Positions 1 through 64,000 of a stretch of 64,000 nt of DNA are shown one piece after another. The DNA is from Gammaproteobacteria bacterium (GTDB taxonomy: Bacteria > Pseudomonadota > Gammaproteobacteria > Ga0077554 > Ga007554), in contig JAMPIW010000007.1 in the NCBI GenBank assembly GCA_040183005.1, positions 1,558,188 to 1,622,187 on the forward strand. The letters are read 5' to 3'. Positions within the stretch are counted from its first letter, which is position 1. Each line of letters begins with the position of its first letter. The position numbers and the translations under genes are program-made. Under the pieces are notes generated by a model that saw only the letters and a program-made list of their open reading frames with translations, made no database searches and had not been told where the DNA came from.

Positions 1-2
1 TT

Positions 3-173
3 GCACGGCGCGAGACCGCCGTGTTGGCGGTAGCCTCGGCGGTAATTTCAGAAGAGAACAACTTTTTATTGAATCCAGTTCATCCTGATTTTACGCGCAT
101 CCGCTGGGCCGAACCGCAGCCATTTCAATTCGACTCACGGTTGCAGCCATCCAGAGCCACTCCCAGACCCTGA
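3..173 (+). CDS. RES-domain toxin, C-terminal part (cut by window edge)
   Basis: The frame is open from the left edge and ends at a TGA, leaving 56 residues. They include ENNFLLNPVHPDF and a terminal FDSRL-like stretch, the usual tail of RES-domain proteins. RES proteins are toxins of Xre-RES type II toxin-antitoxin modules that deplete NAD+. The catalytic N-terminal part and any antitoxin gene would lie left of the window. Assignment rests on the tail alone, so it is moderately sure. Confidence 0.6.
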   Translation, partial: ARRETAVLAVASAVISEENNFLLNPVHPDFTRIRWAEPQPFQFDSRLQPSRATPRP

Positions 174-261
174 CCGGGCTAATGGGGGCATGGCTTGCAT
201 TAACCATATGTCTGTTGGCAATGGTGCCTCAAATAGGTGATATTGGATTGCAAGATCCGGT

Positions 262-291
262 AGGGTGGGCACGTTTTTTGTGCCCACGCGG
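262..291. repeat. REP-like inverted repeat upstream of RAYT
   Basis: GTAGGGTGGGCACG, a T-run, then GTGCCCACGC form a short hairpin. Its reverse complement recurs with small changes just downstream of the RAYT gene (1044-1073). The 314 bases between the RES tail and the RAYT hold only this repeat and the next one; I see no gene there. Confidence 0.7.
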
Positions 292-423
292 GATCAATGA
301 TTACGACGTATGCCAATGGTTGATTTGATTTTTTTGTTGCTTCTTGGTCGTCCGGGGGGATCCAAACGGCGGGACGGGTACCTGATCACACGGCCGTGCC
401 ATGATGTTGATGCATCACATGAT

Positions 424-450
424 GCGTGGACACGTCTCCTGTGCCCACGC
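424..450. repeat. Second REP-like hairpin before RAYT
   Basis: GCGTGGACACG and GTGCCCACGC are imperfect complements separated by a few bases, sharing the GTGCCCACGC core of the 262-291 repeat. It lies about 40 bases before the RAYT start codon, as expected for REP ends accompanying a RAYT. Confidence 0.6.
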
Positions 451-487
451 GTAAAATAAACTTAACCCATGATGCAATAATGTCGTT

Positions 488-1036
488 ATGTCACGCTATC
501 GCCGGGCCAATACTGCGGGGGCCACCTATTTTTTTACGCTGGTGACGTATCGCCGCCAAGCGATTTTGTGCGATGCGCCTATACGCACGGCGTTGCGAGA
601 CGCGATTGTTGCGGTGCGCGAACAACGGCCATTCAACATTGACGCATGGGTTCTGCTGCCTGATCATTTGCATTGTATCTGGACATTGCCACCGGACGAT
701 ACTGACTTCCCGTTACGCTGGAGCATGATCAAACGGCGGGTAAGCGTGGCCTGTGCGGCGGCGTATAAGCGTCCCGATTGGCTTACCGCATCGAAACGGA
801 AACACCGGGAATCGGCGCTGTGGCAACGCCGTTATTGGGAACACCAAATCCGTGATGAAATGGATTTTATACGGCATGTGGATTACATCCATTACAATCC
901 GGTCAAACATGGGTTATGCCAACAGGTATCGGAATGGCCCCATTCAACATTTCACCGCCATGTCGCACAAGGTGCCTATGCGCTTGATTGGGGTGGTGTC
1001 GAGAGTGGGGTACGGGCTGGAACATTTGGTGAATGA
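488..1036 (+). CDS. REP-associated tyrosine transposase (RAYT, IS200/IS605-like Y1 family)
   Basis: A 182-residue protein starting MSRYRRANTAGATYFFTLVT, a common RAYT opening. The HUH metal-binding motif is visible in LPDHLHCIW (about residues 57-65), and the nucleophile Tyr region is in YIHYNPVKHGL (about 132-142). RAYTs cut and rejoin single-stranded REP hairpins. REP-like inverted repeats flank this gene on both sides (262-291, 424-450, 1044-1073). Length and motifs look intact, so it may be active. A second, truncated relative lies at 5513. Confidence 0.88.
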   Translation: MSRYRRANTAGATYFFTLVTYRRQAILCDAPIRTALRDAIVAVREQRPFNIDAWVLLPDHLHCIWTLPPDDTDFPLRWSMIKRRVSVACAAAYKRPDWLTASKRKHRESALWQRRYWEHQIRDEMDFIRHVDYIHYNPVKHGLCQQVSEWPHSTFHRHVAQGAYALDWGGVESGVRAGTFGE

Positions 1037-1043
1037 TATGGCT

Positions 1044-1073
1044 GCGTGGGCGCAAACCACGTGCCCACCCTAC
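1044..1073. repeat. REP-like inverted repeat downstream of RAYT
   Basis: GCGTGGGCGCAAACCACGTG followed by CCCACCCTAC is the near reverse complement of the 262-291 repeat. The RAYT gene therefore sits between oppositely oriented REP-like units. Confidence 0.7.
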
Positions 1074-1075
1074 TT

Positions 1076-1199
1076 GGCTTTACCCAGGCCGACCCGTATA
1101 TCCAAAACCTCACCAACCTGCAAGACCTCAACCGCTACGCCTATGTCAACAACAACCCGCTGAAGTATACTGATCCGACCGGGTATAAGAAGTTTTGGA
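1076..1199 (+). pseudogene. RHS core fragment, 5' side of IS insertion
   Basis: The frame reads [21 protein letters not shown] and then [17 protein letters not shown], the end of the RHS-repeat core that precedes variable C-terminal toxin domains. The larger upstream RHS part is missing: the frame begins right after the RAYT downstream repeat, so it was lost earlier. The fragment stops at an IS66-family element inserted after 1199 and continues in frame at 2919. RHS proteins are large secreted or surface polymorphic toxins; this one is a relic. Confidence 0.8.
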
Positions 1200-2910
1200 G
1201 TAACTACTCACCCCCGATTAAGTTGACCTCACCCGCGAGAGCCATTTGAATCGCAAGAAGAGGATTATGCCCCTTGTTGGCCATGGTTTGCAGATAGCTT
1301 GATATTCGGCAATAAGCCTGAGCATAAATCTCTGAGCGGAAACAGCCTGAGACCTTTTGCTTCACCTTGGACATTCTCAAATCACGCTCGGCCCGATTAT
1401 TGGTGAAGGAGACATGCGGGTTTTTGGCGAACAGCAGGACGGATGCCTCATGTTTTTGCAATCGCTCCAGCAGATTGTGCGCATCTGACTTGGCGAGTTT
1501 GCCGCGTTTGCCGCTGGGCTTTTGGGGAATAGGTGGAAGCTCTTTTTCGCCACGGGTGAGAATCGTGCGGTAGCGCTTTTGCAACCGCGCCAGCGCTTCA
1601 TCGGTCAATCTCTTTTCCGTGCTTCTGGAGACGGTGGCGCAGCTCTCCTGTAAAAGGCGTTTCATGTGGCGCGCCCAGGCGTAGTCATTGGCGTCAACAA
1701 TGAACGTCAATTCGCGCAGCAGATGCGAGCCGCACAGGCCGTGAGAGCAGTGATCATAGGACAAGTAGGATGACCAACAGTCATGGATAATGGCGCCACC
1801 GTAGCGCGGAATAATATCAATCGACGAAATCGCTGCCGTGCCCCGTTTTCGATGTAAAAACTTGAGGGTGATCTCCCCTGCGGAGTACACGTGTATCCAG
1901 TGGTTTTGCTTATCCACCCGCAAGGAGGTCTCATCCACATGCATAGAGGGTGCTTTCAGCAGCTGTGCGGTGGCGTGCTGCTCCCACCGCTCCAAGGCAC
2001 GATGAAGCCGCAGCACAAAAGCCAGAAGAGTGGCTTCAGAGATCACAACACCGATCATGGAGGTCAGCAGCGTTTGCGCGCGATTGATCGCGACCATCTG
2101 AGACACCAGTAAATTGATGACAAAGGCCTTTAAGCCATCGCCGTATTGCAACGGGCCGTGCATATCCGCCGGGAACTTCCCTTTGACCGTCGCATCGCAG
2201 ACCGGGCACTGCTTGACCTCGGCATCCACATGCTCAACGACTTTCTCAAAAACAATATCGATCTTCGTCCGTCTTTCATGGTGACTACAGGGCGTATTAT
2301 CCAGATCTTCGCCACATACATCGCAGAGGCGGACTCTAGAAAGAGTCACACTCTCTTTGACGCGCGTGTTTTTCAGCAGGGCGCCGTTTTCGTTTTTCCC
2401 CTTACCCTGGCTCCCCGGATGACTCAACGAGGAGTCGTCCTTTTCCGTTTGGGAGGAGGGCTTGCTGGAGTTGCGGCTGTCTTTCTTGGTTATTCTTTCC
2501 AGAAAAATGGAGAGCATCAGCTCCATCATCATGAACATGCTATTCATAAGCACCTGAGTTTCGCGAGGCACTTTACCGTCGCAACTGAGCTGCTCAAAAT
2601 CCGCTTTCAACCGGCTGACTTCGTTTCTGACCGAGGTTTTGTCTAGGCTTGCCATTAATAAGGGGGGCTATACGTTTGGAATAGCCAAAGGATAACATGG
2701 CATTTTTCGACCCCCTGATAACGGTCAGATCAGGCTGAAATGGTTTTTTCGACTTGAAATGGCAAGGCGGCTCATTGAAGAGATCAAAGCCCCTGCCAGC
2801 GGCAATAGAGAATAGATTTTACACCGAGATAAGGAAGTGGTTTTTTCGATAGAAAAAACCTGTCAAGAGATTTTTAAGTTATTTTTCGTGTGAAGGGAGT
2901 GAGTAGTTAC
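1200..2910 (-). mobile_element. IS66-family element, ISBst12-like single-gene type
   Basis: Terminal inverted repeats GTAACTACTCACCCCC (1200-1215) and GGGAGTGAGTAGTTAC (2895-2910) match at 15 of 16 positions. The 8-bp direct repeat GTTTTGGA (1192-1199 and 2911-2918) is the target duplication expected for IS66. The element has one transposase gene and no tnpA/tnpB, as in the ISBst12 subgroup. Positions 2656-2894 are non-coding and contain a small hairpin built on GGTTTTTTC. A relic of the same kind of element ends at 16359. Confidence 0.93.
1204..2655 (-). CDS. IS66-family transposase (ISBst12-like)
   Basis: A 483-residue DDE transposase. It has an N-terminal leucine/methionine-rich region, a Cys zinc-binding stretch (CDVCGEDL, later CPVCDATV), and a catalytic core with HVDETSLRV (first Asp), IIHDCWSSY (second Asp) and [15 protein letters not shown] (Glu). 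The stop codon lies inside the left terminal repeat. No frameshift is seen, so the element may still be mobile. It is transcribed against the RHS gene it interrupts. Confidence 0.93.
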
Positions 2911-3691
2911 GTTTTGGAAGCAGAAGTGGTTTAGGGAGACGGTGAAGACGGTGGCCATCGTCGTCGCGGCGGTTTACACGGGCGGCGCGGCGGCAAGCGC
3001 ATTCCTGGGAAGTTCCGCCGCCGCCGGACTGGCCGTTGCCACGGGCAGCGCCACGGTGATGACCACGACGGCCGGCGCCATCGCCGGCGCGACGGGAGGA
3101 TTCACGGCGGGATTGCTGTCCAGCGGCGGGGAGCTCAAGCCCGCAGTGCGAGGAGGCGTCGGAGGCGGCCTCACGGGCGGAGTCGGCGGATACTTCGGGG
3201 ACACCTGGAATTTGCAGAGAGTGGCGGCGAATTCTGTGGCGGGTGGGGTGTCTTCTGAGTTACAGGGAGGGCAGTTCAGGGATGGGTTTAAATTCGCAGT
3301 TATGACTTCGTCGGCATCATATGCCTATAACGAAGCTGTGAAATACGACGTCACATGGCAAAAAGGAGAAGGCGCGGTAAATAAACGAACATTCGACATG
3401 CCAGTCAAGGGTGCGATCAACATCGGGACAGCTGGCACTGTTGACCCAAGCTCTTGGTGGGGTGAGGGTGGAATCGTTAGCAGATTTGCCAACCATATTC
3501 CCGGAGTCAATGCAGTAAGCGGATTGCATGATGTATTCCAAATTCGGTTGGATGAGTGGGGTGGTAATTTTGCGAGGAATGTGTTTAATGTGCCTGGCAT
3601 GATTCCAGCCGCTGCTATAACGTCGGCAGCCCTACTTGATGACGTACCCGGGGGAGTATTGACGGTAACTCAATCCAAGAGGGAGTGGTAA
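2911..3691 (+). pseudogene. RHS/polymorphic toxin C-terminal region, 3' side of IS insertion
   Basis: Joining 1199 to 2919 gives an uninterrupted frame (YKKFWKQKWFRETVKTVAIV), so this is the rest of the RHS gene. A Gly/Ala-rich hydrophobic stretch (about 2942-3190) resembles the pre-toxin linker of RHS and WapA-type proteins. The end contains SRFANHIPGVNAVSGLHD and FARNVFNVPGMIPAAAIT, which I recall from tails of other RHS-like proteins but cannot assign an activity. A GTG at 2942 could allow separate translation. Intact downstream of the IS, it lacks its delivery part. Confidence 0.75.
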
Positions 3692-3704
3692 TTTGGTGGC
3701 TGGG

Positions 3705-4019
3705 ATGAAAAAAGTATTTTATGTTATTCCATTAAATATATTATCCATAACACTTTTTGGGTGTATGTCACAAATTCGTCCATTTACTGAATATGTTAAT
3801 GGTGTGGTCGGTCAGCCAATTAATAGTTATATCGAGGCTGGAGCGCGACCCGGAAGCTACGCATCACGTATAGGTTGGAAAGATAGACGATATAAACTTG
3901 AGAACGGTAATTGGGTTTATGTCGCGCCTGAAAGAGAAGGATGTATTATCCACTGGGAGGTTAATCCGCAAGGCATTATCGTTGGCTATCGTACAGAAGG
4001 AAACCGATGTGATTGGTGA
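3705..4019 (+). CDS. Small lipoprotein, possible immunity partner of RHS toxin
   Basis: The ATG at 3705 starts MKKVFYVIPLNILSITLFGC, a lipoprotein signal with Cys20 as acylation site; an in-frame GTG at 3693 would add four residues. The mature part of about 85 residues has no family I recognise. It follows the RHS C-terminal region by 13 bases, the usual place for an immunity gene, and is AT-richer than its neighbours. The immunity role is inferred from position only. Confidence 0.6.
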   Translation: MKKVFYVIPLNILSITLFGCMSQIRPFTEYVNGVVGQPINSYIEAGARPGSYASRIGWKDRRYKLENGNWVYVAPEREGCIIHWEVNPQGIIVGYRTEGNRCDW

Positions 4020-4037
4020 ACAAAGCAAGTAGCCTGA
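4020..4037. repeat. 18-bp direct repeat, left copy
   Basis: ACAAAGCAAGTAGCCTGA occurs here and at 5834-5851. The two copies bracket the IS1111-type element and the truncated RAYT. It may be a fragment of an interspersed repeat rather than a target duplication, since it is longer than such duplications normally are. Confidence 0.55.
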
Positions 4038-4041
4038 TGTG

Positions 4042-5411
4042 ATGGTCTCCTCCCCCTTCTAAACCAGCGTCGAATGCGCCACGATGGAGTTGTAACAAAC
4101 CATCGAAATGAATAAGGAGAGGAGACCGAGATGAAGATTACAACGATTGGGCTGGATCTGGCAAAGAGCGTGTTTCATGTCGTCTGTTTTGACGAGAAGC
4201 ATAAGGAGGTCAGTAAACGAATGTTGCGGCATAGCCAGGTGAGGGAGTATTTCGCGCAACTCGAGCGGTGTCTTGTGGCGATGGAAGCGTGCGCCGGTGC
4301 ACATTACTGGGGGCGTGAGCTGGAAAAGCTGGGGCACACGGTGAAGCTGATCCCGCCGCAGTTTGTGAAGCCTTATGTGAAGGGCAACAAGAACGACTAC
4401 AACGACGCCCGGGGATGCGGTTTGTCGGCATCAAGACGGTAGAGCAACAGGACATTCAGGCGCTGCACCGGTTGCGTCAGCAACGCGTCAAGGAGAGGAC
4501 CGCGCTCTGCAACCAGTTACGCGCCTTGGTGACGGAGTATGGCATTGTAATGAACAAAGGCGTGGCGACGGTGAGGCGCGGTATCCCCCTGCTGCTGGAG
4601 GATGCCGAGAATGGACTGAGCGACATGTTCCGTGCGCTGCTGGCGCGGGGCTATGAACAGCTTGTTGAACTCGAAGAACACATCGACCCTACACGCGCCA
4701 GGTCGAAGCGCACAGCCGCCAGAACGCGCAAGTCCGCCGCCTGCAAACACTGCCCGGCTACGGTCCGATTGTCGCCAGCGTGTTTGCCAGCCATGTCGGC
4801 GATGGCAGTGCCTACAAATGCGGGCGCGCTGTTTCCGCCTCGCTCGGGCTGGTGCCGCGCCAACACTCCAGCGGCGGCAAGGAGGTGTTGCTGGGGATCA
4901 GCAAACGGGGCGACAAGTACCTGCGCAGTTTGTTGATCCACGGCGCGCGCAGCGTCGTGCTGCATGCCAAGAACAAGGAGGATGCCTTAAGCCGCTGGGT
5001 CAACCGTATCCGTGAGCGGCGCGGCACCAACAAAGCCGCCGTGGCATTGGCCAACAAACTGGCGCGTAGGCCGGCTGGGCGCTGTTGCGCAATGAGACGG
5101 TGTATTGTCCGGCATAGGCCGGAATAGCGTTGCAGTGAGTGTAAGAGTGTAAGAGTGTAAGAGAGCAAAAGAGGTAGACCTGCCGACGATTGCGAAGACA
5201 GTGTAAACATGATGACACCACAGGTAAGACCAGCGTATTGAAAACCTGTTCAACCCAAAGGCTGTTGAACGCCGGTAGGATGATGAGGACGATACGCGCA
5301 GATCACATCGAGGCCAGAGGAGAAACTTCCTCATAAATAGGCCGGATATATGGAAGCAATCCTGTCCCTGTCAGAGTGTGCATGGTGTCTTGCAAAACGG
5401 GAGGAGACCAT
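4042..5411 (+). mobile_element. Decayed IS110-family element (IS1111-like)
   Basis: ATGGTCTCCTCCC (4042-4054) and GGGAGGAGACCAT (5399-5411) are perfect 13-bp inverted repeats bracketing a DEDD-type transposase pseudogene. Inverted repeats near the ends are typical of the IS1111 subgroup. The right non-coding part (about 5128-5398) is long, where IS1111-type elements carry their guide (bridge) RNA; it includes a short GTGTAAGA tandem near 5135-5165. Exact ends beyond the repeats are not defined. Confidence 0.8.
4131..5127 (+). pseudogene. IS110/IS1111-family transposase, two frameshifts
   Basis: The N-terminal RuvC-like DEDD part starts MKITTIGLDLAKSVFHVVC and reaches NDYNDA at about 4410, where an apparent short deletion joins it in another frame to MRFVGIKTVEQQDIQALHR (from 4415). 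A second frame change near 4690 leads to LQTLPGYGPIVASVFASHVG and a C-terminal transposase_20 domain with GLVPRQHSSGGK and the catalytic-serine region. No single frame encodes the whole protein, so it is inactive as written unless in trans. Confidence 0.88.
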
Positions 5412-5427
5412 ATATGGGTTGAGCCTG

Positions 5428-5449
5428 GTAGGGCGGGTCACACCCGCCA
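5428..5449. repeat. REP-like hairpin GTAGGGCGGGT..ACCCGCC
   Basis: GTAGGGCGGGTCACACCCGC forms a short hairpin, shortly before the truncated RAYT. A related unit in opposite orientation lies at 7126-7146. The interval 5128-5512 holds no gene; it consists of the IS1111 right end and this repeat. Confidence 0.6.
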
Positions 5450-5512
5450 TAACAATGCCAAAAAAACCACTAACATTGGGGTTTCAACCTTCCATTGCCT
5501 GGATGAATCATC

Positions 5513-5851
5513 ATGCCCAACTCCCGGCGCGCGAGGCTCGGTGGAGCCACTTATTTTTTCACGGTAAATACGTATCGGCGCCAACCGTTTTTGATCGATC
5601 CCGATGTTCGGTCGGCGCTGCGCGTAGGCGTTGCACGGGTACGACAAACGCTACCGTTCGCCATTGATGCCTGGGTACTATTGCCGGATCACATGCATTG
5701 CATCTGGTCACTCCCGGACGGCGACGCTGATTTTTCTACCCGTTGGCGAATCATCAAAACGACCGTTACGCATCGGTCGTGGCGAGCGATTGAACAACGC
5801 GGCCTGGTTGTCTCGCCGCCGGGCCGGCAAGGGACAAAGCAAGTAGCCTGA
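5513..5851 (+). pseudogene. Truncated RAYT transposase
   Basis: The first 90 or so residues match the RAYT at 488: GGATYFFTVNTYRRQPFL and the HUH motif in LPDHMHCIW. After TRWRIIKTTVTHRSW the similarity fades and the frame stops at 112 residues. The region carrying the catalytic Tyr (YIHYNP in the intact copy) is missing. The end coincides with the right copy of an 18-bp repeat also found at 4020. It is a relic. Confidence 0.8.
5834..5851. repeat. 18-bp direct repeat, right copy
   Basis: ACAAAGCAAGTAGCCTGA, identical to 4020-4037. It forms the very end of the truncated RAYT frame, suggesting that the truncation junction lies at or before it. Confidence 0.55.
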
Positions 5852-5984
5852 AATTATTGCCAGTTAGGGAATGGCAAAAAGCAAGGCCTGGCCCTGCGCT
5901 GGGTCACTATCTTGTGTGTGCCAGCGTACAGACTATTTGCAAGAAGTGGTGGGATCATATGCTCTCTCACTGAAGGAGCACACT

Positions 5985-6311
5985 ATGAAAGTCACATTTT
6001 CGGCAACTTGCTTTATCATCGGTACTTTACTGACACCTGTTATGGTCTATGCGGATGCAGACATGGACCGTTCGCACCCTGCCGCCTTCGTTAAGGATTC
6101 GGTAATAACAACCAAGATAAAGGCCAAGCTGGCAGCGGAACACCTTACCAGCGCGACGAAGCTTAAAGTCGATACCGATAACGCCGGCGCGGTGTTGTTG
6201 AGTGGGACTGCCTCTACTCAAGCAGAGGCTGACAAGGCTGTTTCAATTGCGCGCGCGACCAAAGGAGTAACCTCTGTTAAAAGCGAGATTGTAATCAAGG
6301 CCGATAAATAA
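5985..6311 (+). CDS. Periplasmic BON-domain protein (OsmY-like)
   Basis: A 108-residue protein with a signal peptide (MKVTFSATCFIIGTLLTPVMVYA) and one BON domain: DSVITTKIKAKLAAEHL, then VLLSGTASTQAEADKAV and VTSVKSEIVI. BON proteins such as OsmY bind membranes or outer-membrane ligands and are usually stress induced. The ATG at 5985 follows AAGGAG and begins the signal peptide; longer in-frame starts upstream have no such support. CsbD follows 55 bases downstream, and both fit a general stress role. Confidence 0.85.
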   Translation: MKVTFSATCFIIGTLLTPVMVYADADMDRSHPAAFVKDSVITTKIKAKLAAEHLTSATKLKVDTDNAGAVLLSGTASTQAEADKAVSIARATKGVTSVKSEIVIKADK

Positions 6312-6366
6312 CGCCGTAGTTTTTAACAAAAAACGCGAATATTAATTATTTAAAAGGAGACTTACC

Positions 6367-6552
6367 ATGAACAAAGATCAAGTGAAAGGTGCAGTGAAAG
6401 ACGTTGCCGGTAAAGTGCAACAAAAAGTTGGCGAAGCAATAGGCAATGAACAGCAGCAAGTAAAGGGCCTTGGAAAACAACTTGAAGGAAAGGTGCAAAA
6501 AGCCGTTGGCAATGCCAAAGAAAACATCAAAGACGCTGTTAAAGGTCGTTAA
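6367..6552 (+). CDS. CsbD-family stress protein
   Basis: A 61-residue, Lys- and Gln-rich protein beginning MNKDQVKGAVKDVAGKVQQK, the hallmark of the CsbD family, with repeated GKVQ/GNAKENIKDA heptad-like segments. CsbD proteins are small, hydrophilic and induced by general stress; their molecular role is unclear. AAGGAGA precedes the ATG. A strong terminator follows, so BON and CsbD may form one short unit. Confidence 0.92.
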   Translation: MNKDQVKGAVKDVAGKVQQKVGEAIGNEQQQVKGLGKQLEGKVQKAVGNAKENIKDAVKGR

Positions 6553-6566
6553 ACTTAACCGCTAAT

Positions 6567-6606
6567 GCGGTGACTGGAAAGTAACTCCAGTCACCGCGTT
6601 TTTTTT
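6567..6606 (+). terminator. Rho-independent terminator after csbD
   Basis: GCGGTGACTGG and CCAGTCACCGC form a perfect 11-bp stem with a 9-base loop, followed by G and nine T. It lies 15 bases after the CsbD stop. Confidence 0.93.
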
Positions 6607-6813
6607 CGGGCTCAGTTGGCCTGAGCGCTCATGAGTGCTTGCTAATAACTACGTTAGTAAAGCTTCATATTTTCGCATAATCACAAGTTGGCGCACGGAA
6701 AAAACTGGCGACGAGAGGGTGTGCAAATATCTGTGTAACTGGTTATCTCTGGTTGTCTATTGAAAACCAGCCCTACCGGGTTGGCCGCATGCCTCAAGCA
6801 GCCTGCAGCGGTG

Positions 6814-6909
6814 CTATTTCATAGCGAAGCCTTCGTCTATGTTGTCCATTGCGCAGTCCATGTCGTAATGGCTTTGCAGGTTGATCCAGTATTGCGGTGT
6901 TTGGCCGAA
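6814..6909 (-). pseudogene. HigA-type antitoxin, C-terminal relic
   Basis: On the minus strand the 31 codons from 6909 to a TAG at 6814 read FGQTPQYWINLQSHYDMDCA and then MDNIDEGFAMK. This is the C-terminal end of HigA/VapI-type Xre antitoxins. The DNA-binding N-terminal part is absent; at 6910 the sequence switches to an RHS relic on the other strand. Non-functional. Confidence 0.75.
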
Positions 6910-7063
6910 AAAAAGGTCGAGCTCATCTACGACCTGCGTAGCCGCAAGCGCAGCATGACCGACCCCCGCATGGGCTACTGGGAATACAAATACAGCGTCC
7001 TCGGCGAATTCATCTACCAGGTGGACACCAAGAGCCAGACCATCACATCCGGCTACCGCACTT
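6910..7063 (+). pseudogene. RHS YD-repeat relic
   Basis: The frame reads KKVELIYDLRSRKRSMTDP, then WEYKYSVLGEFIYQVDTKSQ and a degenerate repeat. This follows the RHS/YD pattern (YDLRGRKT..TDP..G.W.Y.Y..LGELV.QTDAKGQ) with degeneration. It abuts the HigA relic exactly at 6909/6910. Together with the relics and a REP unit this accounts for the 647 bases between csbD and the CBS gene; I see no functional gene there. Confidence 0.6.
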
Positions 7064-7125
7064 GTGGTCTTCTATATGGGTGGGAGGAGATCTTGATGGA
7101 GAATTTGGTGAGGTTGATTGATTAA

Positions 7126-7146
7126 TGGCGGGTAGAACCCGCCCTA
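7126..7146. repeat. REP-like hairpin
   Basis: TGGCGGGTAGAACCCGCCCT is an imperfect hairpin, near reverse complement of the unit at 5428-5449. It closes the relic-rich stretch before the CBS-domain gene. Confidence 0.55.
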
Positions 7147-7199
7147 CATGCCTGCAAATTGAAGATTTCAATCAGGGATGAAAAACAGTCCTGTTGCGT

Positions 7200-7658
7200 C
7201 TACGCTTCTTCGGATTCCGGCCAGTTTTTGATGTAATTCTTGAGCAGGTTGTTCTCGAACTGGGTTTCGGTGAGCAGGGCTTGCACAATGTCGACGATGG
7301 AGATCAGGCCGGCAAATTCGCCATCGCGCATGACCGGCAAGTGGCGAACGCGATGTCCGAGGCTATTGCGCATCATTAAATTCATGACATGGTCGAGAGT
7401 GTCCTGGGCATCGCAGGTAATCAGCTTCGGCGCCATGACATCGCGTACCCGTACATCCGCCAGATTGGCAGCGTACTTGTCCACCGCCCCCATCACATCG
7501 CGCTCCGTGACAATACTGGCAAGGCGGCCCTCATCCATCACCACCAGTGATCCAATCCGGTTTTGCATCATCAGCGCCACCGCCTCGGTCAATAACCGAT
7601 CTGGGGTGATGCTGTAAATGTTGGGTCCTTTCTGCTTCAAAATGTGGTTTACTTTCAT
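7200..7658 (-). CDS. CBS-domain pair protein
   Basis: A 152-residue protein made of two CBS domains: SITPDRLLTEAVALMMQNR..GSLVVMDEGRLASIVTERDV (about 16-56) and VRDVMAPKLITCDAQDTLDH..HLPVMRDGEFAGLISIVDIV (about 71-125). Stand-alone CBS pairs bind adenine nucleotides and act as energy or redox sensors; the partner is unknown. It starts at an ATG after GGAACAAGAG. It faces accA divergently across 265 bases in which I see no clear element. Confidence 0.88.
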   Translation of the reverse strand: MKVNHILKQKGPNIYSITPDRLLTEAVALMMQNRIGSLVVMDEGRLASIVTERDVMGAVDKYAANLADVRVRDVMAPKLITCDAQDTLDHVMNLMMRNSLGHRVRHLPVMRDGEFAGLISIVDIVQALLTETQFENNLLKNYIKNWPESEEA

Positions 7659-7923
7659 GCTCTTGTTCCTCTACACAAGCAAAAATCATCACTAACCATC
7701 GTTCTATTTATACACACTTTTACGCCAGTGTCCAACTGATGCGGGCATTCCCTGCTGCGCCACCATCCCGGTCCCCTGGCGATGGCATGCAATAGGCATG
7801 CTGCTTGGCAAGCGTCGGGCATCGGAGTATATTTATATTGGTTGTTTGCGGCAGAAATAGGTGCAGTGCTTGCCGTGCCGCCACCTTCGTTATTCCAACC
7901 GAACATCTCACTACGTAAACCCT

Positions 7924-8889
7924 ATGAATCTGAACTTCCTTGAATTTGAACGCCCTATCGCCGAGCTGGAGGCCAAGATCGAAGAATTGCGTTACGTAGG
8001 TAGCGACAATGAGATCAATATCAGCGAAGAGATTACGCGCCTCGAAGCGCGCAGCAGGGTGTTGACAAAATCAATCTTTTCTTCGCTTACTGCATGGCAG
8101 ACCGCCCAGTTGGCGCGCCATCCGCAGCGTCCCTACATGCTGGATTACATGAGCCGGATTTTCACCGATTTTGAAGAATTGCATGGTGACCGCAGTTATG
8201 CCGATGACGCCGCAATTGTCGGTGGCGTTGCGCGCCTGGATGACAAGCCGGTGATGGTGGTCGGCCAGCAAAAGGGACGTGATACCAAGGAAAGGGTACG
8301 GCGCAATTATGGCATGCCGCGACCGGAAGGTTACCGCAAGGCGTTGCGCCTAATGCAGATGGCCGAGCGTTTCAAGTTGCCTCTGCTTACCTTCATCGAC
8401 ACCCCCGGCGCTTATCCCGGCATTGACGCCGAGGAGCGCAATCAGAGTGAGGCCATCGCGCGCAATCTGTTAGTGATGTCCGAATTGCGCATCCCTATCA
8501 TTTGCACCGTTATCGGCGAGGGCGGTTCCGGCGGCGCACTCGCCATTGGGGTGGGCGATCATGTGCAGATGTTGCAATACAGTACCTATTCAGTGATTTC
8601 GCCCGAGGGTTGTGCCTCCATTCTATGGAAAAGCGCGGACAAGGCCGCCGAGGCGGCCGCAGCCTTAGGTATTACCTCCGCCAAACTCAAGGCGCTGGGT
8701 CTGGTGGATAATGTGATCGAAGAACCGTTGGGCGGCAGCCATCGTGACCCTGACGCCATGGCAGCCACCCTCAAGGCAGTGCTGGCGAAGGATTTGGACC
8801 GCCTCAGCCAGATCGATATCGACAAGCTGCTCGAAACCCGTTATGCACGGCTCATGAACTTTGGTCATTATGCCTCTGCCCGTAAGTGA
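7924..8889 (+). CDS. accA: Acetyl-CoA carboxylase carboxyltransferase, alpha subunit
   Basis: A 321-residue protein, close to the usual 319. With AccD it transfers the carboxyl group from biotin carboxyl carrier protein to acetyl-CoA, the first step of fatty-acid synthesis. The coiled N-terminus ([17 protein letters not shown]), the [17 protein letters not shown] region and the crotonase-like core with [22 protein letters not shown] and [15 protein letters not shown] are all present. The ATG at 7924 matches the family start; upstream in-frame codons are not conserved. tilS follows, a common proteobacterial pair. Confidence 0.97.
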
Positions 8890-8987
8890 GTGGGCGTTTT
8901 TGCGGCGTCCCGTCTTAAATTGAAGAGGGAGGAGGAGAAGGCATCTGCCTGCTTGCCTTTGTCTCATGATGTGAAGCTGAATCATTC

Positions 8988-10370
8988 ATGACTGCCCGCC
9001 CCCCCCCCGCAGACGCCTTCTCACGACGCCTTCTCAATGCGCTAAACCAGTTGCCGCCCGCGCTACGCTTTTGGGTAGCTTACAGCGGCGGACGCGATTC
9101 TACCGTGCTGCTGCATGCACTCTCTGGAATACGCGCCTTCCTGTCCCCCGATTTACTGTTGTGTGCCGTACATGTCGATCACGGCCTGAGTCCTCACTCG
9201 GGCGAATGGGCGCGTCATTGTGAGGCAGTCTGTGCCCGGCTTGGCATTCCTTGTCATACGCTGCGCGTCAATGCCGCGCCCCAGCCCGGTGAGAGTCCCG
9301 AAGCGGCAGCACGCCAGGCACGTTACCAGGCCATTGCCTCGCTCATTGAGGCAGACGACTGCCTGCTCACCGCCCATCATCAGGATGACCAAGCCGAAAC
9401 CCTGCTGCTGCAACTGCTGCGCGGCGCCGGCCCGCATGGTCTGGCCGCCATGCCCGTGAATACCCCGTTTGCCAATGGATGTCTCGCGCGCCCGCTGCTT
9501 GGCTTTACGCGAGACGAACTGGCCGCCTATGCCGCGCAGCATGATCTTTCCTGGGTCGATGACCACAGCAACTTCGACACCGGCTTTGAGCGCAATTACC
9601 TGCGCCATGAAGTCATGCCACATTTCATGCAACGCTGGCCGGCATGTGCAAACACGCTGTCGCGCGCTGCTACAAACGCTGCCGAGGCGGCGGCATTGCT
9701 GGATGTGCTGGCGGACAATGATCTGCAAGCGTTGCGTGGCCCACTACCGGGCACATTGCCGGTCAGTCAATTGTTAAAGCTGGACGATGCGCGCCAGCGC
9801 AATGCGCTGCGCCGCTGGTTCAAAAAGTTGGGCCTCCCTGCGCCGTGGGCGGCGCACCTCCAGAGGATTCAGGACGACGTGCTGGCCGCTGCCGAAGACA
9901 GCACGCCGTGCGTGCGCTGGGCCGGCGCCGAGGTGCGTCGCTATCGCGACCTGATTTATGCCATGCCTCCATTGCCCGCGCATGATGCCAACGCTGTGTT
10001 GGCATGGGATCTGGATCAACCTCTGCTATTGCCGAATTGTAATGGAAGATTGACTGCGCACTGCGTGATGGGCGGTGGTCTCAAGGCATCACTGTGCCGC
10101 GCATCAACCGTTAGCGTGCGCTTCCGTCAAGGCGGTGAGCGATGCCGCCCCGCCGGACGCGGGCACACCCACATCCTGAAAAAACTCTTGCAGGAGCAGG
10201 GCATACCACCCTGGCAGCGCGACCTCCTACCGCTGATTTATATCGGCGATCAACTCGCGGCTGTGGCTGGGCTGTGGGTCTGCGAACCGTTTCAGGCCGG
10301 GAATGGCGAAGCTGGGATTGCCCTGGAATGGAGCCGTCAAAATTCCTTTTCGACTTTAAGCCTCATTTAA
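8988..10370 (+). CDS. tilS: tRNA(Ile)-lysidine synthase
   Basis: A 460-residue enzyme that converts C34 of the tRNA-Ile2 anticodon to lysidine, needed for AUA decoding. The ATP-binding PP-loop SGGRDS is at residues 33-38, followed by CAVHVDHGLSPHSGEWA and TAHHQDDQAETLLLQLLRG. The TilS substrate-binding middle part and the C-terminal domain (GGERCRPAGRGHTHILKKLL) are present, as in the long gammaproteobacterial form. It lies about 100 bases after accA on the same strand. Confidence 0.96.
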   Translation: MTARPPPADAFSRRLLNALNQLPPALRFWVAYSGGRDSTVLLHALSGIRAFLSPDLLLCAVHVDHGLSPHSGEWARHCEAVCARLGIPCHTLRVNAAPQPGESPEAAARQARYQAIASLIEADDCLLTAHHQDDQAETLLLQLLRGAGPHGLAAMPVNTPFANGCLARPLLGFTRDELAAYAAQHDLSWVDDHSNFDTGFERNYLRHEVMPHFMQRWPACANTLSRAATNAAEAAALLDVLADNDLQALRGPLPGTLPVSQLLKLDDARQRNALRRWFKKLGLPAPWAAHLQRIQDDVLAAAEDSTPCVRWAGAEVRRYRDLIYAMPPLPAHDANAVLAWDLDQPLLLPNCNGRLTAHCVMGGGLKASLCRASTVSVRFRQGGERCRPAGRGHTHILKKLLQEQGIPPWQRDLLPLIYIGDQLAAVAGLWVCEPFQAGNGEAGIALEWSRQNSFSTLSLI

Positions 10371-10446
10371 GTATCTACCTCTAGTATGACCTCCACGAAA
10401 CGGCAATCATGCCGGATCGATGATTCACATTGAATGGAGAGTAATC

Positions 10447-10797
10447 ATGGCTAAGAAAACGATTATCTTGATGGGCACACTCATCGTGTTGGGTACGGCT
10501 GGCGCATTTGCTTATGCGGATTCCGAGAAGAAGCATGAGAACGATGCTTTCGCAGAGCTGGCGAAGACGAAGGTTTCGCTTTCCCAGGCGATCACAGTCG
10601 CGGAGCAGCATGTGTCCGGAAAGGCCTCGCGCGCTTCGCTGGAAGATGAGCATGGCCGCCTTGTCTACAATGTCGAGGTCGCGAGCGCACAAAAGGTAAT
10701 GGACGTTCAGGTCGATAGCATTGACGGCAAAATCATCAGTGCCAAGCCGGACAAGGCCGACGCTGAGCGTGAAGGGCAGGAGGAAGATGAGGGGTAA
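10447..10797 (+). CDS. PepSY-domain periplasmic protein
   Basis: A 116-residue protein with a signal peptide (MAKKTIILMGTLIVLGTAGAFAYA) and a PepSY domain: VSLSQAITVAEQHVSGKASR..LVYNVEVASAQKVMDVQVDSIDGKIIS. The tail is rich in Glu/Asp. The ATG at 10447 follows GGAGA. Small PepSY proteins next to QseBC/PmrAB-like two-component systems are common and are thought to modulate proteases or signalling; here DUF2076 and the two-component genes follow. Confidence 0.88.
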   Translation: MAKKTIILMGTLIVLGTAGAFAYADSEKKHENDAFAELAKTKVSLSQAITVAEQHVSGKASRASLEDEHGRLVYNVEVASAQKVMDVQVDSIDGKIISAKPDKADAEREGQEEDEG

Positions 10798-10803
10798 GCC
10801 AAG

Positions 10804-10825
10804 CGGGGGCAGGTACCTGCCCCCG
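10804..10825. terminator. Palindromic hairpin after PepSY gene
   Basis: CGGGGGCAGGTACCTGCCCC plus CG is a perfect 22-bp palindrome seven bases after the stop codon. It has no T-run, so it may be a weak terminator or an mRNA-stabilising hairpin. Confidence 0.45.
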
Positions 10826-10873
10826 TCTCATGCGCATAGACTAACTTAATGCCTTTTATTTTGGAGAGACAAT

Positions 10874-11482
10874 ATGACTAACCAAGACATTACCCGGCTT
10901 ACCCTGATGTTGGAACAACTTGTTCGTGTGCGCGGCATAGAAAAAGATCCTCAAGCGGATGGGTTGATTGCACAAGCTGTCGCCCAGCAGCCGGATGCCG
11001 CATACCTGCTCACCCAGCGTGTGCTGTTGCTGGAGAACGCGCTCGACCACGTCAAGGAACAAGTCGCCCAACAGCAAGCCGCGCTGCAAATTGCCAGAAA
11101 CAGTGATCCGCGCACTTCCGGCAACACGTTCCAGGCGCCTGTCACACCTGCGCAACCTTTTGCTGCAGCGCCAGCGTCTGCCTCTGCCCCTGCCGCTGTT
11201 CCGTCAGGTGGATCACCGTGGCTCAAGAACATCGCCGCTACGGCAGCAGGCGTGGCTGGTGGCGCGTTCCTGTTTCAAGGGGTCGAAAGCCTTTTCGGTC
11301 ATCATGGCTCTGGTGGTAATGGCTTCGGCACGCCAACAGATGGGATCGTTGAGAATACCACTGTCAACAATTACTATCCGGATACCGCCCAGTCCAATTC
11401 GATGGGAAGTGGGGATTTTTTGACATCCTCTGATGGAGCAGCGGATGATGATCCCTGGGGTGACAGCGGCACGTTTATCTAA
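10874..11482 (+). CDS. DUF2076 family protein
   Basis: A 202-residue protein. The N-terminal alpha-helical part (DITRLTLMLEQLVRVRG..DAAYLLTQRVLLLENALDHV) matches the DUF2076 pattern. A Pro/Ala-rich linker, a Gly-rich segment around KNIAATAAGVAGGAFLFQG and an acidic tail (DDDPWGDSGTF) follow. The family is often described as periplasmic ligand-binding, but no function is established and I see no signal peptide. TTGGAGAGA precedes the ATG. Confidence 0.8.
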   Translation: MTNQDITRLTLMLEQLVRVRGIEKDPQADGLIAQAVAQQPDAAYLLTQRVLLLENALDHVKEQVAQQQAALQIARNSDPRTSGNTFQAPVTPAQPFAAAPASASAPAAVPSGGSPWLKNIAATAAGVAGGAFLFQGVESLFGHHGSGGNGFGTPTDGIVENTTVNNYYPDTAQSNSMGSGDFLTSSDGAADDDPWGDSGTFI

Positions 11483-11564
11483 ACATAATGATTACCATAG
11501 TGACGTGAGCAGGCTACGGTGATGGAACAGCGTGATGACATATTTTTATTGGTGAGGTAGATCC

Positions 11565-12227
11565 ATGCGTCTGTTGCTCGTCGAAGACGATGCCATGATT
11601 GGTAAAAGCGCCCAGAAAGGGCTCAAGCAGGACGGCTACACGGTCGATTGGGTTCGCGATGGACAGGCCGCCGAGTTGGCGTTGGAGAATGGCGTGTATG
11701 ACATGGTGCTGCTTGACCTTGGGCTACCGCGCAAGGCTGGGCTTGATGTCCTCGCTAACCTTCGCCGCAGAAAAAATCTCATTCCTGTGCTCATCCTTAC
11801 AGCAAGGGACTCTGTGGCTGATCGTGTGAAGGGACTTGATGCAGGCGCAGATGACTACCTCGTGAAGCCTTTTGATCTCGACGAGCTTGCCGCGCGCATC
11901 CGCGCGCTGATGCGGCGGCAAGCTGGCCGCGCTGAGCCGATCATTGAGCATGGCAGACTCGCTGTATACCCTGCCACTCATGAGGTACTTCTCGACGATG
12001 TGCGAGTGAACTTATCGGCGCGGGAATTTTCATTATTGCATGCACTGCTCGAACGGCCCGGCGTACCTCTCTCCCGGGCTCAGTTGGAGGAGCGAATCTA
12101 CGGCTGGGGTGAAGAGATCGAGAGCAATGCGGTTGAGGTATATATACACTCGTTGCGGCGCAAACTGGGCGTGGAGTTTATCAAGAACATCCGGGGTGTG
12201 GGCTACATGGTGCAGAAAGAGCCGTGA
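11565..12227 (+). CDS. OmpR-family response regulator (QseB/PmrA-like)
   Basis: A 220-residue regulator. The receiver domain carries the acidic pair in LLVEDDAMIG, the phospho-acceptor in MVLLDLGLPRKAG (about residue 51), Thr in LILTARD and Lys in DYLVKPFD. A winged-helix DNA-binding domain follows (REFSLLHALLERPGVPLSR..YIHSLRRKLG). The stop codon overlaps the start of the sensor kinase. The PepSY and DUF2076 genes just upstream are plausible targets. Confidence 0.95.
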   Translation: MRLLLVEDDAMIGKSAQKGLKQDGYTVDWVRDGQAAELALENGVYDMVLLDLGLPRKAGLDVLANLRRRKNLIPVLILTARDSVADRVKGLDAGADDYLVKPFDLDELAARIRALMRRQAGRAEPIIEHGRLAVYPATHEVLLDDVRVNLSAREFSLLHALLERPGVPLSRAQLEERIYGWGEEIESNAVEVYIHSLRRKLGVEFIKNIRGVGYMVQKEP

Positions 12228-13540
12228 CATCAATCCGCCGCTATCTGCTGGTGGCACTGCTCGTGGCGGTAACTACCGTGATGCTGCTCGGTGCATTTGC
12301 CATGTATCGTATGGCACGTGAGGAGGCGGATGAAATTTTCGATTACCACTTGCGGCAAGTCGCACTTTCGCTGCGCGACCAGGCATTTGAAAGTGCGGTG
12401 GCACCCAAAGGCGAAGCCGATGAGGAAGATTTCGATTTCGTCATCCAGGTATGGGATCGGGAAGGCGTGAGGCTCTACTATTCGCATCCGCATAGCGCGC
12501 TACCCGATCACGCACAGCTCGGTTTTTCCACCATCCAGGCCAGAGACGGCGCATGGCGCGTATTCACCGCCCAGTTGCGCGGACAGACCATTCAGGTCGC
12601 CCAGCCGATGAGCGTGCGCAACGAACTGGCCGCTGAGGCCGCTCTGCGCACCTTGATGCCGTTCTTTATCCTGCTGCCGGTGTTGGGTGTGCTGATATGG
12701 GTTGTTGTAGGCTGCGGCTTGTCACCGCTTGCGCAAATCGCGCAAGCGGTGACCGCCCGGACGCCAGCAGCTCTGGATCCACTATCTGAGCAACGGGCGC
12801 CGGAAGAAGTGCAGCCGCTGGTGCACGCGCTCAATGATCTCCTGGCAAGGCTGAAAAGCGCCATGGAGGCTCAGCGTGATTTCATCGCCGATGCCGCCCA
12901 CGAGCTGCGCACGCCACTCGCCGCCTTGCAGCTTCAAGTACAACTCGTCAAAAGGGCAACGGATGCGCAGGAACGCACTGAGACTATTGCGGAGCTGGAA
13001 CAAGGGTTGCAACGCACGATTCATGCGGTGCAACAGTTGCTCACTCTTGCACGCCAGGAACCGGGTGAGGTCGAGCGCCCATTTGCGCCAGTGAAGTTCG
13101 GGGAGCTTGTCCGTCTGGTTGTCGCGGAGCATATTCGCTTGGCCGAAGCCAGGCAGATTGATCTTGGTGTCTCTTCGGCGGATAACAACGTGCTGGTGCA
13201 GGGCGACGCCGATGCGCTACGCATTTTGATTGCGAATCTGGTCGAGAACGCGATTCGCTACACTCCCGCGGGTGGTAAGGTCGATGTGTCGGTTGGTATC
13301 GAGGAGGGACGGCCATTTGCGGAAGTCGCCGACACCGGACCGGGGATTCCGCCCGAAGACCGCGAGCGGGTATTCGACCGATTCTATCGCCGCGCTGGAA
13401 CCGAAGAGACAGGCAGTGGACTGGGGCTGGCGATTGTCAAGGCGATTGCAGAAAGCCACGGTGCCACAGTGACCCTTGGCGAGACGAGCGGCGGCGGGGT
13501 ACGGGCTCGCATCGAATTTGTCGCAATGGGCGCAACCTGA
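12224..13540 (+). CDS. Sensor histidine kinase (QseC-like)
   Basis: A 438-residue membrane kinase starting at GTG in a GTGA overlap with the regulator gene. The first transmembrane helix is at about 6-28, then a periplasmic sensor of some 130 residues, a second helix (FFILLPVLGVLIWVVVG), HAMP, the H-box AAHELRTPLAALQ, the N-box NLVENAIRYTP, and G-boxes DTGPGIPPEDRERVFDRFYR and GSGLGLAIVKAI. All catalytic boxes look intact. It pairs with the OmpR-type regulator upstream. Confidence 0.95.
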   Translation: MTSIRRYLLVALLVAVTTVMLLGAFAMYRMAREEADEIFDYHLRQVALSLRDQAFESAVAPKGEADEEDFDFVIQVWDREGVRLYYSHPHSALPDHAQLGFSTIQARDGAWRVFTAQLRGQTIQVAQPMSVRNELAAEAALRTLMPFFILLPVLGVLIWVVVGCGLSPLAQIAQAVTARTPAALDPLSEQRAPEEVQPLVHALNDLLARLKSAMEAQRDFIADAAHELRTPLAALQLQVQLVKRATDAQERTETIAELEQGLQRTIHAVQQLLTLARQEPGEVERPFAPVKFGELVRLVVAEHIRLAEARQIDLGVSSADNNVLVQGDADALRILIANLVENAIRYTPAGGKVDVSVGIEEGRPFAEVADTGPGIPPEDRERVFDRFYRRAGTEETGSGLGLAIVKAIAESHGATVTLGETSGGGVRARIEFVAMGAT

Positions 13541-13596
13541 TCAAGAACAGACCGGTGGGCGCTACAACTCATCGACATCCAGTAGAACTCGTCGTT

Positions 13597-13738
13597 TCAG
13601 GTCGCGAAGATTGTGATGAACATCGCCACGGCGACCAGCCCCATGACAAATGTGGCAATCCAGCCGAGTGCTTTGAGCCGGAATGAAATTACAAATTGCC
13701 GCATAATACGTTTGTCTGCAGCCATCACCATCAGCATC
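13597..13738 (-). pseudogene. C-terminal relic of an Nramp-like metal transporter
   Basis: The last 46 codons of a minus-strand gene run from the IS66 left end to a TGA: MLMVMAADKRIMRQFVISFR..LGWIATFVMGLVAVAMF. This resembles the last helix and preceding loop of Nramp/MntH-type divalent-metal transporters. The remainder is not found on the far side of the IS, so it was lost. The family call rests on a short hydrophobic tail. Confidence 0.45.
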
Positions 13739-13768
13739 GTAAGCGTCCAGCCGCTCCACCTGTACAGC

Positions 13769-15271
13769 TCAGCCTGATGCCTGCACAGACCGCAATGGCA
13801 ACAGCTCATCAATGCGGCTGTTAGGCCAGGTCGGCAGTTTCTCCAGCGTATCCTTCAGCCAGGCAGCCGGCTCGATGCCGTTGAGTTTCGCCGTTGCGAA
13901 CAGGCTCTGGATGGCGGCGGCGCGGCGGCCCGCGCGTTCACTGCCGGTGAACAGCCAATTCTTTTTACCAAGCGCAATAGGACGGATAGCATTTTCCACC
14001 GGGTTGTTATCGATGGGGTAACGGCCATCCCCGAGGTAGCGCTTGATTGCATCCCAGCGTTTGAGGCTGTAGTCGATGGCCTTGGCGGTGCCGCTACCCG
14101 TGGCGGTGGTGAGCCGTGTGCGCTGGAGCCAGGCATGGAATTCGTCCAGCTTCGGCTTGGCGTGTTGCTGGCGTAATGCATGACGATCTTCGATGCCCAG
14201 GGTCTTGCCCTGATCTTCGATGGCGTAGAGTCCGGCAATGCGCTTCAATGCCTCGGCCGCAATCGGGCTCTGATGGGCGGCATGCAGATCGTAGAATTTC
14301 CGCCGCGCATGGGCCAGGCACGCCAGTTCCACCACGGCGTGGGCGAACAGGCCTTTGTAGCCGGCATAATCATCGACCATAAGGGCACCCTTCCAGCCTT
14401 GCAGGAAGTTCCTGGCATGTTTGCCGCGCCGGTCGGTCTGGTAGTCGAAGAGGACGAGGGGGTCTCCCTGTTCGAGATCGCAACTTCGGTAGGCCCAGAG
14501 ATAGGCGCGTAGCGTTTTTCCCCGTCCGGGGTCGAGTTGCTGCACCGGGGTCTCGTCGGCGTGCAGGACGGTGCGCTGGCGGAGTCTCTCGGCCAGCGGC
14601 TGGAGTGCCACGCCAATGCGACCTACCCATTCGGCCAAGGTGGAGCGTGACAGGGTAACCCCACTGCGGGCCGCGATCTGCTCCAGCCGGTAGAGAGGCA
14701 GGTGATCCATGAATTTGCTGACCATCACCCAGGTGAGCAAGCCCGGCGCCGCCATGCCGCCGTCGATGACCGCCGGCGGAATCGGCGCCGCACTGACGGT
14801 CTCACAAGCACGGCAAGCATACTGCGGACGAATGTGGCGATGCACGAAGAAGCGGGCGGGCTCGACATCCAGTTGCTCGCTGATGTCTTCGCCGATCTTG
14901 ACCAGATCCTTGCCGCACTGGCCGCAGGTGCAACCCTCAGGTTCGTGGCGATGCTCGATGCGCGGGAGATGATCCGGCAACGGCTGGCGACCGGCGCGTT
15001 CGCGCTTGGGTTGCCGGGTAGATGCCACCTGTTCCACTTCGGCTTCCAGCGCACTGGTGTCGGTATTCCAGCTTTCCTCGAACAGCTCGCGCTGCTCCAA
15101 GGAGAACTGTTCGCTCTTGCTGGCAAAGCGAATGCGCTTGTAGTAGGCGAGATCGAAGGTCAGGGCTTGGATTTTGAGCGCATCTTTTTGGGTTCTTTCG
15201 AGCAGCTTGCCTATCCATTCCGCCAAGGCGGGATCGGGCTTGAATTGGGCGAGTTCGGCGGCTAAATCCAT
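13769..15271 (-). CDS. tnpC: IS66 transposase TnpC
   Basis: A 500-residue DDE transposase. It has a coiled N-terminal part (LLERTQKDALKIQALTFDLAYYKR), a zinc-finger region (CTCGQCGKDLVKIGED; ACRACETV), and the catalytic core with VLHADETPVQQLDPG, LMVDDYAGYKGLF and DNNPVENAIRPIALGKKNW. The C-terminal tail KLPTWPNSRIDELLPLRSVQ is encoded within the 106-bp end segment that recurs at 16069-16280. It appears intact. Confidence 0.96.
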   Translation of the reverse strand: MDLAAELAQFKPDPALAEWIGKLLERTQKDALKIQALTFDLAYYKRIRFASKSEQFSLEQRELFEESWNTDTSALEAEVEQVASTRQPKRERAGRQPLPDHLPRIEHRHEPEGCTCGQCGKDLVKIGEDISEQLDVEPARFFVHRHIRPQYACRACETVSAAPIPPAVIDGGMAAPGLLTWVMVSKFMDHLPLYRLEQIAARSGVTLSRSTLAEWVGRIGVALQPLAERLRQRTVLHADETPVQQLDPGRGKTLRAYLWAYRSCDLEQGDPLVLFDYQTDRRGKHARNFLQGWKGALMVDDYAGYKGLFAHAVVELACLAHARRKFYDLHAAHQSPIAAEALKRIAGLYAIEDQGKTLGIEDRHALRQQHAKPKLDEFHAWLQRTRLTTATGSGTAKAIDYSLKRWDAIKRYLGDGRYPIDNNPVENAIRPIALGKKNWLFTGSERAGRRAAAIQSLFATAKLNGIEPAAWLKDTLEKLPTWPNSRIDELLPLRSVQASG

Positions 15272-15351
15272 GCCTGTATTTTACCACTGGCATGCTCCGC
15301 AAGCCAGTAACGGCAAGGGTTTTAGGCTGTTTATTCACTAAAATAACGCGC

Positions 15352-15693
15352 TCACACTTGCCACTGTGACGGCGGTGGCGCCGAGAGTCTTTGCCAGTCG
15401 ACACCGGCGGTCAGCCAGTCCCATTGTGCTGGCGTGAGGGCGAAGGTGGTGGCGTCCGATGTCGGCCAGATAAAGTGACCACGATGCAGGCGACGCTGAC
15501 AGAGCCAGACGCCGGTGCCATCCCAGATCAGGAGCTTGAGGCGGTTCTGGCGTCGGTTGCGGAAGGCGTAGGCCGTGCCGTCGCAAGGGGACCGGCCGAG
15601 CGTGTTTTGTACCCGCTGGGAGAGGCCATCAATGCCGGCACGCATATCGATCGGTTCGACCACCAGCCAGACTTGTGCGGGCGTGGGGATCAT
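15352..15693 (-). CDS. tnpB: IS66 accessory protein TnpB
   Basis: A 113-residue protein starting MIPTPAQVWLVVEPIDMRAG, the standard IS66 Orf2/TnpB opening. The ATG at 15693 overlaps the tnpA stop as ATGA, which decides this start over a longer frame beginning at 15723. TnpB is needed for transposition of three-gene IS66 elements; its mechanism is unknown. Confidence 0.95.
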   Translation of the reverse strand: MIPTPAQVWLVVEPIDMRAGIDGLSQRVQNTLGRSPCDGTAYAFRNRRQNRLKLLIWDGTGVWLCQRRLHRGHFIWPTSDATTFALTPAQWDWLTAGVDWQRLSAPPPSQWQV

Positions 15694-15992
15694 GGCAGTT
15701 GCCGCAACAGGTCGGCCAGCCACGGTGCGCCCTCTGTCGGCAGCTCGATTCTCCAGCCGCCCGGACTGTGGAGCCGTACGACGTTCCCCGTTACCGGTGC
15801 ACCCACGCTGACCGGCACCAAGGTGAGGGATGACTTTGCCGATGCAACGGCTTCCCTCTCCTTGCGCCGCCAGCGATAAAACGCCTTCTCACCCAACCCT
15901 TGGTTCGCACAATATTCCCTCTGCGTCAGATCACTTCGACGCCAGGCTTCAAGATGCTCTCGCCAGAATTCCTGCCCATGCCTCTTCGCCAT
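15690..15992 (-). CDS. tnpA: IS66 accessory protein TnpA (helix-turn-helix)
   Basis: A 100-residue protein: FWREHLEAWRRSDLTQREYC..GLGEKAFYRWRRK is the helix-turn-helix part typical of IS66 TnpA. It overlaps tnpB by four bases. It is the first gene of the IS operon, transcribed leftward from the right end. Confidence 0.94.
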   Translation of the reverse strand: MAKRHGQEFWREHLEAWRRSDLTQREYCANQGLGEKAFYRWRRKEREAVASAKSSLTLVPVSVGAPVTGNVVRLHSPGGWRIELPTEGAPWLADLLRQLP

Positions 15993-16068
15993 CTGGAGTC
16001 CCTCCGAAAAAGCAGCAAGAGTGCACGGGCTTCGCGGAAAACTACAGGTGGGACGGCTGGCCGCTTAC

Positions 16069-16280
16069 GGAGAAACTGCCGACCTGGCCTAACAGCCGCA
16101 TTGATGAGCTGTTGCCGTTGCGGTCTGTGCAGGCATCAGGCTGAACTGTACAGGTGGAGCGGCTGGACGCTTACGGAGAAACTGCCGACCTGGCCTAACA
16201 GCTGCATTGATGAGCTGTTGCCGTTGCGGTCTGTACAGGCATCAGACTGAGCTGTACAGGTGGAGCGGCTGGACGCTTAC
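16069..16280. repeat. Two tandem 106-bp copies of the IS66 left end
   Basis: 16069-16174 and 16175-16280 are each 106 bp and differ at four positions. Each equals, apart from a few substitutions, the reverse complement of 13739-13844, the terminal 106 bp of the adjacent IS66. Each ends in the terminal repeat CGCTTAC facing outward and still encodes the last residues of TnpC. They begin exactly at the right IS end. Confidence 0.9.
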
Positions 16281-16281
16281 G

Positions 16282-16359
16282 AACAAAGGACACAATCCAC
16301 TTATCGCTGTTCAAATGGCGCTTAAGGGTGAATTTGATTGGTAGGGGGTGAGTAGTTAC
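16282..16359 (+). mobile_element. Relic: 3' end of an ISBst12-like IS66 element
   Basis: The frame NKGHNPLIAVQMALKGEFDW followed by a stop is the C-terminus of a transposase closely similar to that at 1204 ([17 protein letters not shown]). It runs into GGGGGTGAGTAGTTAC (16344-16359), exactly the reverse complement of the left terminal repeat at 1200-1215. The rest of this copy is gone. Positions 16360-16516 hold no gene; a GGCTGGCC / GGCCAGCC pair there could form a hairpin. Confidence 0.88.
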
Positions 16360-16516
16360 TTTGGCATTACGATTGCTCAAGGCTGGCCTCGCGGTGGTTG
16401 GCGGGTGATGTGTGGTAACAACATCCTACCCATCTCGGTGGCCAGCCTTCCCTTTTATTTCAATCTATTAGCCCAGCGTGCTAATACCTCTGCGGCTTAA
16501 GTCAGCGCCATTCACC

Positions 16517-18034
16517 CTAAGGGGAATTGTACAAGTCAATCATCGAGGCCTCGGCATCGCGGGCTTGAGCCGCGGTGGTGAGGTCGCAGCGACGCTGTTC
16601 GAGGTGATCGAGATAGTCTTTACCTATGTCGCCGGTAACGTATTCGCCCGTAAACACGGAGGCGTCGAAGCGTTCCAGCTTGGGATTGCCTTTGCGTACG
16701 GATTCGATTAAATCCAGCAGATCCTGGAATATCAGCTTGTCCGCGCCAATGGCTTCAGCCACTTCGGCCTCGCTTCTGCCATGGGCGATCAGTTCGCTGG
16801 CGGCGGGCATGTCGATGCCATAGACGTTCGGATAGCGCACTGGCGGGGAGGCGGAGGCGAAGTAGACCTTGCGTGCGCCGGCCTCGCGGGCCATCTGGAT
16901 GATTTGCTGCGAAGTGGTGCCGCGCACAATGGAGTCGTCCACCAGCAGCACGGTCTTGCGTTTGAATTCGAGGTCGATGGGGTTGAGTTTCTGGCGCACG
17001 GATTTCTTGCGCTGCTTTTGCCCCGGCATAATGAAGGTACGGCCGATGTAGCGGTTCTTGATAAACCCTTCGCGGTATGTCACGCCCAGCCTGTTGGCCA
17101 ATTGCATGGCGGCGGTACGGCTGGTGTCAGGGATGGGGATCACTACGTCGATATCGTGATCCGGCCATTCGCGCAAAATTTTGTCAGCCAGTTTATCGCC
17201 CATGCGCAGGCGCGCCTTATACACCGACACATCATCAATGATCGAGTCTGGGCGCGCCAGATACACGTACTCGAAGATACACGGTGAATATACCGGGTTC
17301 TCGGCACATTGCTGGATATGAAGCCCGCCCTCAAGGTCAATAAACACCGCCTCGCCGGGGGCGATGTCGCGTACCCGCTGAAAACCGAGTCCGTCCAGCG
17401 CGACGCTCTCGGAGGCGATCATGTATTCCGTGCCCTTGTCTGTCTCACGCTTGCCGAAGACAACGGGGCGGATGCCAAAGGGATCGCGGAAACCGACGAT
17501 GCCATGGCCGCTGATCATTGCCACCACGGCGTAACTGCCACGGCAGCGCCGATGTACACCCGCCACGGCATTAAAGATATCCTGCGCGCCGATTTTGAGC
17601 TTGTCCTGCTCTTGCAATTCATGCGCGAACACATTCAACAGGATTTCGGAATCAGAATCGGTGTTGATGTGACGCCGGTCTTCAAGAAACATATCTTGCT
17701 TTAGCTGACTGGCGTTGGTCAGGTTGCCATTGTGCGCAAGCGCAATGCCGAAGGGGGAGTTGACATAGAACGGTTGAGCCTCGGCCGAGGTAGCGCAACC
17801 TGCCGTCGGATAACGCACATGGCCGATACCCATGTTGCCGCGCAGATTGAGCATGTGCCGGGAACGGAATACATCGCGCACCAGGCCGTTGTCCTTGCGC
17901 AGGTAAAACTTGCCGCTGCTGTCGCAGGTGACAATTCCCGCAGCGTCCTGTCCACGATGCTGGAGGACAGTGAGGCCATCATATAAGGCCTGATTGACAC
18001 TGCTGTTAGCGACGATACCGATAATGGCACACAT
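16517..18034 (-). CDS. purF: Amidophosphoribosyltransferase
   Basis: First committed step of purine synthesis: PRPP plus glutamine gives phosphoribosylamine. Starting at the ATG at 18034 places the catalytic nucleophile at Cys2 ([20 protein letters not shown]), as required after Met removal, and gives 505 residues, the same as in E. coli. The frame could extend three codons further, but that would bury the Cys. The PRPP-binding motif [14 protein letters not shown] is present. cvpA lies directly upstream, the classic cvpA-purF order. Confidence 0.97.
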
Positions 18035-18087
18035 GAGGATCACCTACCCATTGGGTTTACAAAAAACAGAGGAAATTCGGGATATGC

Positions 18088-18594
18088 TCAACGCTTCAGC
18101 CCATCAATGAAGCTACGGGCGACGCCATGCGGCAGCCAGTCGCGCACCCACAACACCATACCCTGAAAATAATCTACGAACGCTGACGTTTTCCACCACT
18201 GAGCCTGAACCAGTGGCGTTACGCCAATCACCACCACCAGCACAGATACCACCAGCACGCCCCGCACCAATCCGAAGAGCATGCCGACTGAACGATCCGT
18301 GCTGCTGATTACGCTTTTGCGCACCCAGCTTGAAATCAAATACTTGAAAATGCCGCCAAGAATGAAGGTGGCTAAAAAAAGCGCTGCAAACGCCACGGCA
18401 AGGCGCATGGAAGACATGGCTATGTGATCGGCAAAAAGGCCGTCAAGTTTGGAAGCATAGTTTAGCGCTATCCAGAAGGACAACACCCATACCACCAGAG
18501 AGAGCACCTCGCGCACGAAACCACGGATTATGCCTACCAGTGCCGAAAGCCCAAGAATGGCGAAAATGGCGTAATCAACCCAGCTCATAAACAA
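18088..18594 (-). CDS. cvpA: Colicin V production family membrane protein
   Basis: A 168-residue inner-membrane protein with about four hydrophobic helices (VDYAIFAILGLSALVGIIRG; VLSLVVWVLSFWIAL; LAVAFAALFLATFILGGIF; LVRGVLVVSVLVVVIGV). SWVRKSVISSTDRSVGMLFG is a typical CvpA motif. CvpA is linked to colicin V export and envelope homeostasis; the biochemical role is unknown. It precedes purF by about 50 bases. Confidence 0.93.
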   Translation of the reverse strand: MFMSWVDYAIFAILGLSALVGIIRGFVREVLSLVVWVLSFWIALNYASKLDGLFADHIAMSSMRLAVAFAALFLATFILGGIFKYLISSWVRKSVISSTDRSVGMLFGLVRGVLVVSVLVVVIGVTPLVQAQWWKTSAFVDYFQGMVLWVRDWLPHGVARSFIDGLKR

Positions 18595-18641
18595 CCCTAT
18601 CAGGCCCTATTCCAATTTGTGTTAAAAACGACAATGATGTT

Positions 18642-18700
18642 GTAGGGTGCGTTCCACGCATCAATGATAATGGGATAATGGTGCGTGGAACGCACCCTAC
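18642..18700. repeat. REP-like perfect inverted repeat (19-bp arms)
   Basis: GTAGGGTGCGTTCCACGCA (18642-18660) and TGCGTGGAACGCACCCTAC (18682-18700) are exact complements with a 21-base loop. It shares the GTAGGGTG start with the repeat at 262-291. It lies upstream of cvpA. Confidence 0.85.
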
Positions 18701-18876
18701 GATATTTCACTTTTTATTACGAATATTTAGAATTAAAGGGCTGTTAGCAATTCCTGCCATACTGCAAAAATCATGGGGGATGCGAGAGCACACGCCCGCG
18801 CTAAAGAAGCATTTTAGCAAATTATGGGGCTATGCAAAAGACAAGAGATACGAAGAGCGGGCGTGAAGCTTGCGCC

Positions 18877-18949
18877 GTAACCCACCTGATGTGCCGCCAG
18901 GCACCCATTGAATAATGCGTTGTGTTGCTTGCAACGCTTGGTGGGTTAC
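18877..18949. repeat. Inverted repeat pair GTAACCCACC / GGTGGGTTAC
   Basis: Two oppositely oriented 10-bp arms, 53 bases apart, belong to common GTAACCCACC-type intergenic repeats. The 419 bases between cvpA and the SUMF1 gene hold only this pair and the repeat at 18642; I see no gene. Confidence 0.55.
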
Positions 18950-19013
18950 GCAAAAAGCGCGAACCCACCCTGCATTTAGCCCGGCAGACATCAACGATGG
19001 GCGTGCGCCCCCA

Positions 19014-19964
19014 TCACCGCGCATCCTTCGCGCAACGAACCCCGACATCGCTATAGGTGGCGTTAGGATCAAGAATGCCGCGGTACGCTGTGCGCTGGAA
19101 CAGGCTCAGGGCATAATGGCCTTGACCGCCTGACCCCGCCCCTCTTACAACCTTGTATTTTTCACCGAATTCCTTGGCCTTATAGGCTGCGCCAGGATAC
19201 GCCTTGTACCAGTCCGCCACCCACTCCCTGACGTTACCGCCCATGTCGTAAACATCATATGGGGACTTGTCGGTTTTGTAGGAGCCCACTGGCGCGGCGC
19301 CGTATTCCCATGATTCTTCACCGGTGTTGGAGAGGCCCGCCTTCCACTCATCGCCCCACGGGAATTCCTGGCCATGCTCGCCGCGCGCGGCCTTTTCCCA
19401 TTCCGCCTCGCTGGGCAGACGCTTGCCCACCCATTTACAGTAGGCGCTGGCGTCCTGCCAGGACACATAGGTTACAGGCAGCTTGTCGATAGCCTGAAAT
19501 TTCTTTTCGATCTCCTTCAACAAATCTTCCTTGCTCATGGCGCGGGTATCCATATCCAGATGAAAAACCTTAACCGCCGTCTTTCTTAACTGCTCCACCT
19601 CCAGCTCTTGAAGCTTCTCCTTTTTCATGCTGATGATGTACCCCGTTTCCATCCAGTGATCCGGCGGCGGGGCGTTGTTTTTGGTCATGAAGTCTTTGTA
19701 CTGCACGTTGGTGACTTCATATTTGTCGATCAGGAACGCCTTGAGATTGACTTTGCGCTCGGGATGTTCGTCCTGATACCAGGGCTTGGTGGCGCCAAAT
19801 TCGCCCGCCTTCTTGGAACGATCCACCTTGTTGCTGCCCATCACAAACTCACCGGCGGGCACTTTTACCATGTCTGCGTCATGAATCGCCGTGACTGCTT
19901 GCACGCCCGGCGAAAACAGCATGGCTAATACTGCGATTTTTTTTAGTTGCACGCCTGCTTTCAT
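19014..19964 (-). CDS. SUMF1/FGE-fold periplasmic protein without the catalytic Cys pair
   Basis: A 316-residue protein with a signal peptide (MKAGVQLKKIAVLAMLFSPGVQA) and a formylglycine-generating-enzyme-like fold: MVKVPAGEFVMGSN, IDKYEVTNVQYKDFM, LPVTYVSWQDASAYCKWVGK, RLPSEAEWEKAARG and VYDMGGNVREWVADWY. The strand that carries the two catalytic Cys in true FGE reads VVRGAGSGGQGHYALSLF here, without Cys, so sulfatase activation is unlikely. The ATG at 19964 follows GGGAGGG. It lies 16 bases after the cytochrome-SUMF1 gene, probably in one operon. Confidence 0.85.
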   Translation of the reverse strand: MKAGVQLKKIAVLAMLFSPGVQAVTAIHDADMVKVPAGEFVMGSNKVDRSKKAGEFGATKPWYQDEHPERKVNLKAFLIDKYEVTNVQYKDFMTKNNAPPPDHWMETGYIISMKKEKLQELEVEQLRKTAVKVFHLDMDTRAMSKEDLLKEIEKKFQAIDKLPVTYVSWQDASAYCKWVGKRLPSEAEWEKAARGEHGQEFPWGDEWKAGLSNTGEESWEYGAAPVGSYKTDKSPYDVYDMGGNVREWVADWYKAYPGAAYKAKEFGEKYKVVRGAGSGGQGHYALSLFQRTAYRGILDPNATYSDVGVRCAKDAR

Positions 19965-19980
19965 TAAATACCCTCCCCTA

Positions 19981-21075
19981 TCATTGAACCGGTTTTGCAT
20001 CTTTGGCGCATCTGAATCCGAAGCTCTTGTTTTTGGTGTTTCTCAAAAAGAAGGAGCGGTTATACACGGGCGCGGAGATGCCGCATTTATAGAACGAGCA
20101 ATCCCACCACGAGCCACCTTTCAGCGTCTTGTACTTTTCCCCGTAATTTTCCGTTGGCTTAGTATTCCCCGGATAGGCCTGATACCAGGAGTCCGTCCAC
20201 TCCCACACATTGCCGGACATATCATGGACACCATAAGGGCTGACGCCACCCTCGAAAGCACCCGCCGGCGTGGTGTCACCTTCGAGCTTTAGTGTTGTCC
20301 AGCGTACCGGGCTGTTTACTTTGTCGACATCAAAAACATTGCCCCAAGGATAGGTTCTACCGTCCGTACCACGCGCTGCCTTTTCCCATTCCTGATCGGT
20401 GGGCAGGCGCTTGCCTGCCCATTCGCAATACGCATTGGCGTCGTACCAAGTGACGAAAACAACCGGGTGATCCGCTTTGCCAGGCGGGAACGTCCTGTTT
20501 TCAAAATGATCGGGGGATTTGCGATGGGTTGAGTCTATAAATTGCCCGTACTGGAGGTTCGTGACTTCATACTTGTCGATATAGAAATCACCCAGGGAAA
20601 GGGTGTGCTGCGGGCCTTCATCGGACAAACGCTGGTTCGATCCCCGGATAAACTCGCCTGCGGGGATCAGCGCCATCTCATTCGGCGCCGCGCCTATTCT
20701 GGCCTGCTCATAATACATGGACACACTCATGCCTGGCCCCTGGCCCTCGGCCTTCGGGAAGGACTTCCCTGCCTGCGGCGGCTCGGGGGGTATTTCCAAT
20801 ACGGGATCCGCCTTGGGCTTGAGCACACGCCGCGCAGTCTTTTGCAGGCCACCCGGTAACCCCTGGCTATGACATGCCAGGCACTCGCTGGTGAATACTG
20901 CCATGGAAACAGGGTGCTCCTTATCCTGATGACACTGCGCGCACGGCCCTTGCGCGGGCCGAGGCGTCACGCTCGCCGCACGGCGCGACTGGGCAGCAGC
21001 AACACCGCCGATGACCACCAGCAATAATGTCAAAAGGAAACCATGGAAACACCATGTGTATCTAGTACGCCACAT
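19981..21075 (-). CDS. Di-haem cytochrome c / SUMF1-fold fusion protein
   Basis: A 364-residue protein. A membrane or signal segment (LLTLLLVVIGGVAAAQ) is followed by two haem-binding motifs, CAQCH (about 45-49) and CLACH (about 65-69), a Pro-rich linker, then an FGE-like domain from about 133: MALIPAGEFIRGSN, IDKYEVTNLQYGQF, VVFVTWYDANAYCEWAGKRL, VHDMSGNVWEWTDSWY. Near the end, WWDCSFYKCGIS has two Cys four residues apart, the same spacing as the catalytic pair of bacterial FGE. A redox role outside the cytoplasmic membrane is inferred; no substrate is evident. Confidence 0.85.
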   Translation of the reverse strand: MWRTRYTWCFHGFLLTLLLVVIGGVAAAQSRRAASVTPRPAQGPCAQCHQDKEHPVSMAVFTSECLACHSQGLPGGLQKTARRVLKPKADPVLEIPPEPPQAGKSFPKAEGQGPGMSVSMYYEQARIGAAPNEMALIPAGEFIRGSNQRLSDEGPQHTLSLGDFYIDKYEVTNLQYGQFIDSTHRKSPDHFENRTFPPGKADHPVVFVTWYDANAYCEWAGKRLPTDQEWEKAARGTDGRTYPWGNVFDVDKVNSPVRWTTLKLEGDTTPAGAFEGGVSPYGVHDMSGNVWEWTDSWYQAYPGNTKPTENYGEKYKTLKGGSWWDCSFYKCGISAPVYNRSFFLRNTKNKSFGFRCAKDAKPVQ

Positions 21076-21445
21076 ACAACCCTGCCCCCCTCAACCGTAC
21101 GCCTCTTGTCACAGCATTCCGGTCAACTATAAGGAACCAAGCATAAAGCATCCAGGCAACCCTTGCCTACTATTGCGGCCAGCCATTATCCACAAACACT
21201 AAAATTCATTAGCTTTTTCTAAAGCTCTTGTGTATAGTGCGCTTCGTGCCGTAACAAACGGACACTCCTCGTCTCTGACCTCTCCGCTGTCTAGTGCAGC
21301 ATCATATTGGTTGGCGACGTTTCAGCAACCAGGCGGTCGCCACCAGCCACAGCGGTACCCGCCCTGCCAGATATATTTTTTATCTGGCCATACACATTCA
21401 TTCATCAATAATTTCCGTTCTGTGGCGGCGGAAGAGGGTATTACT

Positions 21446-22939
21446 TTGTCTTTCCAAGAACTTAACTTAAGCTCCGACCTTATGCGCGCCATTGAGGCGA
21501 GCGGCTACACCACTCCTACCGAAATCCAGCGCCAAGCCATTCCTGTCGCTCTTGCAGGCAACGATCTGATGGCCTCCGCCCAGACCGGCACCGGCAAAAC
21601 AGCATCCTTTGTATTACCTGCACTGCAAAAATTACAGGAACCCTCCAAGGTTCAAGGCCGTGGGCCGCGCGTGCTGATCCTCACCCCAACCCGCGAGCTG
21701 GCTGCGCAGATCCAGGAGTCCATCAAGCGTTACGCCCGCTTCACCAAGCTGAGCTGCGGCTCCATCGTGGGTGGCGCGCCCTACCCTCTCCAGGAACGCC
21801 TCTTACGTTCTCCGCTGGATCTGCTGGTCGCCACACCTGGCCGATTGATCGATCACATGGATCGCGGACGGGTGGATTTCTCCCGCCTGGAAATGCTGGT
21901 ACTGGACGAAGCGGACCGCATGCTGGATATGGGCTTCATTGAGCCTGTTGAACGCATCAGCGCGGCCACGCCTGCCACACGCCAGATCCTGTTGTTTTCC
22001 GCAACGTTCGAAGGCAATGTGGAAAAACTGGCGCGGACCCTGCTCAAAGATCCTGTCCGGATCCAAATCGCAGGATCGAAAGAAAAACACACGCAAATCG
22101 AACAGCGTGTTCATCAGGCGGACGACTACAAACATAAACATCTGTTGCTGAGCCATGTGCTGAATTCCCAGGATCTCAGCCAGGCTATCATCTTCACCTC
22201 GACCAAACGCGGCGCCGATGAACTGGCCGGCGAGCTGAGTGAGCAGGGTCACACCTGTGCGGCATTGCATGGCGACATGAAGCAGGGTGCCCGCAATCGC
22301 ACTGTGCAGCGTATGCGCCGCGGTGATGTAAAAGTCCTGGTTGCCACCGACGTGGCGGCGCGCGGCCTGGATATCACGGGCATCACGCACGTCATCAACT
22401 TTGACCTGCCGATGGTGGCTGAAGATTACGTGCATCGCATTGGCCGTACCGGCCGCGCCGGCGCCTTTGGTGTGGCAGTTTCGCTGATTGGCCCGCAGGA
22501 TTGGGGCAAGCTGGCGCAAATCGAGCGGCTCACCGGGCATCGCCTGGAGCGCAGCGTTCTGCCAGGCCTGGAGCCGACCCGTTCGGAGCCTAGAGGCGGT
22601 GCCGGCGGCGACAAGCCCCGTGGCGGCCGTCCGGGCTTCGCGCGCAATGGCGCCGGTGCCGGCGCAGCGCGTCCCCGCTCGTCATCATCAGCACCTCGCT
22701 CGCCGTCCTCAGCCCCCCGAGGAGGGCAATCCCGCAGCCAGGGCGAGGGCTTTAGCCAGCCTTATGCACAACAACGGGCAAAAAGCACTGGCTATGGCAA
22801 CGGAAACACAAGCGGAAATGCAAACGGGAACACGCGCTCCAATGATAACGGCGCCCCCCGTCCCAGGACATCGGGCGACCGTCCGAAAATCTCCTTTGCA
22901 GCGCGGCCACAGAAACGGCCCGCACCGCGAAGCTTCTGA
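21446..22939 (+). CDS. rhlE: DEAD-box RNA helicase, RhlE type
   Basis: All helicase motifs are present: SAQTGTGKTASF, PTRELAAQI, TPGRLIDHM, VLDEADRMLDMGF, SATF, TDVAARGLDI and HRIGRTGRAG. The C-terminal tail is long, Gly/Arg/Ser/Asn-rich and disordered, as in RhlE. I prefer the TTG at 21446 (family start, LSFQELNLSSDLMRAIEASG) after GGAAGAGGG; an in-frame ATG at 21230 would add 72 unrelated residues. The 370 bases before it hold no other gene; CCAGATA..TATCTGG near 21367-21387 could form a leader hairpin. Confidence 0.92.
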   Translation: MSFQELNLSSDLMRAIEASGYTTPTEIQRQAIPVALAGNDLMASAQTGTGKTASFVLPALQKLQEPSKVQGRGPRVLILTPTRELAAQIQESIKRYARFTKLSCGSIVGGAPYPLQERLLRSPLDLLVATPGRLIDHMDRGRVDFSRLEMLVLDEADRMLDMGFIEPVERISAATPATRQILLFSATFEGNVEKLARTLLKDPVRIQIAGSKEKHTQIEQRVHQADDYKHKHLLLSHVLNSQDLSQAIIFTSTKRGADELAGELSEQGHTCAALHGDMKQGARNRTVQRMRRGDVKVLVATDVAARGLDITGITHVINFDLPMVAEDYVHRIGRTGRAGAFGVAVSLIGPQDWGKLAQIERLTGHRLERSVLPGLEPTRSEPRGGAGGDKPRGGRPGFARNGAGAGAARPRSSSSAPRSPSSAPRGGQSRSQGEGFSQPYAQQRAKSTGYGNGNTSGNANGNTRSNDNGAPRPRTSGDRPKISFAARPQKRPAPRSF

Positions 22940-22952
22940 TAGCTAGAGGTTT

Positions 22953-23010
22953 CTGAAAACCCTTGAGGGTTTCAGGTAAAAGGGGCGGGTTCATACCCGC
23001 CCCTTTTTTT
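22953..23010 (+). terminator. Terminator after rhlE
   Basis: GGGGCGGGT (22982-22990) and ACCCGCCCC (22995-23003) form a 9-bp GC-rich stem with a TCAT loop, followed by seven T. A weaker hairpin (CTGAAAACCC / GGGTTTCAG) just precedes it. It could serve the convergent dedD gene too. Confidence 0.9.
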
Positions 23011-23054
23011 GTCCTTCGGAAAACAGCCCTTAATTTAACCGCCGCTGTGATTTC

Positions 23055-23738
23055 CTATTTGTACCGCATCACGATACCCTTCAGTTTCATCTCCTGCTCC
23101 AGCTTCTGTTGCAATGCCTCTGCATTGGATCTCAACAGTTCAGGGCCGATACGCACCCGGATGGCCGCACCCTCCCCCTCGGCAATACGTTCAACAAACG
23201 CGGTATAGCCTTTGGCGCGCAGCCGGTCACGCAGCACGAGCGCATTCTGCTCACTGGAAAAACTGCCAAGCTGCACTACCCATGCGGTAGGAACGTTGAC
23301 AGGACTCGGGCTGGGATGGGGTGTCGCCACCGGTTTTGACTCTGCCGGTTTAGGCGCCACTGTTTTTGGCTTCGCGGGCTTGGGCTCAACCGACTTCGAG
23401 GACTCGGATGCGGGGATTGAGGTTATCGAGGGCTTTGGCTCGGCGGGAGGTGGCGTTGAGGAAGGCGCGGGGATTAGCGAGTCCACAACAGTGTCTGCCG
23501 TAACATCCATAGCGGGGGTGTTTTCGCCTGGCGCGCTGCCATCCGCATCTCCCGGCGCAGGAAAGGCTTGCGCAACAGAACTCTGATCTGGCAAGGAAGG
23601 CGCGGGAGGAACAGCAGCGATCGGCGCGGGCCCCTGCTCTTTTTCATTATCAGGAAGGAACAGCGGAATAAGTATGACGGCCAGCGAAACCAGCACCAGC
23701 GCGCCTATCAAGCGATGTTTCAATTGATTTTTTTCCAT
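23055..23738 (-). CDS. dedD: DedD-like SPOR-domain cell-division protein
   Basis: A 227-residue protein with a short cytoplasmic start, one transmembrane helix (LIGALVLVSLAVILIPLFL), a long Pro/Lys/Glu-rich periplasmic linker and a C-terminal SPOR domain (WVVQLGSFSSEQNALVLRDR..YTAFVERIAEG). SPOR domains bind glycan strands denuded of stem peptides at the septum. The folC neighbourhood fits DedD. It starts three bases after the preceding gene's stop. Confidence 0.9.
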   Translation of the reverse strand: MEKNQLKHRLIGALVLVSLAVILIPLFLPDNEKEQGPAPIAAVPPAPSLPDQSSVAQAFPAPGDADGSAPGENTPAMDVTADTVVDSLIPAPSSTPPPAEPKPSITSIPASESSKSVEPKPAKPKTVAPKPAESKPVATPHPSPSPVNVPTAWVVQLGSFSSEQNALVLRDRLRAKGYTAFVERIAEGEGAAIRVRIGPELLRSNAEALQQKLEQEMKLKGIVMRYK

Positions 23739-23741
23739 GGG

Positions 23742-24044
23742 TTATGACTCGGCAAGTTCGGCTAAAAGTAACGGTAATCCGGATTCGGTGATGAAAACGA
23801 CATTGACTGTGGAGATATAGATTTTTCCCGCCTGGCGCAATTCCGCAACAGCATCGGCATCGACCCGGGCATCAACACAGTAAAAATGCTCGCCTTCGAT
23901 GAAGCGGTGCTGCATACGCTTAAAGGCGCGAAACGCTGTCCCTTTGGGGCGGCTCAGCATCTCGTCGATTTGCTTGAACGTTTTCAGGTGAGAATTTTGG
24001 AAAAGATCAGCACTGATTTTCACGCGGGTATCCGTGGGAATCAT
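23742..24044 (-). CDS. Hypothetical protein between folC and dedD
   Basis: A 100-residue protein from the ATG at 24044 (MIPTDTRVKISADLFQNSHL), 14 bases after the folC stop and three bases before dedD, so it is probably translated within the operon. I do not recognise the family. The region AFRAFKRMQHRFIEGEHFYC and IYISTVNVVFITESGLPLLL faintly recalls Bro-N/ORF6N-type domains of phage regulators, but this is a loose visual likeness. A longer frame running back over folC to 24272 is not supported. Confidence 0.6.
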   Translation of the reverse strand: MIPTDTRVKISADLFQNSHLKTFKQIDEMLSRPKGTAFRAFKRMQHRFIEGEHFYCVDARVDADAVAELRQAGKIYISTVNVVFITESGLPLLLAELAES

Positions 24045-24058
24045 CCTGAAAACGGTGA

Positions 24059-25324
24059 TTATACCGCCTGCTTCATTGCCTCTGCCACAGTATAAAAGGA
24101 GCCGAAAGCAAGTACCCGATCCTGCGGTTGTGCGCCAGCAACAGCTAGAGTATACGCAGTGGTGACATCGGCGTAAGTATGTACGGGGGATTGCACGCCT
24201 GAAGCCAGCAAACGTTCGGCAAGGTATGCACCTGATGCACCGCGCTTGATATCGAGGCCTGCCACGTGCCATACATCAACAACATCACGCATGGCGCTTA
24301 TCACGCCATCAATATCCTTGTCCGCCAGCATCGCCAGCACCGCATGAGTTTGACCCGTGCAGGGATGAGCACGCAGCGTTTCCGCCAGCACCTGTGCGCC
24401 GTGTGGATTGTGCGCCACGTCGAATATGCGTGTGACACCACCATCGGATATCACCTGAAAACGTCCCGGTAAATATACCGTCTCCAAGCCATGGCGCACG
24501 TCATTCTGGCTGACAGGCAGGTGGGCCTCCAGCAACTCCAGCACCATCAGCACCGCCGCTGCGTTCTGCAATTGGAAAGCGCCGCGCAAGGCGGGGTGTG
24601 GCAATGCCGTGCGGCGGCGCGCAACACTCCACCATGACCACCCTGCCCCTTCTACTGTATAACCGAAATCACGTCCGGCGCGATACAGTGGCGTCCCCAG
24701 CGTTTCAGCATGCTGCAGCAGCGTTACCGGGGGATCGAGGTCGCCACAGACGGCGGGCCGTCCGGGGCGAAAAATCCCAGCCTTCTCGCGAGCAATCGCC
24801 TCGCGGGTATTCCCCAGCCACTCGGCGTGATCTATGCCGATGGATGTCACCAGCGCCACATCGGCATCCAGCAAATTAACGGCATCCAGGCGGCCACCCA
24901 TACCCACCTCAAGGATGGCGACATCCAGCAGCGAGCGAGAGAAGATTTCCAGCGCCGCAAGAGTGCCGAATTCGAAATAGGTCAGCGAGATGCCATGACG
25001 CGCCTGATCGACGCGCTCAAACGCCTCGCATAACGCGGAATCCCGAACCTCCACACCGCATATCCTGACACGTTCGTTATAGTGCCGCAGGTGCGGCGAG
25101 GTATACACGCCAGTCCGGTATCCGGCGGCTTCAAGGATGGACTCCAGCATGGCCACACTCGACCCCTTGCCGTTGGTGCCGCCGACCGTCACCACGGTAA
25201 ATTCGGGGCGCCCCAGACCCATACGCTCCAGCACCGGCCGCACCCGCTCCAGACCCAGCTCGATTTCCGCAGGGTGGAGTGTCTCTTGCCAGGTGAGCCA
25301 TTCGTTGAGAGTAGTGAATCGCAT
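24059..25324 (-). CDS. folC: Bifunctional folylpolyglutamate / dihydrofolate synthase
   Basis: A 421-residue Mur-ligase-type enzyme that adds Glu to dihydropteroate and to folates. It shows the P-loop TVVTVGGTNGKGSSVAMLE, the region YTSPHLRHYNERVRI, MGGRLDAVNLLDADV and the C-terminal FDVAHNPHGAQVLAETL. folC-dedD is a standard proteobacterial order; accD, usually upstream, is absent and recQ lies divergently instead. Confidence 0.96.
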   Translation of the reverse strand: MRFTTLNEWLTWQETLHPAEIELGLERVRPVLERMGLGRPEFTVVTVGGTNGKGSSVAMLESILEAAGYRTGVYTSPHLRHYNERVRICGVEVRDSALCEAFERVDQARHGISLTYFEFGTLAALEIFSRSLLDVAILEVGMGGRLDAVNLLDADVALVTSIGIDHAEWLGNTREAIAREKAGIFRPGRPAVCGDLDPPVTLLQHAETLGTPLYRAGRDFGYTVEGAGWSWWSVARRRTALPHPALRGAFQLQNAAAVLMVLELLEAHLPVSQNDVRHGLETVYLPGRFQVISDGGVTRIFDVAHNPHGAQVLAETLRAHPCTGQTHAVLAMLADKDIDGVISAMRDVVDVWHVAGLDIKRGASGAYLAERLLASGVQSPVHTYADVTTAYTLAVAGAQPQDRVLAFGSFYTVAEAMKQAV

Positions 25325-25390
25325 TGCTTACAAGACCTTTCTTTGTATGCGTGAATTATGTCATGAATCGGCATGAAAGCCACCCGTGAT

Positions 25391-25405
25391 GTTATCATTG
25401 ATAAC
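25391..25405. promoter_or_regulatory. Palindrome GTTATCATTGATAAC at the recQ start
   Basis: A perfect 15-bp palindrome (6-bp arms, 3-base centre) lies just before the recQ start chosen here and between recQ and folC. It could be an operator or a chance AT-rich palindrome. Confidence 0.35.
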
Positions 25406-25406
25406 C

Positions 25407-27224
25407 ATGACCCCCGCACTGCAAACACTCCACGCCGTTTTTGGCTACAGCGAATTCCGCGGCAATCAGGCTGCGATTGTCGAACATATTATCAACGGCG
25501 GCGATGCGCTGGTGTTGATGCCGACTGGCGGCGGAAAATCATTGTGTTACCAGATCCCGGCGCTGGTCCGGCGTGGCGTAGGGATCGTGATATCACCACT
25601 AATTGCACTAATGCAGAATCAGGTGGATGCCTTGCTGCAGGCAGGCGTTAAGGCTGCGTTCCTCAATTCCAGCCTGACTGGGCAAGCAGCCTCACAGGTC
25701 GAACAGCAACTACTGCGTGGTGAGCTGGACCTGCTGTATGTCGCGCCGGAACGTCTCATGACGCCGCGCTTCTTGCAATTGCTGGAACGCGCCGAACTCG
25801 CGCTGTTCGCCATTGACGAGGCGCACTGCGTCTCGCAATGGGGGCACGATTTTCGCGCCGAATACTTGCAACTCTCTGTGCTGCACGAACGCTTTCCTGA
25901 CGTGCCGCGCATTGCCCTCACCGCCACTGCTGACACGCCTACCCGCCATGAAATCGTCGAGCGCCTGGGGCTGTCCGAGGCACAGCAATTCGTCTCCAGC
26001 TTCGACCGCCCCAACATCCGCTACCGCATCGTGCAAAAGGCCAACACCCGCCAGCAACTACAGGCCTTTCTGGAGACAGAGCATCGCGGCGACGCCGGGA
26101 TTATCTATTGCCTGTCGCGCAAACGGGTTGAAGAAACCGCTGCATGGCTGGCAGAACGCGGCTGGGATGCCCTGCCCTACCACGCCGGACTGGACAGTGA
26201 CACACGCCAGAAAAACCAGCAACGCTTTCTGCGCGAAGAGGGTGTCATCATGGTCGCCACCGTGGCTTTCGGCATGGGCATCGACAAACCCAACGTGCGG
26301 TTTGTCGCGCATCTGGATCTACCGAAAAGCATGGAAGGCTACTATCAGGAAACTGGACGCGCAGGACGCGACGGCCTGCCCAGCAATGCCTGGATGGCCT
26401 ATGGGCTGGGCGATGTCATCACCCTGCGTCAGATGGTCGACAGCGGCGAGGCCAATGAGCAACGCAAGCGGCTGGAACGGCAAAAGCTCGATGCCCTGCT
26501 CGGCCTCTGTGAGAGCACGCTGTGCCGCCGCCAGGTGCTGCTCAATTATTTTGGCGAGCAATATAGCGCGTCCTGCGGTAATTGTGACAACTGCCTGGAA
26601 CCCGTGCAGACCTGGGACGGCACCATCGCCGCGCAGATGGGATTATCCTGCGTTTACCGCACCGGGCAGCGCTTCGGCGTGGGACACCTGACCGATGTGC
26701 TGCTTGGCAAATCCACCGACCAGGTGCAGCGTTTTGGCCACAGTAAACTAAGCACCTTCGGCATCGGCAAGGAATTCAGCCAAACGCAATGGAGCGGCAT
26801 CTTCCGGCAACTTGTGGCAGCGGGAATGCTGGCGGTGGACATGGAAGGGCATGGCGGCCTGAGACTGACCGATGAAAGCCGTCCCCTGTTGCGCGGCGAA
26901 CAAAAAATCGCCTTGCGCAAAGACCCGGAATCCAGCGGCAAGAAACCCAAATCCTCGCAATCCGCGCTTTCATCCAAAGCGGCATACCACTTTGACTCAC
27001 CCGAATCCGAGGCTTTGTGGCAAGCACTCAAGTCAAAGCGTATGGAACTAGCCCGCGAGCAGGGCGTGCCACCCTATGTAATATTCCACGACAGCACCTT
27101 ACGGGAGATGGTAGAGCGGCGCCCGCAACGACTGGCACAACTCGCCGCCATCCCTGGCATTGGCAAACAGAAACTCGAACATTACGGCGAGGAATTTTTG
27201 GAAGTGCTGGTGGATTTTGCTTAG
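25407..27224 (+). CDS. recQ: ATP-dependent DNA helicase RecQ
   Basis: A 605-residue 3'-5' helicase for recombination repair. Motifs: [35 protein letters not shown] (Walker A), [16 protein letters not shown] (DEAH box), [18 protein letters not shown] and [10 protein letters not shown]. The zinc-binding Cys cluster ([17 protein letters not shown]), winged-helix RQC region and C-terminal HRDC domain ([18 protein letters not shown]) follow. An in-frame ATG at 25386 would add seven residues; neither start has a clear Shine-Dalgarno sequence, and I favour [17 protein letters not shown]. Confidence 0.96.
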
Positions 27225-27277
27225 GCGCCCATCGGCATCATGAAGGGCACCTAAGCGTTTCACCACCCGCATTGTGC

Positions 27278-28054
27278 CTACTTCTCGACAAAAGCACGCT
27301 CGATAACATAGTGGCCTGGGTCGCCGATGCGCGGCGATACAACAAATCCTCGTTTATCCAGTAACGCACAGGTTTCAGCGAGCATGCCGGGGCTGCCACA
27401 GAGCATCACCCGATCATGTTCCGGATTCAGCGGGGGCAAACCGATATCTTTAAACAACTTGCCGGTTTCAATCAGATCAGTGAGTCGCCCCTGGTTTTCA
27501 AAGGCTTCCCGCGTTACGGTGGGATAGTAAATAAGTTTCTCGCGCACGCTCTCGCCAAAGTATTCGTTTTGCGGCAGATGGTCTTTGATGAAGTCGGAGT
27601 AGGCCAGTTCGTTGACGTGGCGCACGCCATGCACCAGCACAACCTTTTCATACCGCTCGTAGGCTTCAGGATCCTTGATGATGCTCATGAACGCGGCCAG
27701 GCCCGTTCCGGTGCTCAACAAATACAGCGTTTTTCCGGGCAGCAGATCATCCAGCACCAGTGTGCCGGTGGGTTTGCGGCTGACAAACAGCGGATCTCCC
27801 ACCTGCAAGTGTTGCAGACGTGAGGTGAGCGGGCCATCCGGCACCTTGATGCTGAAGAATTCGAGATGCTCTTCGTAATTTGCGCTGACGATGCTGTAGG
27901 CGCGCATCAAAGGCCGCCCATCGACTTCCATGCCAATCATAACGAATTGGCCATTCTCAAATCGTAGCCCTGGATCACGCGTTGTAGTAAAGCTGAACAG
28001 CGTGCTGTTCCAGTGATGTACGCTCAATACGCGCTCAGTTGAATAAGTGGCCAT
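27278..28054 (-). CDS. fpr: Ferredoxin/flavodoxin-NADP+ reductase
   Basis: A 258-residue FAD enzyme that exchanges electrons between NADPH and ferredoxin or flavodoxin. FAD binding is seen in LMRAYSIVSANYEEHLEF, NADP binding in LYLLSTGTGLAAFMSIIKD, and the family ending HYVIERAFVEK is present. It is 18 bases downstream of etfA on the same strand, so it may be co-transcribed with the electron-transfer flavoprotein genes. Confidence 0.95.
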   Translation of the reverse strand: MATYSTERVLSVHHWNSTLFSFTTTRDPGLRFENGQFVMIGMEVDGRPLMRAYSIVSANYEEHLEFFSIKVPDGPLTSRLQHLQVGDPLFVSRKPTGTLVLDDLLPGKTLYLLSTGTGLAAFMSIIKDPEAYERYEKVVLVHGVRHVNELAYSDFIKDHLPQNEYFGESVREKLIYYPTVTREAFENQGRLTDLIETGKLFKDIGLPPLNPEHDRVMLCGSPGMLAETCALLDKRGFVVSPRIGDPGHYVIERAFVEK

Positions 28055-28072
28055 GTTTCAATCTCGACTATT

Positions 28073-29002
28073 TTAGAGGTTGTGTTCCAATTCTTTTACC
28101 GTTTCAAACAGGTCCGCGACCAACCCATAGTCCGCCCATTGGAAGATCGGGGCGTCCGGGTCGTGGTTGATTGCCACGATCACCCGGCTGTCCTTCATGC
28201 CGGCGAGATGCTGCACGGCGCCGGAGACGCCGACGGCGATGTAAAGATCCGGGGCGACGACCGTGCCGGTTTGTCCGACCTGCCATTCGTTAGGGGCATA
28301 ACCGGCATCGACTGCAGCGCGAGTTGCCCCAAGTGCCGCATTAAGTTTGGCCGCGAGCGGCGCAAGAACCTGCTGGAACTGCTCGGCGCTGCCCAGCGCC
28401 CGACCACCGCTGACGACGACGCGGGCAGTGGAGAGTTCTACGCGATCGGTCGGCTGAATTTCGGTGCTGAGCCATGCCGAAAGACCAGCATCACCTGTCG
28501 TCGGCAGAGTATCGATTGCCGCGACACCACCGTCGGGGGCGGCCGGAAACGAGGTCGCACGCACAGTGAGCACCTTGATCGCGTCGGTGGTTTGCACCGT
28601 GGCGTTCAGATTACCGGCGTATATCGGCCGCACAAAGGTGTTCTGATCCACAATCTGAGTGATTTCCGACACCACCGCCACGTCCAGCAAGGCGGCTACG
28701 CGTGGCAGCAGGTTTTTGCCAAAACTGTCGGCGGCCGCCATCACTGTGGTGTAATCCGGCGCGATGCGTACCAGCAGGGGGGCGAGGTTTTCCGGCAGGC
28801 CATGGGCATAAGCCAGATCATCGACTACCCGAACCCGGGTGACGCCCTGCACCTTGGCGGCGGCCTGAGCCACTTTATCCACGCCATGGCCGGTTATCAG
28901 GAGATGAATATCGCCGCCCAAGGCCGTCGCTGCGGTGACGGCCGAGCGGGTGGCGGGTTTGAGTTCGTGATGGTCGTGTTCGGCAACAATGAGGATAGTC
29001 AT
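28073..29002 (-). CDS. etfA: Electron transfer flavoprotein, alpha subunit
   Basis: A 309-residue subunit that holds FAD. The C-terminal FAD domain shows [40 protein letters not shown]-like [19 protein letters not shown] and [16 protein letters not shown]. With EtfB it carries electrons from acyl-CoA or related dehydrogenases to ETF-quinone oxidoreductase (gene at 30969). Its start overlaps the end of etfB by four bases. Confidence 0.97.
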
Positions 29003-29748
29003 GGCAACACCTTGGCTTCATCGCGTAGTTTTTGCAGCAGTTCCGATACGCTGGACACCTTGATTCCCGGCGCTCGTGCAGGCGGCTCCGCCACCCGCAG
29101 CAGCTTCAGACGCGGCGCCTGATCTACACCCAAGTCGGACGACTTTAGGGTTTCAATCGGTTTTTTCTTGGCCTGCATGAGGTTAGGCAGCTTAACGTAG
29201 CGTGGCTCGTTGAGCCGCAAGTCAGTCGTAATCACGGCTGGTAGTGGCAGCGACACCTTTTCTTGTCCGCCGCTGATTTCCCGCGTAACCACCACGCGGT
29301 CGGCCGTCAATTCGAGTTTCGAGGCGAATGTACCCTGCCCGACGTTAAGTAGCGCCGCCAGCATTTGCCCGGTTTCGGCAGCATCGTCATCGATGGCCTG
29401 CTTGCCGATGAGGGTGAGCTGCGGCTGCTCACGCTGCACGACGGCCTTGAGTAGTTTGGCGGTTGCCAGCGGCTCAGTCACCGCGTCCGTTTCGACCAGA
29501 ATCGCCCGATCCACGCCCATAGCCAGCGCGTGGCGCAACACATCCTGGCTCTGGGCGGTGCCCACCGCCACGGCGACGATCTCGGTGGCGATGCCCGCTT
29601 CCCTGAGGCGCAACGCCTCTTCCACGGCGACTTCGTCGAAGGGATTTATGCTCATTTTGACAGTGGCGATATCGACATCCGAGCCATCCGCCTTGGGCCG
29701 CACCTTGATGTTGTAGTCGACAACACGTTTTATTGCAACGAGTAGCTT
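28999..29748 (-). CDS. etfB: Electron transfer flavoprotein, beta subunit
   Basis: A 249-residue subunit that binds AMP. The ATG at 29748 (MKLLVAIKRVVDYNIKVRPK) follows GGAG and matches the family start; a TTG five codons upstream is less likely. ISINPFDEVAVEE-type and LIGKQAIDDDAAETGQML regions are typical. It overlaps etfA and is divergent from the LysR gene. Confidence 0.97.
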   Translation of the reverse strand, partial: KLLVAIKRVVDYNIKVRPKADGSDVDIATVKMSINPFDEVAVEEALRLREAGIATEIVAVAVGTAQSQDVLRHALAMGVDRAILVETDAVTEPLATAKLLKAVVQREQPQLTLIGKQAIDDDAAETGQMLAALLNVGQGTFASKLELTADRVVVTREISGGQEKVSLPLPAVITTDLRLNEPRYVKLPNLMQAKKKPIETLKSSDLGVDQAPRLKLLRVAEPPARAPGIKVSSVSELLQKLRDEAKVLP

Positions 29749-29808
29749 CATTAAAAACTCCAATGCCCGAACACGGTCGCGATAAACTTACACAAGCTAT
29801 TTACGGCG

Positions 29809-29828
29809 ATTCTAATAGATAGTAGAAT
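29809..29828. promoter_or_regulatory. Candidate LysR-type operator between etfB and lysR
   Basis: ATTCTA and TAGAAT are perfect 6-bp arms around an 8-base centre, within an AT-rich 126-base divergent intergenic region. Its size and position fit a LysR-family binding box. No binding data; inferred. Confidence 0.5.
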
Positions 29829-29874
29829 ATTTGTTAAGTTAATTATATTAATATTATTAATCAATTTTATTTAT

Positions 29875-30801
29875 ATGAGATTTTCGCTACGACAGCTTGA
29901 AGTTTTTGTCGCCATCAGCCGTTACGACAACGTCTCGCGCGCGGCGGAGGCGTTGTCGCTCAGCCAATCCGCAACCAGTATGGCGCTGATCGAACTGGAA
30001 AAACAGTTTGATACCCGCCTCTTCGACCGTGCCAGCAAGCGGCTGCAACTCAACGAACTCGGCCACTTATTGTTACCGAAAGCCATCGAATTGCTGGATC
30101 GGGCCAAGGCTATTGAAAGCCTGTTGGCGGGTGATGCCGGGTTCGGGCCGCTGCGGATTGGTGCGTCGTTGACAATAGGCAATTATCTCGCCACTTTGCT
30201 GATCGGGAATTTCATGCAGCAACATCCGAGCTGCCATGTTCATCTGGATGTAGCCAATAGCGCCTCCATCATCCAGCGCGTGGCCCATTTTGACCTTGAC
30301 CTGGGGTTGATCGAGGGCGATTGCCAGCACCACGACCTTGAAGTCATCCCGTGGGTCGCAGACGAACTGATGATCTTTGCAGCTCCGGAGCATCCCCTTG
30401 CTCAACAGTCCGAAGTCTCTTTAGACGACCTGGTATCCGCTAAATGGATCGTACGCGAGCCAGGTTCCGGTACGCGCCAGACCTTCGATCATGCGATGCG
30501 TAGCGTATTATCCCAGCTTAATATCCTACTCGAACTAGAACACACTGAAGCGATTAAACGAGCGGTAGAGTCAGGATTGGGGATTAGCTGCATCTCCCGG
30601 CTCGCGCTCAAGGACGCGTTCCGGCGTGGCAACCTTGTGCCGCTGACGGTGAAGGGTCTCGATTTCGGACGCCATTTCCATTTCCTGCTGCATAAGCAGA
30701 AATTCCGCACCCATGGTATGCAGGAATTCCTGGCGCTCTGTCAAAAGGTCTCAGTCAACGTCCGTTACAGCGACGAGATCGTCCTGCCACGGCCGACGTG
30801 A
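29875..30801 (+). CDS. LysR-family transcriptional regulator
   Basis: A 308-residue regulator. The helix-turn-helix region is MRFSLRQLEVFVAISRYDNV..RAAEALSLSQSATSMALIEL (1-48), followed by the periplasmic-binding-like effector domain (LRIGASLTIGNYLATLLIGNF; WIVREPGSGTRQTFD; AVESGLGISCISRLAL). The WIVREPGSGTRQTF segment is typical of the CysB/CbbR/YeiE side of the family. Divergent to etfBA and followed by ETF-QO, it may control both; the effector is unknown. Confidence 0.93.
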   Translation: MRFSLRQLEVFVAISRYDNVSRAAEALSLSQSATSMALIELEKQFDTRLFDRASKRLQLNELGHLLLPKAIELLDRAKAIESLLAGDAGFGPLRIGASLTIGNYLATLLIGNFMQQHPSCHVHLDVANSASIIQRVAHFDLDLGLIEGDCQHHDLEVIPWVADELMIFAAPEHPLAQQSEVSLDDLVSAKWIVREPGSGTRQTFDHAMRSVLSQLNILLELEHTEAIKRAVESGLGISCISRLALKDAFRRGNLVPLTVKGLDFGRHFHFLLHKQKFRTHGMQEFLALCQKVSVNVRYSDEIVLPRPT

Positions 30802-30820
30802 GCGTTATCCCTTTGATGAA

Positions 30821-30934
30821 AGATTGTCCATTAGCCCCAGAACCGTTCGCCCTGAGCCTGTCGAAGGGCCGTTCATGGTTCGACAAGTTCACCACGAACG
30901 GCGTTGTGCGCTCTATTTGCCTAATGGACAATCT
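30821..30934. repeat. Nested inverted repeat with a CCGTTCGCCCTGAGC core
   Basis: Outer arms AGATTGTCCATTAG (30821-30834) and CTAATGGACAATCT (30921-30934) are perfect 14-bp complements. Inside lies an imperfect inverted repeat of CCGTTCGCCCTGAGCCTGTC type (30843-30901), a widespread proteobacterial intergenic repeat. A second copy with different outer arms lies at 32647-32765. Confidence 0.85.
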
Positions 30935-30968
30935 GGAATGAATATATCCAACTGGTATGGAGTGTAGT

Positions 30969-32618
30969 ATGGAACGTGAATCAATGAGCTATGACGTGGT
31001 GATCGTCGGCGCCGGCCCGGCCGGGCTTGCCGCAGCGATTCGCCTAAAACAATTGGCAATCGAGAGCGGGCAGGAGCTTAGCGTCTGCGTGCTGGAAAAA
31101 GGCTCGGAGGTGGGCGCGCATATATTGTCCGGCGCCGTGATCGATCCTATCGCGCTGAATGAGCTCATCCCTGACTGGCAGGCCAAAGGGGCTCCACTCC
31201 ATGCCCCTGTCACCGAAGAGCATTTTCTCGTTCTCACAGAGAGCAGCAGCTGGCGAATCCCGAACGGGTTGCTACCGCCACTGATGCGCAACAACGGCTG
31301 CTACGTTGCCAGTCTTGGTGACCTCTGCCGATGGCTCGCACGACAGGCGGAGGAAATTGGCGTGGAGATCTACTGCGGCTTCGCCGCTGCCGAGGTCTTG
31401 TACGACGCCAACGGGGCCGTCACAGGGGTTGCGACTGGCGACATGGGCATCGCCAAGGACGGCAGCCACACCGCCAACTACACCCAAGGCATGGAGCTGC
31501 ACGCGAAATATACCCTGATCGCCGAAGGCGTGCGCGGCTCACTCGCACGGGAAATCGAACAGCGATTCAAGCTGCGCGACGACATTGAGCCGCAGAAATA
31601 CGGGATAGGCTTTAAGGAGTTGTGGCGGATCGATCCCTCCCGACACCAGTCTGGATTGGTATTACATTCACAAGGCTGGCCGCTCGGCAGCCATACAGGG
31701 GGAGGCTCTTTCCTCTACCACCTGGCGGACAATCTGGTCGCCGTCGGCTTCGTTGTGCATCTCAATTATGAGAACCCACACCTCTCTCCCTACGACGAAT
31801 TCCAGCGATTCAAGACCCATCCCGCGATCCGCAGTTTTTTCCAGGGTGGGCAACGACTCGCCTACGGTGCTCGCGCGGTTAACGAAGGTGGCCTGCAATC
31901 CATCCCCAAACTGTGCTTTCCGGGCGGTGCCTTGATCGGATGCTCAGCGGGCTTCGTCAATGTGCCACGCATCAAAGGCAGTCACAATGCCATGAAGTCC
32001 GGCATGCTGGCGGCGCAGGCCATAGCCGACGCGATCATGGAAGGCCGCGCCAACGATGAGTTAACAGCCTACCCTGAGGCGCTTAACGCCTCGTGGATTC
32101 AGAAAGATCTCTACAAGGTGCGCAATGTTAAGCCGGCCTTGACGAAGTTCGGCACTGTGCTCGGCACGCTGTATGGCGGCCTCGACATGTGGCTGCACTG
32201 CCTCGGCGTAAACGTGCCGTGGACGCTGAAACATGGCCAGCCAGATCATACCAGCCTGAAACCGGCCAGCGAGACCAGCCCTATACACTACCCTAAACCA
32301 GACGGTGTGCTCACCTTCGACAAGCTCTCTTCCGTTTACCTGTCAAACACGAACCACGAAGAAAATCAGCCCTGCCACCTGCGCCTCAAGGACGCCAGCG
32401 TGCCGATTGCGGTCAACCTCGCACGCTTCGACGCGCCGGAGCAACGCTATTGCCCGGCGGGCGTGTATGAGATCGTAACGGAGAGCGGTCAACCCCACTT
32501 ACAGATTAACGCCCAGAACTGCGTACACTGCAAGGCCTGCGACATCAAGGATCCGACGCAGAACATTGTCTGGACAGTGCCGGAAGGGGGCGGCGGGCCA
32601 AACTATCAGAGCATGTAG
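30969..32618 (+). CDS. Electron transfer flavoprotein-ubiquinone oxidoreductase
   Basis: A 549-residue membrane-associated FAD and [4Fe-4S] enzyme that passes electrons from ETF to quinone. FAD is bound at VVIVGAGPAGLAAAIRLKQL; GSHNAMKSGMLAAQAIADAI is typical; the cluster Cys are in the C-terminal NCVHCKACDIKDPTQNIVW. The ATG at 30969 (MERESMSYDVV) matches the family; one four codons upstream is possible. It completes an electron route with etfBA. Confidence 0.97.
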   Translation: MERESMSYDVVIVGAGPAGLAAAIRLKQLAIESGQELSVCVLEKGSEVGAHILSGAVIDPIALNELIPDWQAKGAPLHAPVTEEHFLVLTESSSWRIPNGLLPPLMRNNGCYVASLGDLCRWLARQAEEIGVEIYCGFAAAEVLYDANGAVTGVATGDMGIAKDGSHTANYTQGMELHAKYTLIAEGVRGSLAREIEQRFKLRDDIEPQKYGIGFKELWRIDPSRHQSGLVLHSQGWPLGSHTGGGSFLYHLADNLVAVGFVVHLNYENPHLSPYDEFQRFKTHPAIRSFFQGGQRLAYGARAVNEGGLQSIPKLCFPGGALIGCSAGFVNVPRIKGSHNAMKSGMLAAQAIADAIMEGRANDELTAYPEALNASWIQKDLYKVRNVKPALTKFGTVLGTLYGGLDMWLHCLGVNVPWTLKHGQPDHTSLKPASETSPIHYPKPDGVLTFDKLSSVYLSNTNHEENQPCHLRLKDASVPIAVNLARFDAPEQRYCPAGVYEIVTESGQPHLQINAQNCVHCKACDIKDPTQNIVWTVPEGGGGPNYQSM

Positions 32619-32646
32619 AGTAAGATCGATGCACGCGTTAACAATC

Positions 32647-32765
32647 GGGATTAACCCCAATACTAACCGTTCGCCCTGAGCTTGTCGAAGGGCGGAAAAC
32701 TAGCCATTCATGGTTCGACAGGCTCACCACGAACGGCTTAAGTGAACAGTATTGGGATTAACCCG
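32647..32765. repeat. Second nested inverted repeat with the same core
   Basis: Outer arms CGGGATTAACCCCAATACT (about 32646-32664) and AGTATTGGGATTAACCCG (about 32748-32765) are near-perfect complements. The inner core (32667-32736) is again a CCGTTCGCCCTGAGC / GAACGG repeat. It fills the gap between the convergent ETF-QO and nasA genes and may act in both directions as a terminator. Confidence 0.85.
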
Positions 32766-35450
32766 TTAAACAAGCGATTCCGCCGCGATCAACGCCTTCA
32801 ACTCAGGAATGCAGGAGCCACAGTTAGTTCCTGCCTTGAGCGCCTGGCCGATGGCATCGGTGGTGACGAGGTGGTCTTTGCGTATTGCCTCGACGATGGT
32901 GTTGATGCCTACGCTGAAACAGGCGCAGACGATGCGGCCTGCGTCGGCCTGACCTTTGCCGGGGCGGCCTGCGAGGATGCTGGGGCGCACTTCGGGCGAT
33001 AACTCTTCTTCTGCGAACAGGCTGGCCAGCCAGGTACGTGGTGGCAGATCAAAGCTGGGTGCGACGAACACGCAGCTTTCCAGGCGATTGTTGACGATGC
33101 GCGCGCCGCGATAGCGTCCGGCGGCCTTGTCCATATATTCGATCCATTCCACCTTGTCATCGGCTGCGCACAGCAAACTCCGCGCCCAGCGCGCCCATTC
33201 CTCTGGCTTGTGTTCACCTGCCAGCTCATAGCGCCAGAAGCTCTTGCCTGCGGCGCTGACCCAATAATCAACGCCCTCGAAGACCAGAAGACTCCGCCGC
33301 GAGAGCAGGAAGCCATGCCAAACCGGGGCATAGGGTTCGACGTGCACCGGCGTATGCTTGAGTTCGGGTTGACCAGAAATGGGGTCGGTAACAGGGTTGA
33401 CCAGCGCATCGACGCGCCCGCTGCTGGCGAACTGGTCATTCCAGTGCATAGGCACAAAGACGCTGCCACGCCGCTGATCCGGCGTGACTTTGACGCGTGC
33501 GATCATCGAGCCCCAGCGACTATTGAGACGTGCCAGCCCGCCGTCTTTTGCGCCGATCTGCACGGCATCCTCAGGATGCAGCTCGGCATAGGGTTCAGTA
33601 ATGTGCACTGACAGGCGTGGCGATTTGCCAGTGCGTGTCATGGTATGCCATTGATCGCGCACACGGCCAGTGTTGAGGACTAATGGATATTCAACATCAA
33701 TTTCATTGCGTGGCGGACGCGGTGTGATGGCAATAAAACGCGCCCGTCCACTGGGCGTAAAAAACCGCCCATCGCCAAACATGCGTTCGGTGCCGCGGGG
33801 CTGCTTCGCATTGACCGGCCATTGCACAGACGTCATCGCGTCATACTCGGCATCGCTGTGGAGTGCCAAACCGCTGATATCAAAATCACGGCTACCTGCG
33901 TTGTCCACACCGGATAATGCAGCATACTCGCGAAAGATCTGCGCCGGGGATTCGTAGTGAAAGGCCTCGCCAAATCCCATACGCCTGGCAACCTCGTTGA
34001 TGATCCACCAATCGGGTTTGGCTTCACCGGGCAAAGGCAAGAATGAACGTTGACGCGAGATGCGCCGTTCCGAGTTGGTGACGGTGCCGTCTTTCTCGCC
34101 CCACCCCGTAGCAGGCAGCAGGATGTGTGCGCATGCCGTGGTGTCGGTGCTGCGGATGCAATCTGAAACCACTACCAGCTCACAACCCTGCAAGGCCCGT
34201 CGCACCGCATCAGCATCAGGCAGGCTGTCCACCGGATTGGTGGCGATGATCCACACCGCTTTGACACGGCCCTCGCCGATGGCCTGGAACAAATCCACCG
34301 CCTTGAGTCCAGCTTTATCGGCGATCACTGGTGCACCCCAGAAGCGCTGCACGATCTGCCGGTGCTGCGGATTCTCAAGCTCCATGTGCACTGCCAGTTG
34401 ATTGGCAAGCCCGCCCACCTCACGCCCGCCCATGGCATTGGGCTGGCCGGTGATGGAAAACGGCCCCATGCCGGGACGCCCGATGCGGCCCGTCAGCAAA
34501 TGACAATTGATAATGGCATTGACCTTGTCGGTGCCGCACGAAGACTGATTTACACCCTGCGAATAGGCGCTCACCACCTTCTCTGTGCGAGAAAACCAGC
34601 GGTAAAATTGCGCGACATCGGTCGCGGCGAGACCACAGTGTTGAGCCACTGCATCAACGGAAGGCGCACTGGTGATGGCTGCATCCAGCGCGGCATCCAG
34701 GCCTTCGGTATGCGTGGCGATAAAGTGGGAGTTGGCGTCGCCATTATTGTTTAGATACGTAAGCAGCCCATTAAACAGCACCGTATCCATGCCCGGCTTG
34801 ATGGCGAGATGCAAATCCGCGATATCGCAGGTCTGGGTGCGGCGCGGGTCAATTACAACAATTTTTAAATCGGGATTCTGCTTTTTGGCCTGGGTGATGC
34901 GCTGAAAAATCACCGGATGGCACCACGCGGTATTGGAGCCCACCAGTACGATCAGATTCGCCAGCTCCAGATCGGTATAGTTGCCTGGCACCGTATCCGA
35001 TCCAAAGGCGCGCTTATGCCCTGCAACCGAGGAGGCCATACACAATCGTGAATTGGTGTCAATGTTGGCCGAACCAATGAACCCCTTCATCAGCTTGTTG
35101 GCGACATAATAGTCTTCGGTAAGAAGCTGCCCGGAAACATAAAACGCCACGGCATCCGGCCCATGCTCGCGGATGATACGCATAAAACCCTCGGCCACGG
35201 CACCCAGCGCGGAATCCCAATCGACACGCTTGCCGCGTATCTCGGGATAAAGCAGACGTCCGTTGAGATCAACCGTCTCGCCCAGCGCGGAACCCTTGGA
35301 GCATAAGCGCCCGTAGTTGGATGGGTGCTGTTCGTCACCACGAACTTCCACGCTTCCGTCGTGCGCAACGCTGGCCAGCACACCGCAGCCCACGCCACAA
35401 TACGGGCACGTGGTTTTTATAGGCGCGCCGGCCTCGATGACATTGATCAT
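32766..35450 (-). CDS. nasA: Assimilatory nitrate reductase, catalytic subunit
   Basis: An 894-residue cytoplasmic molybdopterin enzyme reducing nitrate to nitrite. The N-terminal [4Fe-4S] Cys are in TCPYCGVGCGVL and LCSKG, the Mo-bis-MGD domain includes LIVLVGSNTAWCHPVIFQR and SQGVNQSSCGTDKVNAI, and the C-terminal molybdopterin-guanine-binding domain follows. The last 60 residues carry a BFD-type [2Fe-2S] domain (VCACFSVGINT, AGTNCGSCIPELK), as in NasA. It is the last gene of the nirB-nirD-nasA set. Confidence 0.95.
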   Translation of the reverse strand: MINVIEAGAPIKTTCPYCGVGCGVLASVAHDGSVEVRGDEQHPSNYGRLCSKGSALGETVDLNGRLLYPEIRGKRVDWDSALGAVAEGFMRIIREHGPDAVAFYVSGQLLTEDYYVANKLMKGFIGSANIDTNSRLCMASSVAGHKRAFGSDTVPGNYTDLELANLIVLVGSNTAWCHPVIFQRITQAKKQNPDLKIVVIDPRRTQTCDIADLHLAIKPGMDTVLFNGLLTYLNNNGDANSHFIATHTEGLDAALDAAITSAPSVDAVAQHCGLAATDVAQFYRWFSRTEKVVSAYSQGVNQSSCGTDKVNAIINCHLLTGRIGRPGMGPFSITGQPNAMGGREVGGLANQLAVHMELENPQHRQIVQRFWGAPVIADKAGLKAVDLFQAIGEGRVKAVWIIATNPVDSLPDADAVRRALQGCELVVVSDCIRSTDTTACAHILLPATGWGEKDGTVTNSERRISRQRSFLPLPGEAKPDWWIINEVARRMGFGEAFHYESPAQIFREYAALSGVDNAGSRDFDISGLALHSDAEYDAMTSVQWPVNAKQPRGTERMFGDGRFFTPSGRARFIAITPRPPRNEIDVEYPLVLNTGRVRDQWHTMTRTGKSPRLSVHITEPYAELHPEDAVQIGAKDGGLARLNSRWGSMIARVKVTPDQRRGSVFVPMHWNDQFASSGRVDALVNPVTDPISGQPELKHTPVHVEPYAPVWHGFLLSRRSLLVFEGVDYWVSAAGKSFWRYELAGEHKPEEWARWARSLLCAADDKVEWIEYMDKAAGRYRGARIVNNRLESCVFVAPSFDLPPRTWLASLFAEEELSPEVRPSILAGRPGKGQADAGRIVCACFSVGINTIVEAIRKDHLVTTDAIGQALKAGTNCGSCIPELKALIAAESLV

Positions 35451-35462
35451 TACCTTAGGCTA

Positions 35463-35786
35463 TCAAGTGTGCTGGCGCTGCAATGAAAGCCGCACGATGC
35501 CATCTTCAACCTTGACCGGGAAACAGGCCGTATGACCCTGGTCTGGTGCCACGGCGGTGCCGTCGCTCAATTCAAGTACCCAGTTGTGCAGCGGGCAGGT
35601 GACGCGCTTGCCATGCACGATGCCTTGCGACAAAGGGCCGCCCTTGTGCGGGCAGGAATCATTCAACGCAAACACTTCATCCTCCGCAGTGCGAAAGACT
35701 GCTATGTCGCCCTGCGTGGTGCGCACCACGCGCGAACCCAGGCGCGGGATATCCTCAAGTGTCCCGATTTCAATCCAGTCAGTCAT
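35463..35786 (-). CDS. nirD: Nitrite reductase small subunit (Rieske-type)
   Basis: A 107-residue protein with a Rieske-like fold. NDSCPHKGGPLSQGIVHGKR and VTCPLHNWVLEL hold the Cys-His pairs. It assists NirB in reducing nitrite to ammonium. I place the start at the ATG at 35786 (MTDWIEIGTLEDIPRLGS), the usual NirD opening; in-frame starts up to 35822 exist. It lies between nirB and nasA. Confidence 0.94.
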   Translation of the reverse strand: MTDWIEIGTLEDIPRLGSRVVRTTQGDIAVFRTAEDEVFALNDSCPHKGGPLSQGIVHGKRVTCPLHNWVLELSDGTAVAPDQGHTACFPVKVEDGIVRLSLQRQHT

Positions 35787-35836
35787 TATTTCAACCATTT
35801 TTCTTGCAGCAATAGCGTTCATAATTGTGTATTTTT

Positions 35837-35880
35837 ATCCCCTCTCCCTAACCCTCTCCCCGCAAGCGGGGCGAGGGGAT
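35837..35880. repeat. Interspersed hairpin repeat between nirB and nirD
   Basis: ATCCCCTCTCC and CCCCGCAAGCGGGGCGAGGGGAT form a nested stem in the 113-base gap. It is a common type of proteobacterial intergenic repeat and may act as an mRNA hairpin within the operon. Confidence 0.65.
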
Positions 35881-35899
35881 ATGTTTAATGGAATTGGAA

Positions 35900-38344
35900 T
35901 TAACCCACCAATTTAAGCGGAACAAATTCATGCCGCTCCACATCATGGCTGGCACGCTCTTCCCACGGGTCAACCTGAGCATACTTCTGTGATTCGACAA
36001 AGCGTTCGCGCAGCGCCTTGCGGCCTTCCGCATCTTCCACAATGCGTTGTTTGACATATTCTAACCCAACACGCTCGATCCACGGCGCGGTGCGATCCAG
36101 ATAATGCGCCTCTTCGCGGTAGAGCTGGATGAAGGCATAGCAATATTCCTCCACCTCGGCGTCGGTGGTAACCTTGCACAGCAGATCAGTTGCGCGCACC
36201 TTAACACCGCCGTTGCCGCCAACGTGCAACTCCCAGCCCGACTCCACCGCCACGATACCGAAATCCTTGATGGTGGCCTCGGCGCAGTTGCGCGGGCAGC
36301 CTGACACTGCCATTTTAAACTTGTGCGGCATCCACGATCCCCAGGTGCGTTTCTCCAACTCGATACCCATTGCGGTGGAATCCTGCGTGCCGAAGCGGCA
36401 CCACTCTTTGCCTACGCAGGTTTTAACGGTGCGCAATCCCTTCGCATAGGCGTGTCCCGACACCATTCCGCCTTTGTTCAAATCGCGCCACACGCCAGGC
36501 AGATCCTCCTTCTTGACACCGAGCAGGTCGATACGTTGACCGCCTGTCACTTTCACGGTGGGGATTTTATATTTATCCGCGACATCCGCGATGGTGCGCA
36601 GCTCATCGGGCGTGGTGACGCCGCCCCACATGCGCGGCACGACGGAGTAAGTGCCATCCTTCTGGATGTTGGCATGGACGCGCTCGTTGATAAAACGCGA
36701 CTGCGCATCGTCCTTGTATTCGGCAGGCCAGGCGCACAGCAGATAATAATTAAGCGCGGGACGGCATGAGTGGCATCCATTCGGGGTGCGCCACTCCAGA
36801 TAGCGCATTACATCGGGAATGCTCAGTAGATGCTGCTGGCGTATCACCTTGCGCACTTCGTCGTGGGTGTGATCGGTGCATTTGCACACCGGCTTTTCCT
36901 TGGGCGCGGCAGAATAGCCGCCACCCAGCACCGAAGACATGATCTGCTCTACCAATCCAGTGCATGAACCGCATGACGACGATGCCTTGGTATGCGTACG
37001 CACCTCATCAAGCGTGAACAAACCTTTCTCGGTGACAGCCTTGACGATAGTGCCCTTGCACACACCGTTGCAGCCGCACACCTCCATACTGTCGCTCATG
37101 CTGGCGGCCTTGTTCTGCCCGCCATGGCCGGCATCACCCAGGTGTGATTCGCCGAACATCAGATGATCGCGGAACGCCGAGATATCGGTACCGTCGCGCA
37201 TCAGCTGGAAATACCATGCGCCGTCGACGGTATCACCGTACATCACCGCACCATGGATACGGTTGTCTTTCAGCACGATTTTTTTGTACATGCCGCGCGC
37301 GGCATCCTTGATCACGATCTCTTCTGTGGTTTCGTCGCCGGTGAAATCTCCCGCGGAGAACAGATCAATGCCCGTGACCTTGAGCTTGGTGGAGGTCATG
37401 GAACCCTGGTAACGGGCGTAACCCAAATGGGCCAAGTGATTGGCGCATACCTTGGCCTGCTCGAACAGCGGCGCCACCAGGCCATAGGCCTGGCCGCGGT
37501 GCTGCACACACTCGCCGACGGCGTAGACGCGCGGATCGAAGGTCTGCAAGGTATCATTAGCCACAATGCCACGCTCGCAGTGGATGCCGGATTTTTTGGC
37601 CAGTTCGATATTGGGGCGAATCCCCACCGCCATCACCACCAGGTCGGCATACAGCTCGCTACCGTCCTTGAAACGCACACCACGCACGCGGTCTTCGCCG
37701 ATGATCGCCGTGGTCTGCGCCGGCATATAAAAGTGCATGCCGCGCTCTTCAAGTGACTTACGCAATAGCGCACCCGCAGCCTTGTCGAGCTGACGCTCCA
37801 TCAGCGTGTCCTGAATATGCACCACGGTGACACTCATGCCTTGGAGCATCAGACCATTGGCCGCCTCCAGGCCCAGCAGGCCACCGCCGATCACCACCGC
37901 GTGCTGATGTTGTTTTGAGGCCTCCAGCATGAGGTCGACATCGTGGATATCGCGAAACGTCACAACGCCCGGCAGGTCATTGCCCGGCACGGGCACGATG
38001 AAGGGATTAGAGCCCGTGGCCAGCAATAGGAAGTCGTATTCCGCCGTGGTGCCGTCTGAGGCGATGACCTTGCGCTTGCGGCGGTCAATCTGCACTACTT
38101 CCTTTTCTTTGCCGCAATGCAGGGTGATGCCATTGTCGACATACCATTGCTTGTCATTGAGCATGATCTGGTCGATGGTCTTTTCGCCCGCCAGCACCGG
38201 CGAAAGCAGGATGCGGTTGTAATTGCCATACGGTTCGGCGCCGAATACTGTGATGTCGTATTTGTCCGGTGCAATTTTCAGCAGTTCTTCAAGGGTGCGC
38301 ACACCCGCCATGCCGTTGCCGATCAAAACCAGTTTTTCTTTCAT
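35900..38344 (-). CDS. nirB: Nitrite reductase [NAD(P)H] large subunit
   Basis: An 814-residue enzyme reducing nitrite to ammonium. The N-terminal FAD/NAD(P) part starts KLVLIGNGMAGVRTLEELL and includes VVIGGGLLGLEAANGL. BFD-type [2Fe-2S] modules follow (CGCNGVCKGTIVKA..SSSCGSCTGLVE; CKCTDHTHDEV). The sirohaem/[4Fe-4S] domain has TCVGKEWCRFG and SGCPRNCAEATIKDFG. The ATG at 38344 follows GAGGA; the in-frame TTG two codons earlier is less likely. A sigma-54 promoter match lies about 60 bases upstream. Confidence 0.96.
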   Translation of the reverse strand: MKEKLVLIGNGMAGVRTLEELLKIAPDKYDITVFGAEPYGNYNRILLSPVLAGEKTIDQIMLNDKQWYVDNGITLHCGKEKEVVQIDRRKRKVIASDGTTAEYDFLLLATGSNPFIVPVPGNDLPGVVTFRDIHDVDLMLEASKQHQHAVVIGGGLLGLEAANGLMLQGMSVTVVHIQDTLMERQLDKAAGALLRKSLEERGMHFYMPAQTTAIIGEDRVRGVRFKDGSELYADLVVMAVGIRPNIELAKKSGIHCERGIVANDTLQTFDPRVYAVGECVQHRGQAYGLVAPLFEQAKVCANHLAHLGYARYQGSMTSTKLKVTGIDLFSAGDFTGDETTEEIVIKDAARGMYKKIVLKDNRIHGAVMYGDTVDGAWYFQLMRDGTDISAFRDHLMFGESHLGDAGHGGQNKAASMSDSMEVCGCNGVCKGTIVKAVTEKGLFTLDEVRTHTKASSSCGSCTGLVEQIMSSVLGGGYSAAPKEKPVCKCTDHTHDEVRKVIRQQHLLSIPDVMRYLEWRTPNGCHSCRPALNYYLLCAWPAEYKDDAQSRFINERVHANIQKDGTYSVVPRMWGGVTTPDELRTIADVADKYKIPTVKVTGGQRIDLLGVKKEDLPGVWRDLNKGGMVSGHAYAKGLRTVKTCVGKEWCRFGTQDSTAMGIELEKRTWGSWMPHKFKMAVSGCPRNCAEATIKDFGIVAVESGWELHVGGNGGVKVRATDLLCKVTTDAEVEEYCYAFIQLYREEAHYLDRTAPWIERVGLEYVKQRIVEDAEGRKALRERFVESQKYAQVDPWEERASHDVERHEFVPLKLVG

Positions 38345-38401
38345 TGCCAAATCCTCGCATCTTGCCCATAAGCCCTGAGGGCCATCTTCTTAAACCTTAA
38401 G

Positions 38402-38418
38402 GGCAATATGCGTGCCAG
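38402..38418 (-). promoter_or_regulatory. Sigma-54 promoter of nirB
   Basis: On the minus strand TGGCACGCATATTGC fits the -24/-12 consensus TGGCAC-N5-TTGC. It lies about 60 bases before the nirB start. Sigma-54 promoters need an enhancer-binding activator, and NtrC-like sites lie 110-185 bases further upstream. Confidence 0.8.
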
Positions 38419-38524
38419 ATGCGTTCTGGTATATTAATGCGACAATTATCTCTTTTATGACAATGTGTTAGTAATTCTATGATTTATGTACGAGGGGTTT
38501 GAGCACTTCACCGCCAGCCGGTAA

Positions 38525-38603
38525 TGCACCATTAATGTGCGGCCCTTTTACTTAGATGCATCCATCTTGGTGCGCTAATCTTATGATGCACATTTAATGT
38601 GCC
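38525..38603. promoter_or_regulatory. Three NtrC-like palindromes upstream of nirB
   Basis: TGCACCATTAATGTGC (38525-38540), TGCATCCATCTTGGTGCG (38557-38574) and TGCACATTTAATGTGC (38587-38602) each resemble the NtrC site TGCACC-N5-GGTGCA. They are spaced about 30 bases apart. The last overlaps the stop codon of the kinase/phosphatase gene. Nitrogen-limited activation is inferred from site type and the sigma-54 promoter. Confidence 0.65.
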
Positions 38604-40291
38604 AGCGCTGCAATCAATGCCAATAAAAGCATGGCCGAAATTATCTGCCAGAACACAACGGGATTGCGGTGATAGAGCGGCTGTTTGACCGGCACCGTGC
38701 GAATGCCGCGCGCCAAGCCATTTTCCAGCTCGAATGCCAGTTCCATTGCATCACCCAGACGCTTGCCTTTCTCCACTGCGGCGGCCTGCGCAAGCTGCAT
38801 ATCCAGCCACGCGGGCAAGTCCGGGCGGTGATGCGTCAAAGCGGTGCGCTTGTTAAAGCGTGGCCGCGAAAAAGGCTCCACCTCACCATAAGGATAGTGG
38901 CCGCCGCTGAACATGCGATAAAGCGTTACGCCCAGAGCATAGACATCGGATTGCTCGTCGCCCAATTCGCCATCGAATAATTCCGGTGCCATGTAGCTGG
39001 GTGTGCCCGGGATCTCGGCACGAGATAATTCCTCAAATCCGGGCAGACGTGCCACACCTAAATCCAGCAGCTTCAGGCCACCGCCTTCCTGCAACAACAC
39101 ATTGTCCGGCTTGATGTCGCGATGGATGATTCGCAACCTGTTGAGTGCATAAACCGCCTTGGCAAGCTTAATGCCAACATCGACGCCTTCATCAATGGAT
39201 ATCTTCGGGAGACGCAGCAGGCGCGCTTCAAGCGTTACGCCCTGGTAATAAGGCATCACCGAATACAGGCGCGTCTGCCGCCCCGGTGGTAGCTCAATGA
39301 CTCCCGCGATCCAAGGGCTACGCACCCTGGCTGCGATCCAGGCCTCGCGCACAAAGGCGCGGCGATATGCCTCTTCGCTGGCGACACGGGGGTGAGGGAA
39401 CTTGAGCACCACGGTGCGTGACTCAAACGTGTCCTCGGCCTTGAACAATCGACTGTAATGGCCGTCGGAAATCTTTTCGACCAAACGGAAACCATCTACC
39501 ACGTCACCTTCGTTGGGCAGATCATGGATCGGTAAGGCATCGATGGCCATTTCAAGATCGGACTGCTCTGCCGCAGGCAAGCCGATAACATCAATCACCA
39601 TGGCGGTGATGTTGTCCTGGCTGCCCGCCTCCTGCGCCGCCTGCACTATGGCCTGGGCGTCCTCTTCCGGCGCGGCGCGCGCCATCAACAAAGGCAAAAT
39701 ACGGCGATCCGACAGCACACCATGCACACCATCGCTGCACAGCAGAAAGCGGTCATGCAATTCCAGGCTGTGGGCCGAATAATCGATACGCAGATTTTCC
39801 TCGATACCCACGGCGCGAAACAGCACATGGCTCAGATCAGGATGGGCAAGGGTGTGATCCTCAGTCAGCCGGGCAAGCTTTTGGCCACGCAAGCGGTAGA
39901 TGCGCGAGTCCCCCACATGCACCACATGCGCCTGGCGGCCACGCAGAATGAGTGCGCTCAAGGTGGTGGCCATGCCTTCAAGGCGGCGGTCCTGCCGCCC
40001 CTGGAAATAAACCCAGCGGTTAATCGCACCCAGGGCGCGGGCTGCGGCACGCTCCACCCCCAGGGTTTCCGGCAGGCCATAATAACCTTCGATGAAGCCC
40101 CGAACCGTAGTCTCTGCGGCCTCACGCCCGCCCTTCGCACCACCCACACCATCCGCAACTGCCGCAACGACGCTGCGCCGGGCATTGGAGCGGGTATTGT
40201 CCAGATATGTGCCTACATAATCCTGGTTGGTATCACGCTTACCTGTGATGCTGGTGAAACCGATACGGGTTTGGAGATGGTCGCTGGACAT
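38594..40291 (-). CDS. PP2C phosphatase / Ser-Thr protein kinase fusion
   Basis: A 565-residue protein. Residues 1-240 form a PP2C phosphatase (GKRDTNQDYVGTYLD; VVAAVADGVGGAKGG; HVVHVGDSRIYRL; SQDNITAMVIDV). A protein kinase follows (VVLKFPHPR; IIHRDIKPDNVLLQEGG; KLLDLGVARL; GTPSYMAPELFDG), then a C-terminal transmembrane helix (VVFWQIISAMLLLALIAALA). The same fusion sits between the nitrate transporter and nirB in Pseudomonas; its targets are not established. Here about 7 kb of accessory DNA separates it from narK. Confidence 0.93.
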   Translation of the reverse strand: MSSDHLQTRIGFTSITGKRDTNQDYVGTYLDNTRSNARRSVVAAVADGVGGAKGGREAAETTVRGFIEGYYGLPETLGVERAAARALGAINRWVYFQGRQDRRLEGMATTLSALILRGRQAHVVHVGDSRIYRLRGQKLARLTEDHTLAHPDLSHVLFRAVGIEENLRIDYSAHSLELHDRFLLCSDGVHGVLSDRRILPLLMARAAPEEDAQAIVQAAQEAGSQDNITAMVIDVIGLPAAEQSDLEMAIDALPIHDLPNEGDVVDGFRLVEKISDGHYSRLFKAEDTFESRTVVLKFPHPRVASEEAYRRAFVREAWIAARVRSPWIAGVIELPPGRQTRLYSVMPYYQGVTLEARLLRLPKISIDEGVDVGIKLAKAVYALNRLRIIHRDIKPDNVLLQEGGGLKLLDLGVARLPGFEELSRAEIPGTPSYMAPELFDGELGDEQSDVYALGVTLYRMFSGGHYPYGEVEPFSRPRFNKRTALTHHRPDLPAWLDMQLAQAAAVEKGKRLGDAMELAFELENGLARGIRTVPVKQPLYHRNPVVFWQIISAMLLLALIAALAH

Positions 40292-40537
40292 AAAGACTCA
40301 AAAATATAAGACGCAAGAAAAAAACCTTCACTACCTTCCATTATCTTGCATTTTATTGCTTGCTGCTTGCTGCTTTTTTCGGGCGTCTCTATAAAATCGA
40401 GCAAGCTGTGCTGGCAGAGTGAAAAAAGCGTGCGGCGCGATTACGTGTTGACAACACTTGCGCCGAAAACGTTAAGCCGTGGAACCTCTCCACGAGTGCT
40501 GGATTGCTCCTCGCCAGTTGCGAGCCCAATGAGTTTG

Positions 40538-40560
40538 ACATATAATTTAACATATAATTT
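40538..40560 (+). promoter_or_regulatory. 11-bp direct repeat before the vapBC-like pair
   Basis: ACATATAATTT occurs twice with a one-base gap, 14 bases before the antitoxin start. It contains TATAAT-like promoter elements and may be the autoregulatory operator. The rest of 40292-40537 shows no gene. Confidence 0.45.
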
Positions 40561-40574
40561 TATGGAGGACAGAC

Positions 40575-40805
40575 ATGGGACAGGTCACTGTTTATTTTGA
40601 AGATGACATCGAGAAGCGACTCAAATCAGCAGCCAAGGCAGCGGGCATACCGGTGAGCCGCTGGGTGGCGGCGCTGGTGGAGGAAAAAACTCGCACGACA
40701 TGGCCCGAATCGGTGTTCAAACTTGCTGGCGCTTGGCCGGATTTTCCCGAGCCAGAGGAATTGCGACGCGCGCAGGGCGAGGACCACACGCGGGAGCCAC
40801 TCTGA
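40575..40805 (+). CDS. Antitoxin, ribbon-helix-helix type, of a VapBC-like pair
   Basis: A 76-residue protein: QVTVYFEDDIEKRLKSAAKA..GIPVSRWVAALVEEK is a ribbon-helix-helix pattern, followed by an acidic, Pro-rich toxin-wrapping tail (PDFPEPEELRRAQGED). The stop codon is directly followed by the ATG of a PIN-domain toxin gene. GGAGGA precedes the start. Confidence 0.85.
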   Translation: MGQVTVYFEDDIEKRLKSAAKAAGIPVSRWVAALVEEKTRTTWPESVFKLAGAWPDFPEPEELRRAQGEDHTREPL

Positions 40806-41201
40806 ATGTATCTGCTGGACACCAACACCCTAATCTATTTTTTCAAGGGCCAGGGCCGGGTAGCTGAACGATTATTGTCCACATCACCGATGGAAGTGGC
40901 CGTACCCACCCTGGTGATTTACGAAATCGAGGTCGGCATAGCCAAATCCGCGCAGCCTGTCAAGCGGCGGCGCCAGCTTGCAGAATTGCTGAGCGTCATC
41001 AAGGTAGTGCCGTTCGACCAGGCGGCCGCATCCGCCGCTGCTGGCGTAAGGGCAGCGCTCGAAGGTCGCGGACATCCCATTGGCCCCTTGGATACCCTCA
41101 TCGCCGGAACCGCCATAGCTCAGCGAGCAATTCTTGTTACGCACAACACGCGGGAATTCAAGCGGGTGCCAAAGCTTTTTTTGGCGGACTGGTACGAATA
41201 A
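40806..41201 (+). CDS. PIN-domain ribonuclease toxin (VapC family)
   Basis: A 131-residue PIN protein: MYLLDTNTLIYFFKG carries the first acidic residue, YEIEVGIAKS the second and PIGPLDTLIAGTAIAQRAIL the third. VapC toxins cleave specific tRNAs or rRNA. It starts right after the antitoxin stop. All catalytic acids are visible, so it is probably functional. Confidence 0.92.
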   Translation: MYLLDTNTLIYFFKGQGRVAERLLSTSPMEVAVPTLVIYEIEVGIAKSAQPVKRRRQLAELLSVIKVVPFDQAAASAAAGVRAALEGRGHPIGPLDTLIAGTAIAQRAILVTHNTREFKRVPKLFLADWYE

Positions 41202-41263
41202 AAGCCGCGCTTCGCCCATGGGCCATTTGTTCGGTGAGGCTGTGTAGCGTTCTCCCGGCCCGG

Positions 41264-41430
41264 CTACCGCTCCCACAAACTCTCCTGCCCATATTGCAAC
41301 GGTGGGCTGAGGAAATATTCGATCACCCGCCGCTTGCCGGTCTTGATCTCCACCGTCACGGCCATGCCGGGCGTCAGGTTTACCTGTTTGCCTTCGACAG
41401 CCAGCGAGAAACTTGGCGTCTTGTATTAAT
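41264..41430 (-). pseudogene. C-terminal relic of a HlyD-family secretion adaptor
   Basis: The frame ends FSLAVEGKQVNLTPGMAVTV, EIKTGKRRVIEYFLSPPLQY and GQESLWER, the classic end of type I secretion membrane-fusion proteins. A stop appears in frame just upstream and the ISL3 element begins at 41431. Only about 50 codons remain. The secretion ATPase is absent. Confidence 0.85.
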
Positions 41431-42808
41431 GGGTCTTCGTGAAATCGAGTGGGTGAAATTTAACATGAAAACCTCCGCAAGCCTTGTGGCATCAGGCAAA
41501 ATGCATCCTGCACCTGTTGCAGAAAATGGGAGGTTTTTTCAATGGCTATTTCACGCAAACCCAAACGCATTCTCGACGCATACCGATTCCCCTGTTTTCG
41601 CCCGCTGGAAAAGATACGCGGCATCTTTGGCGACTCCAAAGCACGGATCATCACGCTCGTTCGGCGCTCAAAAAAACGGCCTGCAACAGTTGCGGCAGAA
41701 CGCGCTCTGGTTGGTACGACAAGAGGCTTCGACGAGTTCGCGACCTCTCCTGTGGCGACACACGTATCTATCTGGAAATCGAAATTCGACGGGTGCTTTG
41801 TCGGCACTGCGGGAAAGTGAAACGCGAACGACTCGACTTTCTCGCCGACAACCCACTCTATACAAAGCGATTTTCTTGGTATGTAGGCAGACGGTGTCGC
41901 GCCAGCACGGTGTCGGACATTGCCCGCGAATTGCTTCTGGACTGGCACACCGTCAAGGAACTGGACAAGCAATACATGACCGCGCAACTGGAACGCGCCG
42001 GAACGCCAGCACCCAAGGCCATTGGCATCGACGAAATATCGATTCGCAAAGGACATACCTATCGCATTGTAGTCAGCGACTTGATCCGTGGTCGTCCCAT
42101 CTGGTTTGGCGGTGCCGACCGTTCGGAGGACAGCATGCGACAGTTCTATGACTGGCTGGGAGAGAAGAAATCCAAAGGCATTTGTCTTGCAGTGATGGAT
42201 ATGTGGAAGCCCTTTCGTAACGTAACCAACGAACGCGCCCCGCAGGCGGCCATCCTGTTCGACAAATTCCACATCATGAGCCATCTCGGCGATGCTCTGG
42301 ATAAAGTCAGAAAGATGGAATATGCACGTCTTCAGGGCAAGGATAGGCGCTACATTAAGGGGCAGAAATACGTACTGCTTTCCAATCACGAAAATATGAC
42401 ACTGGACGGCAGACGTTCTTTGAAGGCTTTGCTGGCAGCGAACAAACGGCTGAACACGGCGTACCTGCTGAAAGAGTCGTTTGGCCAGTTGTGGGATTAC
42501 AGGAGCGAAGCATGGGCGCGGCGTTTCTTCGAGAATTGGAAAACCAGCCTGAAGTGGCAGCGCCTGAAACCTTACGAGAAATTTGCCGAGATGATTGAGC
42601 GCCATTGGGATGGGATCGCAGCCTATTGCAAGCCAGAGAATAAAGTTTCACTCGGCTTTGTTGAGGGGCTCAACAATAAGATACGCGTCATCCAACGCCG
42701 TGCATATGGTCTGCGCGATGAAGAATATCTGCGACTAAAAATACTCACGTCTATGCTCCCGAGGCTCTAAAAAACATGAAATTTACCCACACGATCACGC
42801 GAAGAGCC
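41431..42808 (+). mobile_element. ISL3-family element
   Basis: The left end GGGTCTTCGTGAAATCGAGT (41431-) and right end (complement GGCTCTTCGCGTGATCGTGT, to 42808) are imperfect terminal repeats with the ISL3-type GGCTCTTC start. The flanks carry a perfect 8-bp target duplication, GTATTAAT (41423-41430 and 42809-42816). The insertion lies at the edge of the HlyD relic. Confidence 0.92.
41484..42770 (+). CDS. ISL3-family transposase
   Basis: The protein has a Cys zinc-binding segment (CNSCGRTRSGWYD; RRVLCRHCGKVKRERLDF), a helix-turn-helix (STVSDIARELLLDWHTVKEL) and a DDE core with AIGIDEISIRKGHTY, LAVMDMWKPFRNV and GFVEGLNNKIRVIQRRAYGL. The first 60 codons look unusual, so the true start may be later than 41484. 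No frameshift is seen in the core. Confidence 0.88.
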   Translation: MWHQAKCILHLLQKMGGFFNGYFTQTQTHSRRIPIPLFSPAGKDTRHLWRLQSTDHHARSALKKTACNSCGRTRSGWYDKRLRRVRDLSCGDTRIYLEIEIRRVLCRHCGKVKRERLDFLADNPLYTKRFSWYVGRRCRASTVSDIARELLLDWHTVKELDKQYMTAQLERAGTPAPKAIGIDEISIRKGHTYRIVVSDLIRGRPIWFGGADRSEDSMRQFYDWLGEKKSKGICLAVMDMWKPFRNVTNERAPQAAILFDKFHIMSHLGDALDKVRKMEYARLQGKDRRYIKGQKYVLLSNHENMTLDGRRSLKALLAANKRLNTAYLLKESFGQLWDYRSEAWARRFFENWKTSLKWQRLKPYEKFAEMIERHWDGIAAYCKPENKVSLGFVEGLNNKIRVIQRRAYGLRDEEYLRLKILTSMLPRL

Positions 42809-43846
42809 GTATTAATATATACATCTGCTGGCGATGATGCCTTAAATGGGCGATGTTGTATTGCAAGACCTGGTACCGTGCGCGACCGTTAGTGCGGCAA
42901 TCACATTGAGCGGATTACGCATGGTCTTGAAGATACCGCTGGACTCGATCAACCACTTTCGGAAAAAACGAGATTAAATTGCGTAAAAGATTATGCACAG
43001 CAAGTTCCTGTTGCGGCCCGCCATACGGAACCCGCGACGTGTCTGACCAGATAATTTCACGTACTGAGTTGTGACCAGGCGCGGAGAACAGATGTGCAGC
43101 GGTCAAGGCAAGATGTGCATCGTTAGTAATACGTAATGCGACGCCAGAATAAACTCCAGCCCCTTTAAGAACAGTCATATATCCAACTGTTTTTGATAGG
43201 AGTATTTGCTCACGCGGAATGGGCTCAACTTCCTGAGCGATTGTCATCAACCCCATTAAATTTATATCGCCCAAACCAACTCCGGAGGGAGACCCCATTG
43301 CGGCATACCACCTCTGTATTTCTTGCATTTCATGCTGTAGACGCCGCTCAAGTTCTGCGAATTCACGTTGCTCGATGAGCTGGCGCTCCTGATTCCTACG
43401 ATCAGACTCGAGCCGTAGATTAATTTCACGTAAATATTGATCAATACTCTCCATATCAGGTTTCTCCGGCAGGGGTTTAATCCAAGCACGAAGTTCCGCT
43501 TCGAACTCGGCCATTGTGAGGCGCTCTCCTGGTTCACGCAAGGTTGCCCGCTCTAATACAGAATCGAGCAAATCTGCTTGCTTCCCTACCCAGGTCGAAA
43601 GACGCAGCGCAGGAACTGTCAAATGTAGCGTACCCGGCATAGGAAATGACTGCGCAGTCCCCAGCTTCCAAAGCGTCTTTGCGAGTGAATAAACATCCGC
43701 AGGACCGCCAGCGGCATCCCGCGCACCTCCGAGTAACTCAGGAGCCTGATAGAACAGAGGACCAAACTTGCGCCCCATAGGCGTTAACTCAGGCTTATCG
43801 GGAAATGATGCAATTCCAAAGTCTCCGATAATCCAATTTCCATCTA

Positions 43847-44668
43847 GGTTCTGTTGACGTTTCGCGGTTTTGGTAGAATCCGCCGTTTTAGGTTGGCATG
43901 GACAGAACCAAAATAAGCGATAGTGAGTGGGTGCGTATATTGTCACACTTAACTAAATTGACGGGCGTGCATCTCGGATCGCCCGATAAATGCAGGCGAT
44001 TTATGGGCGCATCATTGTGGATACTGCGCACCGGCGCGCAGTGGCGGACGCTGCCGCCAGAGCATGGCAAATGGAATAGCGTCTTCAAGCGATACTCACG
44101 TTGGTGTGCGAATGGCGCATGGGATAGATTGCTCACTTATTTTTCTGAAGATGCTGATTTACAAGATGTTTCTATTGATGGAACGGTGACAAGAGCGCAC
44201 GCCTGTGCCGCAGGCGCGGCGGGCAGTTCGGCTGAAAAAGAAGCGCTGGGGCGCTCCAAAGGTGGGTTTAGCTGTAAGATTCATGCGGCCTGTGATGCAC
44301 TTGGCATGCCGATTGAATTCATTCTGACGGGTGGCCAAACGGCGGAGTGCACGGTCGCAATACCGCTGCTGGAAGGCATCCAAACATCAGCACTTCTGGC
44401 GGATAAAGGCTACGACACAAACGAGCTGCGCGCGTGGTTAAAGGCGCGTGGGATAGAGGTTGTGATTCCGCCGAAGTCGAACCGAAAAGAGAAAATTGAC
44501 TGTGATTATTGGCTTTATAAGGAGCGACATGCCGTCGAATGCATGTTTGGCAAGCTCAAGCATTATCGCCGGATTGCTACTCGATATGAGAAAAAAGCTG
44601 TTAATTACATGGGAATGCTATCTTTTGCGGCGGTACTTTTGTGGCTGAGATGAAACGTCAACAGAACC
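43847..44668 (+). mobile_element. IS5-family element (IS427-like)
   Basis: GGTTCTGTTGACGTTTC (43847-43863) and GAAACGTCAACAGAACC (44652-44668) are perfect 17-bp terminal inverted repeats. A TA on each side (43845-43846; 44669-44670) is the target duplication. The 822-bp size fits the compact IS5 subgroups. Confidence 0.92.
43898..44653 (+). CDS. IS5-family transposase
   Basis: A 251-residue single-frame transposase: WVRILSHLTKLTGVHLGSPD, FMGASLWILRTGAQWRTLPP, then the DDE core with VSIDGTVTRAHACAAG, LLADKGYDTNELRAWLKARG and ERHAVECMFGKLKHYRRIAT. The stop codon lies within the right terminal repeat. It looks intact. Confidence 0.93.
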   Translation: MDRTKISDSEWVRILSHLTKLTGVHLGSPDKCRRFMGASLWILRTGAQWRTLPPEHGKWNSVFKRYSRWCANGAWDRLLTYFSEDADLQDVSIDGTVTRAHACAAGAAGSSAEKEALGRSKGGFSCKIHAACDALGMPIEFILTGGQTAECTVAIPLLEGIQTSALLADKGYDTNELRAWLKARGIEVVIPPKSNRKEKIDCDYWLYKERHAVECMFGKLKHYRRIATRYEKKAVNYMGMLSFAAVLLWLR

Positions 44669-45349
44669 TAACCAAAAAAGGTTTTCTGGCTTTATATCTC
44701 GATGATATATCTGTTGTTCATGGAGTTTCGCCAGGGTTTTCGCGTAGGCTGCAATAGCCTCAACAATATTCTTTAATGACGAACCTTTTTTAAGTTGATC
44801 TTCCAACTTATGCGCTATTGGCATAGCGAGCCAAGCGGGGGTCTCTGCATCTAACCGCAGAGGTAAGAAAGCACTTTTGAAAGGCATTACTCCTAACGTC
44901 CCATTGAGGCGCTCTAATAATCCCACTTCAAATTGAAATCTCTGGAAAGGCTCACTTCGTTCAGTATGATGACCAGTTAGAATTTTGAGAGCAACGTGTT
45001 CACCATTACTCATTACACGCCAAACGGCAGCATTTCCACCTTTTCCTAGGCATTTACCCAGTGTCCACCCTCCGATACGCTGGCCCTTCTTAAATATAAA
45101 TTTTGTCATGCTGTTTTCGAAGGATAAAATCAAAAAGGAAAAAACACATCATAGCTGGGTCCCTTTCCATTGATCCAATGAGCGCGGCAGGCTGGGCTGA
45201 GTTCGCGAAGCCCAACACATCAAGCCAATGTTCACTATTACGCATACCTCATGATCCACAATAAAACAAAATTTCACCATCCACTTTTCAATAACATCAT
45301 CGCCCTCGCATCGCCCTCGATTGTTGGGCTTCATTTCATTCGCCCAACC

Positions 45350-45418
45350 ACGCTGGGTCACGCCAACATCGACACCGCGCGCATTTACGATAACCGCAGG
45401 ACCAAACCGAAGGACACC
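45350..45418 (+). pseudogene. Tyrosine recombinase, C-terminal relic
   Basis: TLGHANIDTARIYDNRRTKP and KDT resemble the last active-site block of phage-type integrases, including the nucleophile Tyr. Nothing of the earlier catalytic region is present. The 350 bases between the kinase relic and the GNAT gene otherwise hold GGGCTTCGC-type repeat fragments (near 45190-45216 and 45321-45345). Confidence 0.5.
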
Positions 45419-45460
45419 CAACGTGACGTATTGATTGCGCACCACCCTCCCCTGTTGGCG

Positions 45461-46245
<785 letters not shown>

Positions 46246-46433
46246 CGAAAGCTCCTCATTGGCTATTTTGTTATATTATAGCGGCACGTAACGTCTTTGT
46301 CATTACGAAGAGTCAAGCTGTCGTTTCGGAAACTTTGTTGGGCAGCGCTGACGGCAGCGCGCACGCCCATAGATAAACAGGCGGCCGACGGCTGAAAATG
46401 GAAAGGCCAACCTACACTACTGAGGTCAATTTT

Positions 46434-46770
46434 ATGGAACCGCTAAAGAAAAGATGCCATCAACGTCATTACCAGCCTGCCCGATGATGCGGACATGGAA
46501 GAAATCATGTACCGGCTCTATGTGCTGGAGAATATCCGGCGCGGGCAGGAAGACGTCGAGAAAGGCAAGACCACGCCCGCCGAGCAGGTGTTGCGAGATA
46601 TCCAATCATGGTGAAATGGACCAATCATGCCTTGGCCCCAGCTTCGCCATAATATTCACAATTACATCGCAGAAGATTCGCCGCTGTACGCCAAGCGCGT
46701 GTCGGATGCCCTGGTGCGCAAAGACCTTCTTGCTCGACGAATTTCCCCGGCTGCACCCATCACCGCCAGG
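46434..46770 (+). pseudogene. Decayed RelBE/ParDE-like toxin-antitoxin pair
   Basis: The antitoxin starts MEPLKK (46434) but needs a one-base correction to reach AINVITSLPDDADMEEIMYR..KGKTTPAEQVLRDIQSW, ending at 46614. The toxin ATG at 46608 overlaps it and reads MVKWTNHAL, then shifts frame before NIHNYIAEDSPLYAKRVSDA. Both genes carry frameshifts, so the module is dead. Confidence 0.75.
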
Positions 46771-46774
46771 CCTC

Positions 46775-47173
46775 CTATCCGAGAAAATTAAACCCTGGCA
46801 AAGATGACGCTTTCTTATCGAAAGTGACGGTATGTTCGCACCCGTCATAGACGTTTGCCTGCCCGATCAGGGCATCACAGAAATCCGCACTATTTGCATC
46901 GAAAGCGCGCAGTGCCTTCCACGCTACTTCGACATTTTCGATCAGCAACTGCTTAGTTGTCAGCAGCCCTTCTATGATCTCTTTTAGCTGCGGCTTGGTA
47001 ACACCGTAACAGCGCTGAAGCACCCACGTGATTTCGCACAGCGTGATGTGATTGATATAACCTGGCGCTTCCATTGTTAAGGTCTTCTCGACGAAGCGAG
47101 TTGCAATGGCCGACTGCTTCTTGTCATCTTGCACCAGATAACGGATCACGACATTGGTATCCAACCCGATCAA
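46775..47173 (-). CDS. PIN-domain toxin (VapC family)
   Basis: A 132-residue PIN protein: MIGLDTNVVIRYLVQDD, HITLCEITWVLQRCYGV and SADFCDALIGQANVYDGCEH hold the catalytic acids. It overlaps the AbrB-type antitoxin gene by four bases. It is distinct from the VapC at 40806. It looks intact. Confidence 0.92.
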   Translation of the reverse strand: MIGLDTNVVIRYLVQDDKKQSAIATRFVEKTLTMEAPGYINHITLCEITWVLQRCYGVTKPQLKEIIEGLLTTKQLLIENVEVAWKALRAFDANSADFCDALIGQANVYDGCEHTVTFDKKASSLPGFNFLG

Positions 47174-47409
47174 TTCGATCCTCCCATTTCAATAATGGCT
47201 CTGTCCATGTCTTCAATGGTGACTGGTTTTTTTGGTTTTGCCACGATGCCTTTGAGGGATCGCACGTCTTGCGTTGCGGCAACGATCTGAAAGACACCCG
47301 CTTGGATTTCGACGAACTCCACTCGGTCACCGGTGCTAACGCCAAGACGGGATCTTACGTCCTTTGGAATAGTAATCTGGCCTTTGCTGGTTATTGTCGC
47401 CGCGCTCAT
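47170..47409 (-). CDS. AbrB/MazE-type antitoxin
   Basis: A 79-residue protein: ATITSKGQITIPKDVRSRLG..GDRVEFVEIQAGVFQIVAA is a SpoVT/AbrB swapped-hairpin DNA-binding domain, followed by a toxin-binding tail (PVTIEDMDRAIIEMG). ATGA overlap with the PIN toxin gene shows co-translation. Confidence 0.92.
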   Translation of the reverse strand: MSAATITSKGQITIPKDVRSRLGVSTGDRVEFVEIQAGVFQIVAATQDVRSLKGIVAKPKKPVTIEDMDRAIIEMGGSN

Positions 47410-47544
47410 GATTAATGCCCCGAATAATTACCAATTACACCTATCCTTACTATGCAGCAAGGACAGATGCCGAGTCAATGCGCTTCCCGCTCAAGGCCGA
47501 TGTCTTCTTTCCCTCGATTAATGACGCCTGATATTGAAGTTTTT

Positions 47545-48825
47545 TCAAACTCTCGCCCCCGACACCGCGCCCCAGGTGGTGCGCCAGCGGGTCTTTACGC
47601 GTACCAGGCCAACCAAGCCAATCAAGGCCAACCCGGCGAATATCCAGAAACCGGTCGCAAAGTCACCCGTCATGCCTTTGGACCAACCCAGCGCTTTGGC
47701 GAGAAAGAATCCGCCCACGCCACCTGCCGCGCCTACCAATCCTGTCATCACACCCATTTCACGACGGAAGCGCTGCGGCACGAGCTGAAACACCGAACCA
47801 TTGCCCATGCCCAGCGCCATCGCGCCGACGAAGAAGATGGCCACCGCGCCCCAGGCAACACCGGGCAACTCGAACAGCCCCCAGCCACTTACCTTGGCAT
47901 CCGCTACCGTTCCTGCGACAGGCGCGGGACCTTCCGGCATCAAAGAGATGCTCAAATACGAGAGCGCCACGACCACGAATAACACCTGTAATGTCTTGAT
48001 GCCACCCATGCGGTCCGCCAGCCAACCCCCCACCGGGCGGAATAGTGAACCTGCAAACACTACAATAGCCACCATCATGCCCGCGGCCACGCCGGATGCG
48101 TGATACCACGTCGTAAAATACAGTGGCAGCGCATTGCCCAGGCCCACGAAACCCCCGAAGGTTATCGAATAGAAGAACATAAACCACCAGGTATCGGCAT
48201 CCTTGAGCACTGTGGCATAGTTCGCCAGCGTCACCGGTGTGGGTTGGTGCGGCGCATCCTTGGCCATCCAGCTATAGAGCAGGAAGACCAGCACGACAGG
48301 GATCAGCAGAAAACCGAATACCGCCTGCCAGCCAAAATTTTCCGCCAGCGACGGCACGATCATGGCGTCCAGCACCACGCCCATATTGCCCGCCCCGGCG
48401 ATGCCGAGCACGATGCCCTGATAATGCGGAGGATACCAGCGGCTGGCCTGCGGCAGTGCCACCGCAAAGCTCGCGCCTGCAAACCCGAGAATCACCCCGA
48501 ACAGCTCCACCTCCAGCTTGCTATGCAGCCCAGACAGCCAGGCATAGGCCAACCCCACCATGACAATGATCTGCCCCAACTGCCCTGCGCGTTTCGGGCC
48601 GATGTGATCCGCCAGCATCCCCATCGGCACACGCAGCAGCGCACCCGCCAGGATGGGTATAGCGACAATCGTGAATTTCTCTTCAATGGGCAGGCCCAGC
48701 TCCTGGGTGATATACAACGACAGCGGCCCGAGCACCACCCACACCATGAAGCTGATATCAAAATATAAAAATGCCGCCAACAGCGTGGGCCAATGCCCTG
48801 CCTGTTTGAAATCCTGAAAATTCAT
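47545..48825 (-). CDS. narK: Nitrate/nitrite transporter (NarK/NasA-type MFS)
   Basis: A 426-residue major-facilitator protein with about 12 helices. GPLSLYITQELGLPIEEKF, VPMGMLADHIGPKRAGQLGQ, FGFAGASFAVALPQASRWYP-like and GAAGGVGGFFLAKALGW are nitrate-signature regions. It imports nitrate for NasA. The order narK - kinase/phosphatase - nirB - nirD - nasA matches Pseudomonas, but accessory genes now intervene. A sigma-54 promoter lies about 80 bases upstream. Confidence 0.94.
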   Translation of the reverse strand: MNFQDFKQAGHWPTLLAAFLYFDISFMVWVVLGPLSLYITQELGLPIEEKFTIVAIPILAGALLRVPMGMLADHIGPKRAGQLGQIIVMVGLAYAWLSGLHSKLEVELFGVILGFAGASFAVALPQASRWYPPHYQGIVLGIAGAGNMGVVLDAMIVPSLAENFGWQAVFGFLLIPVVLVFLLYSWMAKDAPHQPTPVTLANYATVLKDADTWWFMFFYSITFGGFVGLGNALPLYFTTWYHASGVAAGMMVAIVVFAGSLFRPVGGWLADRMGGIKTLQVLFVVVALSYLSISLMPEGPAPVAGTVADAKVSGWGLFELPGVAWGAVAIFFVGAMALGMGNGSVFQLVPQRFRREMGVMTGLVGAAGGVGGFFLAKALGWSKGMTGDFATGFWIFAGLALIGLVGLVRVKTRWRTTWGAVSGARV

Positions 48826-48905
48826 CCTCTACACCTCTGATTACCGGCGCTATGCTCGCACCGGGCTGGATCGCATACTAAATAAGTGCACATGCACTCA
48901 TGCAG

Positions 48906-48921
48906 AGCAAGCCGTGTGCCA
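48906..48921 (-). promoter_or_regulatory. Sigma-54 promoter of narK
   Basis: On the minus strand TGGCACACGGCTTGCT is an exact match to TGGCACRNNNNTTGCW. It lies about 80 bases before the narK start. It mirrors the nirB promoter and suggests shared nitrogen control. Confidence 0.85.
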
Positions 48922-48968
48922 ACTTCGGAGAATTGATCTGATATTATTAATATATAAAGATAAAATAA

Positions 48969-48986
48969 GCGCACCATAAAATGGCG
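48969..48986. promoter_or_regulatory. Weak NtrC-like site upstream of narK
   Basis: GCGCACCATAAAATGGCG keeps GCACC and part of the opposite half-site, about 50 bases upstream of the sigma-54 promoter. The match is weaker than those before nirB. The 415-base interval 48826-49240 otherwise shows no gene I trust. Confidence 0.4.
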
Positions 48987-49240
48987 GGGGATTCAGAATG
49001 GCTCTTGCGCACCAACTTCGAGCGCAAACCATCGACCCTTTATCAATTTGGTGCGATTGATGAGAAGACTGCAATCAAAATGAGACTTCCCGGAAACAGA
49101 GGTGCCGGGGAAACAAAAGTGGCTCAGTTTGAAAAAGTTTGGCGCTTTTTTGATCTGGGTAAAAAAGTCACTACCATGATATGGTTCAATATGTTTCACT
49201 GCATTGGCGATAGATTCGATTTATTCCAGAGAGGCGCATC

Positions 49241-49756
49241 ATGTACCGATTATTATGGCTAGTCTTGCCGGGCCTGCTGCTCGGTGCCTGCGCCACGATA
49301 CCGGCCGAGCTTACTAAGGGTCCTTACACCCAGGTGACGCCGCAAGAGGCCCAGACTGTAAAACATGATGGACAGCGGGTACGCTGGGGCGGAGTAATTG
49401 TCGATACAACGCCCGGCGCGAAGGAAACCTGCTTTCGCGTGCTGGCGCTCCCCCTCGACAGCAGTGCACGCCCGGAACGCAGCGATAACGCACTGGGACG
49501 CTTCATCGGATGCGCGCCGGCCTTTTATGACCCGGCGGTATATGCCGCAGGACGTGAAATTACGGTTACTGGAGTGCTCGATGGCGTCGAATCCGGCACT
49601 GTAGACAACTATCGCTATGTGTTTCCCAAGCTTAGGCTGGAGACGGTGTACCTGTGGCCGCAACGGCCCAATGTGATTTATGTCCCCTATCGAGATCCCT
49701 TCTGGAACCCCTTCTACGGCCCCTATTGGCCTTATAGCCCTTACCCCTGGTGGTAA
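49241..49756 (+). CDS. Slp-family outer-membrane lipoprotein
   Basis: A 171-residue lipoprotein: the signal MYRLLWLVLPGLLLGAC has its lipidation Cys at 17. VTPQEAQTVKHDGQRVRWGG, FRVLALPLDSSARPERSDNA, GRFI and AAGREITVTGVLDGVESGTV follow the Slp pattern. The end is rich in Tyr, Pro and Trp (DPFWNPFYGPYWPYSPYPWW). AGAGAGGCG precedes the ATG. A second slp gene follows after three bases, so they form one operon. Slp proteins are linked to starvation and acid stress. Confidence 0.92.
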   Translation: MYRLLWLVLPGLLLGACATIPAELTKGPYTQVTPQEAQTVKHDGQRVRWGGVIVDTTPGAKETCFRVLALPLDSSARPERSDNALGRFIGCAPAFYDPAVYAAGREITVTGVLDGVESGTVDNYRYVFPKLRLETVYLWPQRPNVIYVPYRDPFWNPFYGPYWPYSPYPWW

Positions 49757-49759
49757 ACA

Positions 49760-50269
49760 ATGAATAATACATCGCGCTGGCTCGGCTTGTTGATGGTGGT
49801 GCTGGTAAGCGGCTGCGCCGCTAATCCGCCTTTCTCTGCGGAGAAGCTGATGATGGTGGACCGCAGCCTCACTCCGCAGCACGTATCGCAAAACAATATT
49901 GCGCCGAAAACCGCCGTATTATGGGGAGGGGTGATAGTCGACAGCCGCAATATGAACGACTATACCGAGCTGACTGTGCTTGGTTACCCGCTCGACTCCA
50001 GCCAGCGACCTGAAACTGCCAAGACATCCATCGGCCGCTTTCTGGTGCGGCGGCCTGAATACCTGGAACCCCTGATATACTCCCCAAAACGCGAGATCAC
50101 TGTGGTGGGGATGGTAGATGAGGTTACGGAGGGCCGCGTGGGTGACAGCCCCTATCACTACCCGGTCGTAAAAGCAGACAGGATTTACCTCTGGCCGCTC
50201 CGCAGTGCCGGCGCGTCCCGGTTTAGTATCGGAGTCGGGGTCGGGGTCGGGGTCGGGATTATACGTTAG
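49760..50269 (+). CDS. Second Slp-family lipoprotein
   Basis: A 169-residue lipoprotein with lipidation Cys19 (MNNTSRWLGLLMVVLVSGC). VLWGGVIVDSRNMNDYTELT, VLGYPLDSSQRPETAKTSIG and KREITVVGMVDEVTEGRVGD match the preceding Slp protein, so the pair arose by duplication. The C-terminus ends in a GVGVGVGVG run encoded by a hexanucleotide repeat, which may vary in length. Confidence 0.9.
   Translation: MNNTSRWLGLLMVVLVSGCAANPPFSAEKLMMVDRSLTPQHVSQNNIAPKTAVLWGGVIVDSRNMNDYTELTVLGYPLDSSQRPETAKTSIGRFLVRRPEYLEPLIYSPKREITVVGMVDEVTEGRVGDSPYHYPVVKADRIYLWPLRSAGASRFSIGVGVGVGVGIIR
50234..50257 (+). repeat. (GTCGGG)x4 tandem repeat in slp gene end
   Basis: Four exact copies of GTCGGG encode alternating Gly-Val at the C-terminus of the second Slp protein. 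Hexamer slippage would keep the frame, so only tail length would change. Confidence 0.9.
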
Positions 50270-50406
50270 CAATATAAAGCCGCATCCAAGGGTAACACTG
50301 ACTGATTGAGTACCGTCCTCGTCATGCATGTAGTAAACGTATTCCTGCAAGAGATACGCACGCAACACCTCCATTCGTATCTTGGGCGCTTACAAAAGAG
50401 CAAGAA

Positions 50407-50982
50407 ATGAAAGTCAATGATAGCGGTATGCCAGAAGAAGCCTATTGGAATAGCTTGTTTGACATCGAAGGCATAGTTGATTGGCTGGCGATTACAAAAG
50501 ACTCCACGATTGTTGAAATTGGTTGCGGGTATGGCACCTTCACTGTCCCCATAGCAAAGAAATCGGGAGGCAATATCTACGCTTTTGACATTGAGCCATC
50601 AATGATTGAAATCTCGCGGGAGAATGTATACAAATTCGGGCTGTCAAACGTAATATTCAGCTTGCGAGATATTCTTGAGCAGGGAGCAGGCATTGAGTCC
50701 AATAGCGCGGACATGGTTTTGCTTTTTAATATCCTTCACTTCAGTGAAAGAAGAATGCTGCTTGCCGAAGCATCACGCATTCTCAAGAAAGGAGGCGTTG
50801 TGGCAATTATTCATTGGAGAAAGGACATTCCTACTCCGCGTGGCCCGGCTCTTGATCTTCGGCCAGATATAACTCAAATACTAAATGCATGTGAAGGGCT
50901 AAATTTGCGCTATCAAGGCAACAGTAGAATACTGGAGCCGTACCATTGGGGTATTCAATTGGTCAAAGAGGTGTCGGCATGA
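50407..50982 (+). CDS. SAM-dependent class I methyltransferase
   Basis: A 191-residue protein: the SAM-binding motif I is TIVEIGCGYGTFTVPIAKK, followed by GNIYAFDIEPSMIEISRENV, the motif DMVLLFNILHFSERRMLLAEA and ILKKGGVVAIIHWRKD. The substrate is unknown. Codon use and base composition are more AT-rich than the flanking slp and tolC genes, suggesting transfer. The stop overlaps the ATG of a DsrE-like gene, and an attC-like hairpin follows the pair. Confidence 0.85.
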   Translation: MKVNDSGMPEEAYWNSLFDIEGIVDWLAITKDSTIVEIGCGYGTFTVPIAKKSGGNIYAFDIEPSMIEISRENVYKFGLSNVIFSLRDILEQGAGIESNSADMVLLFNILHFSERRMLLAEASRILKKGGVVAIIHWRKDIPTPRGPALDLRPDITQILNACEGLNLRYQGNSRILEPYHWGIQLVKEVSA

Positions 50983-51299
50983 AAATGGGTATCATCATTG
51001 AATCAAATGAACCGGAAAAGGCTTGGAATGCGGTTCGCTTCGGTAACGCCGCCCTGAAGCAAGGGCATGAGGCAAAAATCTTTTTAATGAGTGCCGGCGT
51101 TGAAATAGAAAATATCACTCATGAAAAATACAACGCAAAAGTGCAGATTGAAGAGTTCGCAAAAAATGGCGGGGTCGTTTTGGCTTGCGGAACCTGTCTT
51201 AAATCACGCAATCAAAGTGAAACCGACGTTTGCCCAATATCAACGATGCTTGATTGTGTGAATATGGTTGAGTGGGCTGACAAGGTTATTTCATTTTGA
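50979..51299 (+). CDS. DsrE-family-like small protein
   Basis: A 106-residue protein starting in an ATGA overlap with the methyltransferase gene: MKMGIIIESNEPEKAWNAVR, FGNAALKQGHEAKIFLMSAG and ACGTCLKSRNQSETDVC. The fold pattern and the Cys pair (CGTC) fit the DsrE/YchN family, some of which move sulfur. The partner is not known. AT-rich like the methyltransferase gene. Translational coupling suggests the two act together. Confidence 0.78.
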   Translation: MKMGIIIESNEPEKAWNAVRFGNAALKQGHEAKIFLMSAGVEIENITHEKYNAKVQIEEFAKNGGVVLACGTCLKSRNQSETDVCPISTMLDCVNMVEWADKVISF

Positions 51300-51306
51300 G
51301 CCGCGC

Positions 51307-51367
51307 GCCTAACTCAAGTCGTTGCAGCGGACGCGCTAAAGCGCGCCGCTGAACTCCAACGATATGC
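51307..51367. other. attC-like (integron cassette) recombination hairpin
   Basis: GCCTAAC (51307-51313) fits an attC R'' box. CAGCGG-A-CGCGC and GCGCGCCGCTG form the central stem with an unpaired A and a TAAA loop. GAACTC then leads to AACGATATGC where the R' box GTTRRRY should be. The layout matches attC sites of gene cassettes, but the R' box is degenerate. It follows the methyltransferase/DsrE pair by eight bases. Confidence 0.5.
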
Positions 51368-51456
51368 GCCGACCTTTTGCGTTCGTCCGAAGTTTATTAG
51401 TCCTGCTGTGTGACAAAGTGATCAAGGGATGCGGTGGCATACCCATAAAGGGCACA

Positions 51457-52893
51457 ATGAGGCAAAATCGGGCGAAAGAGCGGCAGCTCCTGCTCGCCAT
51501 ACTCTGTCTGCTAGGCCCGGCGGATGCCCTTCCGGCATCACTATTTCAGAATCTCGATGACCCGTTCTCCACCGGCACGCTGACGAGCGCGAGCCCTGCG
51601 AACCTTGGCGGAACAGAAGGCGGCGAGCTATCCTGCGCCTTCCCTCCCAACGGAAAGAATGCATTGGGATTGGTTGATGTGATCGAGCACGCACTGTGCA
51701 ACAATCCGCAAACCCACCAAGCGTGGGCAACCGCAAAAGTGCAGGCGGCGCAGGTCGGTGTTGCTGAATCAGCCTTTCTTCCCAGCCTGAACCTCACCGG
51801 GCAGACCGCACGCTCCCTCGCCTCTTCCACCAACACGCGCCCAGCCCTGGCTCAAACGCTAATCAGCGCAACGCCTGCAATGAACTATTTGTTGTTCGAT
51901 TTTGGCGGTCGCAATGCCACCCTTGAAAGCGCACGCCAATCGCTTGCCGCTGCGAACTGGACACAAAATGCAACGCTGCAAAATGTGTTTTTTTCCGCAG
52001 TGCAGGATTATTACCTGATGTTCGCAGCGCAAGCCACGGTTATCTCGGCATCAGAGGCGGAAAAATCCAGCTTGGAGGCCATGAACGCCGCCGAGTCGCG
52101 CTACAAGGCGGGCGTCGTGACACCCGCCGACAAATTACAGGCTCAAACTGCTTATGCGCAAGCCAAACTCAATCGCATACAGGCGGAGGGAAACGCGCAA
52201 ATTGCAAAAGGAACCTTGGCGAATGTCATTGGGATAGACCCGGATTATGGGATTGAGATCCTGCCACCACGGATTCAGGAGCCGGATGAAGGCCAGGAAC
52301 AAAAGGTGCGCGAACTGATTACCACCGCAAAACAGCAGCGTCCCGATCTCGCTGCGGCGGAAGCCCAAGTCAATGCTGCAATACAAAACATCAAGTCGAC
52401 GGAAGCAACCGGGAAGCCGATAATTTCCCTGTTCGCCAACTACGGATACAGTCATTCCAACGTCGTCGAGCAACCGCAAACCACGGCACTGGGGGTTTCG
52501 ATCAACGTTCCAATATTCACTGGCTTTAACAACACCTACCGGATTCGTGCGGCCCGTGCGCAAGCAGAGGTTACGGCCGCCCAGCGAGACCAAGTCAAGA
52601 ACCAGGTGGCGCTGGACACATGGAGCGCTTATCACGCGCTCAACACCACGCGGGAGACACTGAGGAGCACCGCTGATCTGGTCGCCAGCGCCACGCAGGC
52701 GGAACGTGTAGCACTCGGCCGATACAAGGCGGGAGCGGGAACCATCCTGGATCTGCTCACTGCACAGGCGAGTCTTGCCAATGCGCGCCTGCAACGCATT
52801 CAGTCGCAATACAATTGGCATGTCGCCAAAGCGAGGCTTGCGCAAGCGATTGGGCGGCTGGATTTTTCCAGCATCGCATCAACCTCACAGTGA
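51457..52893 (+). CDS. TolC-family outer-membrane efflux protein
   Basis: A 478-residue protein from the ATG at 51457, which starts a signal peptide (RQLLLAILCLLGPADALPAS). An earlier in-frame ATG at 51364 lies within the attC-like hairpin and is doubtful. TolC-type repeats are visible: LVDVIEHALCNNPQTHQAWA, FFSAVQDYYLMFAAQ, SRYKAGVVTPADKLQAQTAYAQ and ALGRYKAGAGTILDLLTAQA. It is the outer-membrane channel for the MacA/MacB-type genes that follow on the same strand. Confidence 0.92.
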   Translation: MRQNRAKERQLLLAILCLLGPADALPASLFQNLDDPFSTGTLTSASPANLGGTEGGELSCAFPPNGKNALGLVDVIEHALCNNPQTHQAWATAKVQAAQVGVAESAFLPSLNLTGQTARSLASSTNTRPALAQTLISATPAMNYLLFDFGGRNATLESARQSLAAANWTQNATLQNVFFSAVQDYYLMFAAQATVISASEAEKSSLEAMNAAESRYKAGVVTPADKLQAQTAYAQAKLNRIQAEGNAQIAKGTLANVIGIDPDYGIEILPPRIQEPDEGQEQKVRELITTAKQQRPDLAAAEAQVNAAIQNIKSTEATGKPIISLFANYGYSHSNVVEQPQTTALGVSINVPIFTGFNNTYRIRAARAQAEVTAAQRDQVKNQVALDTWSAYHALNTTRETLRSTADLVASATQAERVALGRYKAGAGTILDLLTAQASLANARLQRIQSQYNWHVAKARLAQAIGRLDFSSIASTSQ

Positions 52894-52935
52894 TGGCTGC
52901 TGCGCAGAAACCCTGACCAGAAAGGATCATCAAGC

Positions 52936-54117
52936 ATGGCGCAGTCGAAGTTTTCCCTGGCAAAAATGGTCGCAGTAGTAGTGCTGCTCGCGATTATCGC
53001 CGGAGCCTACTCCTGGTGGAACACGAAACGCGCCCTTCCCGCAGAGAAACGTTATGTGACCGAAGTGGTGAGTTATGGCGATGTCGCAATGACCGTCACA
53101 GCCAATGGGACAATCAACCCCGTGGTGTTGGTGAATGTAGGCACGCAAGTATCGGGGACCGTCAAAAAGCTCTATGCGGATTTCAACGGCCAAGTCACTG
53201 CAGGCCAAAAGTTGCTTGAGCTGGACCCTTCAATCTACGAAGCAGCCGTCGGGCAGAGCAGAGCCTCCGTCGCCAACGCTGAAGCATCACTGAAGCTCGC
53301 CCAGGCGAACGAGAAACGTACCAGGGAATTATACGGTCAGGAATATGTATCCAGACAGGAACTCGACCAGTCCGTGCAGGCCCGCGAGTCGGCACAGGCG
53401 CAACTCCATCTCGCGCAGGCTCAGCTCAGGCGCGACCGGACAAATCTCGGCTATACCATCATCCGTTCCCCGGTTTCAGGAGTCGTTGTATCCCGGGTGG
53501 TCGATCTGGGCCAAACCGTCGCCGCCAGCTTCCAGACGCCGGTACTGTTCACCATCGCCCAGGATGTGCGCCAGATGCAGATCGACACTAATGTCGCGGA
53601 AGCGGATGTCGGTAACGTCCGTGTCGGCCAACTGGTTCGGTTCAACGTGGACGCCTTTCCTAACCGCTCGTTCCAGGGTACCGTGAAACAAATTCGGCTC
53701 AACCCGATCACGGTGCAGAACGTCGTAACGTACGATGTGGTCGTAGGCGTGGAAAACCCCGACAAGACCCTGTTCCCGGGCATGACTGCATATATCAACA
53801 TCGTCGTCACCCAGCGCAACAACGTGCCATTAATTCCCAATGCGGCGATGCGTTTCAAACCCAAGGAAGAGCAACAACCGGCCGGCAAAGTTACACCCGC
53901 GCGAAAAAAACGGGAGCCCGGGTCTGCAACTGTCTATGTGCTGAAAGAGGGACAACTGAAACCTGTCAAGGTACGGATCGGCATCACAGACAATAAGTAC
54001 ACTGAAGTGCTGGGCGGCGACCTCAAGCCAGGTGACAAGGTCGTTACCGACGACTTGAACGAGCAAGCCGGCGGTGGTGCCGGATCGGCGCAATCATTCC
54101 GGGTCAGGATGTTCTAA
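52936..54117 (+). CDS. macA: MacA-like periplasmic adaptor
   Basis: A 393-residue membrane-fusion protein with an N-terminal membrane anchor (MVAVVVLLAIIAGAYSWW). The lipoyl half (GTVKKLYADFNGQVTAGQKL), a coiled-coil hairpin (VANAEASLKLAQANEKRTRE) and the barrel domain (SPVSGVVVSRVVDLGQTVAA; FPGMTAYINIVVTQR) follow in order. It links the TolC-type channel to the MacB-like transporter. AGAAAGGA precedes the ATG. Confidence 0.93.
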   Translation: MAQSKFSLAKMVAVVVLLAIIAGAYSWWNTKRALPAEKRYVTEVVSYGDVAMTVTANGTINPVVLVNVGTQVSGTVKKLYADFNGQVTAGQKLLELDPSIYEAAVGQSRASVANAEASLKLAQANEKRTRELYGQEYVSRQELDQSVQARESAQAQLHLAQAQLRRDRTNLGYTIIRSPVSGVVVSRVVDLGQTVAASFQTPVLFTIAQDVRQMQIDTNVAEADVGNVRVGQLVRFNVDAFPNRSFQGTVKQIRLNPITVQNVVTYDVVVGVENPDKTLFPGMTAYINIVVTQRNNVPLIPNAAMRFKPKEEQQPAGKVTPARKKREPGSATVYVLKEGQLKPVKVRIGITDNKYTEVLGGDLKPGDKVVTDDLNEQAGGGAGSAQSFRVRMF

Positions 54118-54834
54118 ATGCCAGAGCACGTCATCCAGACAGAGCACCTGCTCAAGCAGTACGAAACCGCAGCGGGCATTTCTCCAGTGTTGAAGGGTAT
54201 TAACTTAACGGTTGAGCGGGGGGAGTTCCTGGCAATCATGGGACCATCAGGTTCCGGGAAGTCCACTTTCATGAACATCCTCGGCTGTCTGGATACGGCT
54301 ACCAGCGGGCACTACTACGTCAATGGCCAGGACGTTACGGTACTTGGTCGCAATCAGCTTGCGCATCTTCGCAACAAATTCATCGGCTTCGTATTTCAAG
54401 GCTACAACCTGCTGCCACGGTTAAGCGCGCGCGACAATGTTTCGCTTCCGCTCGTGTATTCAGGTGCACCGGTTTCCGAAATGCGGATGCGCGCCCAGGA
54501 AATGTTGGAGAAAATGGGCCTCGGCCAGTTCACGGATTTTTTGCCCAACCAGATGTCCGGTGGTCAGCAGCAACGGGTAGCAATTGCCCGCGCGCTCGTC
54601 AACCACCCGAACCTGATCCTGGCCGACGAACCCACCGGCAACCTCGACACGGCAACCAGTTATGAAATCATGGATATCCTTACGAAACTAAACGAATCCG
54701 ACAGTATTACCATTGTTCTGGTCACCCATGAACCCGATATTGCCAGTTACGCCAAGCGCCTGGTGCGATTCGTCGATGGCCAGATTGTTTACGATGGGGC
54801 ACCGCCACCCCGCAAGGCAAGGGAGGTGGCATGA
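54118..54834 (+). CDS. MacB-like ABC transporter, ATPase
   Basis: A 238-residue ATPase: Walker [11 protein letters not shown]-loop [20 protein letters not shown], signature [15 protein letters not shown] and Walker [13 protein letters not shown]. In E. coli MacB the ATPase and permease are fused; here they are two genes, a common variant. It starts directly after the macA stop and overlaps the permease gene by ATGA. Confidence 0.95.
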
Positions 54835-56054
54835 TATTTTTTTCCATGCAACGGCAAGCCTGGCACGCCATGCGCGCGAACCGGCTGCGCACGTTCCTGA
54901 CAATGCTGGGAATGATGATCGGCGTTGGCGCGGTCGTCCTGATGCTCGCCATCGGCCAGGGCGCGCAGTTCATGGTTGAGCAATCGATCTCCTCGATGGG
55001 CAGCAATCTGTTCATCATACTCTCAGGGGGCACAACCTCAGGGGGTGTGCGCACTACCACCGGAGCCGCGCCTACGCTGACGGCTGAGGACGCGCAGGCA
55101 ATGACCGATCTGCCTTCCATAGCGGCGGTCGCACCCATGGCGCCGGGTTCCGCACAGATCGTATACGGATCCAACAACTGGGCGACCCAGGTATACGGCA
55201 CCACGCCGAGTTTCCTCATAGTACGGAACTGGAATGTGACTTCCGGCTATCCCTTCACGGATTCGGACGTGCGCTCGGCAACACGCGTCGCCTTGCTCGG
55301 CCAGACCATAGTGACAAATCTTTTCGGCGACGAAGACCCGGTCGGCAAAACCATCCGCATCCGCAACAGCCCTTACCTCGTGGTCGGCGTGCTGGGCGCC
55401 AAGGGGCAAAGCCTCGACGGCCGAGACCAGGACGATACGATACTGATCCCGGTCACCACAGCCCAGCGCAAATTATTTGGCACTCAGTTCAGGGGTAGCG
55501 TGCGTATGATCATGGCGCAAGCCACATCGGCCCAGGCCATGAATAAAGCAGAGCGAGACTTAAACGACCTGCTGCGTCAGCGCCATCACCTTTCCCAAAA
55601 CACCGATAGCGACTTCACCGTAAGAAACCTCACTGCCATGGCAGAAGCCGCCGCCCAGACAACCCGCATCATGTCTATGATGCTCGGGGCAATCGCCTCT
55701 ATTTCACTGCTGGTAGGCGGCATCGGAATCATGAATATCATGCTGGTATCAGTCACGGAACGGACGCGTGAAATCGGCATACGGATTGCCGTCGGCGCCC
55801 GTGCGTTCGACATCCTGCTTCAATTTCTGTTGGAGGCGGTCATTATTTCTATCGTGGGTTGCCTGGTCGGTGCAATTCTGGGCGTGGGTGGCGCCTGGCT
55901 GGTCAACAAGCTCATGGACACCCCTGTTGTGATCACAGCCTGGTCCATCGTAATGTCGTTTTTGGTCGCCGCTGCGATCGGTATCTTTTTCGGTTTTTAT
56001 CCCGCCCGCAAAGCGGCCAACCTGAAGCCTATAGATGCCTTGCGTTATCAATAA
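54831..56054 (+). CDS. MacB-like ABC transporter, permease
   Basis: A 407-residue permease. The first helix (FLTMLGMMIGVGAVVLMLAI) is followed by a large periplasmic MacB-PCD domain, then three C-terminal helices of the FtsX type (IASISLLVGGIGIMNIMLVS; EAVIISIVGCLVGAILGVGG; VMSFLVAAAIGIFFGFYPA). The ending AANLKPIDALRYQ is typical. Function is probably export of peptides, siderophores or drugs, not decided by sequence. Confidence 0.94.
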   Translation: MIFFSMQRQAWHAMRANRLRTFLTMLGMMIGVGAVVLMLAIGQGAQFMVEQSISSMGSNLFIILSGGTTSGGVRTTTGAAPTLTAEDAQAMTDLPSIAAVAPMAPGSAQIVYGSNNWATQVYGTTPSFLIVRNWNVTSGYPFTDSDVRSATRVALLGQTIVTNLFGDEDPVGKTIRIRNSPYLVVGVLGAKGQSLDGRDQDDTILIPVTTAQRKLFGTQFRGSVRMIMAQATSAQAMNKAERDLNDLLRQRHHLSQNTDSDFTVRNLTAMAEAAAQTTRIMSMMLGAIASISLLVGGIGIMNIMLVSVTERTREIGIRIAVGARAFDILLQFLLEAVIISIVGCLVGAILGVGGAWLVNKLMDTPVVITAWSIVMSFLVAAAIGIFFGFYPARKAANLKPIDALRYQ

Positions 56055-56117
56055 GATTGCCGCAGAGCTTCGCCACGGCAATACGAAAAAATACCAAGAC
56101 TCCAAGCTGTTTGTTAA

Positions 56118-56200
56118 TTAATCAATGGCAAAGCGCCTATAAAACCAGCGCTTCATCGCTTCCACCGCCACCAGATAGGCACCTTGCCCGTAGAGGGCGG
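56118..56200 (-). pseudogene. C-terminal relic of a membrane protein, possibly a P-type ATPase
   Basis: On the minus strand the last codons read YGQGAYLVAVEAMKRWFYRR and FAID before a TAA. The VEAMKRWFYRRF segment recalls the last helix of cation P-type ATPases, but only about 25 residues remain before the transposase relic. The family call is weak. Confidence 0.3.
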
Positions 56201-56907
56201 TGATGAGCAGAAGCGCGCCAACGAAATCGGCATGGCGATTCCGTTGCTCGTCGCCTGTGACTTCGCAGGCCGCGACATCACAGGCGACGCTCTACTGACC
56301 CAGCGCGCACTGGCAAGCTATATCGTCGGGCAGCACGCGCATTATCACTTCACGGCCAAAGGCAACCAACCCGGACTGGAGCGCGATATTGCCCTGCTGT
56401 TCGAGACACGTGGCGCCCCTGACTTCGTCGAAGTTACGCCCCCTGATCACGGTCGCATTGAAACGCGGCGAATTTGGCGCAGTTCGGCGATCAATGCGTA
56501 CATCGACTTTCCTGGTGTCGGCCAGGTCTTTCTGATCGAGCGTGAATCCATCCTGAAAAAAAACGGCGAGTACTCGCGTGTTGTGCTCTGGGGTTAACGA
56601 GTCGCACTCCGCAAGAAGCTTCGCCACAACGGGTACTGGCTGTCAATCGCGGGCATTGGAGTATCGAAAGCGTTCATTACATCATCGATTGGAACTACGA
56701 CGAAGATCGCAGCCGTATCCGTACCGGTTTCGGCCCGGAAAACGCTTCTCGTCTGCGCCGCTTCGCGGTCGGAATACTCAAGGAATTTCAGAAATCCACT
56801 CAATACATCGCCGAGATGATGCGAAAACTCAGCTTCCGTACCCGCCTTGTCTTCGACTATCTGCGGATGACTCAGAACTCTGCAGTCGCGGGGACACGGG
56901 TTCCTTG
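56196..56907 (+). pseudogene. ISAs1-family transposase relic
   Basis: The frame reads KRANEIGMAIPLL, RDITGDALLTQRALASYIVG, FTAKGNQPGLERDIALLFE and FPGVGQVFLIERESIL, then a one-base loss near 56590 shifts it to LTSRTPQEASPQRVLAVNRG, HWSIESVHYIIDWNYDED and FGPENASRLRRFAVGIL. The N-terminal third is missing. Together with the relic above it fills most of 56055-57123; the remainder (56908-57123) has only a TTGACA-like promoter near 56941. Confidence 0.82.
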
Positions 56908-57123
56908 AGAACAAATTTACCCCGGGGTATGGCAAAAAATATTGACAAAAACAATCAAGTTATGTCCACAATGAAAAATCGCAGAAGCCATGGCGCGCGG
57001 TGTAGTCCTAACATGAACCGCAACAATCAGATTGCCCGATTAAAAAATATCAAATGGGAAATGTGATGCCAGTCACGTCAGAACCACGCAAGGAAGCGCT
57101 ACACTTAGCCCAAGGAAAACATT

Positions 57124-57564
57124 ATGCCTACTAAAATCATTATGCTGGTGGAAGACAACCCCGATGACGAGGCATTAACCCTGCGCGCTTTGAAAAAGAA
57201 CAATATTCTCAACGAAGTCGTGGTGGCGCGCGACGGCGTCGAGGCGCTGGATTTCCTGTTCGCTATGGGACCTTATGCTGGCCGGGACATCAGCATAATG
57301 CCACAGCTTATCCTGCTCGATTTGAAACTGCCCAAAGTTGATGGGCTGGAAGTGCTGCGCCGTCTGCGCGCCGATGCCAGAACGAAGCTCCTACCGGCGG
57401 TGATTCTGACTTCTTCAAGCGAAGAAGCCGACATTGTCAATAGCTATCAACTCGGCGCCAACAGCTATGTGCGCAAGCCGGTGGATTTTGCGCAATTCAT
57501 GGAGGCAGTGCGTCAACTAGGTTTGTATTGGCTGGTTTTAAACGAGACTTCACCGATCCTGTAA
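57124..57564 (+). CDS. Single-domain response regulator (Rcp1-like)
   Basis: A 146-residue receiver domain without output: acidic pair in [20 protein letters not shown], phospho-acceptor in [20 protein letters not shown], Thr/Ser in [11 protein letters not shown] and Lys in [10 protein letters not shown]. It matches regulators paired with phytochrome-like or hybrid kinases. The GGDEF/EAL gene starts nine bases after its stop, so the two probably act in one path. Confidence 0.93.
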
Positions 57565-57573
57565 GGATGCAAT

Positions 57574-59646
57574 ATGAGCACTCCGCTGCACGTATTGATG
57601 ATTGAAGATTCTGAAGATGACGCGGTATTAATACTGCGCGAGTTGCGGCGTTGTGGTTATGATCCGGTGTTTGAGCGCGTTGACACCGCCACCGCCATGA
57701 AAGCCGCGTTGCAAACCCAAACCTGGGATATCGTCCTGGCCGACTACTCAATGCCGGATTTTGGTGCTCCCGCCGCGCTTACCCTGCTCAAGGAAAGCGG
57801 CATAGACCTACCCTTTATCATCGTCTCCGGCAGCATCGGCGAGGAAATCGCCGTGGCCATGATGAAGGCCGGCGCACATGACTACCTGATGAAGGACAAT
57901 TTGATACGGCTTGCGCCCGCGATTGAGCGTGAATTGATCGAAACAGGAGAAAGGCGTAAACGCCGCCAGGCCGAGGCAATGCTACGGGAAAGCGAAGAGC
58001 GCTACCGGAATCTGTTTGAAAGCGCCCACGACATGATTCAAAGCGTGGCTCCTGACGGACGCTTCCAATTCGTCAACCGCGCCTGGCTGGAGACGATGGG
58101 ATACACACTGGATGAAGTGAAGTCGCTTAGCGTGTTCGATATTATTCTGCCTGAATTGCTGGACCACTGCACAGCCCTGTTTGACAAAGTAATGAGCGGA
58201 GGACACTACGACAATCTGGAAACCACCTTCATAGCCAAAAACGGTCAATATGTGGAAGTTGAAGGCAACATAAGCTGCCGTTTTGTGGATGGCATGCCAG
58301 TTGCGTCCCAAGGTGTCTTTCGCAATATCACCCAGCGCAAGGCGCATACCGCCGCCCTGGAATATCAAGCTGCGCACGATTCTCTAACCGGTCTCCCCAA
58401 CCGGTTCCAGCTCAGCAAAGACCTGGACAAGGTTGTCGAGGAAACCCGGCTATCGGGCAAGCGCATGGCATTCATGCTCATCGATCTGGACCGCTTCAAG
58501 GAAATCAACGATGCCCTGGGCCATCAGGCCGGTGATATCCTGCTAAAGCAGATCGCACCGCGTTTATGCACTGCAGTGGATATCCCGGCAAACGTGGCGC
58601 GGTTGGGGGGCGACGAGTTTGGATTAGTGCTGCCACACATAAACAGCGAAGAGGATGCGCTTCATGCCGCCGAGAAAGTGCTGGCTGTTATCTGCCAGCC
58701 CTTTGATCTGGAAGGGCTGAAAGTGCAGATCGGCGCCAGTATCGGCATCGCATTGTATCCCGATCACAGTGATGACCCTCACTCCATGATGCGTTGCGCG
58801 GATATCGCTATGTATCTTGCCAAGAAAAACGGCGGCGGCTACGCCGTCTACAACCCCACGCTCGACATCTATAGCCCGCGCCGCCTGTCCCTCATCACCA
58901 GCCTGAGAATCGCTATACTGGAAAATCAGCTCGTATTGCACTACCAACCGAAAATCAGCCTCAAAGACCATGATGTCATTGGCATGGAGGCCTTAATCCG
59001 CTGGCAACATCCGCAACATGGCCTGGTCGCTCCCAATGAATTTATTCCTCTGGCGGAAGTCAGCGACCTCATCATGCCGCTCACGCAATGGGTGCTAGAC
59101 AATGTGCTGCAACAGATGCGGGAATGGCATGATATGGGAATCAAGGCCAACGTTGCGGCGAACATCTCCGCTCGTAACTTGCAGGATAGCGATCTGCCGG
59201 ACAAGATTGCGGTGTTGCTGGAGAGATATCAGATCGCCCCCCACTATCTGGAGCTGGAAATTACAGAGAGCGCGATTATCGTCGATCCTCTGCGCGCCAC
59301 GGAAACCCTGCGCCGCATTCATGATCTGGGGGTGATCCTGTCCATCGACGATTTTGGCACAGGCTACACCTCCCTCTCTCACCTGAGGAAGCTGCCCATC
59401 TCTACCCTCAAGATCGACCTTTCCTTCATCAGCAAGATGCTAATCAGCAAAGATGATGCCGCCCTCGTACAATCCATCATCCACCTGGGTCACAATCTGG
59501 GCATGGATGTCATCGCCGAAGGCGTGGAGAATCAGGACACCCTGAGCATGCTGGGCGTGCTTGAATGCGACGTAGTGCAGGGCAACCTCATCAGCCCTCC
59601 GATGGCCGCCACAGAGATGACACAATGGCTCAGAAACCGGTGCTGA
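57574..59646 (+). CDS. REC-PAS-GGDEF-EAL cyclic-di-GMP protein
   Basis: A 690-residue protein. REC (1-125; phospho-acceptor in IVLADYSMPDFG), PAS (about 142-265; RYRNLFESAHDMIQSVAPDG), GGDEF (about 268-430; intact RLGGDEFGLVLPH) and EAL (about 440-690; intact GMEALIRWQHP, plus ESAIIVD and DDFGTGYTSLSHLRKLP). Both catalytic motifs are kept, so it may make or degrade c-di-GMP. It is coupled to the receiver gene upstream. Confidence 0.95.
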   Translation: MSTPLHVLMIEDSEDDAVLILRELRRCGYDPVFERVDTATAMKAALQTQTWDIVLADYSMPDFGAPAALTLLKESGIDLPFIIVSGSIGEEIAVAMMKAGAHDYLMKDNLIRLAPAIERELIETGERRKRRQAEAMLRESEERYRNLFESAHDMIQSVAPDGRFQFVNRAWLETMGYTLDEVKSLSVFDIILPELLDHCTALFDKVMSGGHYDNLETTFIAKNGQYVEVEGNISCRFVDGMPVASQGVFRNITQRKAHTAALEYQAAHDSLTGLPNRFQLSKDLDKVVEETRLSGKRMAFMLIDLDRFKEINDALGHQAGDILLKQIAPRLCTAVDIPANVARLGGDEFGLVLPHINSEEDALHAAEKVLAVICQPFDLEGLKVQIGASIGIALYPDHSDDPHSMMRCADIAMYLAKKNGGGYAVYNPTLDIYSPRRLSLITSLRIAILENQLVLHYQPKISLKDHDVIGMEALIRWQHPQHGLVAPNEFIPLAEVSDLIMPLTQWVLDNVLQQMREWHDMGIKANVAANISARNLQDSDLPDKIAVLLERYQIAPHYLELEITESAIIVDPLRATETLRRIHDLGVILSIDDFGTGYTSLSHLRKLPISTLKIDLSFISKMLISKDDAALVQSIIHLGHNLGMDVIAEGVENQDTLSMLGVLECDVVQGNLISPPMAATEMTQWLRNRC

Positions 59647-59653
59647 GAGGCCG

Positions 59654-60229
59654 CTACCGAAGCAGATTCCGCACCGGCGCGAAGGAACGTCGATGGACGG
59701 GCAAAACACCCAGCCGGTCAAGCGCCTCCAGATGTGCTTTGGTGGGATATCCCTTATGCACCGCAAACCCATAACCGGGATAAACTGCACCCAGCGCCAC
59801 CATTTCCGCATCGCGCGCCACTTTGGCGATGATTGAGGCGGCACTGATGACGGGCACGGTCTGATCGCCCTTGATCACCGCCTCGGCGGGGCAGGCCAAC
59901 ACAGGGCAGCGGTTACCATCCACTAGCGCACGGTGCGGCGTCACCGATAGTGCTGCCACTGCACGCTGCATGGCCAACAAACTCGCTTGCAGGATATTCA
60001 GCGCATCGATCTCCTCCACCTCCGCCCGCCCCAGCGCCCACGCCAAGGCCTTCTCGCGGATCTCGACATCCAATGCCTGGCGGCGCTTTTCCGTCAACGC
60101 CTTGGAATCCGCAAGACCCGCAATGGGGCGTGCCGGATCGAGAATGACTGCCGCAGCCACCACCGGCCCGGCAAGTGGTCCGCGCCCCACCTCGTCGACG
60201 CCTGCCAAAAGAAGATATGCAAAGCTCAC
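59654..60229 (-). CDS. rnhB: Ribonuclease HII
   Basis: A 191-residue enzyme removing RNA from RNA/DNA hybrids and single ribonucleotides. Catalytic acids are in [43 protein letters not shown] and [14 protein letters not shown]. It starts at GTG overlapping the lpxB stop as GTGA. The lpxB-rnhB order is standard. Confidence 0.96.
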
Positions 60230-61383
60230 ATGGCCTCCTTACGCTTATTGGGAGAAATCAGACTCAACACCGCATCCGCCGCCTGCTGATCCGCCCCTTG
60301 ACGTAGCGAGGCGTGGATCCCGGCAAATGTCTCCTGTAGCGCCACAGCGGATGCCGGGTGGATTAAATAGTCCAGTATGGCATGACCAAGATTTTCCGGC
60401 GTGGCGGCATCCTGGATAAACTCAGGCACGAGGGGTTTTGCGGCGAGCAAGTTGGGTAATGAGAAATAAGGGATTTTCACCAATCGTTTGGCAAGCCAAT
60501 AGGTCAGCGGCGCAAGGCGGTAGGCCATCACCATGGGGCGTTTCAGCAGCATCGCCTCCAGCGTCGCCGTGCCGGAGGCAAGCAGCACGACATCCGCCGC
60601 CGCCATCACCTCGCGTGAACGGCCTTCGAATACCGTCACAGGAAGATCGGGCGCTACGCTGTTGAGTATCTCGGTGAAACGTTCACGCGTCGCGGGCGTC
60701 GCCAACGGGATGACAAATTGCAATCCGGGCCGCTGCCGCACACACCATACGGCGGCTTGAATAAAGATTGCGGCGAGGAAGTTGATCTCGCTCATGCGGC
60801 TGCCCGGCAATAGCGCCACGATTTCCCCTCGCGATGGCAGCCCAAGCGCGGCGCGCGCGGCCTGCGGGTCGGCCAGTGGGGGAATCATCTCCGCCAGGGG
60901 ATGGCCGACAAAGCGCACCGGCACATGATGTTCTTCGTAAAACCGGGCTTCAAAAGGGAGCAGCGTCAGCATCAGATCAGTGGAACGCGCAATCTTGCGG
61001 ATACGCCACTGGCGCCACGCCCATACCGATGGACTCACATAATGAACGGTTGGAATCCCAGCATCCTTGAGCTTGCGCTCCAGGCCCAGCGTGAAATCCG
61101 GGGCGTCGATGCCGACGAACACATCCGGCGGATTTTCCAGGAAATGCCGCAGCAAACTGGCCCGCATCGCGTGCAGCTCGCGGAAGCGCCCCAGCACTTC
61201 AACAATGCCCATCACCGAGAGTCTTTCGAGCGGGTAAAGCGCCGTGGCGCCTTGCGCAATCATCGCCGGCCCGGCGATGCCTTCAATCACTGCATCCGGA
61301 AAACGCGCCTTGATGGCGCGGATCAAGCCTGCACCGAGCAGATCACCAGAAGCCTCGCCTGCCACAATACCGATTCGAATCAT
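60226..61383 (-). CDS. lpxB: Lipid-A-disaccharide synthase
   Basis: A 385-residue glycosyltransferase that joins UDP-diacylglucosamine and lipid X in lipid A synthesis. [20 protein letters not shown] is the family opening; [19 protein letters not shown] and [20 protein letters not shown] follow, with the nucleotide site [20 protein letters not shown]. Genes usually upstream (lpxD, fabZ, lpxA) are absent. rnhB is translationally coupled. Confidence 0.97.
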
Positions 61384-61509
61384 TTAGCGTTTTTATCCAT
61401 CTTCATAAAATAGCTGCCCATAACCATGCTTCCTGGAACCATCGCCAGACGCGCGGATCATATATCAGGCGCGGCATAAGGGCCACTCTCATCACCGCAA
61501 AGCATTGCT

Positions 61510-61538
61510 TGACACTTACCCCGCGCGCGCCTATAAAT
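61510..61538 (+). promoter_or_regulatory. Sigma-70 promoter before Met/His-rich gene
   Basis: TTGACA (61510-61515) and TATAAA (61533-61538) are separated by 17 bases, an ideal -35/-10 layout. The gene starts 71 bases after the -10 element. 61384-61509 shows no other feature. Confidence 0.75.
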
Positions 61539-61608
61539 TCTAGCTCAACCACAGGCATGCCGGTTTTTAAAAACGCTTACCAACCAACTGCAATCAGGAG
61601 AGATTACG

Positions 61609-61986
61609 ATGAAAGCACCAAGAATACTTACCGCAGTTACACTCGCCAGTGCGCTATTTGCTGGCAACGCCCTCGCTGCCGATGACATGGCCGCGATGGG
61701 TGATGCCAAAAAGGACCACATGATGATGCGGGGCGAAATGATGAAGGAGCATCATCAGACCATGCGCGAGGTTAAGGGCATGCTGAAAGATGTAATGATG
61801 ATACTCAAGGACATCAACCACCAGCCCAGCGCCGCGGAAAAACAAAAGCTGGGCCAGATGATCACCCGCCTTGACGAGATCATTAAAAAAGACGATGAAA
61901 TGGCGGAAAAATGGAAAAGCATGAGGGAAATGCACAAAGACATGCCGGGACATGATGGAATGAAAGGGCATCCGATGTCAAAGTAA
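61609..61986 (+). CDS. Met/His-rich periplasmic protein, unknown function
   Basis: A 125-residue protein with a signal peptide (MKAPRILTAVTLASALFAGNALA). The mature part is helical and charged with many Met and His: DHMMMRGEMMKEHHQTMREV and MREMHKDMPGHDGMKGHPMS. Such composition suggests binding of copper or another metal, or a CpxP/Spy-like stress role, but no family motif is clear. AGGAGAG precedes the ATG. An own promoter lies upstream. Confidence 0.75.
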   Translation: MKAPRILTAVTLASALFAGNALAADDMAAMGDAKKDHMMMRGEMMKEHHQTMREVKGMLKDVMMILKDINHQPSAAEKQKLGQMITRLDEIIKKDDEMAEKWKSMREMHKDMPGHDGMKGHPMSK

Positions 61987-62006
61987 AGAGTGTAGATTGA
62001 GTCAAG

Positions 62007-62033
62007 CGGACCCAACAGTTAGTGTTGGGTCCG
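62007..62033. terminator. Hairpin after Met/His-rich gene
   Basis: CGGACCCAACA and TGTTGGGTCCG are perfect complements around a GTTAG loop, 21 bases after the stop. It lacks a T-run, so termination would be weak or Rho-assisted. Confidence 0.5.
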
Positions 62034-62180
62034 GAACTCGCAGAACCCTTCGCTGCCGCTCTTCCCTGTGTATCGGAGGTAGGGCAACGCGCCGGGCAGG
62101 ATGCGCAAGAGCCGCCATGGAGCGGTTGCCGAGACCCAACCTTTAAGTGAACGGTTATAGGGCCAATGGGCAATTTGGAA

Positions 62181-63548
62181 TTATCGTACCCACACCGTTT
62201 TCGCATTAAGAAACTCACGCATGCCGTGGTGAGACAGCTCACGCCCATAACCGGAGGCCTTGATGCCGCCGAACGGCAGGCGCGGGTCGCTCTTTACCAT
62301 GCCGTTGACAAAACAGGCGCCCGCCTCGACCCGTAGCGCCAAGGCCTCGCCGCGTCGACTATCGCGCGTCCAGACGCTGCCGGCAAGGCCAAAACGCGAA
62401 CCGTTTGCCAGACGCAGGGCATGCAGTTCATCACGGGCGCGGATCACTATCGCCACGGGGCCAAACAGCTCCTCGCCGAAGGCACGTTGTTCGGCTGTTA
62501 CATGATCAATAATCGACGCCTGATAATACGCGCCCAGTCCATCATGGGGTGCGCAGCCGGTAACGGCCACAGCGCCTTGGCGGATGCTGTCCGTGACCTG
62601 TTGGTGCAGCTCATCACGCAGATCAGGACGCGCCATCGGGGCAAGTGTGGCGGCCTCATCCAGCGGATCCCCCGGCGCAAGCCACGACTCCACCGCCGCC
62701 TTGAATTGCGCGACGAAGAGATCGGCAATCGCGTCCACCACGATAAAGCGCTTGGCAGCGATGCAGCTTTGTCCGGCATTAAGAAAACGCGAGGCCACGG
62801 CGTTTTTCACGGCAAGCTCCAGATCGGCATCTTCCAGCACAATAAAGGCGTCCGACCCTCCCAGCTCCAACACCAGTTTTTTTAGATGGGTTCCGGCGCA
62901 CGCCGCCACTGCACGCCCTGCCGCCTCGCTGCCGGTAAGCGTCACGGCATGAATGCGCGGATCGGCAATGACCTGTTCCACTTGGCTGCTTGCGATCATC
63001 AGAGTGCGGAACACGCCCTGCGGAAAGCCACACGACTGGAATACCTGCTCGATAGCCAGTGCGCACTGCGGCACATTGGAGGCGTGTTTCAGGACGCCAG
63101 TATTGCCCGCCACCAGCGCGGGGGCTGCAAAACGGAATACCTGCCAGAAAGGGAAATTCCATGGCATTACCGCAAGCACGGTGCCCAGCGGTTGGTAGGC
63201 GACATAGCTTTTAGCCGCATCGGAGCCGATAAACTCATCCTCCAGGAATTTCGGCCCGTGCTCCGCATAGAAATCACACGCCGTAGCGCATTTTTCCACC
63301 TCAGCGCGGGCCTCTTTGATCAGCTTGCCCATTTCGAGGGTGATGATGCGCGCCAAGCGGTCGCGGTGATCGCGCAGGTATTGCGCGGCCTTGCGCATCA
63401 ACCGGCAGCGTTCTTCCAGCGGGGTTGTGGCCCACACTGGCGTGGCATTGGCGACTTCGCGCAGCGCGGCATCCAGTTGCGCGTCATTCCACACCGCAAA
63501 TTCCTGGAGTGCCGCACCATTGGCCGGGTTGACGGATTTGAACGACAT
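62181..63548 (-). CDS. NAD(P)-dependent succinate-semialdehyde dehydrogenase-like
   Basis: A 455-residue aldehyde dehydrogenase. LGTVLAVMPWNFPFWQVFRF (cofactor and substrate entry), LELGGSDAFIVLEDADLELA (Glu) and NAGQSCIAAKRFIV (catalytic Cys) are present; KSDPRLPFGGIKASGYGREL is near the end. The overall pattern resembles E. coli Sad (YneI). Substrate is not decided by sequence. GGAGGCC precedes the ATG. An inverted repeat lies upstream. Confidence 0.92.
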   Translation of the reverse strand: MSFKSVNPANGAALQEFAVWNDAQLDAALREVANATPVWATTPLEERCRLMRKAAQYLRDHRDRLARIITLEMGKLIKEARAEVEKCATACDFYAEHGPKFLEDEFIGSDAAKSYVAYQPLGTVLAVMPWNFPFWQVFRFAAPALVAGNTGVLKHASNVPQCALAIEQVFQSCGFPQGVFRTLMIASSQVEQVIADPRIHAVTLTGSEAAGRAVAACAGTHLKKLVLELGGSDAFIVLEDADLELAVKNAVASRFLNAGQSCIAAKRFIVVDAIADLFVAQFKAAVESWLAPGDPLDEAATLAPMARPDLRDELHQQVTDSIRQGAVAVTGCAPHDGLGAYYQASIIDHVTAEQRAFGEELFGPVAIVIRARDELHALRLANGSRFGLAGSVWTRDSRRGEALALRVEAGACFVNGMVKSDPRLPFGGIKASGYGRELSHHGMREFLNAKTVWVR

Positions 63549-63565
63549 GATGTGGCCTCCTCTAA

Positions 63566-63585
63566 TATACTATTGCGGTAGTATA
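63566..63585. promoter_or_regulatory. Inverted repeat TATACTA-N6-TAGTATA
   Basis: Perfect 7-bp arms around TTGCGG lie 18 bases upstream of the dehydrogenase start, in the divergent gap with the NDUFA9-like gene. It may be an operator for either gene; the regulator is unknown. Confidence 0.5.
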
Positions 63586-63664
63586 GTCCGTTTGCCGGTA
63601 TTCTTGTGCGGCTGCAAAAGCGCTCAGCGCGCTACGATTATTAGCATCTGATTCGAGTCCATAA

Positions 63665-64000
63665 ATGAAAAAACATATGATCTGTATCCTGGGCGGCAGC
63701 GGCTTTGTCGGCCGTCACCTGGTTAATCAACTGGTCAAGGCGGGCCATCACGTGCGCTTGATTACGCGCCGCATTGAACGCCAGCGGGATCTTTTGATTT
63801 GGCCCACGGTCGATGTGGTAGAGGCCAACATTCACGACGCACAAGCACTGCACACACACTTTGCGGGCTGCGACACGGTCGTTAATCTGGTTGCCATTCT
63901 CAATGAGAGCAAAAAAACCACGTTTCAAACTGTTCATGTCGATCTGGCTCGCAATGTGGCGCAGGCCTGCCTGGCCCAAGGTGTCAAACGCCTGCTGCAC
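63665..64000 (+). CDS. NDUFA9-like NAD(P)-binding protein (cut by window edge)
   Basis: The frame is open from the ATG at 63665 to the end (112 codons). MICILGGSGFVGRHLVNQLV is the Rossmann motif of the atypical short-chain dehydrogenase group, with VRLITRRIERQRDLL and GCDTVVNLVAILNESKKTTF typical of the complex I NDUFA9-like subgroup. The C-terminal part lies outside the window. Confidence 0.85.
   Translation, partial: MKKHMICILGGSGFVGRHLVNQLVKAGHHVRLITRRIERQRDLLIWPTVDVVEANIHDAQALHTHFAGCDTVVNLVAILNESKKTTFQTVHVDLARNVAQACLAQGVKRLLH

Follow-up and report, generated by a model that had tools for sequence, protein, structure and literature searches.

Downstream of slp2 on the chromosome of a gammaproteobacterium lie two coupled genes, for a methyltransferase and a small DsrE-like protein, that end at a hairpin with the layout of an integron attC site. 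The locus raises the question of whether the pair is an integron gene cassette and, if it is, how a cassette came to lie where it does. The locus was analysed within a 64-kb stretch of DNA (the window), which is part of contig C7; the only integron integrase (IntI) above the family cut-off is encoded on another contig, C9. The original prediction, made from the letters alone, was that the pair may be a cassette. That reading is supported here with a qualification, namely that the cassette is a solitary insertion outside any array. Coordinates are collected in Table 1, where a slash marks the junction between cassette and neighbouring sequence.

Table 1. Features of the cassette and its boundaries (window coordinates)
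Feature	Position	Strand	Evidence
Class I SAM-dependent methyltransferase, 191 aa	50407..50982	+	Pfam/NCBIfam; orthologues 68-93% identical in L014-L017; dN/dS
DsrE/DsrF-like protein, 106 aa	50979..51299	+	Pfam DsrE 1.6e-10; alignment; structure model
attC site	51307..51367	+	covariance model R2 28.9 bits, E 1.4e-5; genome-wide E 7e-4; shuffle control
attC boxes	R'' GCCTAAC 51307-51313; L'' GTT 51321-51323; L' AAC 51352-51354; R' G/ATATGC 51361-51367	+	
Inferred integron gene cassette, 980 bp, GC 45%	50382..51361	+	both edges by comparison with G001, G003, L016
Left boundary, degenerate R' box C/TTGGGC	50381..50387	+	junction alignment with relatives
Right junction: cassette end G51361, target resumes ATATGC	51361..51367	+	identical junction CAACGATATGC in G001; GATAT fits GWTMW

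Recognition of the hairpin as an attC site

The hairpin reads GCCTAAC-TCAAGTC-GTTGCAGCGGACGCGCTAAAGCGCGCCGCTGAAC-TCCAAC-GATATGC, and its R'' box starts 7 bases 3' of the stop codon of the DsrE-like gene. The L'' strand begins GTTGCAGC and the L' strand ends GCTGAAC; the stem carries an extrahelical G and an extrahelical A, both on the top strand (one arm), and the R' box is degenerate, agreeing with GTTRRRY at 5 of 7 positions. The original prediction had described this layout (R'' GCCTAAC, a stem with an unpaired base, a degenerate R' box) and had named an attC covariance search as a check, and both the search and a shuffle control bear it out. Covariance model R2, trained on 15 short attC sites (from the host array, from relatives and from integron cassettes on plasmids) but not on the window site, scores the hairpin as its top match in the window, where the runner-up reaches 14.6 bits, and gives it 29.0 bits over the whole genome; by the tool's own statement the E-values of R2, like those of the R1 model below, are rough. 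A separate layout score was 27 for the site and at most 23 among 60 dinucleotide shuffles of the 64-kb window, and the folding z-score of the hairpin was -3.8. An Rfam scan of the window at gathering thresholds returned no match.

It is highly improbable that the hairpin is a chance palindrome or a terminator resembling attC and the pair an ordinary chromosomal operon beside slp. Such a reading can draw on the presence of the pair without an attC in one congeneric genome, and on the narrow model R1, trained on 12 short attC sites that all come from the resident array of this genome, which gives the hairpin just 14.2 bits (E 0.84; 0.09 unfiltered, over 20 kb). R1 still ranks the hairpin as the top spot in the window, and the model is under-sensitive for this attC subtype. 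Against a chance hairpin stand the E-value from the independent model R2, a layout score above that of every shuffle, a canonical GTTAGRC start to the cassette in three relatives and the 12-point drop in GC described below, and a search for a T-run-terminated terminator found no match at the hairpin. The hairpin is a real attC.

Recombination of the site in its present sequence is another matter. With DNA parameters and G-T pairs excluded, the predicted bottom-strand fold is a shifted hairpin of -18.7 kcal/mol as opposed to -15.5 kcal/mol for the recombinogenic one, which makes up about 0.7% of the modelled ensemble, and the attC may perhaps be inactive as it stands. The degenerate R' box together with the disfavoured canonical fold suggests that the cassette is nearly immobile, and it is probably barely mobile today.

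Boundaries and composition of the cassette

The ATG of the DsrE-like gene (50979) overlaps the end of the methyltransferase gene by 4 bases (ATGA), and the GC content of the cassette is 45.4% versus 56.9% in the flanks, in agreement with the two coupled, AT-rich genes of the original prediction. The edges of the cassette were placed by comparison with G001 and G003, two species of the window's genus, and with L016, a locus of a Nitrosomonadaceae metagenome-assembled genome (MAG) from Hainich (G373). About 25 bases 5' of the methyltransferase start, these three carry a canonical GTTAGRC box (GTTAGGC, GTTAGAC and GTTAGGC, respectively). The sequence preceding the methyltransferase reads CTATGTTAGGTATG/TTAGGCGCTTACAAAAGAGCAATAAATG in G001 and CTTTCTGTG/TTAGACGCTTACAAAAGAGC in G003, whereas in L016 the edge, CCCCG/TTAGGCGTATACAG, directly follows a GTCTAAC...GTTAGGC stretch. 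In the window the edge is GTATC/TTGGGCGCTTACAAAAG and the box is mutated to CTTGGGC, a decayed version of the relatives' canonical core site. The right edge, CTGAACTCCAACG/ATATGC, is common to the window and G001. The canonical left boxes of the relatives and this common right edge together define the cassette as 50382-51361. A left boundary at GTTAGCA (50265) was considered and dropped, as the relatives place the canonical box at 50381.

Two features of the sequences around the cassette were also observed. The 3' end of slp2 (window 50235-50266) contains a GTCGGG microrepeat (GVGVGVG) whose length varies among the three congeners. Between the attC and the efflux gene, the leader (window 51397-51483) resembles sequence 5' of a P-type ATPase-like gene in G003 (L047, about 4930-5030), and may be a small repeat or the trace of a rearrangement.

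The resident integron and the origin of the cassette

The genome contains a true integron integrase, for which the original prediction had also proposed a search: IntI on contig C9 scores 490.7 bits (cut-off 265) and is divergent from a large array of about 40 attC sites in 38 kb, which fall into two length classes. IntI was likewise found in 5/5 relatives of the genus and family tested (G001-G005). Run over the whole genome to E 10, model R2 returned no sites other than those of the C9 array, the window site and a weak long-type match at C9:123 kb; in the 3.3-Mb genome, just two attC-like sites lie outside the resident integron, one of which is the window attC. The cassette adjoins neither an intI nor an attI, as it would in a complete integron, and with one attC and no neighbouring attC or intI, it is a SALIN (a single attC lacking an integrase).

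The stretches AAGTCGTTGCAGC and GCCGCTGAACT of the window attC match the attC of the blaIMP-1 cassette exactly and are absent from the resident sites. The window attC, which also scores low with the resident-array model R1, is thus not of the resident subtype, and this suggests that the cassette came from elsewhere.

The second orphan attC (C9:123087-123205; L093) is of the long resident type (CATAAC...GTTAGAG) and lies 84 kb from intI; it is oriented the other way and closely follows a transposase-like ORF. Elsewhere in the window, palindromic repeat copies of the TTCGACAGGCTCACCACGAACGG type occur at 30843-30901 and 32714-32736, and are probably a dispersed REP-like element.

Probable insertion at a secondary site

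Within a cassette array, the last six bases of the R' box belong to the next cassette and read TTRRRY. In both the window and G001 the right end reads ATATGC instead, and the next gene encodes an efflux protein. The GATAT of G/ATATGC is a better fit to GWTMW, the secondary-site consensus for the Tn21 integrase (PMC4618277), than to the canonical GTTRRRY, and cleavage between the G and the A of GAT has been documented at secondary sites (PMC10127599). With GTTAGRC on the left in the relatives and GATAT on the right in two species, the junctions have the form expected of insertion into an attG site. An off-array attC in G001 (C45:51477-51554; L111) has an R' box reading GATAGAG with a GAT core, and is a second candidate for a secondary-site insertion. 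The ATATGC right end in two species, the fit to GWTMW, the documented GAT cleavage and the GATAGAG site of G001 together favour an attG-like insertion over a decayed array end. The reading of the locus as a solitary cassette inserted at a secondary site is given a probability of roughly three in four; both the use of a secondary site, as opposed to a mutated array end, and the integrase that acted have to be inferred.

The GATATGC box could also be derived from a GTTRRRY box by two or more changes, which counts against a secondary site. The pair would then be all that is left of an earlier cassette array (a CALIN) whose other cassettes and GTTRRRY right end have decayed. CALINs that keep a conserved position are common, as in Xanthomonas (PMC12444791), other attC sites lie near the pair in the Hainich relative, and the left edge in G001 carries a doubled GTTAGGTATGTTAGGC, all of which would suit such an array. 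Its remains are not apparent in the window, however, where R2 found no other attC-like site and both cassette edges abut ordinary genes, slp2 upstream and an outer-membrane efflux gene downstream; the right junction, moreover, is identical in two species and agrees with the consensus for secondary sites. An eroded array is accordingly considered unlikely.

In the favoured secondary-site reading, a two-gene cassette with a non-resident attC would have been inserted by an integron integrase at the attG-like sequence G/ATATGC a short way 3' of slp2, in a common ancestor shared by two or more species of the genus and probably by three. The cassette would then have stayed solitary, its attC and left boundary eroding while its genes were retained.

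Persistence and decay in related genomes

The original prediction regarded a pair fixed beside slp in many genomes without an attC as evidence against a cassette. In three congeneric genomes the gene pair is indeed fixed next to slp, but the attC is retained in two of them, whole in the window and half in G001, and the canonical GTTAGRC start in two (G001 and G003). The right junction of G001 is as in the window and the left half of its attC is lost; in G003 no attC is found 3' of the pair, the site having been lost wholly. On this comparison, the cassette occupies one place in at least two species, with its attC and left boundary now eroding. In G005, from a related genus, the gene after slp2 is an ABC-F gene of no relation to the pair, and no empty (uninterrupted) insertion site was found among the genus and family relatives, the locus being occupied in G001 and G003.

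Within the genus, dN/dS is 0.16-0.20 for the methyltransferase and 0.06 for the DsrE-like gene (0.12-0.20 for the methyltransferase over all comparisons), and both cassette genes are kept under purifying selection. At 0.15-0.21, the dS of the cassette genes is roughly half the value for the flanking genes (0.27-0.47); a later exchange of the cassette between lineages could explain this, as could a different mutation or codon bias.

In the Hainich MAG, a 58.6-bit attC lies 1.8 kb upstream of the pair (L016), and the stretch directly upstream of the pair scores just 10.7 bits with R2. Twelve attC matches were found over nine contigs of this MAG (L016, L100-L108), no IntI was found in its 1.9-Mb assembly, and its cassettes seem to be dispersed around the chromosome.

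Predicted roles of the cassette genes

The methyltransferase matches the Pfam families Methyltransf_31/25/11 (E 1e-15 to 1e-17), meets no curated equivalog cut-off in NCBIfam and gave a poor AlphaFold model (pLDDT 49). The DsrE-like protein likewise falls below every NCBIfam cut-off, and a PDB search with its sequence returned no match; its structure model (pLDDT 80) has as top PDB matches the DsrE-family structures 3mc3, 3pnx, 2qs7 and 2hy5. The cysteines C70-G-T-C73, C85 and C93 are invariant in an alignment of nine DsrE-like sequences. Relatives of the methyltransferase were not found in phage collections, nor those of the DsrE-like protein in viral contigs.

Close methyltransferase-DsrE pairs occur in L014-L017, and in L096 and L097 a methyltransferase of 41-43% identity is still beside a DsrE gene, together with a gene for an ArsR-type regulator. 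More widely, the methyltransferase-DsrE neighbourhood recurs in other proteobacteria, on plasmids and in haloarchaea, often together with ArsR or rhodanese genes; in L095-L097, in L043 and on plasmids, the methyltransferase adjoins DsrE or lies close to it, in the company of ArsR/rhodanese. Plasmid clusters of Azotobacter and Azonexus combine methyltransferase, ArsR regulator, DsrE and rhodanese; the Azotobacter cluster adds an MBL-fold (dioxygenase-like) protein, its ArsR regulator carries rhodanese similarity, and its DsrE is only distantly related (26% identity). One DsrE relative, from a haloarchaeon, is divergent from a methyltransferase gene and adjoins genes for a helix-turn-helix protein, a rhodanese and an MFS transporter. 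Among the papers searched, none combined DsrE, a SAM-dependent methyltransferase, ArsR and rhodanese. The pair is a conserved, uncharacterised gene cargo.

The recurring ArsR and rhodanese neighbours favour sulfur chemistry on a thiol or persulfide. The sulfur-bearing or thiol substrate of the original prediction gains from these neighbours, and it continues to be deduced from them. S-methylation of sulfide, a persulfide or a thiol, with the DsrE-like protein as carrier or partner, is the likeliest of the roles considered and is put forward tentatively, at somewhat less than an even chance. The DsrE-like protein would use its conserved cysteines to bind or relay sulfane sulfur, and the methyltransferase would detoxify the sulfide, persulfide or thiol by S-methylation.

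A metalloid (arsenic, selenium or tellurium) could be the substrate of methylation in place of a sulfur compound, and here too the neighbours of relatives are suggestive. A DsrE relative of 58% identity in a Bacteroidetes MAG (L021, 4001-4318) directly follows genes for an ArsR-type regulator, arsM and acr3, and another, in a Bacillota MAG, lies after selD and before a sulfide:quinone-reductase-like gene; both occur without a methyltransferase of the window type. The methyltransferase itself is weakly similar to the ArsM arsenite methyltransferase model, scoring 40.9 bits, below the cut-off of 263. Conserved catalytic cysteines of the ArsM kind, however, were not found across its orthologues and relatives: the sole invariant cysteine in five orthologues, C40, lies in the SAM motif and is replaced in L096 and L097. 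Sulfane sulfur is what the rhodanese-fused regulators and the dioxygenase-like MBL-fold neighbour indicate, and methylation of a metalloid, second in the ranking of roles, is judged improbable. A broader proposal, and a rather doubtful one, sees in the pair a methylation module not described before, for sulfur (or a metalloid), in which the DsrE-like protein would present cysteine-bound sulfur to the methyltransferase; the module would spread as a cassette, which the clade would by habit disperse to secondary sites around the chromosome rather than keep in the array.

Comparison with known systems

Solitary attC elements are known, and SALIN and CALIN are IntegronFinder classes (PMC9024848, PMC12690207). 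The window cassette resembles them in bearing a single attC with no adjacent integrase. It differs in holding two coupled genes and in being traceable at a single locus through two to three species, in which the site has decayed to different degrees. Insertion at secondary or attG sites is also known (Francia 1993; Recchia and Hall 1995; Loot et al. 2024), as cited in PMC10127599, PMC4618277, PMC12444791 and PMC12901181. The GAT-core target outside attI and attC described there has its counterpart in the right junction G/ATAT of the window, which fits GWTMW; unlike the cases set out there, the window insertion is natural, old and fixed in an environmental lineage, with no empty site among relatives.

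With regard to the cargo, MddH and MddM1 are cytoplasmic UbiE/UbiG-type S-methyltransferases of H2S and methanethiol (PMC12904073). Compared by description, they are like the window enzyme in being soluble class I SAM methyltransferases of small size (about 200 aa) with a likely context of sulfur detoxification, whereas the window methyltransferase is paired with DsrE and reaches no curated family cut-off. The DsrE-like protein has the fold of DsrE/TusD/YedF-like sulfurtransferase subunits (3mc3, 3pnx, 2hy5) and their conserved cysteines in a CGTC motif, but belongs to a separate subfamily linked to a methyltransferase and not to DsrF/DsrH or TusB/TusC.

The process is thus a known one, and what is new is another natural example, with a conserved two-gene cargo. 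The locus is apparently a multi-species natural snapshot of a cassette that escaped from an integron into a chromosomal GAT-core site and was then fixed, by the route proposed from laboratory attG experiments. Several relatives carry scattered attC sites, and the clade could serve to gauge how often such domestication of cassettes occurs. The cargo pair, whose neighbours tie it to sulfane sulfur and metalloids, is open to direct assay.
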